A stretch of 50,714 nucleotides of DNA from Sneathiellales bacterium (GTDB lineage Bacteria; Pseudomonadota; Alphaproteobacteria; JANQFL01): contig JANQFL010000006.1 in the NCBI GenBank assembly GCA_028277845.1, positions 1 through 50,714 on the forward strand. Direction: 5' to 3'. Both the position numbers and the translations under genes were made by a program. Shown here one piece after another: positions 1 through 50,714 of this stretch. Below the pieces are notes generated by a model, which saw only the letters and a program-made list of their open reading frames with translations, did not search any database and was not told the origin of the DNA. Position 1 is the first letter of the stretch; the number at the start of each line of letters is the position of its first letter.

Positions 1-67
1 TGCCCGGCATCGCGCTGCCCCGTCTTCCTGGTGGCCATGTGCGTTTCTTGGCAGGCCGCTCGAGAAA

Positions 68-101
68 CAGAATGGATTCCATCTAAAGAGGAATTGCTCT
101 A
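68..101 (-). repeat. Dispersed intergenic repeat, left copy
   Basis: Read on the minus strand, positions 101-77 are identical over 25 bp to positions 50541-50565 on the plus strand (core begins TAGAGCAATTCCTCTTTAG), and similarity continues through CATTCTG to about position 68. It lies at the 3' end of the sensor kinase gene, whose last five codons (RAIPL) and stop lie inside it. Just outside, a short inverted repeat GTTTCT (43-48) / AGAAAC (63-68) could form a hairpin. The two copies have the same orientation relative to the gene they follow. Positions 1-67 hold no gene that I can support. Confidence 0.75.
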
Positions 102-3022
102 GGTGTTTGGTCCAGCCAGTCGCGCGCCTCGTCGATGGCATTTTCAAGTTCGCCGAGGTGTCCGGTATACGACCCTGTTTCCTTAACCTCGTCTTCGACA
201 TCCTTGGCCAGTAAAGCGATCCGAACCGCGGCAAAATTACTGGCCAGTCCCTTGATTGTGTGTGCGTGGTCCTGGGCAGCGTCGAAATCGCCCTTTGCCA
301 AGGCGCCCTGCAGGTCCTGGAGTAAACGAGCGGTTTCGCCGGGAACGTCCGACAGCAATTCGCTGAGGGAATCCTCACCCAACGCTTCCCGCATTCGCTG
401 CAGTTTGCCTTCATCGAATATCGGCATGGCGGACAGTGGCGTAGACATGCTGGCCGTGCTTTCCTCCTCGGATGACGTGGCACCGGAATTCGGACAAACA
501 CCAGGCTCGTCATCAATATCCGTACTTTCCCGCTTGGGTACTACCACACGGTTAACGGCGGTAAACAATTCTTCCGGATCGACAGGCTTACTAACGTAAT
601 CATCCATACCGGCTTCGAGATAGCGTTGCCGGTCTCCGGCCACCGCATTGGCGGTCAACGCGACGATCGGTATAGACCGTTTTTCACCGTCCAAGGCACG
701 AATGGCCTGCATAGCCTGGATACCATCCATTTCCGGCATCTGGATGTCCATCAGAACAACGTCGAACTCTCCGTCCTGAACCCGCTCCAGGGCCAGCCGG
801 CCGTTTTCGGCAACTTCAACGGTATGACCACGGCGAGTGAACAAAGTCGTAATCATTTTTCGGTTGATGGCGTTGTCTTCCGCCACCAAAACACGTAGCA
901 CACGCATATTTTGCGCATCGGCTTCGGCAAGCAGCTTTTTCGAGTTCACCGTTTCCGCATTGCCGGTTTGTGCGCGAAACGTAAACCAGAATACACTGCC
1001 GGCGTTTTCGACGCTGTCCACCCCGATTTGTCCACCCATAATCTCGGAGAGCTGCTTGCTTATCGCCAGACCCAATCCGCTGCCACCGTACTGCCGTGTC
1101 GTCGAACTGTCGGCCTGAGAAAAACGCTCGAATAGACGGACTTGGGACTCCGGCGAAATTCCAATGCCCGTATCGCGCACCATTACGCGTATCAACAGAT
1201 CGCCGCTTGGGTCACGACCGTAACTCAACGCGATCGTCACCGCACCTTCGTTGGTAAATTTGATGGCGTTGCCCACGAGGTTGACCAGGATTTGACGCAC
1301 TCGCGTCGGATCTGCGCGAATGAAACGCGGCAGATCGGGCGGGAATTCGGACAGCATCTGCAATTGTTTTTCCGACGCCTGGATCTTGAACAGAGCCACG
1401 ACCCGGTGCACGAGATCGAACAAGTCGAAGTCAACAGCTTCGAGCTCGACCCGCCCCTCTTCCAGTTTCGAAACGTCGAGAATATCGTTGATGATGGTCA
1501 GCAACGATTCGGCCGAAACGCTTGCCGTTTCCGTCAGATCCCGTTGTTCACCGCTCAATTCCGTATCGGCAAGCAAGTGGAGCATGCCCAGCACGCCGTT
1601 CATCGGCGTTCGGATTTCGTGACTCATGGTCGCCAGGAAATCGGTCTTTGCTTTTGCGGCGACTTGTGCGCGGTCCCGTTCGATCGAAAGCTGTTCGGAC
1701 AGCTCGCGCAATACACCTGCCTGTTCTTCCAGCCTGATCTGTGTGTCCTCGAGTTCGGCGACACGCTCAACAAGGTCTTCTTCCTTGCGGCGTAATTCTT
1801 CCTGATTTCGCTTCGACTGCGTTATGTCGGTGCGGATCGAAATGTATTGGGAAATGCGCCCTTTCGCATCGCGGAACGGGGCGACAATGGTACTGACCCA
1901 GTATTCCGAGCCGTCCTTGGCCAGATTCTTGAATTCACCGGTCCAAACATCGCCTCGGGAGATGGTCGACCAGAAGCTCTTGTAATATGACGCGTCATGG
2001 TACCCGGATTTCAGAATTCTATGATTTTGTCCAACGAGTTCATGACGGTCGTATTTGCTGATCCTGCAAAATTTGTCGTTCACGTAGGTAATCCGGCCGG
2101 ACTGATCGGTGACGGCGACGATCGCGTGTTCATCGAGGACGAACTTGTACTCGCTCAACTTGGCCAATGCGTTCTCGGCCTCCTCCCGCGCCGCCGTCAG
2201 TTCTTTCGTATGATTGATTTCGACGCGGAACGCGGCATACATGTTCGCCAGCAGACCGGCCAACACCGAGACGTAGCTTACCATTTTTAGAAGATGCGCG
2301 GCATCGAACTGCATATCGAACAAAGTGGCCGAGAACGGCATGAAAACCACTTGACTGACCAGGCCGACAATCAGCGACAGCACCAGCCAATGCTCGAAAT
2401 CGTCGTTCCGCCATTTGCCTTTGGTCAGATAACCCGCCAGCGCAATGGCGAAAAAGACCGCGGGTACAAGTTCTTCGGGGCGGTGAATGAAGAGTTCGGG
2501 AAAATAGGCACGGGGCAACGGCACAAGGGCGAAAAACGTGAAACTGCCGGCCACCAACAGTGCCGTTCCGAAATAGACGGATTTTTCTCCGAGAAGAACC
2601 TCTTTGCCATGCTGCGTTTCGTATCGCCAGCACAACCAGCTTGTCGCCAGCATGACGGAGAGAAAAATCCTGGATGCAAGCCAGCTCCATGGCGCGAGGG
2701 ACGTCTTATCGGCATCGATTAGAAACGCGAAGTGTGATGACGTCACGACGGCGTGGTATCCATCGAACAGCGCCGTTCCAAGAAAACCAACGCCGATAAG
2801 AAGAATCGTACCGTTCTTGCGACTGTAGTAGCGAACCAGCGCCATCGAACCAACGAGCAGCGCCAAGCATGTCGCCACCACTTCCATCATTGTGTGGAGG
2901 TGGTCGTCTCCCTGCCAGGGTATACCCTTCAACAGCGGATAACTGCATATCAGGCCGGCCGCCGTCAGGACATATGTCCCTGGGCGTGACCAGATCCGCG
3001 AAAGGTGTCCCATGACGTTCAT
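83..3022 (-). CDS. Hybrid sensor histidine kinase (MASE3-PAS-HisKA-HATPase-REC-HPt)
   Basis: Membrane-bound phosphorelay kinase of about 979 residues. Order: a MASE3-like block of membrane segments (about 1-270), a short coiled coil, a PAS domain (about 290-410) with a PAC tail, a second coiled coil, HisKA with the phospho-acceptor His near 468 ([10 protein letters not shown]), a HATPase with DTGIGI and GSGLGL boxes, a receiver with Asp near 759 ([11 protein letters not shown]), and an HPt domain with His near 921 (HTIKG). The reading frame is open to 3301, but the first 93 residues of that longer version are low-complexity and unlike the family, so I start at the ATG at 3022 (MNVMGHL); 3013 is also possible. 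The expected relay is His-Asp-His to an output regulator that is not in the window. Its ligand is unknown. The last residues (RAIPL) are encoded by the repeat at 68-101. Confidence 0.93.
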
Positions 3023-3502
3023 CGGGTGTCCTGAGCGGTTGAGCCGAACGGCACCTTGGCCCGCAACCGATCCCGCCAAGGCCCACCGAGCCCGCACACT
3101 GGTACTGTTCGTAATCCGGAAAGAGCCCGGCCAGTTGGCAAAGCCCCGCCGAATACCGCACTCGACGGCCCTATTTTCCGTCTCAAATTCCCTAATATTT
3201 TGTAAACGGGCGATTATGATGACGTGAGGTGAACAGACATTTTCCCTAACTGGTTGATCGACAATAGCCCCTGTCGATCCGATCGGCGGCGGGTTGGCCA
3301 AGCTCGATCGAGCTTAGTCGAACTGAAGAGATTCCAGAAAATGGTCCTGAAAGCAGAACTTGGAACCCCGACCATATCCGACTTGCGGGCACGGACCGTT
3401 CGAGGCTCCCGTTCCCGATACGGGTTCACAAAGCCGTGACCCGCGCCAATTCTGGTATATCCCTCGACACCCGTCCGTTTGTTGGTCAATGTGTGTCAGC
3501 TT
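3023..3502. other. 480-bp intergenic region
   Basis: This lies between the divergently transcribed sensor kinase and ChaC-like genes. The open frames here have no recognisable protein content. The only structure I see is the perfect 16-bp palindrome at 3300-3315. Promoters for both flanking genes should lie here, but no convincing -35/-10 pair stands out. Confidence 0.5.
3300..3315. promoter_or_regulatory. 16-bp perfect palindrome, possible operator
   Basis: AAGCTCGATCGAGCTT is fully self-complementary. It sits between two divergent genes, about 280 bp upstream of the sensor kinase start and 190 bp upstream of the ChaC-like start. No T-run follows on either strand, so a terminator is unlikely. 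Its function is unknown. Confidence 0.3.
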
Positions 3503-4180
3503 ATGACTTCGATCTCTCTCGACCGCGAATCCCTTGCCTCCGGACACATCGAAAAACTCGTCGCTGAAGCCGAGCGGCAGGGCTTGTTCGTTCGTATGAC
3601 CCCGGAAGAACGCAGGGAATCCAAGCGCAGAACCTTGGCCGCGTACGGCAAGGACGAAGATGTGTGGGTGTTCGGATATGGGTCGCTGATGTGGAACCCG
3701 GCCTTTCATTTTGCCGAATCCGCGTCCGGTCGGTTGTATGGCTATCATCGGCAGTTCTGCCTGTGGACACCCATCGGACGCGGTTCGCCGGACAATCCGG
3801 GCCTGACATTGGCCTTGGAGCCGGGCGGGTCATGCCGTGGCATTCTGTTCCGGATCGACAGGGACGAGGTGGACAGCGAACTGGACATCGTGTGGAACCG
3901 GGAAATGATCAGCGGCGCCTATGTGCCCCGGGTGGTCCCTGTCCATGGCCCCGTGGGAAAGGTGCGCGCCGTAACCTTTGTCATCAACAGCGCCCATGAA
4001 CGCTATGCCGGCCGACTGCCCATGGACCGGATCGCGGACGCCATAGCGACGGCCAGCGGCCAGTTGGGCCGTTGCTGCGATTACCTGTTCAACACGGTCG
4101 AGCATTTGGACGAGTTGGGCATCGGAGACGGTCCGATGCACAAACTTGAAAAACTGGTCCGCGCCCGGGTAGCGCCCTAG
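3503..4180 (+). CDS. ChaC-like gamma-glutamylcyclotransferase
   Basis: 225-residue cytosolic enzyme of the ChaC/GCG1 family, which cleaves glutathione to 5-oxoproline and Cys-Gly. The substrate-binding loop is present as VFGYGSLMWNP (about residues 55-65), and the probable catalytic Glu is in WNREMISGAY (about 135). Length matches bacterial ChaC (about 180-230). The frame is open from a TTG at 3479; I chose the ATG at 3503. No strong ribosome site is visible, and ATG 3596 (MTPEERRES) would still keep the whole catalytic domain. It is followed after 39 bp by msrB on the same strand, which fits a small redox/stress unit. Confidence 0.88.
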   Translation: MTSISLDRESLASGHIEKLVAEAERQGLFVRMTPEERRESKRRTLAAYGKDEDVWVFGYGSLMWNPAFHFAESASGRLYGYHRQFCLWTPIGRGSPDNPGLTLALEPGGSCRGILFRIDRDEVDSELDIVWNREMISGAYVPRVVPVHGPVGKVRAVTFVINSAHERYAGRLPMDRIADAIATASGQLGRCCDYLFNTVEHLDELGIGDGPMHKLEKLVRARVAP

Positions 4181-4219
4181 TTTTCATACCGTGTCAGACT
4201 GCGAACCACGGGAGTGCGC

Positions 4220-4627
4220 ATGAGTTCCAAAGCAAAAGTGGTCAAGAGTGATAGTGAATGGCGGTCGGAACTGACACCCGAGGAATACCACGTCTGCCGC
4301 GAGAAAGGCACGGAGCGGGCGTTTACCGGGCAATATTGGGACGAAAAGGCGGCCGGCATATATCTCTGCCGGTGCTGCGGCCAACCTTTGTTCGACTCCG
4401 GCACCAAGTACGATTCCGGTTCGGGCTGGCCTAGCTTTACCCAACCGGTTGACGACGGAAGTGTCGAATCGGAAACGGACACCAGCCACGGCATGATCCG
4501 GACGGAAGTCACGTGCAGCAAATGCGACGCCCATCTGGGTCACGTCTTTCCCGACGGCCCCGCGCCGACCGGACAGCGGTACTGCATCAACTCGCTGTCT
4601 CTCGATCTCAAGAAAACCGGCGATTGA
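4220..4627 (+). CDS. msrB: Peptide-methionine (R)-S-oxide reductase MsrB
   Basis: 135-residue enzyme that reduces the R form of methionine sulfoxide in oxidised proteins. It has the zinc CxxC pairs (CRCCGQPLF and [12 protein letters not shown]), the substrate motif GSGWPSF, and the catalytic Cys in [11 protein letters not shown] near the C-terminus. A GTG at 4214 is in frame, but the ATG at 4220 has GGGAG five bases upstream and is preferred. It lies 39 bp after the ChaC-like gene and probably shares its transcript. Its stop codon lies inside the hairpin at 4621-4668, which also covers the stop of the convergent lipoprotein gene. Confidence 0.96.
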
Positions 4628-4668
4628 AGGACGGCGGAATATCCGCCGCGCCTTGTCGGCTTCAATCG
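4621..4668. terminator. Bidirectional hairpin between convergent genes
   Basis: Outer arms CGATTGAAG (4621-4629) and CTTCAATCG (4660-4668) are exact complements. An inner hairpin pairs CGGCGGA (4632-4638) with TCCGCCG (4642-4648). The stop codons of msrB (4625-4627, plus) and the small lipoprotein gene (4662-4664, minus) both lie in the outer arms. This is a good candidate for a shared terminator, although neither side has a long T-run. Confidence 0.6.
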
Positions 4669-4832
4669 CCAATTAACACCAGACCGCCCTTGTCGCCGGA
4701 AAACAAGCCCGTGCCTGGCCGGACTTCCAGGTCCGAGCGGTACTCCAACGGTTCCCGTTTCGCGCAGGCCGTGGCAGTCAAGGCAGCCAACACAGTGACC
4801 AGAAGCAGCCTCCGCAAGGTATTTGACTGCAT
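4662..4832 (-). CDS. Small lipoprotein, 56 residues
   Basis: A short gene with a perfect GGAGG five bases upstream of its ATG. The product begins MQSNTLRRLLLVTVLAALTA and continues with T-A-C: a basic n-region, a hydrophobic stretch and a Cys at residue 23 in a lipobox-like setting (ATAC). The mature part is only about 34 residues and has no family I recognise. It starts 10 bp after the porin stop on the same strand, so it is probably co-transcribed with the porin and may be an outer-membrane accessory to it. The lipobox is imperfect, so a cleaved periplasmic peptide is possible. Confidence 0.6.
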   Translation of the reverse strand: MQSNTLRRLLLVTVLAALTATACAKREPLEYRSDLEVRPGTGLFSGDKGGLVLIGD

Positions 4833-4842
4833 ATCGACCTCC

Positions 4843-6132
4843 TTAGAACTTGACCCTGGCGCCGGTCAGCAAAGCATTGATGTCTTCCACATTGGTGGCT
4901 GTTCGGTCGAGGCTGTAGTGGCGGTATCCGAGGTACAGTTCGGTGCCGAATCTATCCAGGTTCTGCACCAGTTGCAGGCCCACGGCCAGTGCTTCGTCCC
5001 CGTTTGCCGCGATATCGTCGTATTGGCCGATATCGACCGAGAACGCGGTGACGCCGACCGGTAACGGATTGGCACGGTATCCCAGCTTGCCGTAATAGAA
5101 CATCGGGTCGTCGCGGCCGCTGGCGGACGATTCGCGCCGGCCGGCGGCCACCGTTGCATTGAACCCGTTCCCGAACAGCACGGACGCCGAGCCATTGACG
5201 GTGTTGTTGGTCGTGCTCGAAATGCTGGACTGGTTGGCGAACGCGATGCCCGCCGCCACTTTGGTGCCGCCATGCTTGCCGGAGTAGCGCAGTGCCGCAT
5301 CGGCCGCACCGCCGGCAACCAGCGAACCCGAAAGGGAGAATCCGGCGAAGCTTGGAGTGTCGTAGCGAATGCGGTCATCCCGGCCCAGCCCGTCCATATT
5401 GCTGAACACGCCGCCGACCGTAATCGTGCTGAGCGGCCCGGCGCTGGTCGAAAACAGGATTCCGCCCGCCATGTCGTTGACGGCCGAATATCCGACCAGC
5501 GCGGTGCCGGAAAAGTCGATTTCGGACACGCCGTCGGAAGCGGTGCTTCCCTGTCCGAGAGACAGTTTGCCGAATGTGTTCGACTTGGCATACAGGTCAA
5601 GGTGCCGTTCGGCGAAGCTCAGACCGCCCAGTCCCCGGTCCGACGTCTGACTGACCGATGCGGTGGAGTTTGATTCCATTTGCACCTCGATCAGCGTTCC
5701 GATGGTGACATCGTCCGTGGCTTTGACATGCCCGGCAAACCCGACACGTGTCGAAGACGCGTCATTGTCGACGAAGAACGTATCCTGGCCTTGCCCGTCG
5801 TCAATCGCCAGAATGCCCCGGTTGACCTGGCCATAGACCCTGGCACTGACCTTGTCGTTGCCGGATGCCAGCACACCCTTGTTGGCGGGCGCGCCGCCCG
5901 CGGCCGGGGAAACGGCCCGAACCTTGACGGCGGCCAACTGATCCACCTTGGCCGACAACGCCTTGATGGCCTCGGCCTGGGCCGCAATCTGGGCCTGCTG
6001 GCTGGCGATCAGCTTCTTCAATGTAGCGATCGCCGTGGCGTCCGGTTGCTCCGCGTATGCGGGTTTGAACATACAAAGGCTCGCGATCGCGAACCCGGCA
6101 AGGGTCGCGGCGCGCGTGTGGTGTCCGGTCAT
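4843..6132 (-). CDS. Gram-negative outer-membrane porin
   Basis: 429-residue general porin. A signal peptide (about 1-27, ending AYA) is followed by a predicted coiled-coil stretch (about 35-68, LKKLIASQQAQIAAQAEAIK) and then a beta-barrel that opens with the porin-like VSARVYGQVNRGILAIDDG and ends in Phe (ARVKF), as expected for BAM-assembled barrels. The N-terminal coiled coil suggests a trimer with a periplasmic stalk. The barrel is rich in Gly, Ser and Asp, with alternating beta-strand patterns. It is followed closely by the small lipoprotein gene. The substrate is unknown. Confidence 0.88.
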   Translation of the reverse strand: MTGHHTRAATLAGFAIASLCMFKPAYAEQPDATAIATLKKLIASQQAQIAAQAEAIKALSAKVDQLAAVKVRAVSPAAGGAPANKGVLASGNDKVSARVYGQVNRGILAIDDGQGQDTFFVDNDASSTRVGFAGHVKATDDVTIGTLIEVQMESNSTASVSQTSDRGLGGLSFAERHLDLYAKSNTFGKLSLGQGSTASDGVSEIDFSGTALVGYSAVNDMAGGILFSTSAGPLSTITVGGVFSNMDGLGRDDRIRYDTPSFAGFSLSGSLVAGGAADAALRYSGKHGGTKVAAGIAFANQSSISSTTNNTVNGSASVLFGNGFNATVAAGRRESSASGRDDPMFYYGKLGYRANPLPVGVTAFSVDIGQYDDIAANGDEALAVGLQLVQNLDRFGTELYLGYRHYSLDRTATNVEDINALLTGARVKF

Positions 6133-6293
6133 ATCCGTTCTCCTGGGTTTCAGGCCGCCTCACCCGGACGGCGGAACGAACATGACATGGTTAATCGAGT
6201 CAAACGATGACCGAATTGACGCAGTGCCGGACTACACAAACAATTGAGGATTGATAGCGAAGCTTTGCGGACGGGCCTTTGGGCCAGTGGCGA

Positions 6294-6743
6294 TTACCCT
6301 GCGGCGTTGCCCAGCAGCACATCGCTGACATACTTTTCGCCAAGCACCGTACGGGCCCGTTTCAGCAAACGGAATTTCAACAGGTCGAGATTGAGCACAC
6401 CGCTACCGTCGCCGCGCATGACGGACCGGGCACTGAGTTCTGTCACGAAGGCATCGCGCAAACGTGGAATCTGCCGGCGAATCGCCGTCAGGCTCGACCC
6501 TTCCGGGACTTCCAGGCTAACAGTGAGTTGCATGTAGCGGCGAATCTGGTCGCCTTGCCGTATGGGAACATTGACCGGTGGGAGCCGTACGAACGCAACC
6601 TGGCCTTCTTCCACGATCTCCTCGATCACCGTCGCCGTTTGCGTATCCAGGCTTTTGCCCATCATGTAGGACGCAAGCGCACCACCACCCGCCAGCAGCA
6701 GGAAGAAAACGATCGCGATGAGGCTTTTCTTGTTCAGATTCAT
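6294..6743 (-). CDS. FliL-like membrane protein
   Basis: 149-residue protein with an N-terminal membrane anchor (about 6-28, SLIAIVFFLLLAGGGALASY) and a periplasmic domain whose layout (FVRLPPVNVPI, then YMQLTVSLEV, then LRDAFVTELSAR) resembles FliL-type flagellar basal-body proteins that attach to the stator. The frame extends to 6776, but the ATG at 6743 (MNLNKKSL) gives the normal compact N-terminus. No other flagellar genes are nearby, so this may be a detached FliL paralogue. The similarity is moderate and another role is possible. Confidence 0.6.
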   Translation of the reverse strand: MNLNKKSLIAIVFFLLLAGGGALASYMMGKSLDTQTATVIEEIVEEGQVAFVRLPPVNVPIRQGDQIRRYMQLTVSLEVPEGSSLTAIRRQIPRLRDAFVTELSARSVMRGDGSGVLNLDLLKFRLLKRARTVLGEKYVSDVLLGNAAG

Positions 6744-6806
6744 GGCCAGTCCAAAAAAATGCCGGTTCGGCAGCAATTAGACTGGGGGAATAAGGTTACT
6801 TTCGCG

Positions 6807-7730
6807 TTACCGGCTTCCGGCCGTAAACTCTTCATCCCAATACGGTTCCGGGCCGAATCGTTTGGCGGCAAAGTCGACGAACGCCCGGACCTTTGGCGAC
6901 AAATGCCGGCGATGTGGGAAGACCGCGTTAACCGCGGCCGGATGGCGCTCATAGCCAACCAGAACCGGCTTCAAACTGCCGTTTCTGAGGTCGTCTCCGA
7001 CGATAAAGGTCGGTGATACCAAAATACCCACTCCCGCGAGAGCCGCCGCCCGCAAGGCATCGCCGTTATTGGCATGAAAAGAACCGGTCAACCGTACCAG
7101 CCTGGGTTCCCCTTGCGGAGAGCGAAACTGCCATTCGCCGGTGCTGCTGTAGGTGTAGACTAGGCAGTTGTGGTCGACGAGTTCTTCCGGCGATTCCGGA
7201 ACACCATGCCGGCCCAGGTAGGATGGCGCCGCGCAAATGACGAAGCGGCACGGCGCCAAGCGGCGCGCCACCAGGCTGGAATCCTTCATCTCGCCGATCC
7301 GCACGGCAACGTCGTAGCCTTCCTCGACCAAATCCACAAACCGGTCGTCCAAGGTCATGTCGACGGTAATCTCTTGATTTTCCTCAAGAAAATCGTTGAT
7401 CGCCGGCGCCAGGTGAAGAATACCGAAGCTGACCGGCGCGTTGATCCGCAGGGTTCCCCGTGGCCGGTCGTGCATGACGGTGACCGCCGATTCGGCTTGC
7501 TCGGCTTCCTCCAGGATGCGCGCGCAGTATTCGTAGTAGGTCGTTCCGGATTCCGTCAGGCTGAGACGCCGCGTGGTCCGGTTGAGCAGGCGTGCCCCGA
7601 GCCTGTCTTCAAGCTTGCCGACCTGCTTGCTGACCGCGGATTTCGACATGCCCAACTGCTTGGCGGCAGCCGAAAAACTCTTGGCTTCGACGACCGCCGC
7701 AAAAATTGCCATACCGGAAAGCCTGTCCAA
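6807..7730 (-). CDS. LysR-family transcriptional regulator
   Basis: 307 residues, typical LysR length. The N-terminal winged helix-turn-helix (about 1-60) includes FSAAAKQLGMSKSAVSKQV and RLLNRTTRRLSLTESG, followed by the effector-binding domain. It is divergent from the MlaC/HpnM-like gene across a 180-bp gap, the usual arrangement for a LysR regulator and its target, but the target is not proven. The subgroup resembles CrgA/DsdC-like regulators that respond to aromatic or redox-active compounds. The effector cannot be read from the sequence. Confidence 0.92.
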   Translation of the reverse strand: MDRLSGMAIFAAVVEAKSFSAAAKQLGMSKSAVSKQVGKLEDRLGARLLNRTTRRLSLTESGTTYYEYCARILEEAEQAESAVTVMHDRPRGTLRINAPVSFGILHLAPAINDFLEENQEITVDMTLDDRFVDLVEEGYDVAVRIGEMKDSSLVARRLAPCRFVICAAPSYLGRHGVPESPEELVDHNCLVYTYSSTGEWQFRSPQGEPRLVRLTGSFHANNGDALRAAALAGVGILVSPTFIVGDDLRNGSLKPVLVGYERHPAAVNAVFPHRRHLSPKVRAFVDFAAKRFGPEPYWDEEFTAGSR

Positions 7731-7797
7731 TCCTGCCTCCTGTCATCGGAACCGCTCTCTTTTTAGGTTAACCAGGTGCAGCGGGAAACGGCCAATT

Positions 7798-7826
7798 TTG
7801 ACAAAATGCCCGTAAAACCCTAGTTT
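7798..7826 (+). promoter_or_regulatory. Candidate sigma-70 promoter for the MlaC/HpnM-like gene
   Basis: A consensus -35 TTGACA (7798-7803), a 17-bp spacer and a weak -10 TAGTTT (7821-7826), in an AT-rich pocket between the divergent LysR and MlaC/HpnM-like genes. A GC-rich hairpin, GGCCGG/CCGGCC (7868-7882), lies in the presumed leader before the ATG at 7912. Confidence 0.4.
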
Positions 7827-7911
7827 TAAACGAAATTTAATGTCCCGCGACCATCATTAACGCCGATGGCCGGCCCCCGGCCGGTCAAACAGTGATTGCG
7901 TATCGCGTACC

Positions 7912-8757
7912 ATGACGGACACTGGGACACATTTGTTCAACCGCGCCTGTCGCGCCACCCTTTGTTTGGGCGGTGTGTTTGCCTTGCTCGTATTTGGGTC
8001 GGCGGCACTGTCGGCAGAACAACCCGTCAGCAGCTACGTTCCACACATTGCGCAAACGCGTGCGGCGCCCCCCTATCCTCTACGCCGGAACGTCGGCCAC
8101 GGGGCGCAGCTCAACACGATCACGCCGGCGGCCAGGCATCCGGCGGCGGACGACGGCGCGCCTGTCACGGCGACGCCCATCGGCAACCTGGCGGCACCGA
8201 TCGTGCAACCGGCTTTGCCGGTCACGCGCCCGTCACAAGCGGATGCCATCGCGTTTGTCCGGGGCCTGGCCGGTAAGGCCCTCGGGGTACTGAATGACAA
8301 CTCGTTGTCTGCGCGGCAACGTGATGTCCGATTGCGCAAGCTGATGCGGCGGGGACTGAACCTCCAACTCATCGGCAAGTTTGCACTGGGCCAATACTGG
8401 GAAACGGCGGATTCGACCCTGATGGGCGAATATCAAAAGCTGTTCGGCGATTTTGTCATCGCGACCTACAGCAAGCATTTCGGCAAGCGCAAGGTGGATG
8501 CCATTTCATTTGTCGGCACGCGCGCCGCAGGCCGCAAGGACGTCGTGGTCAGCACCCGGTTCGAACTGGCGGTCGGTATTGGCATCCCGGCGAACTGGCG
8601 TGTTCGCGACGTCGAAGGCCGGTTGCAAATCATCGACGTGGAAATTGCCGGCATCAGCATGGCCATGACCTACCGCAACGAATTCATTTCCTACATGGAA
8701 CGGAACGGCGGCCAACTGGATGGCTTGGTCAGCCGGTTGCGCAGACGGCCCACCTGA
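7912..8757 (+). CDS. MlaC/HpnM-family periplasmic protein
   Basis: 281-residue exported protein of the MlaC (Ttg2D, toluene tolerance) superfamily, which carries phospholipids or hopanoid-related lipids across the periplasm. A signal segment (about 14-37) is followed by a Pro/Ala-rich linker (about 38-105) and the MlaC-like domain: helix ADAIAFVRGLAGKAL, the family hallmark FALGQYWETA near 160-170, then FGDFVIATYSKHF, and a final beta-rich part. The rest of an Mla ABC transporter is absent here, and no squalene-hopene genes are seen, so this is an orphan. The long linker is unusual. Confidence 0.78.
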   Translation: MTDTGTHLFNRACRATLCLGGVFALLVFGSAALSAEQPVSSYVPHIAQTRAAPPYPLRRNVGHGAQLNTITPAARHPAADDGAPVTATPIGNLAAPIVQPALPVTRPSQADAIAFVRGLAGKALGVLNDNSLSARQRDVRLRKLMRRGLNLQLIGKFALGQYWETADSTLMGEYQKLFGDFVIATYSKHFGKRKVDAISFVGTRAAGRKDVVVSTRFELAVGIGIPANWRVRDVEGRLQIIDVEIAGISMAMTYRNEFISYMERNGGQLDGLVSRLRRRPT

Positions 8758-8781
8758 CACGCAAAACTCTCTTTTCTATCA

Positions 8782-8807
8782 CCGATAGATTATTATCGGA
8801 TTCTTTT
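8782..8807 (+). terminator. Hairpin with T-rich tail after the MlaC/HpnM-like gene
   Basis: CCGATA (8782-8787) pairs with TATCGG (8794-8799) across a 6-nt loop, followed by ATTCTTTT. It lies 25 bp downstream of the stop at 8757. The stem is short, so the call is tentative. Confidence 0.4.
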
Positions 8808-8948
8808 AATCAGTAATACGAACTTTCCCCGCTTTGAGGGAAAGAACCTCCTGTTTTTCTGTGGTCTGATAGTGGCCACGTCCTGAATATTTCGATTGTT
8901 TCTCGGATCTTCTGTCGCGCATGGACACATGCGATTTGTGGGGGACGG

Positions 8949-9353
8949 ATGCCAGGACGACCGCGGCACATCGATGTTCATGTGGGGAAACGGATTCGCG
9001 TGCGTCGTACTCTGTTGGGTATCAGTCAAACGGAACTGGCCGGTCGCGTCGGTCTGACTTTTCAACAGGTCCAGAAATACGAACGCGGTGCAAATCAGTT
9101 GGCGGCCAGCCGATTGTTCCATTTTTCCCAGGCGCTTGAAGTCCCGATCGATTACTTCTTCGAAGAGGCTTCCCTGTCGGCACCCCCCTCCGGACAAGAC
9201 AACGCCGACGAGCGAGACAACAAAATAACACGGCGCGAAACGCTCGAATTGGCCCGTGCATTCCAATCCATCGCCAGCGACACCGTGCGGCGGGATTTGA
9301 TTACCTTGGTCGAGAACATCGTCAAATCATTGACACCGCGCAGCGCCGGCTAG
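8949..9353 (+). CDS. XRE-family helix-turn-helix regulator
   Basis: 134 residues. A Cro/CI-type DNA-binding domain spans about 12-70 (RVRRTLLGISQTELAGRVGL then FQQVQKYERGANQ), followed by a short C-terminal helix region. This short architecture with an FFEE-type linker is common in alphaproteobacterial regulators of cell-surface or stress genes. Its stop overlaps by four bases the stop of the convergent SHMT gene (CTAG at 9350-9353). The target is unknown. Confidence 0.88.
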   Translation: MPGRPRHIDVHVGKRIRVRRTLLGISQTELAGRVGLTFQQVQKYERGANQLAASRLFHFSQALEVPIDYFFEEASLSAPPSGQDNADERDNKITRRETLELARAFQSIASDTVRRDLITLVENIVKSLTPRSAG

Positions 9354-10651
9354 ATGTCGCGGTCGTAAATCGGAAATCGCCGGCACAATGCCCGTGTATT
9401 GTCGCGGACGGAGTGCTGTCGCGCCGACACATCCCCCTGAACCAAGCCATCGACGATGTCGGCGATCCAACCGCCTATGGCCCGAAATTCGTCGGCCGCG
9501 AAACCCCGGGTCGTACCGGCGGACACACCAAGCCGTAATCCGGACGTCACCGTCGGAGGCTGTGTATCACCGGGCACCGCGTTCTTGTTGCAGGTCAGTC
9601 CCGCCAATTCCAAAGCGTCCGACGTTTCCGCCCCGGTCAGGCCTTGCGGCCGCAAATCGATCAATACGATCGGCGTGTCCGTGCCTCCTGTGACAACGGA
9701 TACGCCCCGGTCCATCAGAGTACCGGCGAGCGCACGGGCGTTTTCGAGCACCTGTCGGGCGTAGACCCGGAAGTCGGGCTGCAAGGCTTCGCCCAGACAC
9801 ACCGCCTTCGCCGCGACGGCGTTGAGTATGACGCTGCCCTGGACCCCGGGAAATACGGCCGAGTTCAGTTTCTTGCCCAGGTCCTGGTCATTGCCGAGGA
9901 TCAGACCGCCACGCACGCCGCGCAGGTTCTTGTACGTGGTGGCCGTCACGACATCGGCATGGGGCAGCGGATCGGGGTGGACACCGCCGGCGACCAGTCC
10001 GGCGAAATGGGCAATATCGGCCAACATGAAGGCGCCAACGGAATCCGAGATCTCGCGGAAGCGGGCGAAATCGATGGCGCGGGGGTAGGCCGATCCGCCG
10101 CAGATGATCAGCTTGGGGCGATGCGTGCGCGCCAGATCCGCGACGGCATCATAGTCGATCAAGCCGGTCGTTTCGTCAACGCCATAGGACACCACATTGA
10201 ACCACTTGCCGGAAATGTTCGGGCCGGCACCATGGCTGAGGTGCCCGCCCGACGGCAGGGCCATGCTCAGCACCGTGTCGCCGGGCTGCAGCAACGCCAG
10301 AAAGACCGCCAGGTTGGCCTGGCTGCCCGAATGGGGCTGGACGTTGGCGTAGGTGCATCCGAATAACCGTTTCGCCCGGTCGATAGCCAGGGCTTCGGCC
10401 TCGTCGGCATAGTCGGCGCCGCCGTAATACCGCCGCCCCGGATACCCTTCGACGGTCTTGTTGACCATGATCGAACCAAGCGCCTCGAGACTGGCACGGC
10501 TGACCAGGTTTTCGGACGCGATCAGTTCGATCTGTTCGTTCTGGCGGTCACGCTCGCCCTTCAGGGCGGCGTACAATTCCGGGTCACGGTTCTTCAGACT
10601 TTGGCTGAAATAACCAGCGGGGACGAACGCTGTGTCGGTGTCAGGTGGCAT
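9350..10651 (-). CDS. Divergent serine hydroxymethyltransferase (GlyA-like)
   Basis: 433-residue PLP enzyme of the SHMT family (serine + THF to glycine + methylene-THF). Family signatures are EGYPGRRYYGG, PHSGSQAN, SGGHLSHG and the PLP Lys near 241 in TATTYKNLRGVRGG. The usual TTTTHK becomes TATTYK, and the usual FPGxQGGPL becomes FPGVQGSVIL, so this is probably a specialised paralogue rather than the housekeeping GlyA. Known side branches include 2-methylserine hydroxymethyltransferase, which this could be. It lies 33 bp downstream of the RdhA-like gene on the same strand and is probably co-transcribed, although its ribosome site is weak. Confidence 0.88.
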   Translation of the reverse strand: MPPDTDTAFVPAGYFSQSLKNRDPELYAALKGERDRQNEQIELIASENLVSRASLEALGSIMVNKTVEGYPGRRYYGGADYADEAEALAIDRAKRLFGCTYANVQPHSGSQANLAVFLALLQPGDTVLSMALPSGGHLSHGAGPNISGKWFNVVSYGVDETTGLIDYDAVADLARTHRPKLIICGGSAYPRAIDFARFREISDSVGAFMLADIAHFAGLVAGGVHPDPLPHADVVTATTYKNLRGVRGGLILGNDQDLGKKLNSAVFPGVQGSVILNAVAAKAVCLGEALQPDFRVYARQVLENARALAGTLMDRGVSVVTGGTDTPIVLIDLRPQGLTGAETSDALELAGLTCNKNAVPGDTQPPTVTSGLRLGVSAGTTRGFAADEFRAIGGWIADIVDGLVQGDVSARQHSVRDNTRALCRRFPIYDRDI

Positions 10652-10684
10652 GACACCACTATGACCGATCGGTGGTGGTCGATG

Positions 10685-11932
10685 CTATGCCGATTTCCAC
10701 CAGGTGTTCGGGGCGACCCGATCACGGGTGAGCCATTTCCGGTCGGCCCAGATCATCAGCTTACGCAAACGGCTGCCCATCAGGCGGAACAGCAGCCGGT
10801 TATACCATTTGGTATAATCCTTGTTGTAGCTGCACACCCGCATGCAGATGGCGCAGTCGACCCGCATCTTGGTCCAGAACTTGAAACACTTCTCGCAATC
10901 GGCCGACCACTTGACCACCCCCTTGATGGTCGAGCGGTTGGGCCCGCCGGCCTCGGGCGGCCCCTTGGGCAGCGCCTTGGGCGGGCAGGCATCGGCGCAC
11001 TTGGTGCATTCCATGCAGTATTGGTGGATGCCGTACTTTTTCGGCCGGTCGTGCGCCAGGGGCATGTCGGTGTAGACCTTGGAGAACCGCACCCGCGGTC
11101 CGAATTCCTTGGTGATGACCATCTGATTGCGGCCGTATTCGCCAAGTCCCGCCTTGACCACATGGGGAATGGTGATGCCGGTGTCGTTGGACGACCCGTA
11201 GGCCCGATAGCCCAGGCCCTCGATGAACCCGGCCAGCGACGAGACGATGGCGGCTTCGCGGGAGTATTCCCGACCGGTGGCCGACGCCGCCAGGGCCGAG
11301 GGATAGGACTCGACCAGGTCCCGGTCCATACCGTGGCCCATGACGATGACGCTGGTCATGCCTTCGGGCAGCAGATTGTCCTTCTCGTCCCGGGTTTTGG
11401 TCGCGGCGTCGGCGCTGTGTGTATATACCCAGCGCTCGTCGAATTCCGTAATGCCCACCAGATCGGCACCGAAAAACTTCGCGACCTTTTTGACCCGCGC
11501 CGCCGTTTCCTCCGGCGACGGCAGGTCGGCCTGGGTCTCCGCCTTGGGGACGAACGTGCGGAAATGATCGAGAAAGCCTTCCCGCACCCCGTCCTTGCGG
11601 CCGCGCATGGCATAATCCCGGGCGACCGACCAGGATGCGTTCACCAGGGAAAAGTCCCACTGGGAGAAGCCTTCGCCACGACGTGGCTTGGGGCGTATCT
11701 GCGCGTTATAGAACGCGATGACGTCGTCCGACATCACCGCCTGGTCCCACCAGGCCCGGTTGAAAATGTCGTCGTGTTGGCTGAAGCGTTCGAAATCGTC
11801 CGTGAACACGAAGCCGGCTTCCCGGTCGCTCTCCTCGAAACGCGACCAATCGGTCAGGTTATCGGGAGGCCGGTTGGCGGGCCAACCGCCCGACTGTTCC
11901 GGCATATCGAAGTCTTTGTCAGCCAAGACCAC
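10685..11932 (-). CDS. Reductive-dehalogenase-like corrinoid/Fe-S protein, no Tat signal
   Basis: 415 residues. The central part (about 240-310) has the RdhA-type corrinoid-domain run GLGEYGRNQMVITKEFGPRV followed by TDMPL. Two 4Fe-4S sites follow: CMECTKCADACP (about 306-317), then CEKC and CAICMRVC in a second cluster (about 345-375). Respiratory RdhA enzymes carry a Tat signal and are about 450-550 residues; catabolic aerobic ones carry an extra reductase module and are about 700. This one has neither, starting MVLADKDFDMPEQ. It may use an external reductase, act on a non-halogenated substrate, or be a QueG-like relative, although the motifs fit RdhA better. No rdhB anchor gene is present. 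It is upstream of the SHMT-like gene. Confidence 0.82.
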   Translation of the reverse strand: MVLADKDFDMPEQSGGWPANRPPDNLTDWSRFEESDREAGFVFTDDFERFSQHDDIFNRAWWDQAVMSDDVIAFYNAQIRPKPRRGEGFSQWDFSLVNASWSVARDYAMRGRKDGVREGFLDHFRTFVPKAETQADLPSPEETAARVKKVAKFFGADLVGITEFDERWVYTHSADAATKTRDEKDNLLPEGMTSVIVMGHGMDRDLVESYPSALAASATGREYSREAAIVSSLAGFIEGLGYRAYGSSNDTGITIPHVVKAGLGEYGRNQMVITKEFGPRVRFSKVYTDMPLAHDRPKKYGIHQYCMECTKCADACPPKALPKGPPEAGGPNRSTIKGVVKWSADCEKCFKFWTKMRVDCAICMRVCSYNKDYTKWYNRLLFRLMGSRLRKLMIWADRKWLTRDRVAPNTWWKSA

Positions 11933-11978
11933 GCCCTTTCGCCAGCGTAGCGACTCTCAAAGCCGCAGAAAACCTATT

Positions 11979-11996
11979 TATCTTATATGTAAGATA
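11979..11996. promoter_or_regulatory. AT-rich 18-bp palindrome between acyl-CoA synthetase and RdhA-like gene
   Basis: TATCTTA (11979-11985) and TAAGATA (11990-11996) are exact inverted arms around TATG. It lies immediately after the stop of the acyl-CoA synthetase gene and 47 bp upstream of the RdhA-like start, both on the minus strand. It looks more like a MarR/ArsR-type operator than a terminator, because the stem is AT-rich and no T-run follows. Confidence 0.4.
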
Positions 11997-13964
11997 TTAT
12001 GGTGACACAACATCCCTAAGCTCGTCAACCGCCTCCGGATTGACCAACGAGGCGAGGTCGCCCGGCGCCTTGCCCATGTACACCGCCTTCACCACCCGGC
12101 GCAGGATCTTCATGTTCCGGGTTTTCGGCAATTGCGACACCAGCACCACGTCGCCCGGCCGGAAGGCCGGACCCAGGCCGGCAACGACCGCGTCGCGCAC
12201 CATCTCGCAGACGACGTCCTCGCCATGTTCCGCGACGGCGCCGTCCGACGGCACGCACGCGCACAGCACCGTCTCGCCCTTCAGATCATGGTGCACGCCG
12301 GCGGCGGCCACTTCGGCGACCACGCCCGAGTTCATGACCAGGGCCTCCACTTCGGACGGTCCGCAGCGTTTGCCGGCAACCATGATCGTCTCGTCGGACC
12401 GGCCGTGCAGGTACCACATGCCGTCTGCGTCGCGCGACGCCCAGTCGCCGTGCACCCAGAGGCCCGGCATGCGGTTCCAGTAGGCTTCCAGATAGCGGTC
12501 GTCGTCGTTCCACAGGCTGCGGGTCAGGCCGATCGACGGCACCCGCATGACCAGTTCGCCGGTTTCGCCGGGCGCCACGGGTCGGCCCTCCGCATCGACG
12601 ATGTCGGCCCCCATGCCGGGCATGGACCCGGTGAACGAACACGGCCTGGCCGGATGGATGACGGTACTGGAAATGATGCCGCAGCCGATTTCGGTGCCGC
12701 CGGAAAGATTGAGGATCGGCGCCGTGTTCTTGCACACATGCTGCATGAACCAGGACCATGAGTCCGGGTTCCACAGCTCACCGGACGATATGGTGATGCG
12801 CACCGACGACATGTCGTATTTCTGTACTTCCTCGACGCCGTAGCGCATCAGCGCACGCACCGTCGTCGGAGCGACGCCGAGATAGCTGACCTTGTGATCC
12901 TGCACCAGTCGCCACATGCGGCCGGGTTCGGGATAGTCGGGCGTGCCCTCGGCCATGACGATGGTGCCGCCCAGCATGGGCACCGCCACCGCCGTCAAAG
13001 CGCCGACCACCCAGCCGATGTCGGAAATCCACAGCCAGCGGTCGCCCGGCTTGAAGTCCAGGACCAGGCCGAAATCCGCCGCCAGCTTGGTGGTAAAGCC
13101 GCAGTGGGTATGGACCGTGCCCTTGGCCTTGCCGGTGGTGCCGGAGGTGAAATAGAGCATGAACGGGTCTTCGGCATCCATTTGCTCGGTCGGCACGTCG
13201 CCGGGATCGTCGGGCGCGATGTCGTGCCACCACACGTCGCGCCCCTCATCCATGGCCACCGTTTGGTCCATGCCGTTGAGCACCACCATGTGGCGCAGGG
13301 TCGGCACGTCGGTGGCGGTTTCGTCCATGACGTCCTTCATGCGCACGACCTTGCCGCGGCGGCGCGTCGCGTCGGTGGTGACCAGGGCGACGGCGCCGGC
13401 GTCGTTCATGCGCACGGCGGCGGCCTGGGCGCCGAAGCCGGAGAACAGCGGCTGCACGATGGCGCCGATCTTGGCGACGGCGAGAAACGCGGCGATGGTC
13501 TCCGGCACCATGGGCATGTAGAGCGACACCACGTCGCCCCGGCCCAGCCCCAGGGCGCGCAGACCGGCGGCCAGGCCGCAAACGGCACGGTTGAAATCGG
13601 CATAGGTCCAGCGCCGCACCGAGCCGTCCTCACCTTCCCAGACGATGGCCTCCCGGTCGCGCACCTCCGTATCCATGTGGCGGTCGAGGATGTTGAGCAC
13701 CGCGTTGGTGGTGCCGCCGGTGCACCAGCGCGCCCAGGGCGCCCCTTTGGAAACGTCGAGAATGGACTCGTAGGGGGTATAAAATCCGAGGTCGAAATGA
13801 TCGATGACGGTTTGCCAGAACCAGGCCGGATCGGCCGCGGACTTTTCGTTCAGTTCCTCGTAGTCGGCCAAGCCATATCTGGCCAGATACCGGGTCAGCT
13901 CGGCGTCCTCGATCTGCCGTCGATTCGGCCGCCAGATAAACTCGCCGTCGGACTCCTGACTCAT
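11997..13964 (-). CDS. AMP-forming acyl-CoA synthetase (AcsA-like)
   Basis: 655-residue ANL-superfamily ligase that activates a carboxylic acid through an acyl-AMP to an acyl-CoA. It has the P-loop-like YFTSGTTGKAKGTVHTH, the core LSGGTEIGCG, the hinge region GRSDETIMVAGKRCGPSEVE and the catalytic Lys in LPKTRNMKILRR. Length and the N-terminal WxxP/FYTPYESILD layout resemble acetyl-, propionyl- or acetoacetyl-CoA synthetases. The usual RSGK before the catalytic Lys is RNMK here. The frame opens at 13985, but the ATG at 13964 (MSQESD) has GGGGAGAG seven bases upstream. The substrate is not determined. Confidence 0.88.
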   Translation of the reverse strand: MSQESDGEFIWRPNRRQIEDAELTRYLARYGLADYEELNEKSAADPAWFWQTVIDHFDLGFYTPYESILDVSKGAPWARWCTGGTTNAVLNILDRHMDTEVRDREAIVWEGEDGSVRRWTYADFNRAVCGLAAGLRALGLGRGDVVSLYMPMVPETIAAFLAVAKIGAIVQPLFSGFGAQAAAVRMNDAGAVALVTTDATRRRGKVVRMKDVMDETATDVPTLRHMVVLNGMDQTVAMDEGRDVWWHDIAPDDPGDVPTEQMDAEDPFMLYFTSGTTGKAKGTVHTHCGFTTKLAADFGLVLDFKPGDRWLWISDIGWVVGALTAVAVPMLGGTIVMAEGTPDYPEPGRMWRLVQDHKVSYLGVAPTTVRALMRYGVEEVQKYDMSSVRITISSGELWNPDSWSWFMQHVCKNTAPILNLSGGTEIGCGIISSTVIHPARPCSFTGSMPGMGADIVDAEGRPVAPGETGELVMRVPSIGLTRSLWNDDDRYLEAYWNRMPGLWVHGDWASRDADGMWYLHGRSDETIMVAGKRCGPSEVEALVMNSGVVAEVAAAGVHHDLKGETVLCACVPSDGAVAEHGEDVVCEMVRDAVVAGLGPAFRPGDVVLVSQLPKTRNMKILRRVVKAVYMGKAPGDLASLVNPEAVDELRDVVSP

Positions 13965-14108
13965 GGCTACGCTCTCCCCGTGCACGATTGACGCATTGTT
14001 CTTCCGACCGGACTTTAGGCCACCGAACGCCCGTTTCCAATTCCCTTGCGGCGGCGATGTGCCGCATGGGGGTGCGGCTACGGGGAATAGGCATTACAAT
14101 CCCGTGAC

Positions 14109-16970
14109 ATGACCGACTCGCTCCAACATCCCCCGGTCCCGACGGAAGACGGCACCGAAGCGCCTATCGAATTCAGCACGGATGATCCGGGCGAAGCGCT
14201 ATTGATCATCATCCGCGACCTGTCCGCCGAACTGCACCCCGGCCGCAAGACCACGCAGCACCTTTCCCTGGACAGCAGCCTCGACAAGGACCTGGGATTT
14301 GACAGCCTCGGCCGGGCCGAATTGCTGTTGCGGGCGGAAAAGCACTTAGCGGTCAAACTCAATGAATCTCTGCTGGCCGAAGTGGAAACGCCGCGTCAGT
14401 TGCTGGAGGCGATCATCCACGCCGCACCGGAGACGCTGACCATCGCCGACGCGGCGGTCAAGGTTTACGAGCTGTCTCCGTCGGAAGGCCTGCCGGAAAA
14501 TGCCCAGACATTGCCGCAGGTGCTCGAATGGCACGCGGCGCGCCATCCCGACCGGCCGCATATTACGCTGTCCAAGGGCTACAGCGACGAGGAGGTCATC
14601 ACATACGGCCAGCTCGCCGAACGGGCCAAGGACGTGGCCCGCGGCCTGGTGGCCGGCGGGCTCAAGCCCGGCGACCGCGCCGCCATCATGCTGCCGACCA
14701 GCGACGAGTTCTTCTATGCCTTCTTCGGCATCCTCTATGCCGGCGGCGTGCCGGTTCCCATATATCCGCCGGTGCGCCTGTCGCAGTTGGAGGATCATCT
14801 GCGCCGCCAGGCCGTGATCCTGAACAACGCCGGGGCCGCGGTGCTGGTCACCGTCAAGGAAGCCCGGCGCCTGGCCATCCTGCTGAAATCGCAGGTCGCC
14901 GGCCTGCGCAGCGTCGATACGGTGACCGAGCTGCGCGCCAGAGACGGCGCCGACTTGCCGGTCGTCGACGACACCAACCGCATCGCGTTTTTGCAATACA
15001 CGTCCGGCAGCACCGGCGATCCCAAGGGCGTGGTGCTGACGCATGCCAACCTGCTGGCCAATGTCCGCGGCATGGGCCATACCATCGATGCCACGTCGGC
15101 CGATGTTTTCATCAGTTGGCTGCCGCTCTATCACGACATGGGTCTGATCGGCGCCTGGCTGGCAACCCAGTATTTTGCCGTGCCGACCGTCATCATGTCG
15201 CCGCTGACGTTCCTGGCCCGGCCGGCCAGTTGGCTGTGGGCGATCCACCGGCACAAGGGCACCCTGTCGGCCGCGCCCAACTTCGCCTTCGAGCTCTGCC
15301 TCAACAAAGTCAGCGACGAGGATGCCCAGGGGCTCGATCTCAGCAGCCTGCGCATGGTGGCGAACGGCGCCGAACCCATCGCCGCGTCGACCATCCGGCG
15401 CTTCACAGAGCGCTTCGCCCCCTACGGTTTCAAGCCGGAGGCCCTGGCGCCGGTGTACGGGCTGGCGGAAAGTTCCGTCGGCGTTGCCTTTCCGCCCGAA
15501 GGCCGGGCGCCGATCATCGACCGGATCGACCGTCGGGCGTTGACCGAAGGCGGAGTCGCGGAACCGGCGGCGGATGACGATTTGACGGCACTGGAATGTG
15601 TCGCCTGCGGCCGGCCCATGCCCGGGCACCAGATCCGTGTCGTCGACGACACCGGCCGGGAAGTCGCGGACCGGCGGCAAGGCCGGCTGCAGTTCCGCGG
15701 CCCGTCCTCCACCAGCGGCTACTACAACAACCCGGAAAAAACCAAGGCTCTGTTCGACGGCGACTGGCTGGAAACCGGCGACCTGGCCTACATCGCCGGC
15801 GGTGACGTCTTTTTCACCGGCCGGGTCAAGGACATGATCATCCGGGCCGGGCGCAACATCTATCCCGCGGAAATCGAATCGGCGGTCGGCGACGTGGACG
15901 GCGTGCGTAAGGGCTGCGTCGCCGTGTTCGGCAGTCCCGACCCCCACACCGCCAAGGAAAGGCTTGTCGTCCTGGCGGAAACGCGGATCACGGACGAGGA
16001 TGAAAAGGAAGCGATTCGCGACCGTATCGTCGCCGTCTGCGCCGCGTTGCTGGATGCGCCGCCGGACGACGTGGTGCTGGGGCCGCCGCAGACCGTACCC
16101 AAGACGTCAAGCGGCAAGATCCGCCGGACGTCGAGCCGGGAACTCTATGAAAGCGGCCGCATCGGCAGCAAACCGCGCGCCGTGTGGCGCCAGGTCGCAG
16201 GGCTGGCTCTGACCAGTCTCAAGGCACAGTTGTCGCGCGCGGTCCGCATCGCCGGCGAATACGCCTATGCCGGCTGGTGGTGGCTGAGCGTGGTCCTCAC
16301 GGCGGTGATCGTTTGGCCGTCGGTCTTGGTTTTGCCGACACCCAAGATGCGCTGGGGTGTCCTGCGCGGCGCGGCGAAGACCTTGTTTGCGGTGACCGGA
16401 ACCCGGATCACTTTGGAAGGCGCCGACAATGTCGCACCCGGTGTCGTGGTGGCCAACCACGCAAGTTATATCGACGGCTTGATGCTGGCGGCGGTTTGGC
16501 CGGGTTCCCTGCGGTTTGTCGCCAAAAGGGAACTGAAAAACCAATTCATCGCCGGCCCGTTCCTCAGCCGCCTCGGCACCGTATTCGCCGAACGTTTCGA
16601 TACGGGAAAAGCGGTGGACAGCAAACAAAGAGCACTCGATGCCGCGAAATCGGGCGATTCGCTTGTGTTCTTCCCGGAAGGCACGCTGACTCGGCGCCCC
16701 GGTCTGATGGAATTTCGCCTCGGTGCGTTTCTGGTTGCCGCGGAATCCGGTATGCCGGTGACGCCGGTGACCCTGCACGGCAACCGTTCCGTCCTGCGTG
16801 GTGACCAGTGGTTTCCACGCCACGGTCATCTGAGCGTCACCATCTCTCCGCCCATCTCGCCCCGCGGCAGCGACTGGGCCGCCGCGGTGCACTTACGCGA
16901 TTCGGCCCGGGCGGAAATTCTCTATCATTGCGGCGAACCGGACCTGACCGAAGAAAAGGTTCTCTTCTGA
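14109..16970 (+). CDS. Three-domain acyl carrier / acyl-AMP ligase / PlsC acyltransferase
   Basis: 953 residues. A carrier domain (about 25-100) has the phosphopantetheine Ser near 66 in DLGFDSLG. The AMP-ligase domain (about 120-690) has LQYTSGSTGDPKGVVLTH, the FAAL-like PLYHDMGLIGAWL, GRVKDMIIRAGRNIYP and the catalytic Lys in TSSGKIRR. A membrane-associated segment (about 720-745) leads to a PlsC domain with NHASYID (His near 784) and FFPEGT (about 854). It could load a fatty acid on its own carrier and transfer it to a lysolipid or other acceptor, like Aas but with a different domain order and an added carrier. It is divergent from the acyl-CoA synthetase gene. Confidence 0.9.
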   Translation: MTDSLQHPPVPTEDGTEAPIEFSTDDPGEALLIIIRDLSAELHPGRKTTQHLSLDSSLDKDLGFDSLGRAELLLRAEKHLAVKLNESLLAEVETPRQLLEAIIHAAPETLTIADAAVKVYELSPSEGLPENAQTLPQVLEWHAARHPDRPHITLSKGYSDEEVITYGQLAERAKDVARGLVAGGLKPGDRAAIMLPTSDEFFYAFFGILYAGGVPVPIYPPVRLSQLEDHLRRQAVILNNAGAAVLVTVKEARRLAILLKSQVAGLRSVDTVTELRARDGADLPVVDDTNRIAFLQYTSGSTGDPKGVVLTHANLLANVRGMGHTIDATSADVFISWLPLYHDMGLIGAWLATQYFAVPTVIMSPLTFLARPASWLWAIHRHKGTLSAAPNFAFELCLNKVSDEDAQGLDLSSLRMVANGAEPIAASTIRRFTERFAPYGFKPEALAPVYGLAESSVGVAFPPEGRAPIIDRIDRRALTEGGVAEPAADDDLTALECVACGRPMPGHQIRVVDDTGREVADRRQGRLQFRGPSSTSGYYNNPEKTKALFDGDWLETGDLAYIAGGDVFFTGRVKDMIIRAGRNIYPAEIESAVGDVDGVRKGCVAVFGSPDPHTAKERLVVLAETRITDEDEKEAIRDRIVAVCAALLDAPPDDVVLGPPQTVPKTSSGKIRRTSSRELYESGRIGSKPRAVWRQVAGLALTSLKAQLSRAVRIAGEYAYAGWWWLSVVLTAVIVWPSVLVLPTPKMRWGVLRGAAKTLFAVTGTRITLEGADNVAPGVVVANHASYIDGLMLAAVWPGSLRFVAKRELKNQFIAGPFLSRLGTVFAERFDTGKAVDSKQRALDAAKSGDSLVFFPEGTLTRRPGLMEFRLGAFLVAAESGMPVTPVTLHGNRSVLRGDQWFPRHGHLSVTISPPISPRGSDWAAAVHLRDSARAEILYHCGEPDLTEEKVLF

Positions 16971-16991
16971 ACCGCACCCGCCTCGCGGGAA

Positions 16992-17008
16992 TGTCGGAAT
17001 ATCTTACA
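16992..17008 (+). promoter_or_regulatory. Upstream activating motif, copy 1
   Basis: TGTCGGAATATCTTACA, matching the second copy at 17103-17119 at all but two central bases, with AAT continuing in both. The ends TGT and ACA are complementary, giving weak dyad symmetry. It lies about 190 bp upstream of the sigma-54 promoter, a normal distance for an enhancer site of an NtrC-type activator. Confidence 0.55.
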
Positions 17009-17102
17009 ATCCAAATCCCGCTTCGGTTTTCTCTAACCGCTTGATATGGTTAACGAAATTTGTCTCGTTGAGCGAATTTGACACTTTTCTTGCACGTTTA
17101 GG

Positions 17103-17119
17103 TGTCGGAAACTCTTACA
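17103..17119 (+). promoter_or_regulatory. Upstream activating motif, copy 2
   Basis: TGTCGGAAACTCTTACA, the second copy of the motif, 111 bp after the first and about 63 bp upstream of the -24 element. Repeated sites at this spacing fit a bEBP such as PrsR, which is reported to control PEP-CTERM genes with sigma-54. That this motif is the PrsR site is my inference. Confidence 0.55.
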
Positions 17120-17181
17120 ATTCCACCGGTTCCTCTCCATGGATTTCGCGCAATCCATTGAAATTAATGAATAAATTGCCA

Positions 17182-17197
17182 TGGCACGGGAGTTGCT
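17182..17197 (+). promoter_or_regulatory. Sigma-54 (RpoN) promoter
   Basis: TGGCACGGGAGTTGCT matches the -24/-12 consensus TGGCACG-N4-TTGCW at every defined position. The GG and GC elements are correctly spaced. Transcription should begin about 12 bp after the GC, near 17208, leaving a leader of roughly 65 bp before the ATG at 17275. Confidence 0.85.
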
Positions 17198-17274
17198 TTG
17201 CACGTAAGCAATTCTACCGCTGGCCGTGGCGGCCGTGAGGGCTGCCTTCCGTCAGACCTGCAAAGAGAGAGCGC

Positions 17275-18054
17275 ATGTTCCGGAAATTGACTGTTGCCCT
17301 TGGACTAGCCACTGCAACCATGGCGTTCGGAGCGCCGGCCCAGGCCTTGTTGTTCGATCAGAACGTCACGCCCGACGTGATCTTCGGAACCGGCAACAGC
17401 AACGGGTTCTGGACCGTCGACCGGAACAACAATGTCGAAGTCGGCCTGCGCGGAAAAATCCGTTATCAAGGCGTCTACAACAGCCAGGGCAACGGCACCT
17501 ATACCTTCGACACCGGTTCATCGAATGTGCCGCCCAGTTCCGCCGCCCTGTGGAATTACGAATTCGCCATCAACGTCAACCTGAACGGATCGCCCGGCGG
17601 ACGCACCCTGGCCGACGTGGACATCGTGCTGTCGATCGACACGGATCCGGGTCTCGGTCAAAGCTGGATCAGCTTCAATCCCTTCGCCGCGTGGACGGAC
17701 AATGCCGTGGGCGACAATTCCACCGGTAACGGCGGTGGTGTCGACGGCACGGACATCGGGGTATGGGGGCCGCTGTCGGTGGCTCAAAACTCGCAGAACC
17801 TGGGTTGGACCCTGGGCGCCCTCTCGATCCCGTTCGATTACGACCTTGCGGCCACCTATGACTTCCGCCTTGCCGTGTTCGATCCCGGACTGATCGGCCA
17901 GGTCGAAAATCCCGTACCCCTTGCATTGACGGAAATGACCGTCGAAGTCGGCGGCGGCGCCATCCCGGAACCATCGTCCTTGGCCTTGCTCGGTGCGGGG
18001 CTTGCCGGGTTGGTATATGTCCGCCGACGCAACCGACGCGCCTCGTCAATCTGA
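17275..18054 (+). CDS. PEP-CTERM sorting domain protein
   Basis: 259-residue exported protein. It has an N-terminal signal peptide (about 1-23, ending AQA), a beta-rich, Asn/Asp/Gly-rich body with no family I recognise, and a C-terminal PEP-CTERM tail: IPEPSSLALLGAGLAGL (about 233-250) followed by an Arg-rich end (YVRRRNRR). The tail is recognised by an exosortase (EpsH/XrtA), which is not in this window. PEP-CTERM proteins usually accompany exopolysaccharide and floc or biofilm matrix. It is controlled by a clear sigma-54 promoter and stands alone as a transcription unit. Confidence 0.92.
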   Translation: MFRKLTVALGLATATMAFGAPAQALLFDQNVTPDVIFGTGNSNGFWTVDRNNNVEVGLRGKIRYQGVYNSQGNGTYTFDTGSSNVPPSSAALWNYEFAINVNLNGSPGGRTLADVDIVLSIDTDPGLGQSWISFNPFAAWTDNAVGDNSTGNGGGVDGTDIGVWGPLSVAQNSQNLGWTLGALSIPFDYDLAATYDFRLAVFDPGLIGQVENPVPLALTEMTVEVGGGAIPEPSSLALLGAGLAGLVYVRRRNRRASSI

Positions 18055-18171
18055 CCGGAATTATTCCGTTTCCTCGCCTGTTCGCACAAAACGGTGGCGG
18101 TCTTACAACCCGGCCGTTACCATAACGATTCTAAACTAGAACACATCCCCGACTGCAGGCGGGAGCAAATC

Positions 18172-19221
18172 ATGGTTCGGAACACGGGTATCGCGGTGCT
18201 TTGCCGCGCGGTTTTCGTTTGTTTTGTATTTTCGTTACTGACGGTTTTTTCTATCGATGTGAATCCGGCGTCGGCGCAATCGCCGGCCGGCCGGGACGTA
18301 TCGCAAGGCGAATCACTGAATGGCGCGGTGCCGGGCAATACCACCGGCGGCGTCAGCGATTCCGAGTTCTGGCGCCAGGTCCGCAGCGGCGCGGCCGGCG
18401 GGCTGGTCCCGTTGGTGCAAAGCCAAGGCGACGAATGGAGCCGCTGGCGCGGTCCGCTGCAGACCTACGGCGGCTGGATCCTGGCTGTCGTGGTGGGCAT
18501 CATCCTGATCTACTTCGCCATCCGTGGCCGCATGCGCATCGAAGGCGGGCGCACCGGCATGGTCATCCCGCGCTTTTCGTTGACGCAGCGTGTCGCGCAT
18601 TGGGTCATCGCCATCCTGTTCGTCATTCTCGGACTGTCGGGACTGGCGATCATGTTTGGACGCTTTGTACTGATTCCCGTGTTCGGTAAGGATGGCTTCG
18701 CCGCCATCGCCAGCCTGTCCCTGCAGGCCCACAATCTGTTCGGACCGCTGTTCGTGCCGGCCGTCATTGCGCTGTTCATCACCTTCCTGCGCGGCAACGG
18801 TTTCAAGATGCACGACCTCAAATGGATCATGAAAGGCGGCGGATTCTTCGGCGTCCATGCCAGTTCCGAGAAGTACAATTTCGGCGAAAAGAGCTGGTTC
18901 TGGTGGGCCATCCTGACCGGCATCGCCCTGTCGGTGACGGGCCTGATCATGGTTCTGCCCGGCCTCGGCTTCGAACGTGGCACCATGCAGATCGCCAACG
19001 TCATCCACACGGCTGCGGCAATTTTGTTCATGGCTGTGGGCATCGGCCACATGTATGTTGGCACCATCGGCATCGAAGGTGCTCTTGAGGGCATGACCCG
19101 CGGCACCGTCGACGTCAATTGGGCGAAAGAGCACCACGACATGTGGTACGAGCAGCACGCCGACGAAGCGACGCCCGATGTCGCCGCCGCCGAAGCCCAG
19201 GCGGCCGACGGGAAGGTGTAG
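18172..19221 (+). CDS. Formate dehydrogenase gamma subunit-like cytochrome b (FdhI-like)
   Basis: 349-residue membrane protein. It starts at the ATG 18172 with GGGAG six bases upstream; an 26-residue longer frame is open but has no ribosome site. Signal-like segment (about 10-35), a soluble stretch, then a membrane segment near 105-125 and a four-helix cytochrome b556 core: RFSLTQRVAHWVIAILFVIL, LQAHNLFGPLFVPAVIALF, then IHTAAAILFMAVGIGHMYVG, with the histidines expected to ligate haem b. The family passes electrons between an Fe-S subunit and quinone. No FDH alpha or beta gene is near; NarI-like and HdrD-like genes follow instead. Confidence 0.85.
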   Translation: MVRNTGIAVLCRAVFVCFVFSLLTVFSIDVNPASAQSPAGRDVSQGESLNGAVPGNTTGGVSDSEFWRQVRSGAAGGLVPLVQSQGDEWSRWRGPLQTYGGWILAVVVGIILIYFAIRGRMRIEGGRTGMVIPRFSLTQRVAHWVIAILFVILGLSGLAIMFGRFVLIPVFGKDGFAAIASLSLQAHNLFGPLFVPAVIALFITFLRGNGFKMHDLKWIMKGGGFFGVHASSEKYNFGEKSWFWWAILTGIALSVTGLIMVLPGLGFERGTMQIANVIHTAAAILFMAVGIGHMYVGTIGIEGALEGMTRGTVDVNWAKEHHDMWYEQHADEATPDVAAAEAQAADGKV

Positions 19222-19261
19222 CCCGAAAGATCGGCGCACAACCGGATAGGGGAGCCTGCTC

Positions 19262-19939
19262 ATGAACGACGCAAATCAATCTGGGCATGCCATCCCCTGG
19301 TTCACGGACTTTGCGGAAGGCCCGTTGTGGTACGTGGCGGCGACCGTCTTCGTTTTCGGCGTCCTGTGGCGGATCGTCGGTCTGCTCGCCCTGGGCCGGG
19401 GCGAAGATAAGAGCGTGCCGAAGCAAAGCGGCATGGCCGGCGGCATCAAGGCGATCTTGCTACATTCCGTGCCGCACGGCGGCTTTTTCACCCACACGGC
19501 GTTTCACGTCATCGCCGGCTACATGTTTCACATCGGCCTGTTCGCGTTGTTGTTCTTCGCCGCTCCCCATGTGGATTTCCTGCGCGAACGTGTCCTCGGC
19601 TTCGGCTGGACTCCGCTGCCCGACTGGGCCTTCATCGTTGCGGCACAGATCTCGTTCGCCGGATTGATCCTGCTGTGGGTGCGGCGCGTTGCCGATCCGG
19701 TCATTCGGCGGCTAAAGGATGCCCATGACTATATCGGCAGCGGCCTGACGTTCCTGGTCATGCTGACCGGTTGCTTCGCCTTACAGGAATCGCGGCCGGT
19801 TCTGGCCGGTATTCACATGTTCACCGTCGACATCTGGCTGATCTACTTCCCGTTCAGCCGTCTGATGCACGCCTTTACGTTCCTGTTCAGCCGCTACTAC
19901 ACCGGCGCCTTTTACGGCCGGCGCGGGGTGACGCCATGA
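19262..19939 (+). CDS. NarI/DsrM-like cytochrome b membrane subunit
   Basis: 225 residues with about five hydrophobic helices. It resembles the NarI family of dihaem cytochrome b subunits, including DsrM and Hme/Tmc homologues: HSVPHGGFFTHTAFHVIAGYMFHIG, split here as a His-rich pair of helices, and IHMFTVDIWLIYFPFSRLMHAF, with histidines suitable as haem ligands near both membrane faces. Clear ribosome site (GGGGAG seven bases before the ATG). Its stop overlaps the start of the next gene (ATGA), so translation is probably coupled. It likely connects the Fe-S partner to the quinone pool. Confidence 0.78.
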   Translation: MNDANQSGHAIPWFTDFAEGPLWYVAATVFVFGVLWRIVGLLALGRGEDKSVPKQSGMAGGIKAILLHSVPHGGFFTHTAFHVIAGYMFHIGLFALLFFAAPHVDFLRERVLGFGWTPLPDWAFIVAAQISFAGLILLWVRRVADPVIRRLKDAHDYIGSGLTFLVMLTGCFALQESRPVLAGIHMFTVDIWLIYFPFSRLMHAFTFLFSRYYTGAFYGRRGVTP

Positions 19940-21225
19940 GCGACACGACCGCCCCGCAAACCTCGGCCGCTCCCGTCGATGTACCGTCTGCCGTCCGCGT
20001 CATGCTCGATCAGATGGGCGCCAACATCGCCACCTGGCTGGATTCATGCCTGCATTGCGGCCAATGCGCCCAGGCCTGCCATTTCCACGAAGTCAGCCGC
20101 GACCCACGCCATTCGCCGGCCTACAAGCTGAAGCCGCTGGTCAAAGCCTACAAGCGGCACAAATCGCCGTTCGCCAAATTGCGCACGACGTTGGGTTTCC
20201 CGGCCCAGGACGTCACCGCCGACGACCTGCGCGAATGGCAGGAACTGATCTACGACACCTGCACCATGTGCGGCCGCTGTACGGTCGTGTGCCCGATGGG
20301 CATCGATACGGCGTCGCTGGTCGGCCTGACCCGTACCGCCATGGTCGCAGCCGGGCTTGGCCCGCCCGACCTGCTGGCGACCGCCGACCGCTCCGCCGAG
20401 GTAGGCAGCCCGTTGGGTATGACGCCGGACACGTTGGAAGACCGCATCGAATGGCTGGCCGACGATTACGAGGTCGACATTCCGCTCGACAAGGACAAGG
20501 CCCGTGTACTGCTGACCGTGTCGTCGATCGAGGCCATGAAATACCCCCAATCCATCGTCGCCATGGCCAGGATCCTCAACCACGCGGGCGAGGACTGGAC
20601 GTTCTCCACCAAGGGCTACGAAGCGACCAACTTCGGCATGCTGTCAGGCAAGTCGGACGTGGCGGCCAAGATGCTGGGCCGTATCGTCAATGCCGCAGAA
20701 AGCGTCGGTGCCGAACTGGTGATCATTCCCGAATGCGGTCATGCCTATGGCGCCCTGCGTTGGACCGGCGCCAAGATCCTCGGCCGGGCCCTGCCATTCG
20801 CGGTGCAGCACATCACCGAATACCTGGCCGATGCCAAGGCGGCGGGCAAGCTCAAACTGAAACCGTTCGCCGAATCGATCACCTACCACGATCCCTGCCA
20901 GGTTTCGCGCCGCGGCGGCGCGACGCAGGCGCCGAGGGACATTCTGGCCGGCTTCGCCCAGGATTTCCGCGAAATGGCGCCGACCGGCAACGCCAACTGG
21001 TGCTGCGGCGGTGGCGGCGGCGTGGCGGCCATCGAATCAGCCACGGATCTGCGCCTCAAGGTGTTCGGAATCAAGATGGACCAAGTGGCCGAAACCGGCG
21101 CCGACACCATGGTGTCGGCCTGCGCCAACTGCCGGCAAAGCCTGGATGCCGGCAAGGAACACTTCGGCTGGGACAAGGACATCGCCAGTCTGGTCGAAAT
21201 CGTCGCCGATCACTTGGACGAATAG
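19936..21225 (+). CDS. HdrD/DsrK-like iron-sulfur protein with CCG domain
   Basis: 429 residues. Two ferredoxin-type clusters at the N-terminus: CLHCGQCAQAC (about 38-48) and CTMCGRCTVVCP (about 108-119). The C-terminal CCG domain has DPCQVSRRGG, CCGGGGG and ACANCRQS, the cysteine pattern of heterodisulfide reductase HdrB/D that holds a special 4Fe-4S cluster. The first of the usual two CCG halves is degenerate. Relatives include DsrK, TmcB and lactate/glycolate oxidase Fe-S subunits. The start is the ATG at 19936, overlapping the previous stop. Together with the two cytochrome b genes it should form a membrane quinone-linked oxidoreductase of unknown substrate. Confidence 0.85.
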   Translation: MSDTTAPQTSAAPVDVPSAVRVMLDQMGANIATWLDSCLHCGQCAQACHFHEVSRDPRHSPAYKLKPLVKAYKRHKSPFAKLRTTLGFPAQDVTADDLREWQELIYDTCTMCGRCTVVCPMGIDTASLVGLTRTAMVAAGLGPPDLLATADRSAEVGSPLGMTPDTLEDRIEWLADDYEVDIPLDKDKARVLLTVSSIEAMKYPQSIVAMARILNHAGEDWTFSTKGYEATNFGMLSGKSDVAAKMLGRIVNAAESVGAELVIIPECGHAYGALRWTGAKILGRALPFAVQHITEYLADAKAAGKLKLKPFAESITYHDPCQVSRRGGATQAPRDILAGFAQDFREMAPTGNANWCCGGGGGVAAIESATDLRLKVFGIKMDQVAETGADTMVSACANCRQSLDAGKEHFGWDKDIASLVEIVADHLDE

Positions 21226-21253
21226 AACCTACGCCAGTGGCGGCGTCAGGCGA

Positions 21254-21418
21254 TCAGGGGAAGCAGATGGCGCGCCAGGTTTCCGCGTCGATGAACTGCG
21301 CGACATTGGTCGCGTAAACCCAGCCGACGACACTGGATACCGCAGCCATGACCGACTCCGGCCATGCGGCGGCCAGCAGTACGGACAGGGCAAGTGTGAC
21401 GAAGGCGGCGCGTATCAT
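21254..21418 (-). CDS. Possible small exported or membrane protein, 54 residues
   Basis: Reading from the ATG at 21418 gives MIRAAFVTLALSVLLAAAWP, then a second apolar stretch and a Cys near the C-terminus (AICFP). The N-terminus looks like a signal peptide or single membrane anchor. No strong ribosome site is visible and I recognise no family. It lies between the HdrD-like gene (convergent) and kptA (same strand, 46 bp upstream). It may be a chance frame. Confidence 0.35.
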   Translation of the reverse strand: MIRAAFVTLALSVLLAAAWPESVMAAVSSVVGWVYATNVAQFIDAETWRAICFP

Positions 21419-21464
21419 ATATGGCAATATAGAGCGCGATGGGCCGGGAGCCAAGCCGGACAGC

Positions 21465-22022
21465 CTAGGGTGTTCGCCGGCTGACGTAGCCGGGCGCGAC
21501 CGCATCGGCCAGCCAGACACGCTCGTTGCCCAGATAGAACGCCGTCCCGTCGGCGTGCGCCGACCCTGCCGCGATCACCAGTAACACCGGTTTTGGCGCC
21601 TTTCGCCGCCCCACCTGCATGGCCATGTCCACGTCGACGGACAGATGTACGTATTGCCGGCCCATGGGCCGCAGCCCTTCGGCCAGAATCGCATCCGCCA
21701 CCGCCGGACTGGTGCCGTGGTAAAGCGTATCCGGCGGCACGGCCGGCACCAGATCCAGGCGCCCCGGCAACGAATGACCGTATCGGGCACGAATTCGTCC
21801 GTCGGCGATCTCGTGGCGTTTCTTGTCGGACAGCGCGATCATTTGCGCCAGATCGCTCTCAGTCAGTCCCACCCAATGCGAATTGGCCTCGGCGGCTGCC
21901 GACAGGACCGCCTCGATCGGCGTCCAGCCTTCCGCGTCCAACTCCAACTCGTAGAGCCACGGCGCGTGCCGCAACGCGTGCGAGAGCATTTTGCTCAGTT
22001 TCTTGTAGTCGGCTTTGTCCAT
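21465..22022 (-). CDS. kptA: RNA 2'-phosphotransferase KptA/Tpt1
   Basis: 185 residues, the normal length. KptA moves an internal RNA 2'-phosphate to NAD+, giving ADP-ribose 1'',2''-cyclic phosphate and nicotinamide. The Arg-His-Arg-Arg type active-site motifs are visible: LSHALRHAPW (about 13-22), RARYGHS (about 77-83), LYHGTS (about 100-105) and the region GRQYVHLSVD (about 121-130). In eukaryotes it ends tRNA splicing; in bacteria its natural substrate is uncertain, and no RNA ligase that would create a 2'-phosphate is near. It is divergent from the GST-like gene. Confidence 0.92.
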   Translation of the reverse strand: MDKADYKKLSKMLSHALRHAPWLYELELDAEGWTPIEAVLSAAAEANSHWVGLTESDLAQMIALSDKKRHEIADGRIRARYGHSLPGRLDLVPAVPPDTLYHGTSPAVADAILAEGLRPMGRQYVHLSVDVDMAMQVGRRKAPKPVLLVIAAGSAHADGTAFYLGNERVWLADAVAPGYVSRRTP

Positions 22023-22161
22023 GGCAACACTTGTTCGGAAATCTCAAAACACCCGGTTGTAGCACGGCGCTGGCTTGGAAACAGTGTTATGACGGCGCCG
22101 CAATTCCCTTCTTGTCACGAAGGCCTACATTTGCGGTAGGCACCAAGGAAAGGACGGCACA

Positions 22162-23157
22162 ATGGGTCAAATGGTCGATGGCGTGTGGCACAGCGAACCG
22201 CCGCCCGCGAGTGCGGGCGGACGGTTTGTCCGCAAGGCTTCTGTGTTCCGCAATTGGATCACGTCATCCGGTGATGCCGGCCCGTCCGGCGACGGCGGAT
22301 TCGCGGCGGAACCGGGCCGTTACCACCTGTATATCTCGCTGGCCTGTCCCTGGGCCCACCGCACGCTGATGTTCCGCAAGCTCAAGAAGCTGGAAGACAT
22401 GATCGGCCTGTCGGTGGTCGATCCTTTGATGGACGACCAGGGTTGGAAATTCACCGACAGTCCGGGCAGTATTCCCGATACGGTCAACGGCTGTGACCGG
22501 GCCTACCAGATCTACGCCAAGGCCGACCCCCACTACACCGGCCGGGTGTCGGTGCCGATCCTGTGGGACAGGCGACGCGACACCATTGTCAGCAACGAAT
22601 CCTCCGAAATCATCCGTATGTTGAACAGTGCGTTCGACGCCTGGGGTGATGCCAGCCTGGATTTCTATCCGTCCGATCTGCGCGCGGAAATCGATGCGGT
22701 CAACGACGTGGTCTATGAGACCGTCAACAACGGTGTCTACCGCTGCGGTTTTGCCCGCACCCAGGAGGCTTACGAGGACGCCTTCGACAAACTGTTTGCG
22801 ACGCTGGACGATCTGGAGACGCGCCTGGATTCACAACGCTACCTGGCCGGCGATCGGCTGACCGAAGCGGACTGGCGCCTGTTCCCCACACTGATCCGAT
22901 TCGACGCGGTCTATTTCGGCCATTTCAAGTGCAATCTACGGCGCATCGTGGACTACCCGAACCTGTCCAACTACGTGCGCGAATTGTACCAGGCGCCCGG
23001 GATCGCCGAGACCGTGAACCTGGACCACATCAAGCGCCACTACTATTGGAGTCACGAGACGGTCAACCCGACCCGCGTCGTGCCCAAGGGGCCGGTTCTC
23101 GATTTTACCGCGCCCCATGACCGGAACCGTTTGCCCGGCGTACCCCTGGCCGCCTAA
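22162..23157 (+). CDS. Glutathionyl-hydroquinone reductase (GST Xi class, YqjG-like)
   Basis: 331 residues. This cytosolic enzyme removes glutathione from glutathionyl-hydroquinones. The N-terminal thioredoxin-like domain has the catalytic Cys in SLACPWAHRTLM (about 62-73) and the strand VVDPLMDDQGWKF; the helical C-terminal half carries DWRLFPTLIRFDAVY and ends with the family's FVPKGP-like VVPKGPVLDF. A good ribosome site (AAGGAAAGGA) precedes the ATG. Its stop overlaps that of the convergent EEP gene by four bases. Confidence 0.92.
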   Translation: MGQMVDGVWHSEPPPASAGGRFVRKASVFRNWITSSGDAGPSGDGGFAAEPGRYHLYISLACPWAHRTLMFRKLKKLEDMIGLSVVDPLMDDQGWKFTDSPGSIPDTVNGCDRAYQIYAKADPHYTGRVSVPILWDRRRDTIVSNESSEIIRMLNSAFDAWGDASLDFYPSDLRAEIDAVNDVVYETVNNGVYRCGFARTQEAYEDAFDKLFATLDDLETRLDSQRYLAGDRLTEADWRLFPTLIRFDAVYFGHFKCNLRRIVDYPNLSNYVRELYQAPGIAETVNLDHIKRHYYWSHETVNPTRVVPKGPVLDFTAPHDRNRLPGVPLAA

Positions 23158-24143
23158 CGCTGGTCTTTCAATTCAAATTCGGCGACCACCGGTGCATGAA
23201 ACGAATCCGGGTCTTTGCGCCCGGAATAATAGGCCGCCAGTTCATCCGTCAGTAGCTCGTTGTGCACTTCCGCGGTGCGGAATGACGCCAACAGGGATCT
23301 TGAAATGAGCAGGTGGTCGAGCATCACCTTCTCACCCAGGTGCCGCACCGTGTAACGCTGGGCCGGCGGCACGGTCCGCTCGACCGGCACCAGGGCGCGG
23401 TAGGCCAACTTGCCGTTGCCCACCTCTTCCACATCGCCGCGAATGGTGACCAACGGCACCTCGCGGGATTCCGCGTTGAAGTCTCCACATACGACGATAC
23501 GGGCGTCGCTGTCGTCATCGAACAGTTGGTCGATCAGCAACCGCGTTTCCAACGCCTGGCCGGCCCGCTTGACGGCGGCAATGAAATACCCCTCGGCCCA
23601 GCCCGGCACGCTTTTCCAACTAAACGGCCCTGATTTTTGACCCGGGATATTTGATGCCAGGGGCGCTTTCAAATGCAGGTTGACAACGTGCAGCGGCAAA
23701 CTTCCGCCCGTGTCGATCTCCGCCATCAGTACCGGACGGTCCCAGTCCACGGAACGGCGCGGATCTCCGTCCTGCTGGGAGGAGATGTAGCGATGCACGG
23801 GCCCCTCGACCAAGTCATGCCGGACCTGCCGCGTGATGGTGATGGGAAAACGGCTCAGCGTCACCAGGTTCTGGATATCCCGGAATTTGGTACCCTTGTC
23901 GTTGGTGGTGACGGCACGGTGAAAATCGGCGTACGGCGTGCCGTCCAGCAGTTGGTCCAGGGCCGACAGGGTCCGGACATGTTGGGCACCCTCCTGAGCA
24001 TTGACCTCCTGCAAGCACAGGATATCGGCATTAAGACGTTCCAGTTCCGGCCGCATCAATGCGACGCGGTCGGACAATGCCGGCTGCTCTCCTGGCCGGT
24101 CATCGAGGTTTTCGAGATTGAACGTTGCAATGCGGACTGTCAT
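23154..24143 (-). CDS. Endonuclease/exonuclease/phosphatase (EEP) family hydrolase
   Basis: 329 residues, metal-dependent phosphodiesterase fold. Motifs: IATFNLENLDD at the N-terminus (metal-binding Asn/Glu region), LCLQEVNAQ (catalytic Glu, about residue 43), VVCGDFNAES (about 215-224, Asp and Asn) and a late DHLLIS. No signal peptide, so probably cytosolic. The substrate could be nucleic acid, a phospholipid or an inositol phosphate; the sequence does not say. Confidence 0.87.
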   Translation of the reverse strand: MTVRIATFNLENLDDRPGEQPALSDRVALMRPELERLNADILCLQEVNAQEGAQHVRTLSALDQLLDGTPYADFHRAVTTNDKGTKFRDIQNLVTLSRFPITITRQVRHDLVEGPVHRYISSQQDGDPRRSVDWDRPVLMAEIDTGGSLPLHVVNLHLKAPLASNIPGQKSGPFSWKSVPGWAEGYFIAAVKRAGQALETRLLIDQLFDDDSDARIVVCGDFNAESREVPLVTIRGDVEEVGNGKLAYRALVPVERTVPPAQRYTVRHLGEKVMLDHLLISRSLLASFRTAEVHNELLTDELAAYYSGRKDPDSFHAPVVAEFELKDQR

Positions 24144-24514
24144 TCACATACTCCGAAGCCCTCCAGCCACTGGCGGGACCCTGCTTTCTGCCGCTGGGCG
24201 GAGATTGCGGTGCCGGCCAGGATTAGTTTACCATGTTGCCGGAATTGTCCGGGAGGCGCGTTGTCGCATTCCCTCGATGTTAAGGCCGGACGAAAATTTC
24301 ATTCCCCGGCACTGTTATGGTTCGATGTGATTTCTGTGTGACGGCTGCGCTTAAAACGTGATCTTTCCGCTTCGGTACGCCAAAACAATAAGAACGGCGG
24401 GAGCCTGGCATAAGGTTTGACGTGATTGCTCGACGGCCGCCCTAATTTTGCCATCGTCGACCGCTGGACTCGCGCACCCATGCGGCCCGGCCCGACGAAA
24501 AGGAGACCAAGGTA
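24144..24514. other. 371-bp intergenic region
   Basis: Between the divergent EEP and bactofilin genes. No gene is recognised. There is a TTGACG at 24417-24422 with only poor -10 candidates about 19-20 bp later (TAATTT, 24443-24448). A clear AAGGAG lies at 24500-24505 for the bactofilin start. Confidence 0.4.
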
Positions 24515-25129
24515 ATGTTCAACAGATCGAAGCCAGCAGACTCAACCTCAACGGAACAAGGCAGCCAGTCCGGCGGAGAGCGCCGTACCCCGCCCGCCAA
24601 TCCGACCATTGCTCGGCCGCCGCGTCCGGACATTCCCGGTTTCTCGAATCCGGCACCGGCGACCGCCGCTACGGAGACCAAAGCGGACGTGCCTCCGTCC
24701 GAGCCGGAAGGCAGCAAGCTGATTGTCGGCAAGGACATCCACCTGAAGGGTGAAATCACGTCGTGCGACGTGCTGGTCGTCGAGGGCAAGGTCGAAGCCT
24801 CCATGAACAGCCGTTATATCGGCATCGCCGATTCGGGCGTGTTCGAAGGCGATTGCGAGATCGACCGGGCCGACATCAGCGGCCAGTTCGACGGAAACCT
24901 GACCGTTCGCGAACGCTTGATCGTACGGGCCAGCGGCCGGGTCACCGGCACCATCCGGTACGGGGAAATACAGATCGAAGCCGGCGGCGTCATTGCCGGC
25001 GACGTTCAGGTAACGGGAACACCGAAACCTGTCGCCAAACCGGCCGAAACGCCGACCGTCACGGTCGCATCGCCGGCGCCGGAAAGCAGCGATGACAACC
25101 CGTCCGCGGCATCGTCGGCCGCCGAGTGA
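24515..25129 (+). CDS. Bactofilin (polymer-forming cytoskeletal protein)
   Basis: 204 residues. A Pro/Thr-rich disordered head (about 1-65) precedes the bactofilin beta-helix (about 66-165), recognisable as repeated short strands with Gly turns: IVGKDIHLKGEI, VLVVEGKVEAS, GVFEGDCEIDRADISGQFDG, LTVRERLIVRASGRVTGTI, IQIEAGGVIAGDVQV. A Pro/Ala-rich tail follows. Bactofilins self-polymerise without nucleotide and position wall enzymes or stalk and flagellar proteins. The strong ribosome site fixes the start. The permease gene follows after 43 bp. Confidence 0.94.
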   Translation: MFNRSKPADSTSTEQGSQSGGERRTPPANPTIARPPRPDIPGFSNPAPATAATETKADVPPSEPEGSKLIVGKDIHLKGEITSCDVLVVEGKVEASMNSRYIGIADSGVFEGDCEIDRADISGQFDGNLTVRERLIVRASGRVTGTIRYGEIQIEAGGVIAGDVQVTGTPKPVAKPAETPTVTVASPAPESSDDNPSAASSAAE

Positions 25130-25172
25130 GGTTGGCATTCGGGCCTGATACCAGGGAGTAGCAACCGGCAAC

Positions 25173-26417
25173 ATGGGGGGTGCGACGCAGGACAGCTCTG
25201 CCGGACTGAAACGTAGCGTCTCCCTTCCCTTTATCATTCTCTACGGTCTCGGCACCACGTTGGGTGCCGGGATTTACGTCCTGATCGGCGAAGTGGCCGG
25301 GCGGGCGGGCATGCACACCCCGCTCGCCTTTGTTTTGTCGGGCATCGTCTGCGGCCTGTCCGCCTTCGCCTTCGCCGAACTGTCGGGCCGCTTTCCGCGT
25401 AGCGCCGGTGAGGCGGTCTATGTCCAGCAGGCATTTGGACTAAGGCCACTCTCGGTGGTCATTGGCCTGATGGTCGCCTTTGCCGGCATCGTGTCGGCGG
25501 CCACCATCGCCAATGGTTTTGTCGGATATCTCGGCGAATTCATCGACATACCGGGCTTGGTGGCCGTCACGGCGCTTGTCTTGGTTCTGGGGGCGCTGGC
25601 GGCCTGGGGCATAGCCGAATCGGTCGCCCTGGCCAGCGTCATCACCCTGCTGGAAGCGGGTGGCCTGTTGTTCGTCGCCTGGGCCGGCGCCACCCACCTG
25701 CCGCCCGACCTGAACGTCGCAGCCGCGTTGGCCGACATGGTGACTCCGACGAACAGTGTGGCCTTGATGGGCATATTTTGGGGCGGGTTTCTAGCGTTTT
25801 ATGCCTTCATCGGCTTCGAGGACATGGTCAACGTGGCGGAGGAAGTGCACAACCCGCGCCGCAACATGCCGCTCGCCATCATCGCGGTGCTTATCCTCAC
25901 CATGATCATCTACGTCCTGGTGGCCACCATCGCCGTGCTGGCCATGCCGCCGGCGGACCTGGCCGCCAGCGAAGCGCCGCTGGCGTCGCTCTACACGGAA
26001 GCCACGGGAGAACCGGCAACGGTGATCAGCGTCATCAGCCTGTTCGCCGTCGTCAACGGGGCGCTCATCCAGATGATCATGGCGGCCCGTGTGCTGTATG
26101 GCATGAGCAACGCCGGATGGCTGCCGCCCGTGTTCGCCCGCATTCACCCCCGGACCCGGACGCCGTTGATCGCCACCGTCGTCACAATTGCGCTCGTGCT
26201 GCTGTTCGCCCTGGCCCTGCCGATCGTGCAACTGGCCGAACTCACCTCGATCACCGCCTTGACCATCTTCGCCGCCATCAACGTCGCGTGCATCATCGTC
26301 AAACGCACCCAGCCCGCGGCGCCCGGCCTGTTCACCATCCCCACCTGGGTCCCCTACGCCGGCACCATCTCCACTTGCGGCCTGGCGACGGCCCAGTTCA
26401 TCAGCTTCGTTCAGTAG
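25173..26417 (+). CDS. APC-family amino acid permease
   Basis: 414-residue inner-membrane transporter with about 12 hydrophobic helices. The first helix has the APC signature (FIILYGLGTTLGAGIYVLIG) with the unwound Gly-rich segment that binds the substrate amine and carboxylate; helix 2 to 3 carries AFAELSGRFPRSAGEAVYV. Cytoplasmic loop VAEEVHNPRRNMPLAI is also typical. The substrate is not predictable. The stop codon (26415-26417) is the first three bases of the tandem repeat that follows. The ribosome site is weak. Confidence 0.9.
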   Translation: MGGATQDSSAGLKRSVSLPFIILYGLGTTLGAGIYVLIGEVAGRAGMHTPLAFVLSGIVCGLSAFAFAELSGRFPRSAGEAVYVQQAFGLRPLSVVIGLMVAFAGIVSAATIANGFVGYLGEFIDIPGLVAVTALVLVLGALAAWGIAESVALASVITLLEAGGLLFVAWAGATHLPPDLNVAAALADMVTPTNSVALMGIFWGGFLAFYAFIGFEDMVNVAEEVHNPRRNMPLAIIAVLILTMIIYVLVATIAVLAMPPADLAASEAPLASLYTEATGEPATVISVISLFAVVNGALIQMIMAARVLYGMSNAGWLPPVFARIHPRTRTPLIATVVTIALVLLFALALPIVQLAELTSITALTIFAAINVACIIVKRTQPAAPGLFTIPTWVPYAGTISTCGLATAQFISFVQ

Positions 26418-26483
26418 GGGTCCCACAAAAACCCGATTAGGGGTCCCAAATGACCCCGATTAGGGCGCCCAAAAGACCCCAAT
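26415..26483 (+). repeat. Three tandem 23-bp repeats
   Basis: Units at 26415-26437, 26438-26460 and 26461-26483, each beginning TAGGG and ending in CCCGAT or CCCAAT. The shared core is TAGGGGTCCC then an A-rich centre then ACCCC. Unit 2 can form a hairpin GGGGTC/GACCCC, and unit 1 a weaker one. The array starts exactly at the permease stop codon. GGGGTCCC-type repeats of this kind remind me of remains near IS21-type elements, but no transposase gene is seen here. Confidence 0.8.
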
Positions 26484-26547
26484 GGCGCCGAATTTACCCG
26501 ATTCGACATACTGTACGGTGGAAACGCCAGCATCCAACATCTTTACG

Positions 26548-26565
26548 AGACGAGACGTCTCGTCT
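26548..26565. promoter_or_regulatory. Perfect 18-bp palindrome, likely TetR operator
   Basis: AGACGAGACGTCTCGTCT is fully self-complementary and sits 11 bp before the ATG of the TetR gene. Its position, overlapping the presumed core promoter or leader, fits autorepression by that regulator. Confidence 0.7.
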
Positions 26566-26576
26566 ATTTTGATGAC

Positions 26577-27167
26577 ATGGTCTCTCACGGTCCGGTATTG
26601 ACGCACGCACGGCGCAGCGTACGCGCCCATGAAGCGATCCTCGAGGCCGCTGTCGCCGTCGTCGGTCAACACGGCTACATCGGCGCCACCATCGAGGCGA
26701 TTGCCGCAACCGCCGGCACCGGCAAGCAGACCATCTACCGCTGGTGGCCGAACAAAAGCGCCCTCTTTCTGGAGGTTTATGCAGCGCTGGCCAATGAAGC
26801 CGAGCTGACGGTGAATACCGGCTCGGTGCGCGATGATTTGCAGGCGATGCTTTCGCGCCTGTTCGGTGTCTATGCCCGCACCGAGGCCGCCATTATCCTG
26901 GCCGGCCTGATTTCGGAAGCTCAGAGCAAAACGGACGTGGCGGATGCATTGTACGTCAGTTTGGTGGAACGGCGCCGGCATCTGCTTGGCGAAATCCTGT
27001 CACGCGGTGCCGAACGGGGTGAACTGGCGTCCGACGCCGATATCGATCTGGCCGTCGATATGATTTCCGGCATCATCTGGTTCCGGCTGCTGCTGCATCG
27101 CGATCCGCTCGACGCCCGGTTCGCGGGGCGCATCGCCGATTTCATCCTGCGGGGATTGTCGGCATGA
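26577..27167 (+). CDS. TetR/AcrR-family regulator (first)
   Basis: 196 residues. The N-terminal helix-turn-helix spans about 15-60 (AILEAAVAVVGQHGYIGATI then TGKQTIYRWWPNKSALFLEV); the C-terminal ligand domain is of the TetR_C type with LISEAQSKTDVADAL. A perfect palindrome lies just upstream, so it is probably autoregulated. Its stop overlaps the start of the GNAT gene (ATGA), which suggests the two are co-transcribed. The ligand is unknown. Confidence 0.9.
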   Translation: MVSHGPVLTHARRSVRAHEAILEAAVAVVGQHGYIGATIEAIAATAGTGKQTIYRWWPNKSALFLEVYAALANEAELTVNTGSVRDDLQAMLSRLFGVYARTEAAIILAGLISEAQSKTDVADALYVSLVERRRHLLGEILSRGAERGELASDADIDLAVDMISGIIWFRLLLHRDPLDARFAGRIADFILRGLSA

Positions 27168-27667
27168 GCGCAAACGGCAAGATCGAACTCGTTCGCGGCT
27201 ACCGACCCGGCGCCATCGGCCGCGTTACCGACATGCATGCAACCTATTACAGCCGCGAATGGGCCTTCGACCAGTTCTTCGAGGCCCGCATCGCGACGGA
27301 GTTCGCGGCGTTCGTGCAACGGCTGAACCCGGACCGGGACCTGTTGGCATTGGCCCTGCGGGACGGCCGTATTATCGGGTCCATTGTGATCGACGGCAGC
27401 GAGGGGGACGGCACGGTCGCCCATCTGCGCTGGTTCATCGTCGACGACGACGCCCGCGGTACCGGCGCGGGGCGTCGGCTGATGGCGGACGCCATGGCCT
27501 TTTGCCGCGAGAAAGGCTTCTCCAGCGTCTACCTCTATACCTTCGCCGGGCTCGATGCCGCCGTGCACTTATACGAGGACGCCGGCTTCACATTGGCCGA
27601 GGCGTTTTCCGGCGACCAATGGGGCAAGACCGTCACGGAGCAGCGCTACGAACGCGATCTTGCCTGA
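27164..27667 (+). CDS. GNAT-family N-acetyltransferase
   Basis: 167 residues. It carries the acetyl-CoA binding motif A with the pyrophosphate loop DARGTGAGRRLMADAM (about 100-115) after strand LRWFIVDD, and the motif B region YLYTFAGLDAAVHLYEDAGF. It follows the TetR gene by a four-base overlap. This type often sits beside MarR/TetR regulators and acetylates small amines or antibiotics; the substrate is not predictable. Confidence 0.88.
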   Translation: MSANGKIELVRGYRPGAIGRVTDMHATYYSREWAFDQFFEARIATEFAAFVQRLNPDRDLLALALRDGRIIGSIVIDGSEGDGTVAHLRWFIVDDDARGTGAGRRLMADAMAFCREKGFSSVYLYTFAGLDAAVHLYEDAGFTLAEAFSGDQWGKTVTEQRYERDLA

Positions 27668-27781
27668 GCGTGCCGTTCTGACGTCGCGCCATGGCTCCCA
27701 TGCCACCAGCGCATTGGAACGCTCAGAAAATTCCGGTTAGGGTTTCACTCAACCACAACCGAGGTCAGCGAGGTGCTGCCG

Positions 27782-28159
27782 ATGGCGGAGAATTTCTTCA
27801 ATCTGGATGACGACTCCCTGGGCATCCCGCGGGAACTCGGACCGGGACTGACCACCCGCATCTTCGCCGGCGACCAGGCCATGCTGTCGGTCGTCACCCT
27901 CGCACCGAACAGCGAAGGGCAAATCCACAGCCACCCGCAGGAGCAATGGGGCGTGATGCTGGAAGGCGACGCCGTGCGTATCCAGGACGGCGTCGAACAC
28001 AAGGTCAAGGCCGGTGATTTCTGGCGTACGCCCGGCGGTGTGCCGCACGGCATCCGTGCCGGCGCCGACGGCGCCCGGGTGCTGGACATCTTCAGCCCGC
28101 CGCGCGACGAATACCGCAAGGCCGGGTCCGGCTTCGGCGTGGAGACCGCCGGTGACTGA
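27782..28159 (+). CDS. Cupin-domain protein
   Basis: 125 residues, single cupin barrel. Motif 1 is HSHPQEQWGVMLEG (metal ligands His, His and Gln/Glu positions), motif 2 is PGGVPHGIRA. A GTG at 27773 is also in frame, but the ATG at 27782 lies at normal distance from GAGGTG. Its last codons overlap the start of the TPP decarboxylase alpha gene by eight bases, so it probably works in the same pathway, perhaps as an isomerase, metal-dependent hydrolase or binding protein. Confidence 0.82.
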   Translation: MAENFFNLDDDSLGIPRELGPGLTTRIFAGDQAMLSVVTLAPNSEGQIHSHPQEQWGVMLEGDAVRIQDGVEHKVKAGDFWRTPGGVPHGIRAGADGARVLDIFSPPRDEYRKAGSGFGVETAGD

Positions 28160-28676
28160 GCCCGGAACCGACTGGAGACACGACATCTACGGCGTCCTGA
28201 AACGCGCCGGTATTAGCCTCATTGCCTATGTCCCGGACGCCGGTCACGCCGAAACCATCCAGGCCGCCAACGACGATCCGGACATGATCGCCGTGCCCTG
28301 CACCACCGAGGAAGAGGGGATCGGCATCACCAGCGGCGCCCATCTCGGCGGCACGCGGGCGGCATTGCTGATGCAAAGCAGCGGTGTCGGCAACTGCATC
28401 AACACCCTGGCCATGGTGTCCATGTGCCGCTTTCCGTTCCTCACCCTGGTGACCATGCGGGGCGAGTGGGCCGAGTTCAATCCGTGGCAGAACCCCATGG
28501 GCCAGGCCACCGAAGCGGCGTTGAGTTTGATGGGCGTGCAGTGCTTCCGGGCCGACCGGCCGGCCGATGTCGTGCCGCAGACCGAGGCGGCGGCCGACAT
28601 GGTGTTCAACGGCGACCAGGCCTGCGCCGTCATTCTCGGCCAGCGGCTGATCGGCCGGAAATCCTGGACCAAGTAG
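28152..28676 (+). CDS. TPP-dependent decarboxylase, alpha (PYR-domain) subunit, ComD-like
   Basis: 174 residues from a GTG at 28152 that overlaps the cupin stop. It is the TPP-enzyme N-terminal (pyrimidine-binding) domain: CTTEEEGIGITSGAHLGG holds the Glu that activates the cofactor (about residue 48), followed by ALLMQSSGVGNCINTL. Size and the split arrangement with the next gene match the sulfopyruvate decarboxylase ComD/ComE pair; phosphonopyruvate decarboxylase is the single-chain relative. The ORF extends far upstream, but only this start gives the family N-terminus. Substrate is inferred, not proven. Confidence 0.8.
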   Translation: MTEPGTDWRHDIYGVLKRAGISLIAYVPDAGHAETIQAANDDPDMIAVPCTTEEEGIGITSGAHLGGTRAALLMQSSGVGNCINTLAMVSMCRFPFLTLVTMRGEWAEFNPWQNPMGQATEAALSLMGVQCFRADRPADVVPQTEAAADMVFNGDQACAVILGQRLIGRKSWTK

Positions 28677-28687
28677 CGAAGAGGAAG

Positions 28688-29269
28688 ATGTTGCGCATGC
28701 TCGACCGCCGCGACACCGTCGCCCGCCTGTTGCAGGACCGTGGAGATCTGCTGGTCGTCACCGGCCTGGGCTCGCCCAGTTGGGATGCCATGGCGGCGGG
28801 CGACCACGACAGCAACTTCTATCTATGGGCCGCCATGGGCAGCGCGGCCATGACCGGCCTCGGCCTGGCGCTCGCCCGGCCGGACCGGCCGGTGCTGGTC
28901 ATCACCGGCGACGGCGAACAGCTCATGGGCCTGGGCGGCCTGGCCACCGTCTCCGTCGCCCGCCCGCGCAACCTGACCATCGCCGTGCTCAACAACGGCC
29001 GTTACGGCGAAACCGGCATGCAGGCCAGCCATACCGCCCACGGTGTCGCACTGACACGAGTCGCCGCCGGGTGCGGCATCGAGGATGTCCGGGTCATCGA
29101 ATCCCTGGATGGCGTGGACGGGCTGCGCGCCGGTCTGCGCGGCGGCGCGGGCCCGGTGTTCGCCGACATCCGCATCACCGCCGACGACCCGCCGAAGGTG
29201 CTGCCGCCGCGCGACGGGGTCTACCTCAAGAACCGCTTCCGCGCGGCCCTCGGCCTCGGCACCATTTAG
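28688..29269 (+). CDS. TPP-dependent decarboxylase, beta (PP-domain) subunit, ComE-like
   Basis: 193 residues. The TPP/Mg motif is present as GDGEQLMGL followed about 25 residues later by LNNGRYGE. It complements the alpha subunit just upstream, so the pair forms the active site at their interface, as in ComDE. The start is uncertain: ATG 28688 lies very close to GAAGAGG, ATG 28697 rather far. The stop overlaps that of the convergent TetR gene by four bases. Likely reaction: decarboxylation of a 2-oxo acid bearing a sulfonate, phosphonate or similar group to an aldehyde. Confidence 0.82.
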   Translation: MLRMLDRRDTVARLLQDRGDLLVVTGLGSPSWDAMAAGDHDSNFYLWAAMGSAAMTGLGLALARPDRPVLVITGDGEQLMGLGGLATVSVARPRNLTIAVLNNGRYGETGMQASHTAHGVALTRVAAGCGIEDVRVIESLDGVDGLRAGLRGGAGPVFADIRITADDPPKVLPPRDGVYLKNRFRAALGLGTI

Positions 29270-29937
29270 CGTTTCAGCAACTGGTCGAGGTACTGGTCCA
29301 GCAGGTCCCGGGCCGGTAGCCAGCCGTATTCGCTGATGGTGATAACGTTCAGCAGGATGCCGTTGAGCATGCAGAACAAGGACTGGTTAATCCGGTAGAT
29401 CCCGTCCTCGCCGTCTCCGGCAAAGATCTGTTCATAAAGCGGTCCCAGGATTTCGTTGAGGCGCCGTTCGATGTCGGCATGGTCGGCGAAGAACCGGTCC
29501 TCCGAGTTGCCCCGGTCCTCGTGCAGGAAGACCATGCGGTAATGATCGGGGTGGGCGAGCCAGTATTCGAGAAAGGCATGGCAGGTCGTCCGGAACCGGT
29601 CCTGCGCGGAACCCGGACTGGCCGCGGCCGCCGACATGTCGGCGAACAGAGCGACGAAGAACTCCTCCCAGATGTGGTGCAGGATGTCGGTCTTGCCGCC
29701 GAAATACTGATACACGGTCATGGTGCCGATGCCGACCTCGGCGGCGATCTTGCGCATGGACACCGCGTGGAAACCGTCCCGCCGGAACAGGGTTCTGGCG
29801 GCAGAAACGATGCGGCCGGTCATTTCCGCCGTCGCGTCGGGGCTGCGTTTCGGCCGGCCGGGTTTCTTCGGAACTGGGGGGACAGGGGTCACTCGGGTCT
29901 CTCGTCGCTGGTTTATAAAACCGAAATCTAGGTACAC
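29266..29937 (-). CDS. TetR/AcrR-family regulator (second)
   Basis: 223 residues with a basic N-terminal extension (KKPGRPKRSPDATAEMTGRI), then the helix-turn-helix (about 45-85: AARTLFRRDGFHAVSMRKIA, GTMTVYQYFGGKTDIL) and a ligand domain of the TetR_C_33-like kind. It is divergent from the FAD oxidoreductase gene, with a perfect palindrome between them, so it most likely represses that gene and itself. Its 3' end overlaps the ComE-like gene. Confidence 0.9.
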   Translation of the reverse strand: MYLDFGFINQRRETRVTPVPPVPKKPGRPKRSPDATAEMTGRIVSAARTLFRRDGFHAVSMRKIAAEVGIGTMTVYQYFGGKTDILHHIWEEFFVALFADMSAAAASPGSAQDRFRTTCHAFLEYWLAHPDHYRMVFLHEDRGNSEDRFFADHADIERRLNEILGPLYEQIFAGDGEDGIYRINQSLFCMLNGILLNVITISEYGWLPARDLLDQYLDQLLKR

Positions 29938-29961
29938 CGCCGGCGCCGGTCAATTTGCCTC

Positions 29962-29990
29962 TTGACGTTTTTCGTACATGTACGAATAAT
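29962..29990 (+). promoter_or_regulatory. Promoter of the FAD oxidoreductase gene
   Basis: TTGACG (29962-29967), a 17-bp spacer and AATAAT (29985-29990). The operator palindrome occupies most of the spacer and the start of the -10 element, the classic layout for repression by blocking RNA polymerase. Confidence 0.6.
29971..29986. promoter_or_regulatory. Perfect 16-bp palindrome, likely TetR operator
   Basis: TTCGTACATGTACGAA is fully self-complementary. It lies in the 82-bp gap between the second TetR gene and the FAD oxidoreductase gene, 34 bp from the TetR start. Confidence 0.7.
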
Positions 29991-30019
29991 TAAACCATAT
30001 CGCCAAGAGGGAAACAATC

Positions 30020-31393
30020 ATGTACGCCGATGCCGCCGAGTCCATGGCTCTCAACCGCTCTTTCTGGCAGCACAAATACGGCGCCTATGTCCCGAACGGG
30101 GCCCTGCCCGGCGGCGATCACCGGACCGACGTCCTGATCATCGGCGCGGGGTACACCGGCCTCAACACCGCCCGCGAGATCCGCGCGGACGATCCGTCGG
30201 TGTCCGTCATGGTCATCGACGCCCATGAAATCGGCTTCGGCGCCTCGGGACGCAATGGCGGCTTCAGCATGACCCTGTTCGGCGTCGAACCGGAATTCAC
30301 CGCCCTGCGCTGGGGCAAGGACAGGACCCGGCAGGCGCAGGCCTACATGCAGCAGGCCGTCGGTTACACAAGGGACCTGATCGAACGGGAAAACCTGGAC
30401 TCCGATTACGAACACACGGGCATGTGGCGCCTCGCCTACAGCGAAAAGCAGGAAAAGCGCCTGCGCAAGACCTTCGATCTGCTGCGGGACATCACCGACA
30501 CCGGGCGCTACGACTATCTGGACCGCAATCACCTGCGGCAGAAACTGAACATCCCCAACGCCCGGGCCGCCATATTCGAGCCCGACACCGGCATTCTCGA
30601 CCCCTGCAAGCACGTGCGCAGCCTAAAACGGTTGGCCGAAGCGGCCGGCGCCGAGATCTTTGAGAACACGCCGGCCACCCGAATCAGCCGCGACGGCAAC
30701 GGGATCACGGTGGAAACCGGCGACGGCCGCATCACCGCCGACAGGCTCATCCTGGCCACCAACGCCTGGTCCCACACCTTCCGCGCGCCGAAAAGACTGC
30801 GCAACCGCCAGCGCCCGGTGTGGACCTATCAGATCGTTACGGAACCATTGACCGAAGACGAGTGGGCCGAGCTGGGCTGGCAGGACCGCATGTCCATCGA
30901 GGACAACCGCCAGCTCGTGCACTATCTGCGCATCACCAAATGCGGCCGGATCACCATCGGCGGCGGCCGGGTCGGCATCGAATACGGGACCGGCATGAAC
31001 CTGTGGCATGACGATTCCGTCTGGACCGATTTGGAAAAACACTTCCGCTGGATGTTTCCAAGCCTCGGCGACAAACCGATCCATTACAAATGGGGCGGCC
31101 CCGTATCGGTCAACCTGGACATGACGCCGGAAATCGGCTTCATCGGCGACGAGCGCATGATTTTCGCCAACGGCTGCATCGGCCACGGCGTGTCCCTGAC
31201 CCATCTCAACGGGCGCCTGATCGCCGACCTGGTCGCCGGCAGGGAAACGGAGCTGACGGCATTCTGGATCGTCAACCGCAAGGCCATCCCCAATCCGCCG
31301 GGCGACCTGATGCCCTACGTCGCGGCGAAGGCGCTGGAGGGCACCCTGAAATCCATCGATTGGTGGGAGGAACGCGGCCTGAAACAGGCCTGA
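30020..31393 (+). CDS. FAD-dependent amine oxidoreductase (DAO/PuuB-like)
   Basis: 457 residues. The Rossmann FAD site is near the N-terminus (VLIIGAGYTGLNTAREI, about 39-55), followed by VIDAHEIGFGASGRNGGF, the family hallmark shared with PuuB, DadA and glycine/sarcosine oxidases. The C-terminal FAD contact is ANGCIGHGVSLTHLNGRLIADL. It likely oxidises a primary or secondary amine to an imine or aldehyde, passing electrons to oxygen or quinone. A clear ribosome site (AGAGGGA) precedes the ATG. Control by the divergent TetR is likely. Confidence 0.88.
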   Translation: MYADAAESMALNRSFWQHKYGAYVPNGALPGGDHRTDVLIIGAGYTGLNTAREIRADDPSVSVMVIDAHEIGFGASGRNGGFSMTLFGVEPEFTALRWGKDRTRQAQAYMQQAVGYTRDLIERENLDSDYEHTGMWRLAYSEKQEKRLRKTFDLLRDITDTGRYDYLDRNHLRQKLNIPNARAAIFEPDTGILDPCKHVRSLKRLAEAAGAEIFENTPATRISRDGNGITVETGDGRITADRLILATNAWSHTFRAPKRLRNRQRPVWTYQIVTEPLTEDEWAELGWQDRMSIEDNRQLVHYLRITKCGRITIGGGRVGIEYGTGMNLWHDDSVWTDLEKHFRWMFPSLGDKPIHYKWGGPVSVNLDMTPEIGFIGDERMIFANGCIGHGVSLTHLNGRLIADLVAGRETELTAFWIVNRKAIPNPPGDLMPYVAAKALEGTLKSIDWWEERGLKQA

Positions 31394-31402
31394 TCCGAAA
31401 AA

Positions 31403-31477
31403 TGGCTGGGGCGGCAGGATTCGAACCTGCGAATGCCGATACCAAAAACCGGTGCCTTACCACTTGGCCACGCCCCA
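31403..31477 (-). tRNA. tRNA-Gln (anticodon TTG)
   Basis: On the minus strand the 75-nt sequence folds as a cloverleaf: acceptor TGGGGCG/CGCCCCA, anticodon stem CCGGT/ATCGG with loop TTTTGGT (anticodon TTG), T stem GCAGG/CCTGC with TTCGAAT, discriminator G and an encoded CCA. Its 3' end is 9 bp from the stop of the FAD oxidoreductase gene. Confidence 0.97.
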
Positions 31478-31870
31478 GCAGAGCGAGGGCCATTGTTTAA
31501 GGCCTTTTTTTCGGAAAAACAACGGCAAACTGCAGAAAACGTTGGTAAGTTTCCCTGACTTTTTCGCTCGAATCAGGTCGCCCAAAAGGCGCGGCACAGG
31601 GGCGATCATCTTCGGAACAATGTTGGGATGGCGCAATTCCCGTCAAGTGATTGGGTTTATATGCGGAACGGATCGGTTGCGTGCATATTTTGTCCCAGCC
31701 CCTGTTCCAAGGCATGCCGGGCCATGACGTGACCCGGGTGGTCAATGCGTTCCGCTGGGCGCAGCCCAAAACGGATTAGGTGTTCCGCCCCGGCAGGCCG
31801 CTTTACTTTGATCAATGTGAACGCTACAAGCCGATGATGGGGTGCGGGCCGCACCATTCCGACCAGAACA
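31478..31870. other. 393-bp intergenic region
   Basis: Between tRNA-Gln (minus) and the glycosyltransferase gene (plus). Apart from the tRNA promoter at 31494-31522 I see no gene and no strong structure. The open frames here have no family likeness. Confidence 0.45.
31494..31522 (-). promoter_or_regulatory. Promoter of tRNA-Gln
   Basis: On the minus strand: TTGTTT (31522-31517), a 17-bp spacer and TAAACA (31499-31494), followed 16 bp later by the tRNA 5' end. The spacing and position are right for a sigma-70 tRNA promoter. Confidence 0.5.
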
Positions 31871-32842
31871 ATGATGAGTACTGTGGAAAAACATAGCTTG
31901 TCGGTCATCGTGCCGCTGTACAATGAAGAGGACAACGTCAATCCTCTGATCGAGCATACCGTGGCCGCGCTGGAAAGCCTGGATCATGAGTTCGAACTGA
32001 TCCTGGTGGATGACGGTAGTACAGACGACACCAATGCCCTGGTCATGCGGGCGTCATGCAATGATGACCGTATCAAAGTGATCCGGTTTCGCCGCAATCA
32101 TGGCCAGACGGCCGCCATGATGGCCGGCATCGATCATTCCAGCGGTGAAATCCTCATTCCCATGGACGGTGACCTGCAGAACGATCCGGCTGACATCCCG
32201 GCTCTTCTGGCCAAGTTGGATGAGGGTTATGATGTCGTGTCGGGCTGGCGCGCCGACCGTAAGGACAAGAAAATCACCCGCACGATGGTCAGCCGGACGG
32301 CAAATTGGCTGATCAGCCGGATCAGTGGCGTCCGCCTGCATGACTATGGCTGCACGCTGAAGGCCTATCGGCGCGATGTGATCGAGGATGTCAGGCTGTA
32401 TGGCGAAATGCACCGCTTCATCCCCATCTACACAACCTGGTTCGGAGGCCGGGTCACCGAAATTCCGGTGAAACATCACGCGCGCAAATTCGGCCGATCG
32501 AAATATGGGCTGGAAAGGGTGTTCAAAGTCATCCTCGACCTGCTGATGGTGCAGTTCCTGACCCGCTACGAAACCAAACCGTTGTACGTCTTCGGCATGT
32601 TCGGCCTGCTGAGCGTGCTCTTCAGTTTCCTGGTCGGTATGCTGGCGCTGTATCTCAAATTCTTTGAAGGCACGTCGCTCGTTTCGACGCCCCTACCGCT
32701 GCTGACTGTTCTCAGCTTTTTGACCGGACTAACCATGATCCTCATGGGCCTGCTGGCCGAAATGCTTGTCCGGGTCTACTACGAATCCCAAGGCAAACCG
32801 ATTTACCTGATCAAAGAAACCCACAACTTCAAGGACAACTGA
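31871..32842 (+). CDS. Family 2 glycosyltransferase, polyprenyl-phosphate type (GtrB/DPM1-like)
   Basis: 323 residues. The GT-A domain (about 8-230) has IVPLYNEEDNV, VDDGSTDDT and MDGDLQNDP (the DxD-like metal site), then two C-terminal membrane helices (about 237-262 and 270-295). Such enzymes transfer a sugar from a nucleotide donor to undecaprenyl phosphate for later flipping, as in ArnC and GtrB. The start could be either of two adjacent ATGs (31871, 31874). The AsnB-type gene follows after three bases, so the two are co-transcribed. A small EamA/SMR protein 2 kb downstream could be the matching flippase. Confidence 0.9.
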   Translation: MMSTVEKHSLSVIVPLYNEEDNVNPLIEHTVAALESLDHEFELILVDDGSTDDTNALVMRASCNDDRIKVIRFRRNHGQTAAMMAGIDHSSGEILIPMDGDLQNDPADIPALLAKLDEGYDVVSGWRADRKDKKITRTMVSRTANWLISRISGVRLHDYGCTLKAYRRDVIEDVRLYGEMHRFIPIYTTWFGGRVTEIPVKHHARKFGRSKYGLERVFKVILDLLMVQFLTRYETKPLYVFGMFGLLSVLFSFLVGMLALYLKFFEGTSLVSTPLPLLTVLSFLTGLTMILMGLLAEMLVRVYYESQGKPIYLIKETHNFKDN

Positions 32843-32845
32843 TCC

Positions 32846-34699
32846 ATGTGCGGTATCGCCGGATTTGTGGGGGCCGGCAGTGAAGAGGACCTTCGCGTCA
32901 TGACCCGGCGGCTGCGCCACCGCGGGCCCGACGGCGAGGGTTTTTTTTCTGATCCTGCCCATGCCATCCATCTCGGTCACCGCAGGCTGTCCATTCTCGA
33001 TCTGGCCGGCGGCGCCCAGCCCATGTGGGACCGGGAACAATCGGTTTGCGTCATATTCAATGGCGAAATCTACAACCACCATGAATTGCGCCGGGACCTG
33101 GAATCCATGGGACACTGCTTCCAGTCCGACCATTCCGACACCGAGGTTCTGATCCACGGCTACAAGCAATGGAGCACCGACCTGCCGCTCAGGCTCAATG
33201 GCATGTTCGCCTTCGCCGTCTACGACACGGTGCGGGCAAAACTGTTCCTGGCGCGAGATCGCTTCGGCAAGAAGCCATTGTTCTATACCCGCCACGCTGA
33301 CACGTTCGCCTTTGCCTCCGAATTGACATCATTGTGCGAGCATCCCTCAGTCGACGCGGAGCTTGATCCGGACACACTGCAAAAATACTTTGCCTACGGT
33401 TTCTTTCCCGCCCCCAATACCCCTTATCGCAACGTTCTGAAATTACCGGCCGGCCATTCGCTCATGCTGGACATTCCGTCGCGCCAGTTGGGCGTGCGGC
33501 GCTATTGGCGGTTCGCCTTGGAGCCAGATGACGCCTTGGCCAGGCTGTCCGAGGAAGACCTAGCCAGTACCGTGCGGGAAACATTGTCCCATGCCGTTCA
33601 CAGACGCTTGGAAAGCGATGTGCCGCTTGGCTTCCTGCTCAGTGGTGGGATTGATTCCAGCGCGATCGTCCGCCTCGCATCGGACCATCTCGATGCCGCT
33701 CAAATCAAGACGTTCTCAATCGCCTTCGATGATCCGTCGTTCGACGAATCCGCGCCAGCGCGGCGGGTCGCAGAGTTGTTGCGCACCGATCATCACGAGG
33801 AACTATGTGACCTGAACGAAGCCCGCCAACTCATCCCGGATATCCTCGGACGCATGGACGAACCACTCGGGGACAGCTCCATTCTGCCGACGTATCAGGT
33901 CTGCCGATTCGCTCGCCGGCATGTAACCGTCGCATTGGGTGGAGACGGTGGTGACGAGTTGTTTGCAGGCTACGACCCATTTCGGGCCCTGTCTCTGGCG
34001 CAAAGCTATCAACGCCTGGTCCCCAAGGGATTGCATACGTTTATTGCCGCTATGATCGGCAAGTTGCCACCGTCTGACCGTAACATGAGCCTGGACTTCA
34101 AGCTGAAACGGACATTACGCGGCTTGGACCACGGTCCGGAGCTTTGGAACCCGGTGTGGATGGGCGCATTGTCGCCGAGCGACATCGGTGAATTGCGCGG
34201 CCGACCGGTTGATCCGGAATGGCTGTATTCGGAGGCGCTAGCGGAATGGCGCCAAAACGATGGTTTGGACCTCGTCGATCAAACGCTGGCATTTTTCGTC
34301 AATTTTTATCTGCAGGACGGCATCCTCGTAAAGTCGGACCGGGCGAGCATGCTCGAATCCCTGGAACTGCGCAGCCCGTTCCTGGACAGTGAACTCGCCG
34401 ATCTCGCCCGCCGTATCCCGCACCGGCTGAAATTGCGCGGCCGCGAGACCAAATATATTCTCAAGAAAGCGCTCGAACCCGTCCTGCCGAATGACGTGCT
34501 CTACCGCAAGAAAAAGGGCTTCGGCGTACCTTTGTCCCGGTGGTTGCGGGAACTGGCACCGGTACCCGATCCGACCCCCCTTGCCGGACTGCGCGAGTCT
34601 TGGTTCGAAGAGCGCTGGAAACGTCATCGCGAACAACGGGAGGACTGGCGTCACGCCTTGTGGTGTTGGACCACACTGCAGCATCTCAATCGGGCCTAG
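32846..34699 (+). CDS. Glutamine-dependent asparagine synthetase-like amidotransferase (first)
   Basis: 617 residues. The N-terminal Ntn glutaminase starts MCGIAGFVG with catalytic Cys2 exposed after Met removal; further motifs are RGPDGEG and FNGEIYNHHEL. The synthetase half has the PP-loop LLSGGIDSSAIVRLA (about 266-280) and LGGDGGDELFAGYD. Closest in style to AsnB-like enzymes of exopolysaccharide loci (exosortase-associated amidotransferase type), which amidate a sugar acid or peptide rather than free aspartate; this is inferred from the layout (YFAYGFFPAPNTPYRNVLKL). It directly follows the glycosyltransferase gene. Confidence 0.88.
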   Translation: MCGIAGFVGAGSEEDLRVMTRRLRHRGPDGEGFFSDPAHAIHLGHRRLSILDLAGGAQPMWDREQSVCVIFNGEIYNHHELRRDLESMGHCFQSDHSDTEVLIHGYKQWSTDLPLRLNGMFAFAVYDTVRAKLFLARDRFGKKPLFYTRHADTFAFASELTSLCEHPSVDAELDPDTLQKYFAYGFFPAPNTPYRNVLKLPAGHSLMLDIPSRQLGVRRYWRFALEPDDALARLSEEDLASTVRETLSHAVHRRLESDVPLGFLLSGGIDSSAIVRLASDHLDAAQIKTFSIAFDDPSFDESAPARRVAELLRTDHHEELCDLNEARQLIPDILGRMDEPLGDSSILPTYQVCRFARRHVTVALGGDGGDELFAGYDPFRALSLAQSYQRLVPKGLHTFIAAMIGKLPPSDRNMSLDFKLKRTLRGLDHGPELWNPVWMGALSPSDIGELRGRPVDPEWLYSEALAEWRQNDGLDLVDQTLAFFVNFYLQDGILVKSDRASMLESLELRSPFLDSELADLARRIPHRLKLRGRETKYILKKALEPVLPNDVLYRKKKGFGVPLSRWLRELAPVPDPTPLAGLRESWFEERWKRHREQREDWRHALWCWTTLQHLNRA

Positions 34700-34774
34700 G
34701 TGTTTGGTCCCAGGTTTTTATGGTGCGATCTATTCTTTGCAATGAAAGGAGGCACTGTGGGACAGGTACTTCAC

Positions 34775-34978
34775 GGCAAGGCGGAACGCTTCATCCAGAC
34801 CGCCTTGCGCGAGTGGGCCTACGTCAGGCCATACCCGACCTCAGAGCATCGCGCCACCGAGCTGCCCATTTGGCTTCATCGGTACAATTGGCACAGACCC
34901 CATGGCAGCCTAAAATCCAAACCACCAATCAGTCGCCTCGAAATGAACGTGGACAACCTGTTGAGGCTCCACATCTAG
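34775..34978 (+). pseudogene. IS481-type transposase, C-terminal remnant
   Basis: About 67 residues match the end of an IS481/IS3-like integrase-core transposase: GKAERFIQTALREWAYVRPY, then LPIWLHRYNWHRPHGSLKSK and PPISRL, including the Glu region of the DDE domain. The rest of the transposase is absent and no terminal repeats are evident, so this is a decayed insertion. It lies between the AsnB-type gene and the SMR-type gene, at the edge of a more AT-rich segment. Confidence 0.8.
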
Positions 34979-35006
34979 GTGACGGCACAGGACACGACAC
35001 CGTTCT

Positions 35007-35357
35007 TCAGCGCGTAGAATAGCCGACCAGAAAGATCCCCCCAGTAATCATGGCGATGCCGAACCAGCGGACGAGGCCCACGGATTCGCCCAGCAGGAAA
35101 TTGGCGGCCAGGATCACGGCAACGAACTGCAGCGCGGCGAATGATTGCGCCACGTTCAGCGGTACGTACCGCAAGACCATGACGTAAAATCCGGCGGCCA
35201 TGGCATAAACGGCAAATCCACTCACGACGCGGACGTTAATCACAGGCCCGACGCCAAACAGTTGTACGCCTTGTGCAACCGCACCGGTTTTCATAAGCAA
35301 ATTGGCAACAACCGTACCGCAAATCATGCCGATGAGTGGCAACAGAGTTTTTGTCAC
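35007..35357 (-). CDS. Small EamA/SMR-type membrane transporter
   Basis: 116 residues, four hydrophobic helices (about 4-22, 38-60, 70-90, 96-113), with the EamA/SMR late motif LGESVGLVRWFGIAMITGGI. Relatives include ArnE/ArnF, which flip aminoarabinosyl-undecaprenyl phosphate, and drug exporters. It begins with GTG immediately after the TAA of the methyltransferase gene, with GAGG upstream, so it is translationally coupled. In this context a role in flipping a lipid-linked sugar is likely but not shown. Confidence 0.75.
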   Translation of the reverse strand: MTKTLLPLIGMICGTVVANLLMKTGAVAQGVQLFGVGPVINVRVVSGFAVYAMAAGFYVMVLRYVPLNVAQSFAALQFVAVILAANFLLGESVGLVRWFGIAMITGGIFLVGYSTR

Positions 35358-36362
35358 TTACTGTTCCTCGCCGTTGGATACCGTGATGGGTTTGCCAGCC
35401 CGTCCCACCACCTGAAGTCCTGCACGCCGAAACGGACGACACCGCGTGATGGCATCGTCAATCCGGGTGGAGAATCGGGTAATCGCCCGGACACCGGGCA
35501 AGAAACGGAACAACCGGTTGATCACGAGCACATCGCTGTTCATGAACAAGCAGAATCCGAAAAACCCATAGGTTTTCCAAAAATCGACTACCAAGCCTTG
35601 CCGCTCCAGAACGGGGACGGTTTCAAGGTGGCGCAACGGTCTTTCCGTTTCATGGTCGAGATGAGGTGATAAACGATAGATTACTGCGCGCAGAGCACGC
35701 CAAAGCCAAAAATCGCTGACGGGTTCACGCCAGATGAAACGACCGCCGGGTTTTAAAATGCGTTGTATCTCCCGGAACAGTCCGTCCCGGTCGTTGACGT
35801 GGTGAATCCCGCCAAGCATAACGACGGTGTCCGCCATACCGCCAGCCAACGGCAAATGCGTGGCATCACCTTGCAGCAAAGAAACCGGCCCACGCAAGTC
35901 GTCGGCCGCCGCATTGAGCATGGCTTCGGAAATATCAACACCGATGCCGCGTTCATAGCGGCCAGCGAACAGTTGCAGTGCTTCTCCACGACCGCAGCAG
36001 ATCTCAACCATCGTTCCTAGTGAACCATTGGGAAGGACCTTTTCCAACGCGGTATCGAGATAAGCCAAATACTCTTCTGTATGCGGGTATCCGAGATTCT
36101 CAATGTATTGAGCCGCAAGCCGGTCGTAGTGGACCTGTTGCCGGCGAGCATCTTCGGTCAAGAATGATTCGGCGAACAGCGGAATTCCCCTTTTGTTGAC
36201 CGGATAGGTTTCACCACTGCCTTCAGCCACAAGCATATCGTCAACCAACGCGAGTGGCGCATGGGTCTCGGGACATCGCAACTCGCTCAGAATGTTCGTC
36301 AACGACGGTATTCCGCCTGTCATTTCAGCCATTTCGGCTTCCTGGGTACTCTGGTTCAACAT
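35358..36362 (-). CDS. Class I SAM-dependent methyltransferase with Trm112-like head
   Basis: 334 residues. The N-terminal 60 residues resemble the Trm112/DUF small domain found in front of many methyltransferases (LRCPETHAPL then YPVNKRGIPLF). The SAM domain follows: MVEICCGRGEALQLFAGRY (motif I, about 118-136), GVDISEAML, DATHLPLAGGMADTVVML and LKPGGRFIWREP. The C-terminal region is hydrophobic and basic, as in lipid or lipid-linked-sugar methyltransferases. Operon partner of the downstream SMR-type gene. Start codon choice: MAEMTGG (11 residues later) is also possible. Confidence 0.85.
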   Translation of the reverse strand: MLNQSTQEAEMAEMTGGIPSLTNILSELRCPETHAPLALVDDMLVAEGSGETYPVNKRGIPLFAESFLTEDARRQQVHYDRLAAQYIENLGYPHTEEYLAYLDTALEKVLPNGSLGTMVEICCGRGEALQLFAGRYERGIGVDISEAMLNAAADDLRGPVSLLQGDATHLPLAGGMADTVVMLGGIHHVNDRDGLFREIQRILKPGGRFIWREPVSDFWLWRALRAVIYRLSPHLDHETERPLRHLETVPVLERQGLVVDFWKTYGFFGFCLFMNSDVLVINRLFRFLPGVRAITRFSTRIDDAITRCRPFRRAGLQVVGRAGKPITVSNGEEQ

Positions 36363-36505
36363 AACGCTTTCATAACAGGCCCGCTAAAGCCGGGCAAAAC
36401 AAGAATCCCAGCCAGTGGGCACCTCCAAGCTGGGGGCAGGATGCATATGACGGTCGCCACTGGTTGAACAAGCCAGATGAGCCTGATATAGGGGCCCGAT
36501 CTGTC

Positions 36506-36556
36506 TGCCGGGTTTAGCCGGCAAGTGAACCTCCCCGTATTGGTCTTTCGGGAGGT
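36506..36556 (+). promoter_or_regulatory. Two hairpins upstream of cysC
   Basis: TGCCGG (36506-36511) pairs with CCGGCA (36518-36523); then ACCTCCC (36529-36535) pairs with GGGAGGT (36550-36556). They lie 24-75 bp before the cysC ATG, between divergent genes. They could be a leader structure or a terminator/attenuator. No known riboswitch is recognised. Confidence 0.35.
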
Positions 36557-36580
36557 CGCTCATCCAGAATTTGAGAGAAT

Positions 36581-37201
36581 ATGCCGGCAAACCTAAAATC
36601 TACCAATGTCACGCGCGTTGAACACCACATCAACCGTTCCGAAAGGGAACGCCGAAACGGCCATTGCGGTGGGGTGCTCTGGTTCACCGGCCTGTCGGGT
36701 GCCGGAAAATCGACCCTAGCGATCGAAACGGAAGATCGCCTGTTCCAGGAAGGGTATCAAGTATACGTGTTGGACGGCGACAATCTCCGCCACGGCTTGA
36801 ACTCGGATCTCGGCTTCTCGCCGGAAGACAGGGCGGAGAACATTCGCCGTGTCGGCGAAGTTGCTGCTCTACTGGCGCGCGCCGGATTCATCACCATATC
36901 GGCCTTCATTTCGCCTTACCAATCGGACCGCAAGAAGGCGCGTTCAGCAGCGGAACGCGAAGGTGATACGCGTTTTCACGAAGTATTCATCAAGGCCGAC
37001 CTGGAAACCTGCGAGAACCGCGATCCGAAAGGCCTATACTATAAAGCACGTCAGGGCGAAATTCCTGATTTTACGGGGATCAGCGCACCGTACGAGGTGC
37101 CTGTTTCACCCGAATTAATCATCGATTCGGCCAGCAACGGCGTCGATGTTTGCGTCAAAGAGTTGGTTGACTACGTAAAATGTCATTTCGCGTTGCCTTA
37201 A
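36581..37201 (+). CDS. cysC: Adenylylsulfate (APS) kinase
   Basis: 206 residues, normal CysC length. It phosphorylates APS to PAPS, the donor for sulfotransferases. The P-loop is GLSGAGKST (about 38-46); DGDNLRHGLNSDLGFSPEDR and ISAFISPYQSDRKKAR are family signatures, with Ser in the latter at the phospho-serine position. No cysD, cysN or PAPS reductase gene is near, so here it probably feeds sulfation of a polysaccharide or small molecule rather than assimilation. The gene is richer in A+T than its neighbours to the left. Confidence 0.94.
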   Translation: MPANLKSTNVTRVEHHINRSERERRNGHCGGVLWFTGLSGAGKSTLAIETEDRLFQEGYQVYVLDGDNLRHGLNSDLGFSPEDRAENIRRVGEVAALLARAGFITISAFISPYQSDRKKARSAAEREGDTRFHEVFIKADLETCENRDPKGLYYKARQGEIPDFTGISAPYEVPVSPELIIDSASNGVDVCVKELVDYVKCHFALP

Positions 37202-37342
37202 TCGGCGTTCATTGACATGTCTATCAGACGACGTACATCAGTTTGGGATAAAGAAGAGTGCGTCTCGCGTTCGGTGCCAAGCCTTGATTAAATTTGGTAA
37301 GCTGTATCTGCACCATAGATAACCGTGGAACATACACACTCA

Positions 37343-38896
37343 ATGAACGACACCGCTCTCAATGTTACCCTGATTCGCGGTCCAATCGTTGCTACTGCCA
37401 ATTCGTTTAATAGCGCCGCGACACCGTGCATCGCTCTCGCATATCTTTCCGCATTCGCCAAAAAAAACGGGCATAAGGCGACAATTGTCGACGCCATCGG
37501 AGAAGGTCTGGAAACATTTTGGCCGTTGGAAGACTACCCGGGGTATCAGTGCCAGGGCCTGACCTTCGACGAAATACTTGCGCGGATCCCTAGGGACACA
37601 GAAGTTGTCGGCATATCTGCGATGTTTTCCGGTGAATGGCCGGTGGTTCGTGACTTGATCGGACTGATACGGCAGCGCTTACCCGAGGCAACGATCGTGG
37701 CCGGCGGGGAGCACATAACGGCGCTGACGGAATACAGTCTGCGAGACTGCCCTGACATCGATGTTTGCGTGCGAGGAGAAGGGGAACGTACGTTCTGCGA
37801 TCTACTTGACGCCATTCGAAAGGACGAGGATTTCACTGGCATTGATGGTGCCGCGCAACTCGACTCAAAGGGTCATTATATCGAGCATGGTGGACTGCCA
37901 CGGATTCGCGAAGTCGATTCTATCCCGTGGCCGGACTGGCCCGACGGGTATTTGGACCGATTCTGGGATATGGGTAAGTCATACGGTGTCGCCACCGAGC
38001 GCGACATGCCGATCATGGCGTCCCGGGGATGCCCTTATCGGTGTACGTTTTGCTCCAACCCCAGCATGTGGACCACTCGATATATACTAAGGGATGTCGA
38101 TGAGCTGATCACTGAAATCAAGCACTACATCGAACACTACAACATCACAGCCTTGCAATTTTACGACCTGACAGCCATTACGAAAAAGCGCTGGACCGTT
38201 GAGTTTTGTACCAAACTCATCGAACAAGGCATCAATGTAAAATGGTCTTTGCCGTCCGGAACGCGAAGCGAAGCGCTTGACCACGAAACTCTGGCGTTGC
38301 TTCGTGAAACCGGATGCAACTATTTGGTCTATGCTCCCGAAAGCGGTTCGGAAGACACGCTGAAACTGATTAACAAACGGATCGACCTTAAGGAGTTCAC
38401 CGAGTCGGTAATGGAAGCCAAACGGCAAAAACTGACGCTGCGCACCAATCTCATTATCGGCTTCCCCCATGAACGCCGGCGCGACATGTTCAAGACCATA
38501 CGCTACGGCCTGTATCTGGCCATGCGCGGCGTCGATGAGGTGTCGATCAATATCTTCTCTCCCTACCCGGGGACCGAGATATTTCGTGAACTCCTGGACA
38601 ATGGTGCCGTCACAATAAACGACGAGTATTTCCTGGCTCTGACATCACTCAATAGCGACTACACCGACGCCAAACCGATGACCGCAAACGCCAAGGTCGG
38701 CGCGCGGGAGTTGGCCATCTATCGTATCGTTTTCATGCTGACCAATTACGTTATCGGCTATTTGACCCGGCCGGCCCGGGTCGTTCGCACGATTCGCAAC
38801 GTCTTCAGGAACGACTCGGCGGCCACGGTGCTGGAACACCGTCTGCGCGACGTCGTTCAACGGAGGCTTCGCGGCGGGTCGCTGCCGACCGATTGA
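37343..38896 (+). CDS. B12-binding-domain radical SAM protein
   Basis: 517 residues. An N-terminal cobalamin-binding-type domain (about 1-150: PCIALAYLSAFAKKNG, VVGISAMFSGEWPVVRDL, IVAGGEHITA) precedes a radical SAM domain whose CxxxCxxC is in SRGCPYRCTFCSN (about 227-239). Later motifs include NYLVYAPESGSEDTLKLI and NLIIGFPHERRRDM. Members methylate or rearrange unactivated carbons in lipids, hopanoids, phosphonates and antibiotics. A GTG at 37325 would add six residues; neither start has a strong ribosome site. No neighbour reveals its substrate. Confidence 0.87.
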   Translation: MNDTALNVTLIRGPIVATANSFNSAATPCIALAYLSAFAKKNGHKATIVDAIGEGLETFWPLEDYPGYQCQGLTFDEILARIPRDTEVVGISAMFSGEWPVVRDLIGLIRQRLPEATIVAGGEHITALTEYSLRDCPDIDVCVRGEGERTFCDLLDAIRKDEDFTGIDGAAQLDSKGHYIEHGGLPRIREVDSIPWPDWPDGYLDRFWDMGKSYGVATERDMPIMASRGCPYRCTFCSNPSMWTTRYILRDVDELITEIKHYIEHYNITALQFYDLTAITKKRWTVEFCTKLIEQGINVKWSLPSGTRSEALDHETLALLRETGCNYLVYAPESGSEDTLKLINKRIDLKEFTESVMEAKRQKLTLRTNLIIGFPHERRRDMFKTIRYGLYLAMRGVDEVSINIFSPYPGTEIFRELLDNGAVTINDEYFLALTSLNSDYTDAKPMTANAKVGARELAIYRIVFMLTNYVIGYLTRPARVVRTIRNVFRNDSAATVLEHRLRDVVQRRLRGGSLPTD

Positions 38897-38922
38897 TCGG
38901 GTCGGCCGTCGACGGCGGAGCC

Positions 38923-39660
38923 TTAGGTTTTTCGCGCCTTCAAATGACAAAACGGCTGCAAGATGATGCCGCGCATGGACAGGCGTTCGCCATCGTCCAG
39001 CCGCAGCGTGTAGCTCGTTGAAGACAAATACGGATCTTCCGCCACCAAGTCCTTTTGCATGGAGAACGGCGCGAATTCGATATCGACGAAGCCATTTTCC
39101 GACAGCACCCGCTCCGCCGTCGTCATACTACGGTGATAGGTAATAAACTCGCCTTCCGCCCATTCATTGGTCTCAACGATCTTGAGGTCATGATCGAACG
39201 GGTGGAAAAAGTCACAGGCCAGCAATGCGCCGCCGGGCTTGATCGCCGCGCCGATCCGCTCGATCGAACGGGTGTATTCGGCATCATCGAAAAACATCAG
39301 GGCGTTGTTGGAGGTGACGATATCGAAGGGCTCGTCGTGCGCCATTTCCAACAAGTCACCGACAATAAAATCAATGCCCGCAAGATTGGGATTGGCCCTT
39401 GCCGTCTCGATCAAGTCCTTCCCAAGATCCAGGCCGGCGAGATCCAGTTGCGGGAACCTGTTGTTCAAGTGGTGCAGCAGTATTCCCGTGGAACAACATA
39501 CATCCAACAGCCGCTTTGCCCCGTTCCGACCGACCTCTTCCTCGACATTCGCCAACATGATTTTGTCGCGATCGCGAACTTCATTGAAGAACTGTTCGTT
39601 AAAATCCTTACGCGCCGTGTGCTGGTCGACGTAGTGCTGGTAGGACGGCTTGGCTGACAT
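38923..39660 (-). CDS. Class I SAM-dependent methyltransferase
   Basis: 245 residues. Motif I is LLDVCCSTGILLHHL (about 50-64), then GLDLGKDLIETA, FDIVTSNNALMFF and IKPGGALLACDFFHPF. Possible small-molecule, sugar or lipid methyltransferase; the substrate is not visible. It is convergent with the B12-type radical SAM gene and divergent from the ten-gene sugar operon. Confidence 0.85.
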   Translation of the reverse strand: MSAKPSYQHYVDQHTARKDFNEQFFNEVRDRDKIMLANVEEEVGRNGAKRLLDVCCSTGILLHHLNNRFPQLDLAGLDLGKDLIETARANPNLAGIDFIVGDLLEMAHDEPFDIVTSNNALMFFDDAEYTRSIERIGAAIKPGGALLACDFFHPFDHDLKIVETNEWAEGEFITYHRSMTTAERVLSENGFVDIEFAPFSMQKDLVAEDPYLSSTSYTLRLDDGERLSMRGIILQPFCHLKARKT

Positions 39661-40025
39661 GGATCGCGTGCCTCGGGCAAACAGGGTGGGATCATGGAGC
39701 CACCGGGCGACTGCCCTGCGAGGGCTCCGTTTGATCCACCTCTAAGCCAAGAACGGTATGCATGCAACGGCAATTTATGGCGCGAACCGCCGTTCAGCGG
39801 TCATACCGTCTCCGGGATTTGGAGGGCGCGGTGAACGACGCCATATCGGCCGCCGAACAGGTCCAATTCATCATTTGACTTTTGCGTTCATCTGATGAAC
39901 ATTACGGCTCTCTTCGAGCGGAAACCGGCGTGAAACTGCGTTTCACCCCGACTGCGGCAGCATGGAAAAATGGCAGTTTTCCGCCGCGGTCCTGCCCCTG
40001 ACACTCCAGCAATACTGAACAAATC
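39661..40025. other. 365-bp divergent intergenic region
   Basis: Between the methyltransferase (minus) and the NeuB-type gene (plus). No gene is recognised. It should hold the promoter for the ten-gene sugar operon; the only candidate seen is near 39875-39903. Confidence 0.5.
39875..39903 (+). promoter_or_regulatory. Candidate promoter/operator of the sugar operon
   Basis: TTGACT (39875-39880), then a 17-bp spacer to a poor -10 AACATT (39898-39903). Within it, GTTCATCTGATGAAC (39886-39900) is an inverted repeat with 7-bp arms around one base. This is about 120 bp before the first ATG. Confidence 0.35.
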
Positions 40026-41036
40026 ATGCAGCTTTTCGGCAAGACACTGGGCGACGACCTCGTCGTTGTCGCGGAAATCGGCGTCAACCATGAGGGTGAC
40101 GCGGGTAAAGCCCTGGAACTGGTCGATCTCATGGCCGAAGCCGGGGCGGACGCGGTCAAATTCCAGACCTACACGGCGGAACGGTTCGTATCCGCCCTCG
40201 ATCCCGACCGCCTGGCCCGCGTCAAACGATTTGGTCTTGACGAGGCGGCCCACCGGCAATTGGCGGAACGGGCGCGCGAAAAAGGGATCGGGTTCTTCTC
40301 GACCCCGGTCACCGAAGATGTCATTCCGTTCCTCAACACCCTGTGTCCGGTCCTGAAGATCGCCAGCGGCGACATCGATTTCGAACCGACCATCCGCGCC
40401 TGCGCCGAGACCGGCAAGCCGGTGATCCTGTCGACCGGACTGGCCACGGTCGATGAAATCGATCAAGCGGTGGCGTGGTTCGGGAACAGCATCGGCGGCG
40501 ACCAACTGCGCGACCGCCTGGTGTTGATGCATTGCGTGTCGGCTTATCCGACGCCGATGGATCAAGCCAATGTCCGCGCCGTGCCCTATCTGGCCGATCG
40601 TTACGGCCTGCATGTGGGCTACTCCAATCACGTGGTTGGTCCGGAGGCATGTCTGGCGGCGGTCGCGTTGGGGGCGGATGTGATCGAAGTCCATACGACG
40701 GATCAAAAAACCGGCCGGGAGTTCCGCGATCATTCCCTGTCGATGGAGCCGGCGGATCTCAAGGCTTTTATCGCAACGGCAAAGCAGATGCGTGCGGCCC
40801 TGGGCCAGCCGCACAAAGTGATTCAACCGTGCGAAGCCGAGGCGAAACAGGCCATGCGCAAAGGCATCGTGGCGGCGCGGGAACTGGCCGCGGGCACCGT
40901 ATTGCAGGCGGACGACCTGATGTTCGCCCGGCCCGCGAACGAACTTTCCGCCACGGAAATCAATACTGTCGTCGGCCGCACCCTGTCCGTCGCCTTGCAG
41001 GCCGGCCAACCGGTGCCGCGCGACGGCCTGTCCTAG
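40026..41036 (+). CDS. NeuB-family nonulosonate synthase
   Basis: 336 residues. TIM-barrel synthase that condenses phosphoenolpyruvate with an N-acyl amino sugar to a nine-carbon sialic-type acid. Motifs: VAEIGVNHEGDAGKALELVD, AVKFQTYTAERF, FFSTPVTED, KIASGDI, ILSTGLATVDEI, HCVSAYPTP, GYSNHVVGPEACLAAVALGA. The C-terminal SAF (antifreeze-like) domain (about 270-336) has MRKGIVAARELAAGTVLQADDL. Could be NeuB, LegI, PseI or SpsE type; substrate not determined. It is the first gene of the tightly packed run, and no CMP-sugar synthetase gene is in the window. Confidence 0.9.
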   Translation: MQLFGKTLGDDLVVVAEIGVNHEGDAGKALELVDLMAEAGADAVKFQTYTAERFVSALDPDRLARVKRFGLDEAAHRQLAERAREKGIGFFSTPVTEDVIPFLNTLCPVLKIASGDIDFEPTIRACAETGKPVILSTGLATVDEIDQAVAWFGNSIGGDQLRDRLVLMHCVSAYPTPMDQANVRAVPYLADRYGLHVGYSNHVVGPEACLAAVALGADVIEVHTTDQKTGREFRDHSLSMEPADLKAFIATAKQMRAALGQPHKVIQPCEAEAKQAMRKGIVAARELAAGTVLQADDLMFARPANELSATEINTVVGRTLSVALQAGQPVPRDGLS

Positions 41037-41059
41037 ATCGCTGCCTACGTACCAACCTG

Positions 41060-42913
41060 ATGTGTGGATTAGCCGGTAGCTTCGGGCCGGGCCGGCCGGG
41101 CCGCGGCGCCATCGATGGCGCGCTGGCCGCCTTGGCCAAGCGCGGCCCCGACGCCAATGGCTGGGCGCAGGAGGACTTGAACGGATCCTGTGTCACGCTG
41201 GTCCATACCCGGCTGTCGATCATCGACCTCGATGCCCGCGCCGACCAGCCGTTCGAGGATGACGACTGCGTTCTCGTTTACAACGGCGAGCTCTACAACT
41301 TCGTCGAACTGCGCAGCGAGCTGGCCGGCCTTGGCCACCGGTTCAAGACGTCGTCCGACACCGAGGTGGTGTTGCGGGCCTATCTGCAGTGGGGCGAGGC
41401 CTGTTTCGACAGGTTCGAAGGCATGTGGGCATTGGCCCTGGTCGACCGCAAAAAAGGCCGGATGCTGCTCAGCCGCGACCGTTTCGGCGAGAAGCCGCTG
41501 TTCTATTGGTTTCATGAGGGCACGCTGTATTTCGCCTCGGAGATCGCCGGTTTGGCCGCCCTGGCCGGCCGCTGGCCCGAGGTCGACCACCAACAGGTGC
41601 GGCGCTATCTGGTCAACGGCTACAAGTCCCTCAACAAGGAGAGCCGCTCGTTCCATCGCGATGTCCATCCATTGCCGGCGGCGTCCTTCGCCATGCTGGA
41701 CGCGCCCGCCCCACCGCGGTGCCAACGCTATTGGTCGCTCACCTATTCCCCCGTCGCCATGTCCGCCGATGATGCCGTGGCCGGCGCCCGGGAGCGGTTG
41801 TTCCGGTCGATGGAAATCAGGTTGCGCGCCGACGTCCCCCTCGCCTTCTGCCTGAGCGGCGGCGTCGATTCGAGTGCATTGGCGGCCCTCGCGGCCAAGC
41901 GTTTCGATTTCGACGTCCACACCTTTTCGATCATCGACAGCGATCCGCGCTACGACGAATCGGAGAACATCGACACCACCGTCGCCGCCATCGGCAGCAA
42001 ACACGTCGCCATCGAAACCACGCCGGCGGGTTTCTTCGAACGCCTGGAGCGGCTGGTCCGCTATCACGCCAGCCCCATCGCCACGGTTTCCTACTATGTG
42101 CACAGCTTTTTGTCCGAGGCCATCCGCGACGCCGGGTTCAAGATCGCCATTTCGGGCACGGCGGCCGACGAATTGTTCACCGGCTATTACGACCATTACG
42201 GTTTCTGGCTCGCCGAGATGGCGGAAAGCCAGGCCATCGAACCGCTCATCGCCGACTGGCGCGAAAGCTACGGCGCCTTCGTCCGCAACCCCTTGCTGCG
42301 GGATCCTCTGGCGTTCCGGGACAATCCCGGCGAACGCGGCCACATCATGCCGAACCGGGCGGTCTTTTCGTCATATCTGCGTGAACCGTTCGACGAGGCG
42401 TTCAGCGAAACCGACTACGCCGACAACACGCTGCGCAACCGCATGCTGAACGAGCTCAACCACGAGGTCATTCCCGTCATCCTTCAGGAAGACGACCTGA
42501 ACTCGATGATGCACTCGGTGGAAAACCGCTCGCCCTACCTGGACCGGGACCTGTGCGAATTCATGTATTCGGTACCCAACCAACACCTTATTCGTGACGG
42601 TTATGCTAAATGGGTATTGCGTGAGGCCGTCGACGGCGTGCTGCCCGATGCCGTCCGGCTGGACAAGCGCAAACGCGGTTTCAATGCCTCCATCCTGTCC
42701 TTCATCGACCCCGCACAAGACCGCACACGCGACCGGTTGCTGGCGGAAAGCCCGATCTTCGACATAGTCGACCGGCGGAAGATGGAACGCGCCCTGACCG
42801 GCGACTTCTCCGACAACGAGTTCAGCAAGTTCCTGTTCAGCTTTGTCTCAGCCAAACTGTTCCTGGAGGCCAGCGCGGCCAACGCCAACGACCGGGTCAA
42901 ACACGTTGCCTGA
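41060..42913 (+). CDS. Asparagine synthetase-like amidotransferase (second)
   Basis: 617 residues from the ATG at 41060 (MCGLAGSFG), so the catalytic Cys2 of the glutaminase domain is in place; the frame is open further upstream but the family starts here. KRGPDANGWA, YNGELYNFVELR, the PP-loop FCLSGGVDSSALAALA (about 270-285) and ISGTAADELFTGYYDHYGF are visible. The last of these replaces the usual GGDGGDE, suggesting a non-aspartate acceptor. It lies 23 bp after the NeuB-type gene and its stop overlaps the start of hisH. Confidence 0.88.
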   Translation: MCGLAGSFGPGRPGRGAIDGALAALAKRGPDANGWAQEDLNGSCVTLVHTRLSIIDLDARADQPFEDDDCVLVYNGELYNFVELRSELAGLGHRFKTSSDTEVVLRAYLQWGEACFDRFEGMWALALVDRKKGRMLLSRDRFGEKPLFYWFHEGTLYFASEIAGLAALAGRWPEVDHQQVRRYLVNGYKSLNKESRSFHRDVHPLPAASFAMLDAPAPPRCQRYWSLTYSPVAMSADDAVAGARERLFRSMEIRLRADVPLAFCLSGGVDSSALAALAAKRFDFDVHTFSIIDSDPRYDESENIDTTVAAIGSKHVAIETTPAGFFERLERLVRYHASPIATVSYYVHSFLSEAIRDAGFKIAISGTAADELFTGYYDHYGFWLAEMAESQAIEPLIADWRESYGAFVRNPLLRDPLAFRDNPGERGHIMPNRAVFSSYLREPFDEAFSETDYADNTLRNRMLNELNHEVIPVILQEDDLNSMMHSVENRSPYLDRDLCEFMYSVPNQHLIRDGYAKWVLREAVDGVLPDAVRLDKRKRGFNASILSFIDPAQDRTRDRLLAESPIFDIVDRRKMERALTGDFSDNEFSKFLFSFVSAKLFLEASAANANDRVKHVA

Positions 42914-43547
42914 AACCGTCGGCATCATCGACTATGGCCTCGGCAATCTGCGGTCCGTCGCCAGCGCCGTCGAGAAGGTCGGGTTTACGCCGCATATCAC
43001 CGGCGATCCTACCGAACTGGCGCAATCGAGCCACCTGATCCTGCCGGGCGTCGGCGCCTATGGCGACGGCATCGCCAATCTGCAGGCCCGTGACCTCATC
43101 GCGCCGCTCAACCGAATGGTCCTGCAGGAGCAAAAACCGATTCTGGGCATTTGCCTCGGCGCCCAGCTGATGGCCAAGAGCAGCAGCGAATTCGGCGATC
43201 ATATCGGCCTCGGCTGGTTCGATGCCGATGTCACCCGCCTCGAAACCGGCGACCCGTCATTGCGCGTTCCGCACGTGGGATGGGACGAGGTGGACCTGGT
43301 CCGGGACTGCCCGCTGTTCGACGGCGTGCCGGCGGAGTCGCTGTACTACTACGTGCATTCCTATTGCATCGTCGGCAAGGACAGCGACGCGGTGATCGGC
43401 GAATGCAATTATGGCCGGCGTTTCGTCGCCGTGCTTTCCAAGGGGCACATGTGCGCCACCCAGTTTCATCCGGAAAAAAGCCAGCAGAACGGGCTGACCG
43501 TGCTGCGCAATTTTCTCACCCACTTCTCATGCTGCGCAAACGGCTGA
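42906..43547 (+). CDS. hisH: HisH-like glutamine amidotransferase (glutaminase subunit)
   Basis: 213 residues. Class I glutaminase: nucleophile Cys in GICLGAQLM (about 81-89) and His-Glu pair in TQFHPEKSQ. It supplies ammonia to the HisF partner encoded next. Start is probably TTG at 42906, overlapping the AsnB-type stop; the next upstream Met is far into that gene, so the start is uncertain. Its end overlaps hisF by 19 bases. Location beside a WbpG/PseA-type gene shows a role in sugar amidation rather than histidine synthesis, as with P. aeruginosa HisH2. Confidence 0.85.
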   Translation: MPETVGIIDYGLGNLRSVASAVEKVGFTPHITGDPTELAQSSHLILPGVGAYGDGIANLQARDLIAPLNRMVLQEQKPILGICLGAQLMAKSSSEFGDHIGLGWFDADVTRLETGDPSLRVPHVGWDEVDLVRDCPLFDGVPAESLYYYVHSYCIVGKDSDAVIGECNYGRRFVAVLSKGHMCATQFHPEKSQQNGLTVLRNFLTHFSCCANG

Positions 43548-44275
43548 TCTCGGTATTGACCTTCTGCGACGGCGTGCTGTTCCGGACCAAGGACTTCACG
43601 CCCGATTACCGCTATACCCTCAGCTTTGTCGATGCCTGGTCGATCGACGAAGTGGTGGTGCTGGACGTGACCCGCACCGACGCCGTGGCGCGGCCGGCGT
43701 TCGACGCCGTCATCCAGCAGTTCGCCAGCCAGTGTTTCGTGCCCCTGGCGGCGGGCGGCGGCGTGCGCACCATGGAGGACGTGCGCCGCATGATGGCCAA
43801 CGGCGCCGACAAGGTCGTCGTCAATACCGGCGCCCTGGAACGCCCGGAGCTGATCACCGAAATCGCCGAAAGCTACGGCACCCAGTGCGTCGTCCTGTCC
43901 ATCGACGCCAAGCGCCAGGACGGTGGCGGATACCGGGTGCATGCCAACTGCGGTCAGGCGCCGACCGATCTGACCCCCGCCGAATGGGCCAAACGGGGCC
44001 AGGATCTCGGCGCCGGCGAGATCATGGTCACGTCGATCGACAATGACGGGTCGCTCGAAGGCTACGACCTGGATCTGTGCCGCGAGGTCACCGGCGCGGT
44101 CACGGTGCCGGTGCTGATTGCCGGCGGCGCCGGCGCCTGGAAGCATTTCGTCGAAGGCATCGACGAGGGCCATGCCTCGGCGGCCTGCATGACCAATATC
44201 TACCACTTCACGGAATCGTCGATCCGCAGCGCCAAGACCTACATGGCCAAGGCCGGCGTGCTGGTGCGGCAATGA
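43529..44275 (+). CDS. hisF: HisF-like cyclase subunit, specialised for sugar amidation
   Basis: 248 residues, TIM barrel. Start at ATG 43529 (MLRKRLISVLTFCDG). In true HisF the residue at position 11 is the catalytic Asp (CLDVKDG); here it is Thr, while the second Asp region (LSIDAKRQDGGG) is kept. PLAAGGGVRTMEDVRRMMANGADKVVVN, split here as two phosphate-binding motifs, and LIAGGAGAWKHF are present. It channels ammonia from HisH and is expected to work with the WbpG/PseA-type enzyme. Loss of Asp11 makes imidazole-glycerol phosphate synthesis unlikely. Confidence 0.86.
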   Translation: MLRKRLISVLTFCDGVLFRTKDFTPDYRYTLSFVDAWSIDEVVVLDVTRTDAVARPAFDAVIQQFASQCFVPLAAGGGVRTMEDVRRMMANGADKVVVNTGALERPELITEIAESYGTQCVVLSIDAKRQDGGGYRVHANCGQAPTDLTPAEWAKRGQDLGAGEIMVTSIDNDGSLEGYDLDLCREVTGAVTVPVLIAGGAGAWKHFVEGIDEGHASAACMTNIYHFTESSIRSAKTYMAKAGVLVRQ

Positions 44276-44325
44276 AGGCCCGCAGGACACCGGCAGCGCA
44301 TCCGTTCGGGTTTTAAGGGAAGTCA

Positions 44326-45444
44326 ATGGAAGCACAAATCAAGTATTGCAAGACGTGCCTGATGTCGAGCGCACGGCCACGCATCGGCTTCGACGACGAG
44401 GGGGTCTGCAACGCCTGCCGCACCGCCGAAAGCAAGGCCGGGATCGACTGGGACAAGCGCCGGCAGGAGTTTTTCGACACCGTCGATGCCCTGAAGGGGC
44501 GGCACGGCCACTACGACTGCATCGTGCCCTGGAGCGGCGGCAAGGATTCCAGTGCCATTGCCTACCGGCTCAAATACGAATTCGGCCTCAATCCCCTGCT
44601 GGTGACGTTTTCGCCGCTCAATCCGACGGACGTCGGCGTGCATAACCGCGAGGAGTTGCTCAAGCTCGGCTTCGATCATCTGTTGATCCGGCCCAACCAG
44701 AAGGTCTCGCGGCACCTCGCCAACCGGTTTTTCGTCGAACGCGGCAATCCGAAGGTGGCCTGGGATGCGGGCATCAACGCCGTGCCCGTGCAGATCGCCG
44801 TGCAGCACGACATTCCGCTGATTTTCTACGCCGAACACGGCGAAAGCGAATATGGCGGCAAGACGTTGAGCGAGGAGCACCTGAAGGTGCGCGATTTCAC
44901 CGAAGTGCTCGAACACCAGATCGGCGACATGCCGCTGAACTGGGCCGACGACCAGGTCGACGAGCGCGATCTCGCGCCCTACCTCTATCCCGATCTGGGC
45001 GATGTGGAACGGGTCGGCGTCAAGGCCATCTATTTCGGCTACTTTTTCCCGTGGGACGTCTACGACAACTACGACCTGATCCGCTCGAAGATGGATTTCC
45101 GCACGGCGGCGCGGGGCCGCACCGATGGCACCTTTACCGATTTCGACAGCCTCGACGACACCATCGACGACGTCTACTACTACCTGCAGTTCGTCAAGTT
45201 CGGGTTCGGCCGGGCGACGCGGGACGCCTCGCGGCAGATCTACCGCGGCCGTCTGACCAGGGAAGAAGGGCTGGAACTGGCGCGCCAATACGACGCCGAG
45301 TTCCCCAGCACGTTTTTCCAGGAAAATCTCGATTACCTGGGCGTCACCGAACCCGAATTCACCGACGTGATCGACCGCCACCGCAACACGGAGATCTGGA
45401 AATTCGAAGGCAACCAGTGGATTTTGCGCCATCCCCCGGAATGA
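44326..45444 (+). CDS. N-acetyl sugar amidotransferase (WbpG/PseA family)
   Basis: 372 residues. N-terminal CKTCLMSSARPRIGFDDEG with CNAC forms the family's Cys-rich start; the ATP PP-loop is VPWSGGKDSSAIAYRL (about 67-82). Members activate the acetamido carbonyl of an amino sugar or nonulosonate with ATP and convert it to an acetamidino group using ammonia from HisH/HisF, as for P. aeruginosa O-antigen and Campylobacter flagellin. Good ribosome site (AAGGGA). It stands directly after hisF, completing the three-protein set. Confidence 0.9.
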   Translation: MEAQIKYCKTCLMSSARPRIGFDDEGVCNACRTAESKAGIDWDKRRQEFFDTVDALKGRHGHYDCIVPWSGGKDSSAIAYRLKYEFGLNPLLVTFSPLNPTDVGVHNREELLKLGFDHLLIRPNQKVSRHLANRFFVERGNPKVAWDAGINAVPVQIAVQHDIPLIFYAEHGESEYGGKTLSEEHLKVRDFTEVLEHQIGDMPLNWADDQVDERDLAPYLYPDLGDVERVGVKAIYFGYFFPWDVYDNYDLIRSKMDFRTAARGRTDGTFTDFDSLDDTIDDVYYYLQFVKFGFGRATRDASRQIYRGRLTREEGLELARQYDAEFPSTFFQENLDYLGVTEPEFTDVIDRHRNTEIWKFEGNQWILRHPPE

Positions 45445-45482
45445 CCGGGCAGGACCCAATCGCGATGGCGACAGGAGCAGAC

Positions 45483-46556
45483 ATGAGCGAGCGTAACCAA
45501 GTCGACAATATCTCGAGCGTCAAGCTGAACGATATCGAGGAGATCCTCTCCGAAGAGTTCGGCGACCGCTTTCGCGCCTACCGCGTCGATTACCGCAAGA
45601 GCATGAACTACGACAAGAACGGGTTCCTGCCGGATTTCCCGTTGACCGTCTCGTTCGAGCTGGTCAACCGCTGCAACCTGAAATGCGTGATGTGCTACAC
45701 CGACCATCATCGGCTCGACAAAAAGACCCTGGCCATCGGCACCATCGAGAGCGTCCTGCGCGAGTGCCGGCAAAACGGCCTGCCGGCGGCGGTGATCGGC
45801 ATGGCCGCAGAATCCCTGCTGTACAAGGATATCCGCCGGGTCATCGGGGCCTCGCGCGAGGCCGGCATCATGGACGTCTTTCTCGGCACCAACGCGACCC
45901 TGCTGACGCCGGAGCTGTCCGAGTTCATCGTCGACCAGCGGGTGGCCCGGGTCGAGGTCTCGCTCGATGCCGCGACACCGGAAACCTATAAGAAAATCCG
46001 TTCCAAGGACGAATTGGACGTCGTCGAGAAGAACGTCCGCGAACTGGTTGCCGCCAAACGGCGCAAGGGATCGAAACTGCCGGTCGTGCGGTTGTGCTTC
46101 TGCGTTCAGCCCGACAATGTCCAGGAACGTCAGGCCTTCATCGACAAATGGCAGGACGACGTCGATTATATCGACTTCCAGGAAATGATCGATTTCCAGT
46201 ACGTCACGCCACTGGTCGAAAACCGTCCCCAGGATGTGCCCAACATCGACAACCTGGAACCCCAGGCCTACTGCCCCTACCCCTTCAACAGCCTGCACGT
46301 CTGGGCTGATGGCATGGTGACGCCGTGCTGCACCTATTACGGCAAGGCATTGCCGCTCGGCAATGTGGAGGAGCAGACGCTGACCGACATGTGGAACGGC
46401 GACGAGATCAACAAGATCCGCGACGAGTTCCGCACCGGCAATCTCAACCCCGTATGCCGGGTCTGTTTGAGCGCGCGTGACAGTGAAAACTTCTCGAAGG
46501 CGAAGGCACTGAGCCGCGAAACCCCGTACGTCACCGCTGCCGAGGAGAATGATTGA
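45483..46556 (+). CDS. Radical SAM/SPASM enzyme
   Basis: 357 residues from the ATG at 45483 (AGGAG five bases upstream). The radical SAM Cys motif is in ELVNRCNLKCVMC (about 62-74), and the C-terminal SPASM region has YCPYPFNSLHVWADG, TPCC and CRVC, which hold auxiliary 4Fe-4S clusters. SPASM proteins in glycan clusters are often annotated as sugar-modifying or peptide-modifying; here it may deaminate, dehydrogenate or epimerise a sugar. The stop shares a base with the next start (TGATG), so translation is coupled. Confidence 0.86.
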   Translation: MSERNQVDNISSVKLNDIEEILSEEFGDRFRAYRVDYRKSMNYDKNGFLPDFPLTVSFELVNRCNLKCVMCYTDHHRLDKKTLAIGTIESVLRECRQNGLPAAVIGMAAESLLYKDIRRVIGASREAGIMDVFLGTNATLLTPELSEFIVDQRVARVEVSLDAATPETYKKIRSKDELDVVEKNVRELVAAKRRKGSKLPVVRLCFCVQPDNVQERQAFIDKWQDDVDYIDFQEMIDFQYVTPLVENRPQDVPNIDNLEPQAYCPYPFNSLHVWADGMVTPCCTYYGKALPLGNVEEQTLTDMWNGDEINKIRDEFRTGNLNPVCRVCLSARDSENFSKAKALSRETPYVTAAEEND

Positions 46557-47449
46557 TGTCGGCGCCCACTGCCGCGAAGAATGTCTTCCGTTGCGACGTC
46601 TGCGGCGCCGACGACGCCGCCGAAATCGATGTCGCCCGCGCCTATACCGGCGATCAGCCGATCCATGTCTGCCGCCAATGCGGTTTCGTATATGTCCGCG
46701 AGCGGCGCTCCGCCGAAGCCATCGCCGCCAGCTGGTCGGACGAAATCTTCGGTGACGGATATTCGGCGCGCATTCCGGCCGTCGTCGCACGACAGGTCTA
46801 TGTTGCCGAATATCTCGCAACGGAAGTCGGGCTGAACGGCAAGTCGTTGTGCGATATCGGCGGCGGTGAAGGCCAGTTCCTCGAGATCGTGCGCAAGGAC
46901 GACTATGGCGCCACGCCGTTCGGTATCGAACCCAGCGCTGCGAACTGTGCCGCCATGTGCGCCAACCAGATCGATTGTTTCGAAGGCACACTCGAGGACT
47001 ATCTGGCGTCGAGCGAAAAGAAACAGGGTTTCGACATCGTCACGACCATGTGGACGCTGGAAAACTGTCAGGACTGCAATACCCTGATCGCCGGTGCCCA
47101 CGACCTGCTGAAGGATGGCGGCCATCTGTGCATCGCCACCGGCAGCCGTCTGCTGGTGCCGTTCAAGAAACCGCTCGATCTCTATCTCTCCGACAATCCG
47201 GCCGACACCCATAGTTTCCGCTTCAGCGCCAACACATTGCGCCGGCTGATGGCCAAGCACGGTTTGCAACCGATCCGCATCAATCGCTATATCGACACCG
47301 ATGTGCTATGCGTCATCGCCGAGAAGACCGGTGACGCATCGGCCGAAGACTGGCCCGGCGACGACTGGCGCCAGGTCATCGACTTCTTCAATCGCTGGGA
47401 TCGCGAGACCCGCGATCACTATCCGCCGGAACGGCTCGCGACAGCCTGA
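46556..47449 (+). CDS. SAM-dependent methyltransferase with zinc-ribbon head
   Basis: 297 residues. Two CxxC pairs at the start (CDVCGADDA and CRQCGFVYV) resemble the zinc-binding head of NDP-sugar C-methyltransferases. The SAM motif is LCDIGGGEGQFLEIV (about 102-116), followed by LENCQDC and LLKDGGHLCIATGS. It starts at ATG 46556 with GAGGAG eight bases upstream. It probably methylates the sugar made by this cluster at carbon, oxygen or nitrogen. Confidence 0.82.
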   Translation: MSAPTAAKNVFRCDVCGADDAAEIDVARAYTGDQPIHVCRQCGFVYVRERRSAEAIAASWSDEIFGDGYSARIPAVVARQVYVAEYLATEVGLNGKSLCDIGGGEGQFLEIVRKDDYGATPFGIEPSAANCAAMCANQIDCFEGTLEDYLASSEKKQGFDIVTTMWTLENCQDCNTLIAGAHDLLKDGGHLCIATGSRLLVPFKKPLDLYLSDNPADTHSFRFSANTLRRLMAKHGLQPIRINRYIDTDVLCVIAEKTGDASAEDWPGDDWRQVIDFFNRWDRETRDHYPPERLATA

Positions 47450-47463
47450 CGGCGACATCCGCC

Positions 47464-48354
47464 ATGGACAATATTCATCTTTTCATCAACGCTGAACGCG
47501 GCGCAGCGGTGGTCAAGCGCCTGGCCGAAGCCGGGCACGGCATTTCCGGCGTTCATGTGCCGCCCAGCCGCCTGGACAGCCCGGCGATCACAGACGCCTG
47601 CCGCGCCGCCGGCATCCAGGCCAACGGCGTGGAAGACGTCAACGCGCCGTCATTCGTGGACGAACTCCGGCAAAGCGGGGCACGGCTATCCATCGTTGGC
47701 GGCTTTTCCACCATTTTCCGTCAGCCGCTGATCGATTTGCCGGAGTTCGGCACCATCAACCTGCATGCCGGGCGGCTACCGTTTTATCGCGGGGGGTCGC
47801 CGCTCAATTGGCAGATCATCAACGGCGAGCACGAGGCCGGCGTCAGCGTCGTGCGCATGGACGGCGATATCGACAGCGGTGACGTGCTGGCGGAAGGGCG
47901 CATTCCGATCGACGACAGCGATACGATCGGCGATGTGCACACCAAGGCCCATGACCTGTTTCCCGACTTGGTTCTCGAAGTGATCGCCAATTTCGAACAG
48001 GGAAATTTCGGTGGCCGGGCACAGCTCGCCGATGAATCCTGTTATTGGCATCAGCGCAACGACGATGATGGACGTATCTCCTGGACCGACTTGTCGGCGC
48101 GGCAGGTATTTGACCTGGTGCGCGCCATCACCCGGCCGTATCCCGGCGCCTCGACCGTGTTTGAAGGCCAAAAGCTGCGGATATTTGCCGTCTCTGAATC
48201 CGACCGTGTCGTCAAGGGCGTGCCGGGCCGGATCGTATGGATACTGGGCGAAGGGCCGTATGTTGTGTGCCGCGACCGGGCGGTGCTGTTGACCGACTAC
48301 GGTCTGGAAGACGGCAGCCGTCCAAAGCTGAAAACCGGCATGCGATTGGGCTGA
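47464..48354 (+). CDS. Formyltransferase (Met-tRNA formyltransferase-like, sugar N-formyl type)
   Basis: 296 residues. The formyl-THF fold has the catalytic triad Asn-His-Asp in TINLHAGRLPFYRGGSPLNW (about 98-117) and VVRMDGDIDSGDV. The C-terminal extension is short, as in sugar formyltransferases that act on 3- or 4-amino sugars (e.g. WbkC- or VioF-like), rather than in tRNA formyltransferase. It lies between a methyltransferase and a dehydrogenase in the sugar operon, so an amino-sugar N-formyl product is expected. Confidence 0.85.
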   Translation: MDNIHLFINAERGAAVVKRLAEAGHGISGVHVPPSRLDSPAITDACRAAGIQANGVEDVNAPSFVDELRQSGARLSIVGGFSTIFRQPLIDLPEFGTINLHAGRLPFYRGGSPLNWQIINGEHEAGVSVVRMDGDIDSGDVLAEGRIPIDDSDTIGDVHTKAHDLFPDLVLEVIANFEQGNFGGRAQLADESCYWHQRNDDDGRISWTDLSARQVFDLVRAITRPYPGASTVFEGQKLRIFAVSESDRVVKGVPGRIVWILGEGPYVVCRDRAVLLTDYGLEDGSRPKLKTGMRLG

Positions 48355-48360
48355 CGGCGC

Positions 48361-49368
48361 ATGTCCAATGCTTCCCTCCGTGCCGGTATTATCGGCCTGG
48401 GTGTCGGTGAACAACACCTCAAGAGTTATCGGTCCATCGGCGGTGTCGAGGTCCGGGCCATCTGCGATATCGATGCCGTGCAACTGGCCCGGGTCGGTGA
48501 CGATTGGGACATCGGCGAACGCTACACCGATGCCCGGCGGATTACCGAGCACCCCGAGTTAGACGTGGTGTCAATCTGCTCCTACGACGACAAACACGCC
48601 GAGCAAGCCGTTTCCGCGTTCAACCACGGCAAGCATGTGATGGTGGAAAAGCCGGTCTCCCTGTTCCGCCACGAGGCCGAAAAGGTGTTGCGGGCGCAGC
48701 AGGACAGCGGCCGCTATATCACATCCAACCTGATCCTGCGCCAGAGCCCGCGGTTCATAGAACTGCGCGACCAGATCCGGGCCGGCACCTTCGGCGACAT
48801 CTTCCACATCGAAGGCGACTATGTGCATGACATCCTGTGGAAGATCACGGAGGGCTGGCGCGGCCAAATGGCGTTCTATTCCGTGCTCTACGGCGGCGGC
48901 ATCCATCTGATCGACCTGATGCGCTGGATTTTGGGGGATGAAATCGTTTCGGTCAGCAGCGTCGGCAGCAACATCCGGTCGCGTGGAACCAATTACCGCT
49001 ACAACGATTGCATCACCAGCCTGTTGAAGTTCGCCGGCGGCGCCACGGGCAAGACCCTGACGACCTACGGACCGCGCCGTACGAAGTTTCATGCGCTCAA
49101 CGTCTACGGAACCGAGCGCACCTTCATCAACGATCTGCCCAACGCCAAGCTGTTCACCGGCGACGAACCGCAGGACGAACACGTGGTGACGACACCCTAT
49201 CCGGGCATGCGCAAGGGCGATCTGTTGCCCGACCTGATTGCCGCAATCCGAGAAAACCGCGAGCCAAACGTGTCGGCCAAGGACGTGTTCCGCATTATGG
49301 ACGTCTGCTTCGCCGCCCAGGAAGCACTGGAAACCGGGCGGCAGACCGACATCACATACCTGATCTGA
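48361..49368 (+). CDS. Gfo/Idh/MocA-family oxidoreductase
   Basis: 335 residues. The NAD(P) Rossmann site is at the N-terminus (AGIIGLGVGEQHLKSYRSIG, about 8-27), with EKPVSLFRHEAE (about 96-107) giving the catalytic Lys, and a later DYVHDILWK and GGGIHLIDLMRWILGDE. Such enzymes oxidise a sugar hydroxyl to a ketone, often next to a DegT aminotransferase. It starts six bases after the formyltransferase stop and is followed 14 bp later by that aminotransferase, which strongly suggests a ketosugar then amino-sugar sequence. Confidence 0.9.
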   Translation: MSNASLRAGIIGLGVGEQHLKSYRSIGGVEVRAICDIDAVQLARVGDDWDIGERYTDARRITEHPELDVVSICSYDDKHAEQAVSAFNHGKHVMVEKPVSLFRHEAEKVLRAQQDSGRYITSNLILRQSPRFIELRDQIRAGTFGDIFHIEGDYVHDILWKITEGWRGQMAFYSVLYGGGIHLIDLMRWILGDEIVSVSSVGSNIRSRGTNYRYNDCITSLLKFAGGATGKTLTTYGPRRTKFHALNVYGTERTFINDLPNAKLFTGDEPQDEHVVTTPYPGMRKGDLLPDLIAAIRENREPNVSAKDVFRIMDVCFAAQEALETGRQTDITYLI

Positions 49369-49382
49369 TTCAAGAGAACCAT

Positions 49383-50543
49383 ATGCAACAACGACAAATC
49401 CCGTTCGGCAAACCGCAATTGGGTGACGAGGAAAAGGCGGCCGTGGCCCAGGTGTTGTCCGGCCCCATGCTTGTCCACGGCGAACAGACGGCAGGGTTCG
49501 AGGCGGCCTTTGCCGAGCGGGCCGGGTGCGCCCATGCCGTGGCCCTGGCATCCTGCACGGCCGCGTTGCATCTGTCGCTGCGCGCCCGTGACATCGGACC
49601 CGGAGACGCCGTTGTCGTGCCGGCGATGACCCATGTCGCCACGGCGCATTCCGCCGAATATTGCGGCGCGCAACCGGTCTTCGTCGATGTCGACCCCGCC
49701 AGCGGCAACATGGACCCTGAACGCGTCGCCCGGGCCGCCGACCAGGCCGGCAATGTCCGCGCCATCATGCCGGTGCACTATATGGGCCTGCCCTGCGATA
49801 TGGACGCCATCGGCACCGTCGCGGCGCGGCACGACGCCATGATCGTCGAGGACTGCGCGCTGGCCATCGATGCGACCTACGACGGACGCAAGGCCGGTAC
49901 TTTGGGTGATACCGGGTGTTTCTCCTTCTATCCGGTCAAGCACATGACGTCGATCGAAGGCGGCATGCTGACCACGAACGATGACACGATCGCCGCCCGT
50001 ATCAGGAAACTGCGGGCGTTCGGGTATGACCGTTCGCTCGGCGAACGGGCTGAGCCCGGCGTGTACGACATCGATGCCCTCGGCCTCAATTTCCGCATGA
50101 ACGAGGTCGAGGCCGCCGTCGGCCTGGCGCAGATGGCCAAGCTCGATCGCTTCCAGGAAGCACGGGCAGGCAATTTCGCGGCGCTGAGCGAGGCCCTGGC
50201 CGATGTCGAGGAGCTGACCATCTTTAGCCCCAGCCAAGGCAAGGCCCAATCCAGTCACTATTGCCTCAATGTCGTCCTGCCCCAGGATGGCTCGATCGCC
50301 CGCCGCGACGTGGTTGCGCAATTGAAGGAAGCCGGTGTGGGCAGCAGCGTGCACTATCCGGTCGCCCTGCCGCTCAGCCGTTACTATCGCGAAAAATACG
50401 GCTACAAGCCGGGCGATTTTCCCGTCGCGGAATGGCTGGCGACCCAGACCATTTCTCTGCCCGTCGGTCCTCACCTTGCGGATGACGACCCCGCCTATAT
50501 TGCCGAGGCACTCAAGTCGGCCATCGTCAAGGTGTGCGGCTAG
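49383..50543 (+). CDS. DegT/DnrJ/EryC1/StrS aminotransferase
   Basis: 386 residues. PLP-dependent sugar aminotransferase. Motifs: GPMLVHGEQTAGFEAAFAER, ALASCTAALHLSLRARDIGP, MPVHYMGLPCDMDAI, EDCALAIDATYDGRKAG (PLP Asp) and FSFYPVKHMTSIEGGML with the PLP Lys. It would transfer an amino group from glutamate to a ketosugar, consistent with the oxidoreductase just upstream. The start is ATG 49383 with AAGAGA. Its stop codon TAG (50541-50543) is the first three bases of the right copy of the dispersed repeat. Last gene of the sugar operon. Confidence 0.94.
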   Translation: MQQRQIPFGKPQLGDEEKAAVAQVLSGPMLVHGEQTAGFEAAFAERAGCAHAVALASCTAALHLSLRARDIGPGDAVVVPAMTHVATAHSAEYCGAQPVFVDVDPASGNMDPERVARAADQAGNVRAIMPVHYMGLPCDMDAIGTVAARHDAMIVEDCALAIDATYDGRKAGTLGDTGCFSFYPVKHMTSIEGGMLTTNDDTIAARIRKLRAFGYDRSLGERAEPGVYDIDALGLNFRMNEVEAAVGLAQMAKLDRFQEARAGNFAALSEALADVEELTIFSPSQGKAQSSHYCLNVVLPQDGSIARRDVVAQLKEAGVGSSVHYPVALPLSRYYREKYGYKPGDFPVAEWLATQTISLPVGPHLADDDPAYIAEALKSAIVKVCG

Positions 50544-50573
50544 AGCAATTCCTCTTTAGATGGAAGCATTCTG
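50541..50573 (+). repeat. Dispersed intergenic repeat, right copy
   Basis: Positions 50541-50565 are identical to the reverse complement of 77-101; the match continues through CATTCTG. Here the element begins with the stop codon TAG of the aminotransferase gene. After the core, about 107 bp (50574-50680) of hairpin-forming sequence is inserted relative to the left copy, after which similarity seems to resume (GTTTC..CGAGCGGCC). Confidence 0.75.
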
Positions 50574-50680
50574 ACGGAGCGTATTGGCGCCAAGGCCAAG
50601 GCTGGCGGTGAAGGCCATACCTGGCGGTATGGCCAAGACGGCAGCCGCCGGATTTGGCGCCAATACGCCCGTCCCTCCGG
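50574..50680. repeat. Nested inverted-repeat insert
   Basis: A 14-bp perfect inverted repeat, CGTATTGGCGCCAA (50580-50593) and TTGGCGCCAATACG (50654-50667), is flanked by the shorter outer arms CGGAG (50575-50579) and CTCCG (50675-50679). Inside, GGCCATAC (50613-50620) pairs with GTATGGCC (50627-50634). It looks like a small mobile or repeat hairpin inserted into the dispersed element. No coding potential is seen to the window end at 50714. Confidence 0.6.
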
Positions 50681-50714
50681 GTTTCCGAGCGGCCGCCCCC
50701 CACGGCGTGAGACG

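Follow-up and report, generated by a model that had tools for sequence, protein, structure and literature searches.

In the parts of the literature that were examined, the Isp1-Isp2 pair is described on [NiFe]-hydrogenases, i.e. the HydSL (HynSL)-Isp1-Isp2 enzymes (groups 1e and 1g) of Thiocapsa, Allochromatium, Acidithiobacillus and Acidianus, and a route from HydSL through Isp to the DsrC disulfide has been proposed (PMC5944118, seen in part). Formate dehydrogenases (FDH) of the FDH3 type, like E. coli Fdn, comprise FdhA, FdhB and the gamma-type cytochrome b FdhI. The ten FDH3 loci that we fetched have no Isp1-Isp2 alongside, and to our knowledge none lies beside E. coli Fdn. A cytochrome b is likewise combined with a DsrK-like protein in DsrMK(JOP), TmcBC and HmcEF, and a NarI-type cytochrome b with a CCG Fe-S protein in HdrDE; EtfD unites comparable cytochrome and Fe-S parts in a single polypeptide. 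Formate electrons are known to reach an Hdr-type CCG protein in the methanogen Fdh-HdrABC complex (7bkb), which is, however, archaeal and soluble and uses CoM-S-S-CoB as acceptor. For Ca. Methylarchaeales, the part of PMC9478090 consulted proposes that an FDH with a cytochrome b feeds HdrDE by way of membrane-bound cytochromes and a quinone-like pool, but this route, too, is archaeal with CoM-S-S-CoB as acceptor, and consists of two separate complexes rather than one gene run. No description of an FDH-Isp complex was recognised in the literature searched: in the portions seen, PMC2621215 and PMC5021923 treat hynS-isp1-isp2-hynL and FDH apart, though both terms occur, and the terms 'isp2' and 'NarI' are both absent from the portion seen of a 2026 FDH review. 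Here we describe a conserved unit of FDH and Isp1-Isp2, of which no description was found in that literature.

The window (the whole 50.7-kb stretch of DNA analysed) belongs to a genome that is the sole member of its own order and family among the genomes searched. Its forward strand carries three ORFs, hereafter the trio: fdhI, for an FDH gamma-type cytochrome b (349 aa; 18172..19221, with ATG at 18172 and stop at 19221), isp1, for an Isp1-like cytochrome b of the NarI fold (225 aa; 19262..19939), and isp2, for an Isp2-like Fe-S protein of the HdrD/DsrK/EtfD fold (429 aa; 19936..21225, ATG at 19936). The 'coupled starts' reported in the initial annotation apply to isp1 and isp2, the stop and start of which overlap by four bases (ATGA, 19936..19939, forward strand), but not to fdhI and isp1, which are 40 bases apart. 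A scan of the locus for promoters and terminators returned one promoter-like site (0.8 expected), on the opposite strand, and, for 3.1 expected, nine terminator-like sites, of which seven fall within the trio genes, and therefore gave no clear operon start or end. Neither FdhA or FdhB nor hydrogenase subunits, HydS and HydL included, were detected anywhere in the window by tblastn (E 1e-3), so that the trio does not qualify as a group 1e hydrogenase, which is recognised by adjoining small and large subunit genes.

FdhI scored 154.5 bits against TIGR01583 ('formate dehydrogenase subunit gamma'; cut-off 115.85), the match covering an FdnI-like di-haem core at residues 132-328 (18565..19155, forward strand). 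When FdhI was aligned to FdnI (1kqf_C; E 2e-20), all four FdnI haem histidines, which we take to be His 18, 57, 155 and 169, corresponded to histidines. Judged by eye, the N-terminus resembles a signal peptide and is followed by a stretch of about 65 residues and an extra transmembrane helix ahead of the four-helix core.

The second protein scored 21.2 bits against Pfam NarI, just below the cut-off of 22.9, and its best NCBIfam match was TmcC (110.7; cut-off 240), followed by HmcE (82.5; 275) and DsrM (21; 300), all below threshold. PDB sequence searches with Isp1 alone or as a profile yielded nothing or chance matches, and a fold search did better: the AlphaFold model (m55d48ea210a9; pLDDT 90.6) matched NarI chains first (Foldseek probability 1.00; VIA Z 12.5, against 7.9 or less for unrelated helical proteins) and next EtfD of M. 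smegmatis (Z 8.7). His 90, 103, 185 and 203 are invariant across the trio, hydrogenase/SQR and Dsr versions, and the sequence thus identifies Isp1 as a four-His cytochrome b of the NarI fold.

Isp2 likewise stayed below the NCBIfam cut-offs for HmcF (237.9; 750), DsrK (225.8; 400) and TmcB (219.9; 735). On these scores membership of the trio in HdrDE, Tmc, Hmc or DsrMK was rejected; its link to FdhAB further sets it apart from Tmc, Hmc and DsrMK. The best fold match of the Isp2 model (mf39e400e4628) was EtfD of M. smegmatis (Z 28.7), ahead of LutA (Z 24.6) and HdrB (Z 21.5-22.6). Eight of its 14 cysteines form two [4Fe-4S] motifs (C38, C41, C44 and C48, 20047..20079; C109, C112, C115 and C119, 20260..20292; both on the forward strand), which are invariant in all rows aligned (70 of 70 from trios, 14 of 14 from hydrogenase/SQR loci and two of two from DsrK). 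Five more (C321, C356, C357, C396 and C399) lie in the CCG domain (PF02754, residues 315-403; 20878..21144, forward strand) and make up the ligands for a single non-cubane [4Fe-4S] cluster; according to the part of PMC13083937 consulted, cluster D2 of EtfD is held by the same five cysteines. The last, C267, belongs to a C267-G-H269 motif (20734..20742, forward strand) that aligns with Cys581 and His583 of EtfD. All 14 cysteines are invariant across the trio, hydrogenase/SQR and Dsr versions, and by its ligands Isp2 is a carrier of two cubane clusters and one non-cubane cluster. It shares with EtfD the overall fold and the D2-type ligand set, His included, but of the ligands of the linear D1 cluster (Cys503, 538, 581 and 584) it keeps the equivalent of Cys581 alone, the position of Cys584 being A270, and the protein is encoded separately from its cytochrome. 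HdrD is recognised by two complete CCG sites, and Isp2, which is moreover bacterial and FDH-linked, has one. DsrK carries the same His as H269 (two of two rows), and His583 is said to render the non-cubane cluster of EtfD non-catalytic (PMC13083937, seen in part); given that H269 aligns with it, Isp2 may be a mere electron relay. The combination of a four-His NarI-fold cytochrome b with an HdrD/DsrK-like protein bearing two cubane motifs and a CCG motif is that of an Isp1-Isp2 module.

In order to see how the trio is distributed, related loci were collected with an Isp1 profile, which matched 99, and 80 were taken into the counts; profile P0003 had no match in viral_contigs. Since all three genes are present at 75 of the 80 loci, and the trio genes and fdhAB, where detected, share one strand in all 80, the trio is not a chance grouping, which bears out the cytochrome b/cytochrome b/Fe-S trio of the initial annotation. 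At 62 loci the gene immediately upstream, in the same orientation, is fdhB, preceded by fdhA wherever the contig extends that far, so that the trio forms the 3' part of a run fdhA-fdhB-fdhI-isp1-isp2; the trio of this genome stands outside such a run. Cultured strains that carry the run are Allgaiera indica DSM 24802, Jhaorihella thermophila DSM 23413, Magnetovibrio blakemorei MV-1, Marimonas lutisalis GH1-19 and Seohaeicola saemankumensis DP4N-5. Among the remaining 18 loci, the contig stops less than 1 kb away at five, and 13 have at least 1 kb upstream with no fdhAB in it. FdhB was found elsewhere in 11 of 14 genomes tested out of these 18 and was absent from the other three at E 1e-40. HydS was seen near the trio at a single locus (L157) of the 80. 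The survey lies between the two extremes named in the initial annotation, a trio confined to this genome and homologues always separated and tied to known complexes: the genes are mostly together, and they are tied to FDH3.

The genome under study does encode an FDH. Its fdhA and fdhB sit away from the trio on contig ends (C55 and C35, with an exact 99-base overlap common to both), and no FdhI gene is beside them; the absence of FDH alpha and beta subunits, as initially annotated, thus holds for the window but not for the genome. The pieces of its split FdhB are 84-89% identical to FdhB of genome G686 (locus L040), which passes NF038355 (FDH3_beta, 343 versus 240 bits); the stretch L040:7844-8545 belongs to PF16917. 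FdhA displays a twin-arginine-like signal, judged by eye, and three Pfam molybdopterin domains, although it scored 482.6 bits against TIGR01591, under the cut-off of 666. A beta subunit of this kind and a molybdopterin alpha subunit are therefore present in the same genome, as in FDH3. The FdhI of the trio is the sole FDH gamma found here, the genome-wide search having covered four genomes (G000, G367, G686 and G714) and detected one FdhI in each, that of the trio; in G000 and G367 the fdh locus itself lacks a gamma. Because FdhI is the sole gamma here, fdhAB located elsewhere lack one, and fdhB lies directly upstream at 62 of 80 loci, the trio very probably serves as the membrane module of FDH3, here enlarged by Isp1-Isp2. 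On the same grounds we rejected an independent oxidoreductase devoid of a dehydrogenase; the 'uncharacterised membrane oxidoreductase' proposed initially survives as a conserved unit of two haem b proteins and a CCG protein for which no published description was found. In some other genomes the arrangement differs. A second, different FdhI adjoins fdhB in eight of ten fdh loci fetched from genomes in which the trio is not beside fdhAB (L175, L176, L177, L179, L180, L181, L183 and L184, not L178; L182 ends 677 bases past fdhB and so cannot show one, and the trio of the L184 genome, from L130, is cut by a contig end and not shown to stand alone). The trio may supply an additional gamma there.

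Compared with the hydrogenases, the trio has the same cytochrome b and Fe-S pair with the same His and Cys residues, but its donor is FDH3 with its own FdhI instead of HydSL, and its Isp1 forms a separate group in the tree (99/100), with stand-alone Isp1 rows falling among the FDH-linked ones. In the Isp2 tree, by contrast, trio and hydrogenase/SQR rows are mixed, and a single hydrogenase/SQR clade is rejected (AU p 1.8e-87). One hydrogenase/SQR Isp2 falls within the Isp2 clade of the window (100/99), and Isp1 from that same operon lies outside the window's clade (AU p 3.8e-11). It appears as if Isp2 had been swapped between formate and hydrogen operons, Isp1 staying with the donor enzyme; the incongruence could also stem from old duplicates and losses, and long end branches (L045, L053, L009 and L044) weaken single placements. 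Trio-type rows include stand-alone trios; rows left out as too short were Isp1 of L134 and L147 and Isp2 of L096, L112, L122, L124, L129, L148, L153, L162 and L163. L106, without Isp2, is missing from the Isp2 rows and from alignment A3, and L117 is represented by its second copy in the Isp1 tree and its first in the Isp2 tree.

A sulfur partner had been among those suggested initially, and a link to sulfur metabolism is backed by gene co-occurrence. Of the 80 trio genomes, 62 had a DsrA above the cut-off (41 of 50 plus 21 of 30), as compared with four of 289 Alphaproteobacteria, one of which is this genome (hence three of 288 others), and with none of 14 named control genomes. For 41 of 50 versus three of 288 the Fisher p is 2.6e-40, the two sets being unlike in taxonomic make-up and MAG quality and containing related, non-independent genomes. 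In this genome, dsrA, dsrC and dsrK pass their cut-offs, and a further gene resembles dsrM (175 of 300 bits). In the fetched flanks, FadL-like genes accompany four of 13 standalone trios (with DsrE2-like genes at three and TusA at two) versus none of 62 FDH-linked ones. Over-threshold DsrA is missing from 18 of the 80 genomes, and six of ten of these that were tested lack DsrC as well, the isolate Allgaiera indica included. It is also found at only four of ten window-type loci versus 58 of 70 others (p 0.007, the grouping having been made after identities were seen); this set, defined by Isp2 at least 51% identical (L086, L090, L091, L096, L102, L108, L110, L111, L143 and L145), is not quite a clade, with L145 outside in the Isp2 tree and L096 too short to place. 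DsrC can therefore not be the sole partner.

Taken together, we slightly favour the view that a periplasmic FDH of the FDH3 type passes electrons to a cytoplasmic sulfur carrier, the trio forming its portion in the membrane and towards the cytoplasm. FdhAB would oxidise formate in the periplasm and deliver electrons through the FdhI haems to reduce quinone; Isp1 would take electrons from the adjoining FdhI or via quinol and conduct them across the membrane to Isp2, the non-cubane cluster of which would exchange them with a thiol or persulfide carrier, most likely DsrC or a protein of the TusA/DsrE type in sulfur oxidisers. This mode would be that proposed for the HydSL-Isp1-Isp2 hydrogenase, formate replacing hydrogen. 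The FDH link is strong; the acceptor and the direction we infer. That the pair forms a membrane-crossing conduit ending at Isp2 is probable, given the 14 invariant Cys of Isp2, the four invariant His of Isp1 and folds matching NarI and EtfD/HdrB. The chances that the cytoplasmic partner is a sulfur carrier are about even, and a net flow from formate to sulfur is proposed tentatively. An acceptor shared by the formate- and hydrogen-linked versions is suggested by the mixing of Isp2 rows, but not Isp1 rows, in the trees. Somewhat more tentative still is the full proposal of one formate:cytoplasmic-sulfur-carrier oxidoreductase, FdhAB-FdhI-Isp1-Isp2, with both haem b subunits in a single membrane complex, acting on DsrC or TusA/DsrE-bound sulfur in sulfur oxidisers of the Alpha- and Gammaproteobacteria; Isp2 would be its interchangeable acceptor module, exchanged with hydrogenases and with an SQR-like enzyme. 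There may be a built-in quinone loop, FdhI reducing and Isp1 oxidising, or a splitting of electrons between quinone and sulfur. Ubiquinone has a potential of about +0.1 V, so that disulfide reduction would be uphill if it lay between FdhI and Isp1, which counts against the sulfur-carrier mechanism.

It is unlikely, in our estimation, that Isp1-Isp2 instead gives the FDH a second output on the cytoplasmic side, at low potential (to NAD or ferredoxin), which would supply biosynthesis and involve no dedicated sulfur partner. Such an output would serve sulfur-oxidising autotrophs, which require low-potential electrons, and would agree with the DsrC-less trio genomes and with H269, which points to a relay cluster; Pfam, however, assigned none of the three proteins a domain that binds flavin or NAD, the DsrA co-occurrence would be left unexplained, and CCG clusters are characteristic of thiol-disulfide enzymes. 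For hydrogenases of group 1g and SUL2 the same role has been inferred by modelling hydrogenase-Isp1-Isp2 with AlphaFold (PMC11018855, seen in part). Quite improbable is a reverse flow, in which DsrC thiols or persulfides would feed Isp2 and electrons leave via Isp1 to quinone or FdhI, the trio acting as a second DsrMK-like exit: although Dsr-bearing genomes dominate and the haem His and cluster Cys are common to DsrM and DsrK, the fdhAB link would have no reason, trio genomes devoid of both DsrA and DsrC occur, and a DsrMK pair is already present here. An electron-transfer flavoprotein (ETF), also named initially, is a less likely partner by the ligands of Isp2; the fold matches to EtfD and the His583 equivalent speak for a path from ETF through Isp2 and Isp1 to quinone, FdhI merely sharing the operon, but the three missing D1 cysteines and the fdhAB neighbourhood in relatives make it highly improbable. 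Least probable of all is a stand-alone oxidoreductase, its FdhI serving a donor other than FdhAB, as the 13 loci with no fdhAB upstream, the second FdhI beside fdhB and the three genomes with no FdhB might suggest, against which stand the gamma-less fdh loci of G000 and G367 and the interspersion of stand-alone Isp1 rows among FDH-linked ones.

Formate is commonly produced in marine and sediment communities. If the preferred reading, electron transfer from FDH3 through the Isp pair to a sulfur carrier, is true, the pair, being a standing component of FDH in many Alpha- and Gammaproteobacteria, most of which have Dsr genes, would link formate straight to the sulfur pathway of the cytoplasm. The apparent trading of Isp2, with Isp1 remaining with its donor, opens a question to testing, namely which partner gives electrons to or takes them from Isp2 and, by its resemblance to Isp2, DsrK.

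Three plus-strand genes, as claimed in the initial annotation, are present in the window: fdhI, encoding a formate dehydrogenase gamma subunit (18172–19221; 349 aa), a gene for an Isp1-like cytochrome b (19262–19939; 225 aa) and one for an Isp2-like Fe-S protein related to HdrD/DsrK (19936–21225; 429 aa). The first two are separated by 40 bases, and the last two share an ATGA overlap. The trio is preceded by a gene labelled, from reading of the sequence, as encoding a PEP-CTERM-like protein (17275–18054) and followed by an ORF on the opposite strand (21465–22022). Tblastn searches (E-value 1e-3) of the entire window for FdhA, FdhB, hydrogenase and accessory proteins matched the trio alone. The proposed absence of dehydrogenase catalytic subunits therefore holds for this locus but not for the genome, in which fdhA and fdhB are found on contigs C55 and C35. 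Further upstream, a single 953-aa ORF (14109–16970) reads by eye as a fused carrier domain, AMP-dependent ligase and acyltransferase. The genome is the only one of its order and family in the collection used and may represent an isolated alphaproteobacterial lineage.

The window FdhI scored 154.5 bits against TIGR01583 (cut-off 115.85) and, when aligned with E. coli FdnI (1kqf_C), has histidines opposite all four residues that we take to be the FdnI haem histidines. The Isp1-like cytochrome b matched Pfam NarI weakly (21.2 against 22.9) and TmcC/HmcE below threshold. The first fold matches of its AlphaFold model (pLDDT 90.6, 78 rows) were NarI chains (Foldseek probability 1.00, E 5e-4); superposition with NarI (VIA) gave a Z-score of 12.5 (165 aligned residues, rmsd 3.9), although helical bundles can reach 13 through arrangement alone, followed by EtfD (Z 8.7) and unrelated helical proteins (Z ≤7.9). 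Residues H90, H103, H185 and H203 of this protein are conserved in every row compared (78/78 trio, 14/14 hydrogenase- or SQR-linked and 1/1 DsrM). The model of the Isp2-like protein (pLDDT 94.4, 71 rows) resembles EtfD (Z 28.7 over 392 residues), a LutA model (Z 24.6) and HdrB (Z 21.5–22.6). In an alignment of 70 trio, 14 hydrogenase- or SQR-linked and two DsrK rows, all 14 of its cysteines (four in each of two C4 motifs, C267 and the five that make up a CCG site) are invariant, as is H269 (70/70, 14/14 and 2/2, respectively). H269 aligns with His583 of EtfD; PMC13083937 describes that residue as completing the non-cubane cluster there and leaving it non-catalytic. Of the four Cys ligands of the linear cluster of EtfD, the window protein retains one.

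A profile of four Isp1 sequences, searched against a collection of 84,980 species, yielded 99 confirmed loci, 80 of which were kept (L084–L163). The complete trio is present in 75 of these 80, and in 62 the same strand carries fdhB no more than 2.5 kb upstream, accompanied by fdhA wherever the contig extends that far. In five others the contig ends before 1 kb of upstream sequence is reached, and the remaining 13 have at least 1 kb of upstream sequence without fdhAB there. Median gaps along FdhB-FdhI-Isp1-Isp2 are 272, 46 and 24 bases (tblastn ends, 60 loci with all four). Named bearers include Allgaiera indica, Jhaorihella thermophila, Magnetovibrio blakemorei, Marimonas lutisalis, Seohaeicola saemankumensis and Candidatus Thiodiazotropha endoloripes. 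The trio is rare in the class sample, with a strong Isp1 match in 2/385 genomes (that of the window and G367) and a weak one in two more. Three loci display variations: in Marinosulfonomonas sp. S010_73 (L117, 7149–11901) two Isp1-Isp2 pairs in succession come after fdhA-fdhB-fdhI, and their dissimilar Isp2 proteins are 47.6% and 42.8% identical to that of the window; in L112 (10001–12200) the Isp2 downstream of fdhI and isp1 looks truncated, since the match covers the N-terminal half alone (residues 19–223); and in L157 (1–7947) a hydrogenase small-subunit gene lies ∼1.6 kb beyond the FDH-Isp run, so that both Isp-bearing systems may stand side by side.

In the window genome (5.39 Mb, 124 contigs, 98.47% complete), fdhB is split across the ends of C55 and C35, which are probably neighbours because they share an exact 99-base overlap inside the gene. 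The locus encodes a 957-aa FdhA with three molybdopterin Pfam domains and a twin-arginine-like N-terminus, a TorD-like chaperone (under its family cut-off), a lipoprotein-like ORF, a WD40-cytochrome c protein and a DUF6352 protein; no fdhI was found there. The FdhB pieces are 84–89% identical to FdhB of the relative G686, a protein that scores 343 on NF038355, 'formate dehydrogenase FDH3 subunit beta', whose cut-off is 240. G686 and G714 have the trio immediately downstream of fdhA-fdhB. Genome-wide searches with the window FdhI revealed one gamma subunit each in these two genomes, G367 and the window genome, always that of the trio. Among the 18 genomes with a trio not seen beside fdhAB, FdhB was present elsewhere (E ≤ 1e-40) in 11 of the 14 tested; a second, more distant FdhI, 34–41% identical to that of the window, adjoins fdhB in 8/10 of those fdh loci, and the trio FdhI is therefore an additional gamma subunit in such genomes. 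No such distant FdhI was found in the window genome or G367. The WD40-repeat protein (C35; L076, 9931–11745) has a C-terminal c-type cytochrome domain, and similar genes occur in other FDH3 loci. C55 also encodes a 675-aa polyferredoxin-like protein with partial HdrA similarity (L075, 2155–4182), relatives of which adjoin many FDH3 loci.

Isp1-Isp2 pairs also occur beside genes of other donors. Within a further set of pseudomonadotal loci with an Isp1 match, HydS, Isp1, Isp2 and HydL are all present in 11 of the 12 loci L043–L054, in L053 the contig stopping 0.8 kb past Isp2 with HydL not seen, and on a Methylovirgula plasmid. L042 (8383–13135; genome G605) represents a third donor type: no hydrogenase or FDH gamma was found there, and the pair adjoins an SQR-like flavoprotein and molybdoenzyme subunits (SoeABC by eye). 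Its one-strand row reads FadL-like, SQR-like flavoprotein, Isp1, Isp2, with the SoeABC-like genes near.

In the Isp1 tree (94 rows) a branch with 99/100 support separates 14 hydrogenase/SQR rows from trio-type rows, whereas in the Isp2 tree (87 rows) the same loci are scattered over several places, and a tree constrained to keep them together is 392 log units worse (AU p 1.8e-87). Hydrogenase locus L044 has an Isp2 that falls inside the clade of the window's Isp2 (100/99), but its Isp1 was rejected at the corresponding position (AU p 3.8e-11); single placements are less sure owing to long end branches. The simplest reading of the trees is that Isp1 follows the donor and that Isp2 has passed between formate- and hydrogen-linked operons, a pattern that would fit a shared cytoplasmic acceptor. 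Old duplications with losses might also have produced the conflict.

DsrA exceeded its cut-off in 62/80 trio genomes (41/50 and 21/30), in 4/289 class genomes, including that of the window, and in 0/14 named controls. The contrast of 41/50 with 3/288 (Fisher p 2.6e-40) is between sets differing in taxon and assembly quality, with related genomes not independent; removing L122, L125, L128 and L130, whose titles name another group, leaves 38/46 by hand count. DsrA or DsrB pieces occur in at least five of the 18 DsrA-less trio genomes (L105, L136, L148, L155, L160). The window genome carries dsrA, dsrC and dsrK that score above their cut-offs, together with a dsrM-like and a DsrL-like gene, on contig C77. 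A reading restricted to DsrC is weakened, since six of ten tested DsrA-less trio genomes lack a DsrC-family protein (four have it) and DsrA accompanies 4/10 loci with the most window-like Isp2 versus 58/70 of the rest (p 0.007, post hoc grouping). FadL-like outer-membrane protein genes lie within the retrieved flanks of four of 13 standalone trios (L085, 2–1058; L091, 11937–14724; L111, 1768–4325; L143, 9950–10906), with DsrE2-like genes near L085, L091 (PF13686) and L111 and TusA near L091 and L111. Such flank genes accompany 0/62 FDH-linked versus 4/13 standalone loci (p 6e-4), flanks of the former being partly occupied by fdh genes and lengths unequal; none of the three was found in the window. 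Hydrogenase loci L043 and L045 (FadL-like) and L044 (DsrE2-like, TusA) have the same flank genes.

What the data show directly are the genes present, their cofactor ligands, the modelled folds, the link in gene order and the co-occurrence with DsrA. Beyond this, we propose that formate would be oxidised outside the cell, FdhI handing electrons to quinone and Isp1 with Isp2 taking electrons to the cytoplasmic side, where the partner of Isp2 may be a sulfur carrier. If ubiquinone were the sole FdhI-Isp1 link, the last step would be uphill, judging from the potentials, and direct FdhI-to-Isp1 transfer or a quinone/cytoplasm split is therefore preferred. A quinone loop could also operate, since cytochromes b of these two kinds also occur in the classic formate-nitrate loop. 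It would likewise accord with the formate-to-HdrDE route via a membrane pool proposed for archaea in PMC9478090.

No description of an FDH3 enzyme carrying an added Isp1-Isp2 pair was found in the searchable literature, preprints and most subscription papers lying outside it. The Isp1-Isp2 pair itself is known from [NiFe]-hydrogenases. Judged from sequence, the three genes are best regarded as encoding the membrane part of an FDH3 enzyme, enlarged by Isp1-Isp2; in this genome they lie apart from fdhAB.
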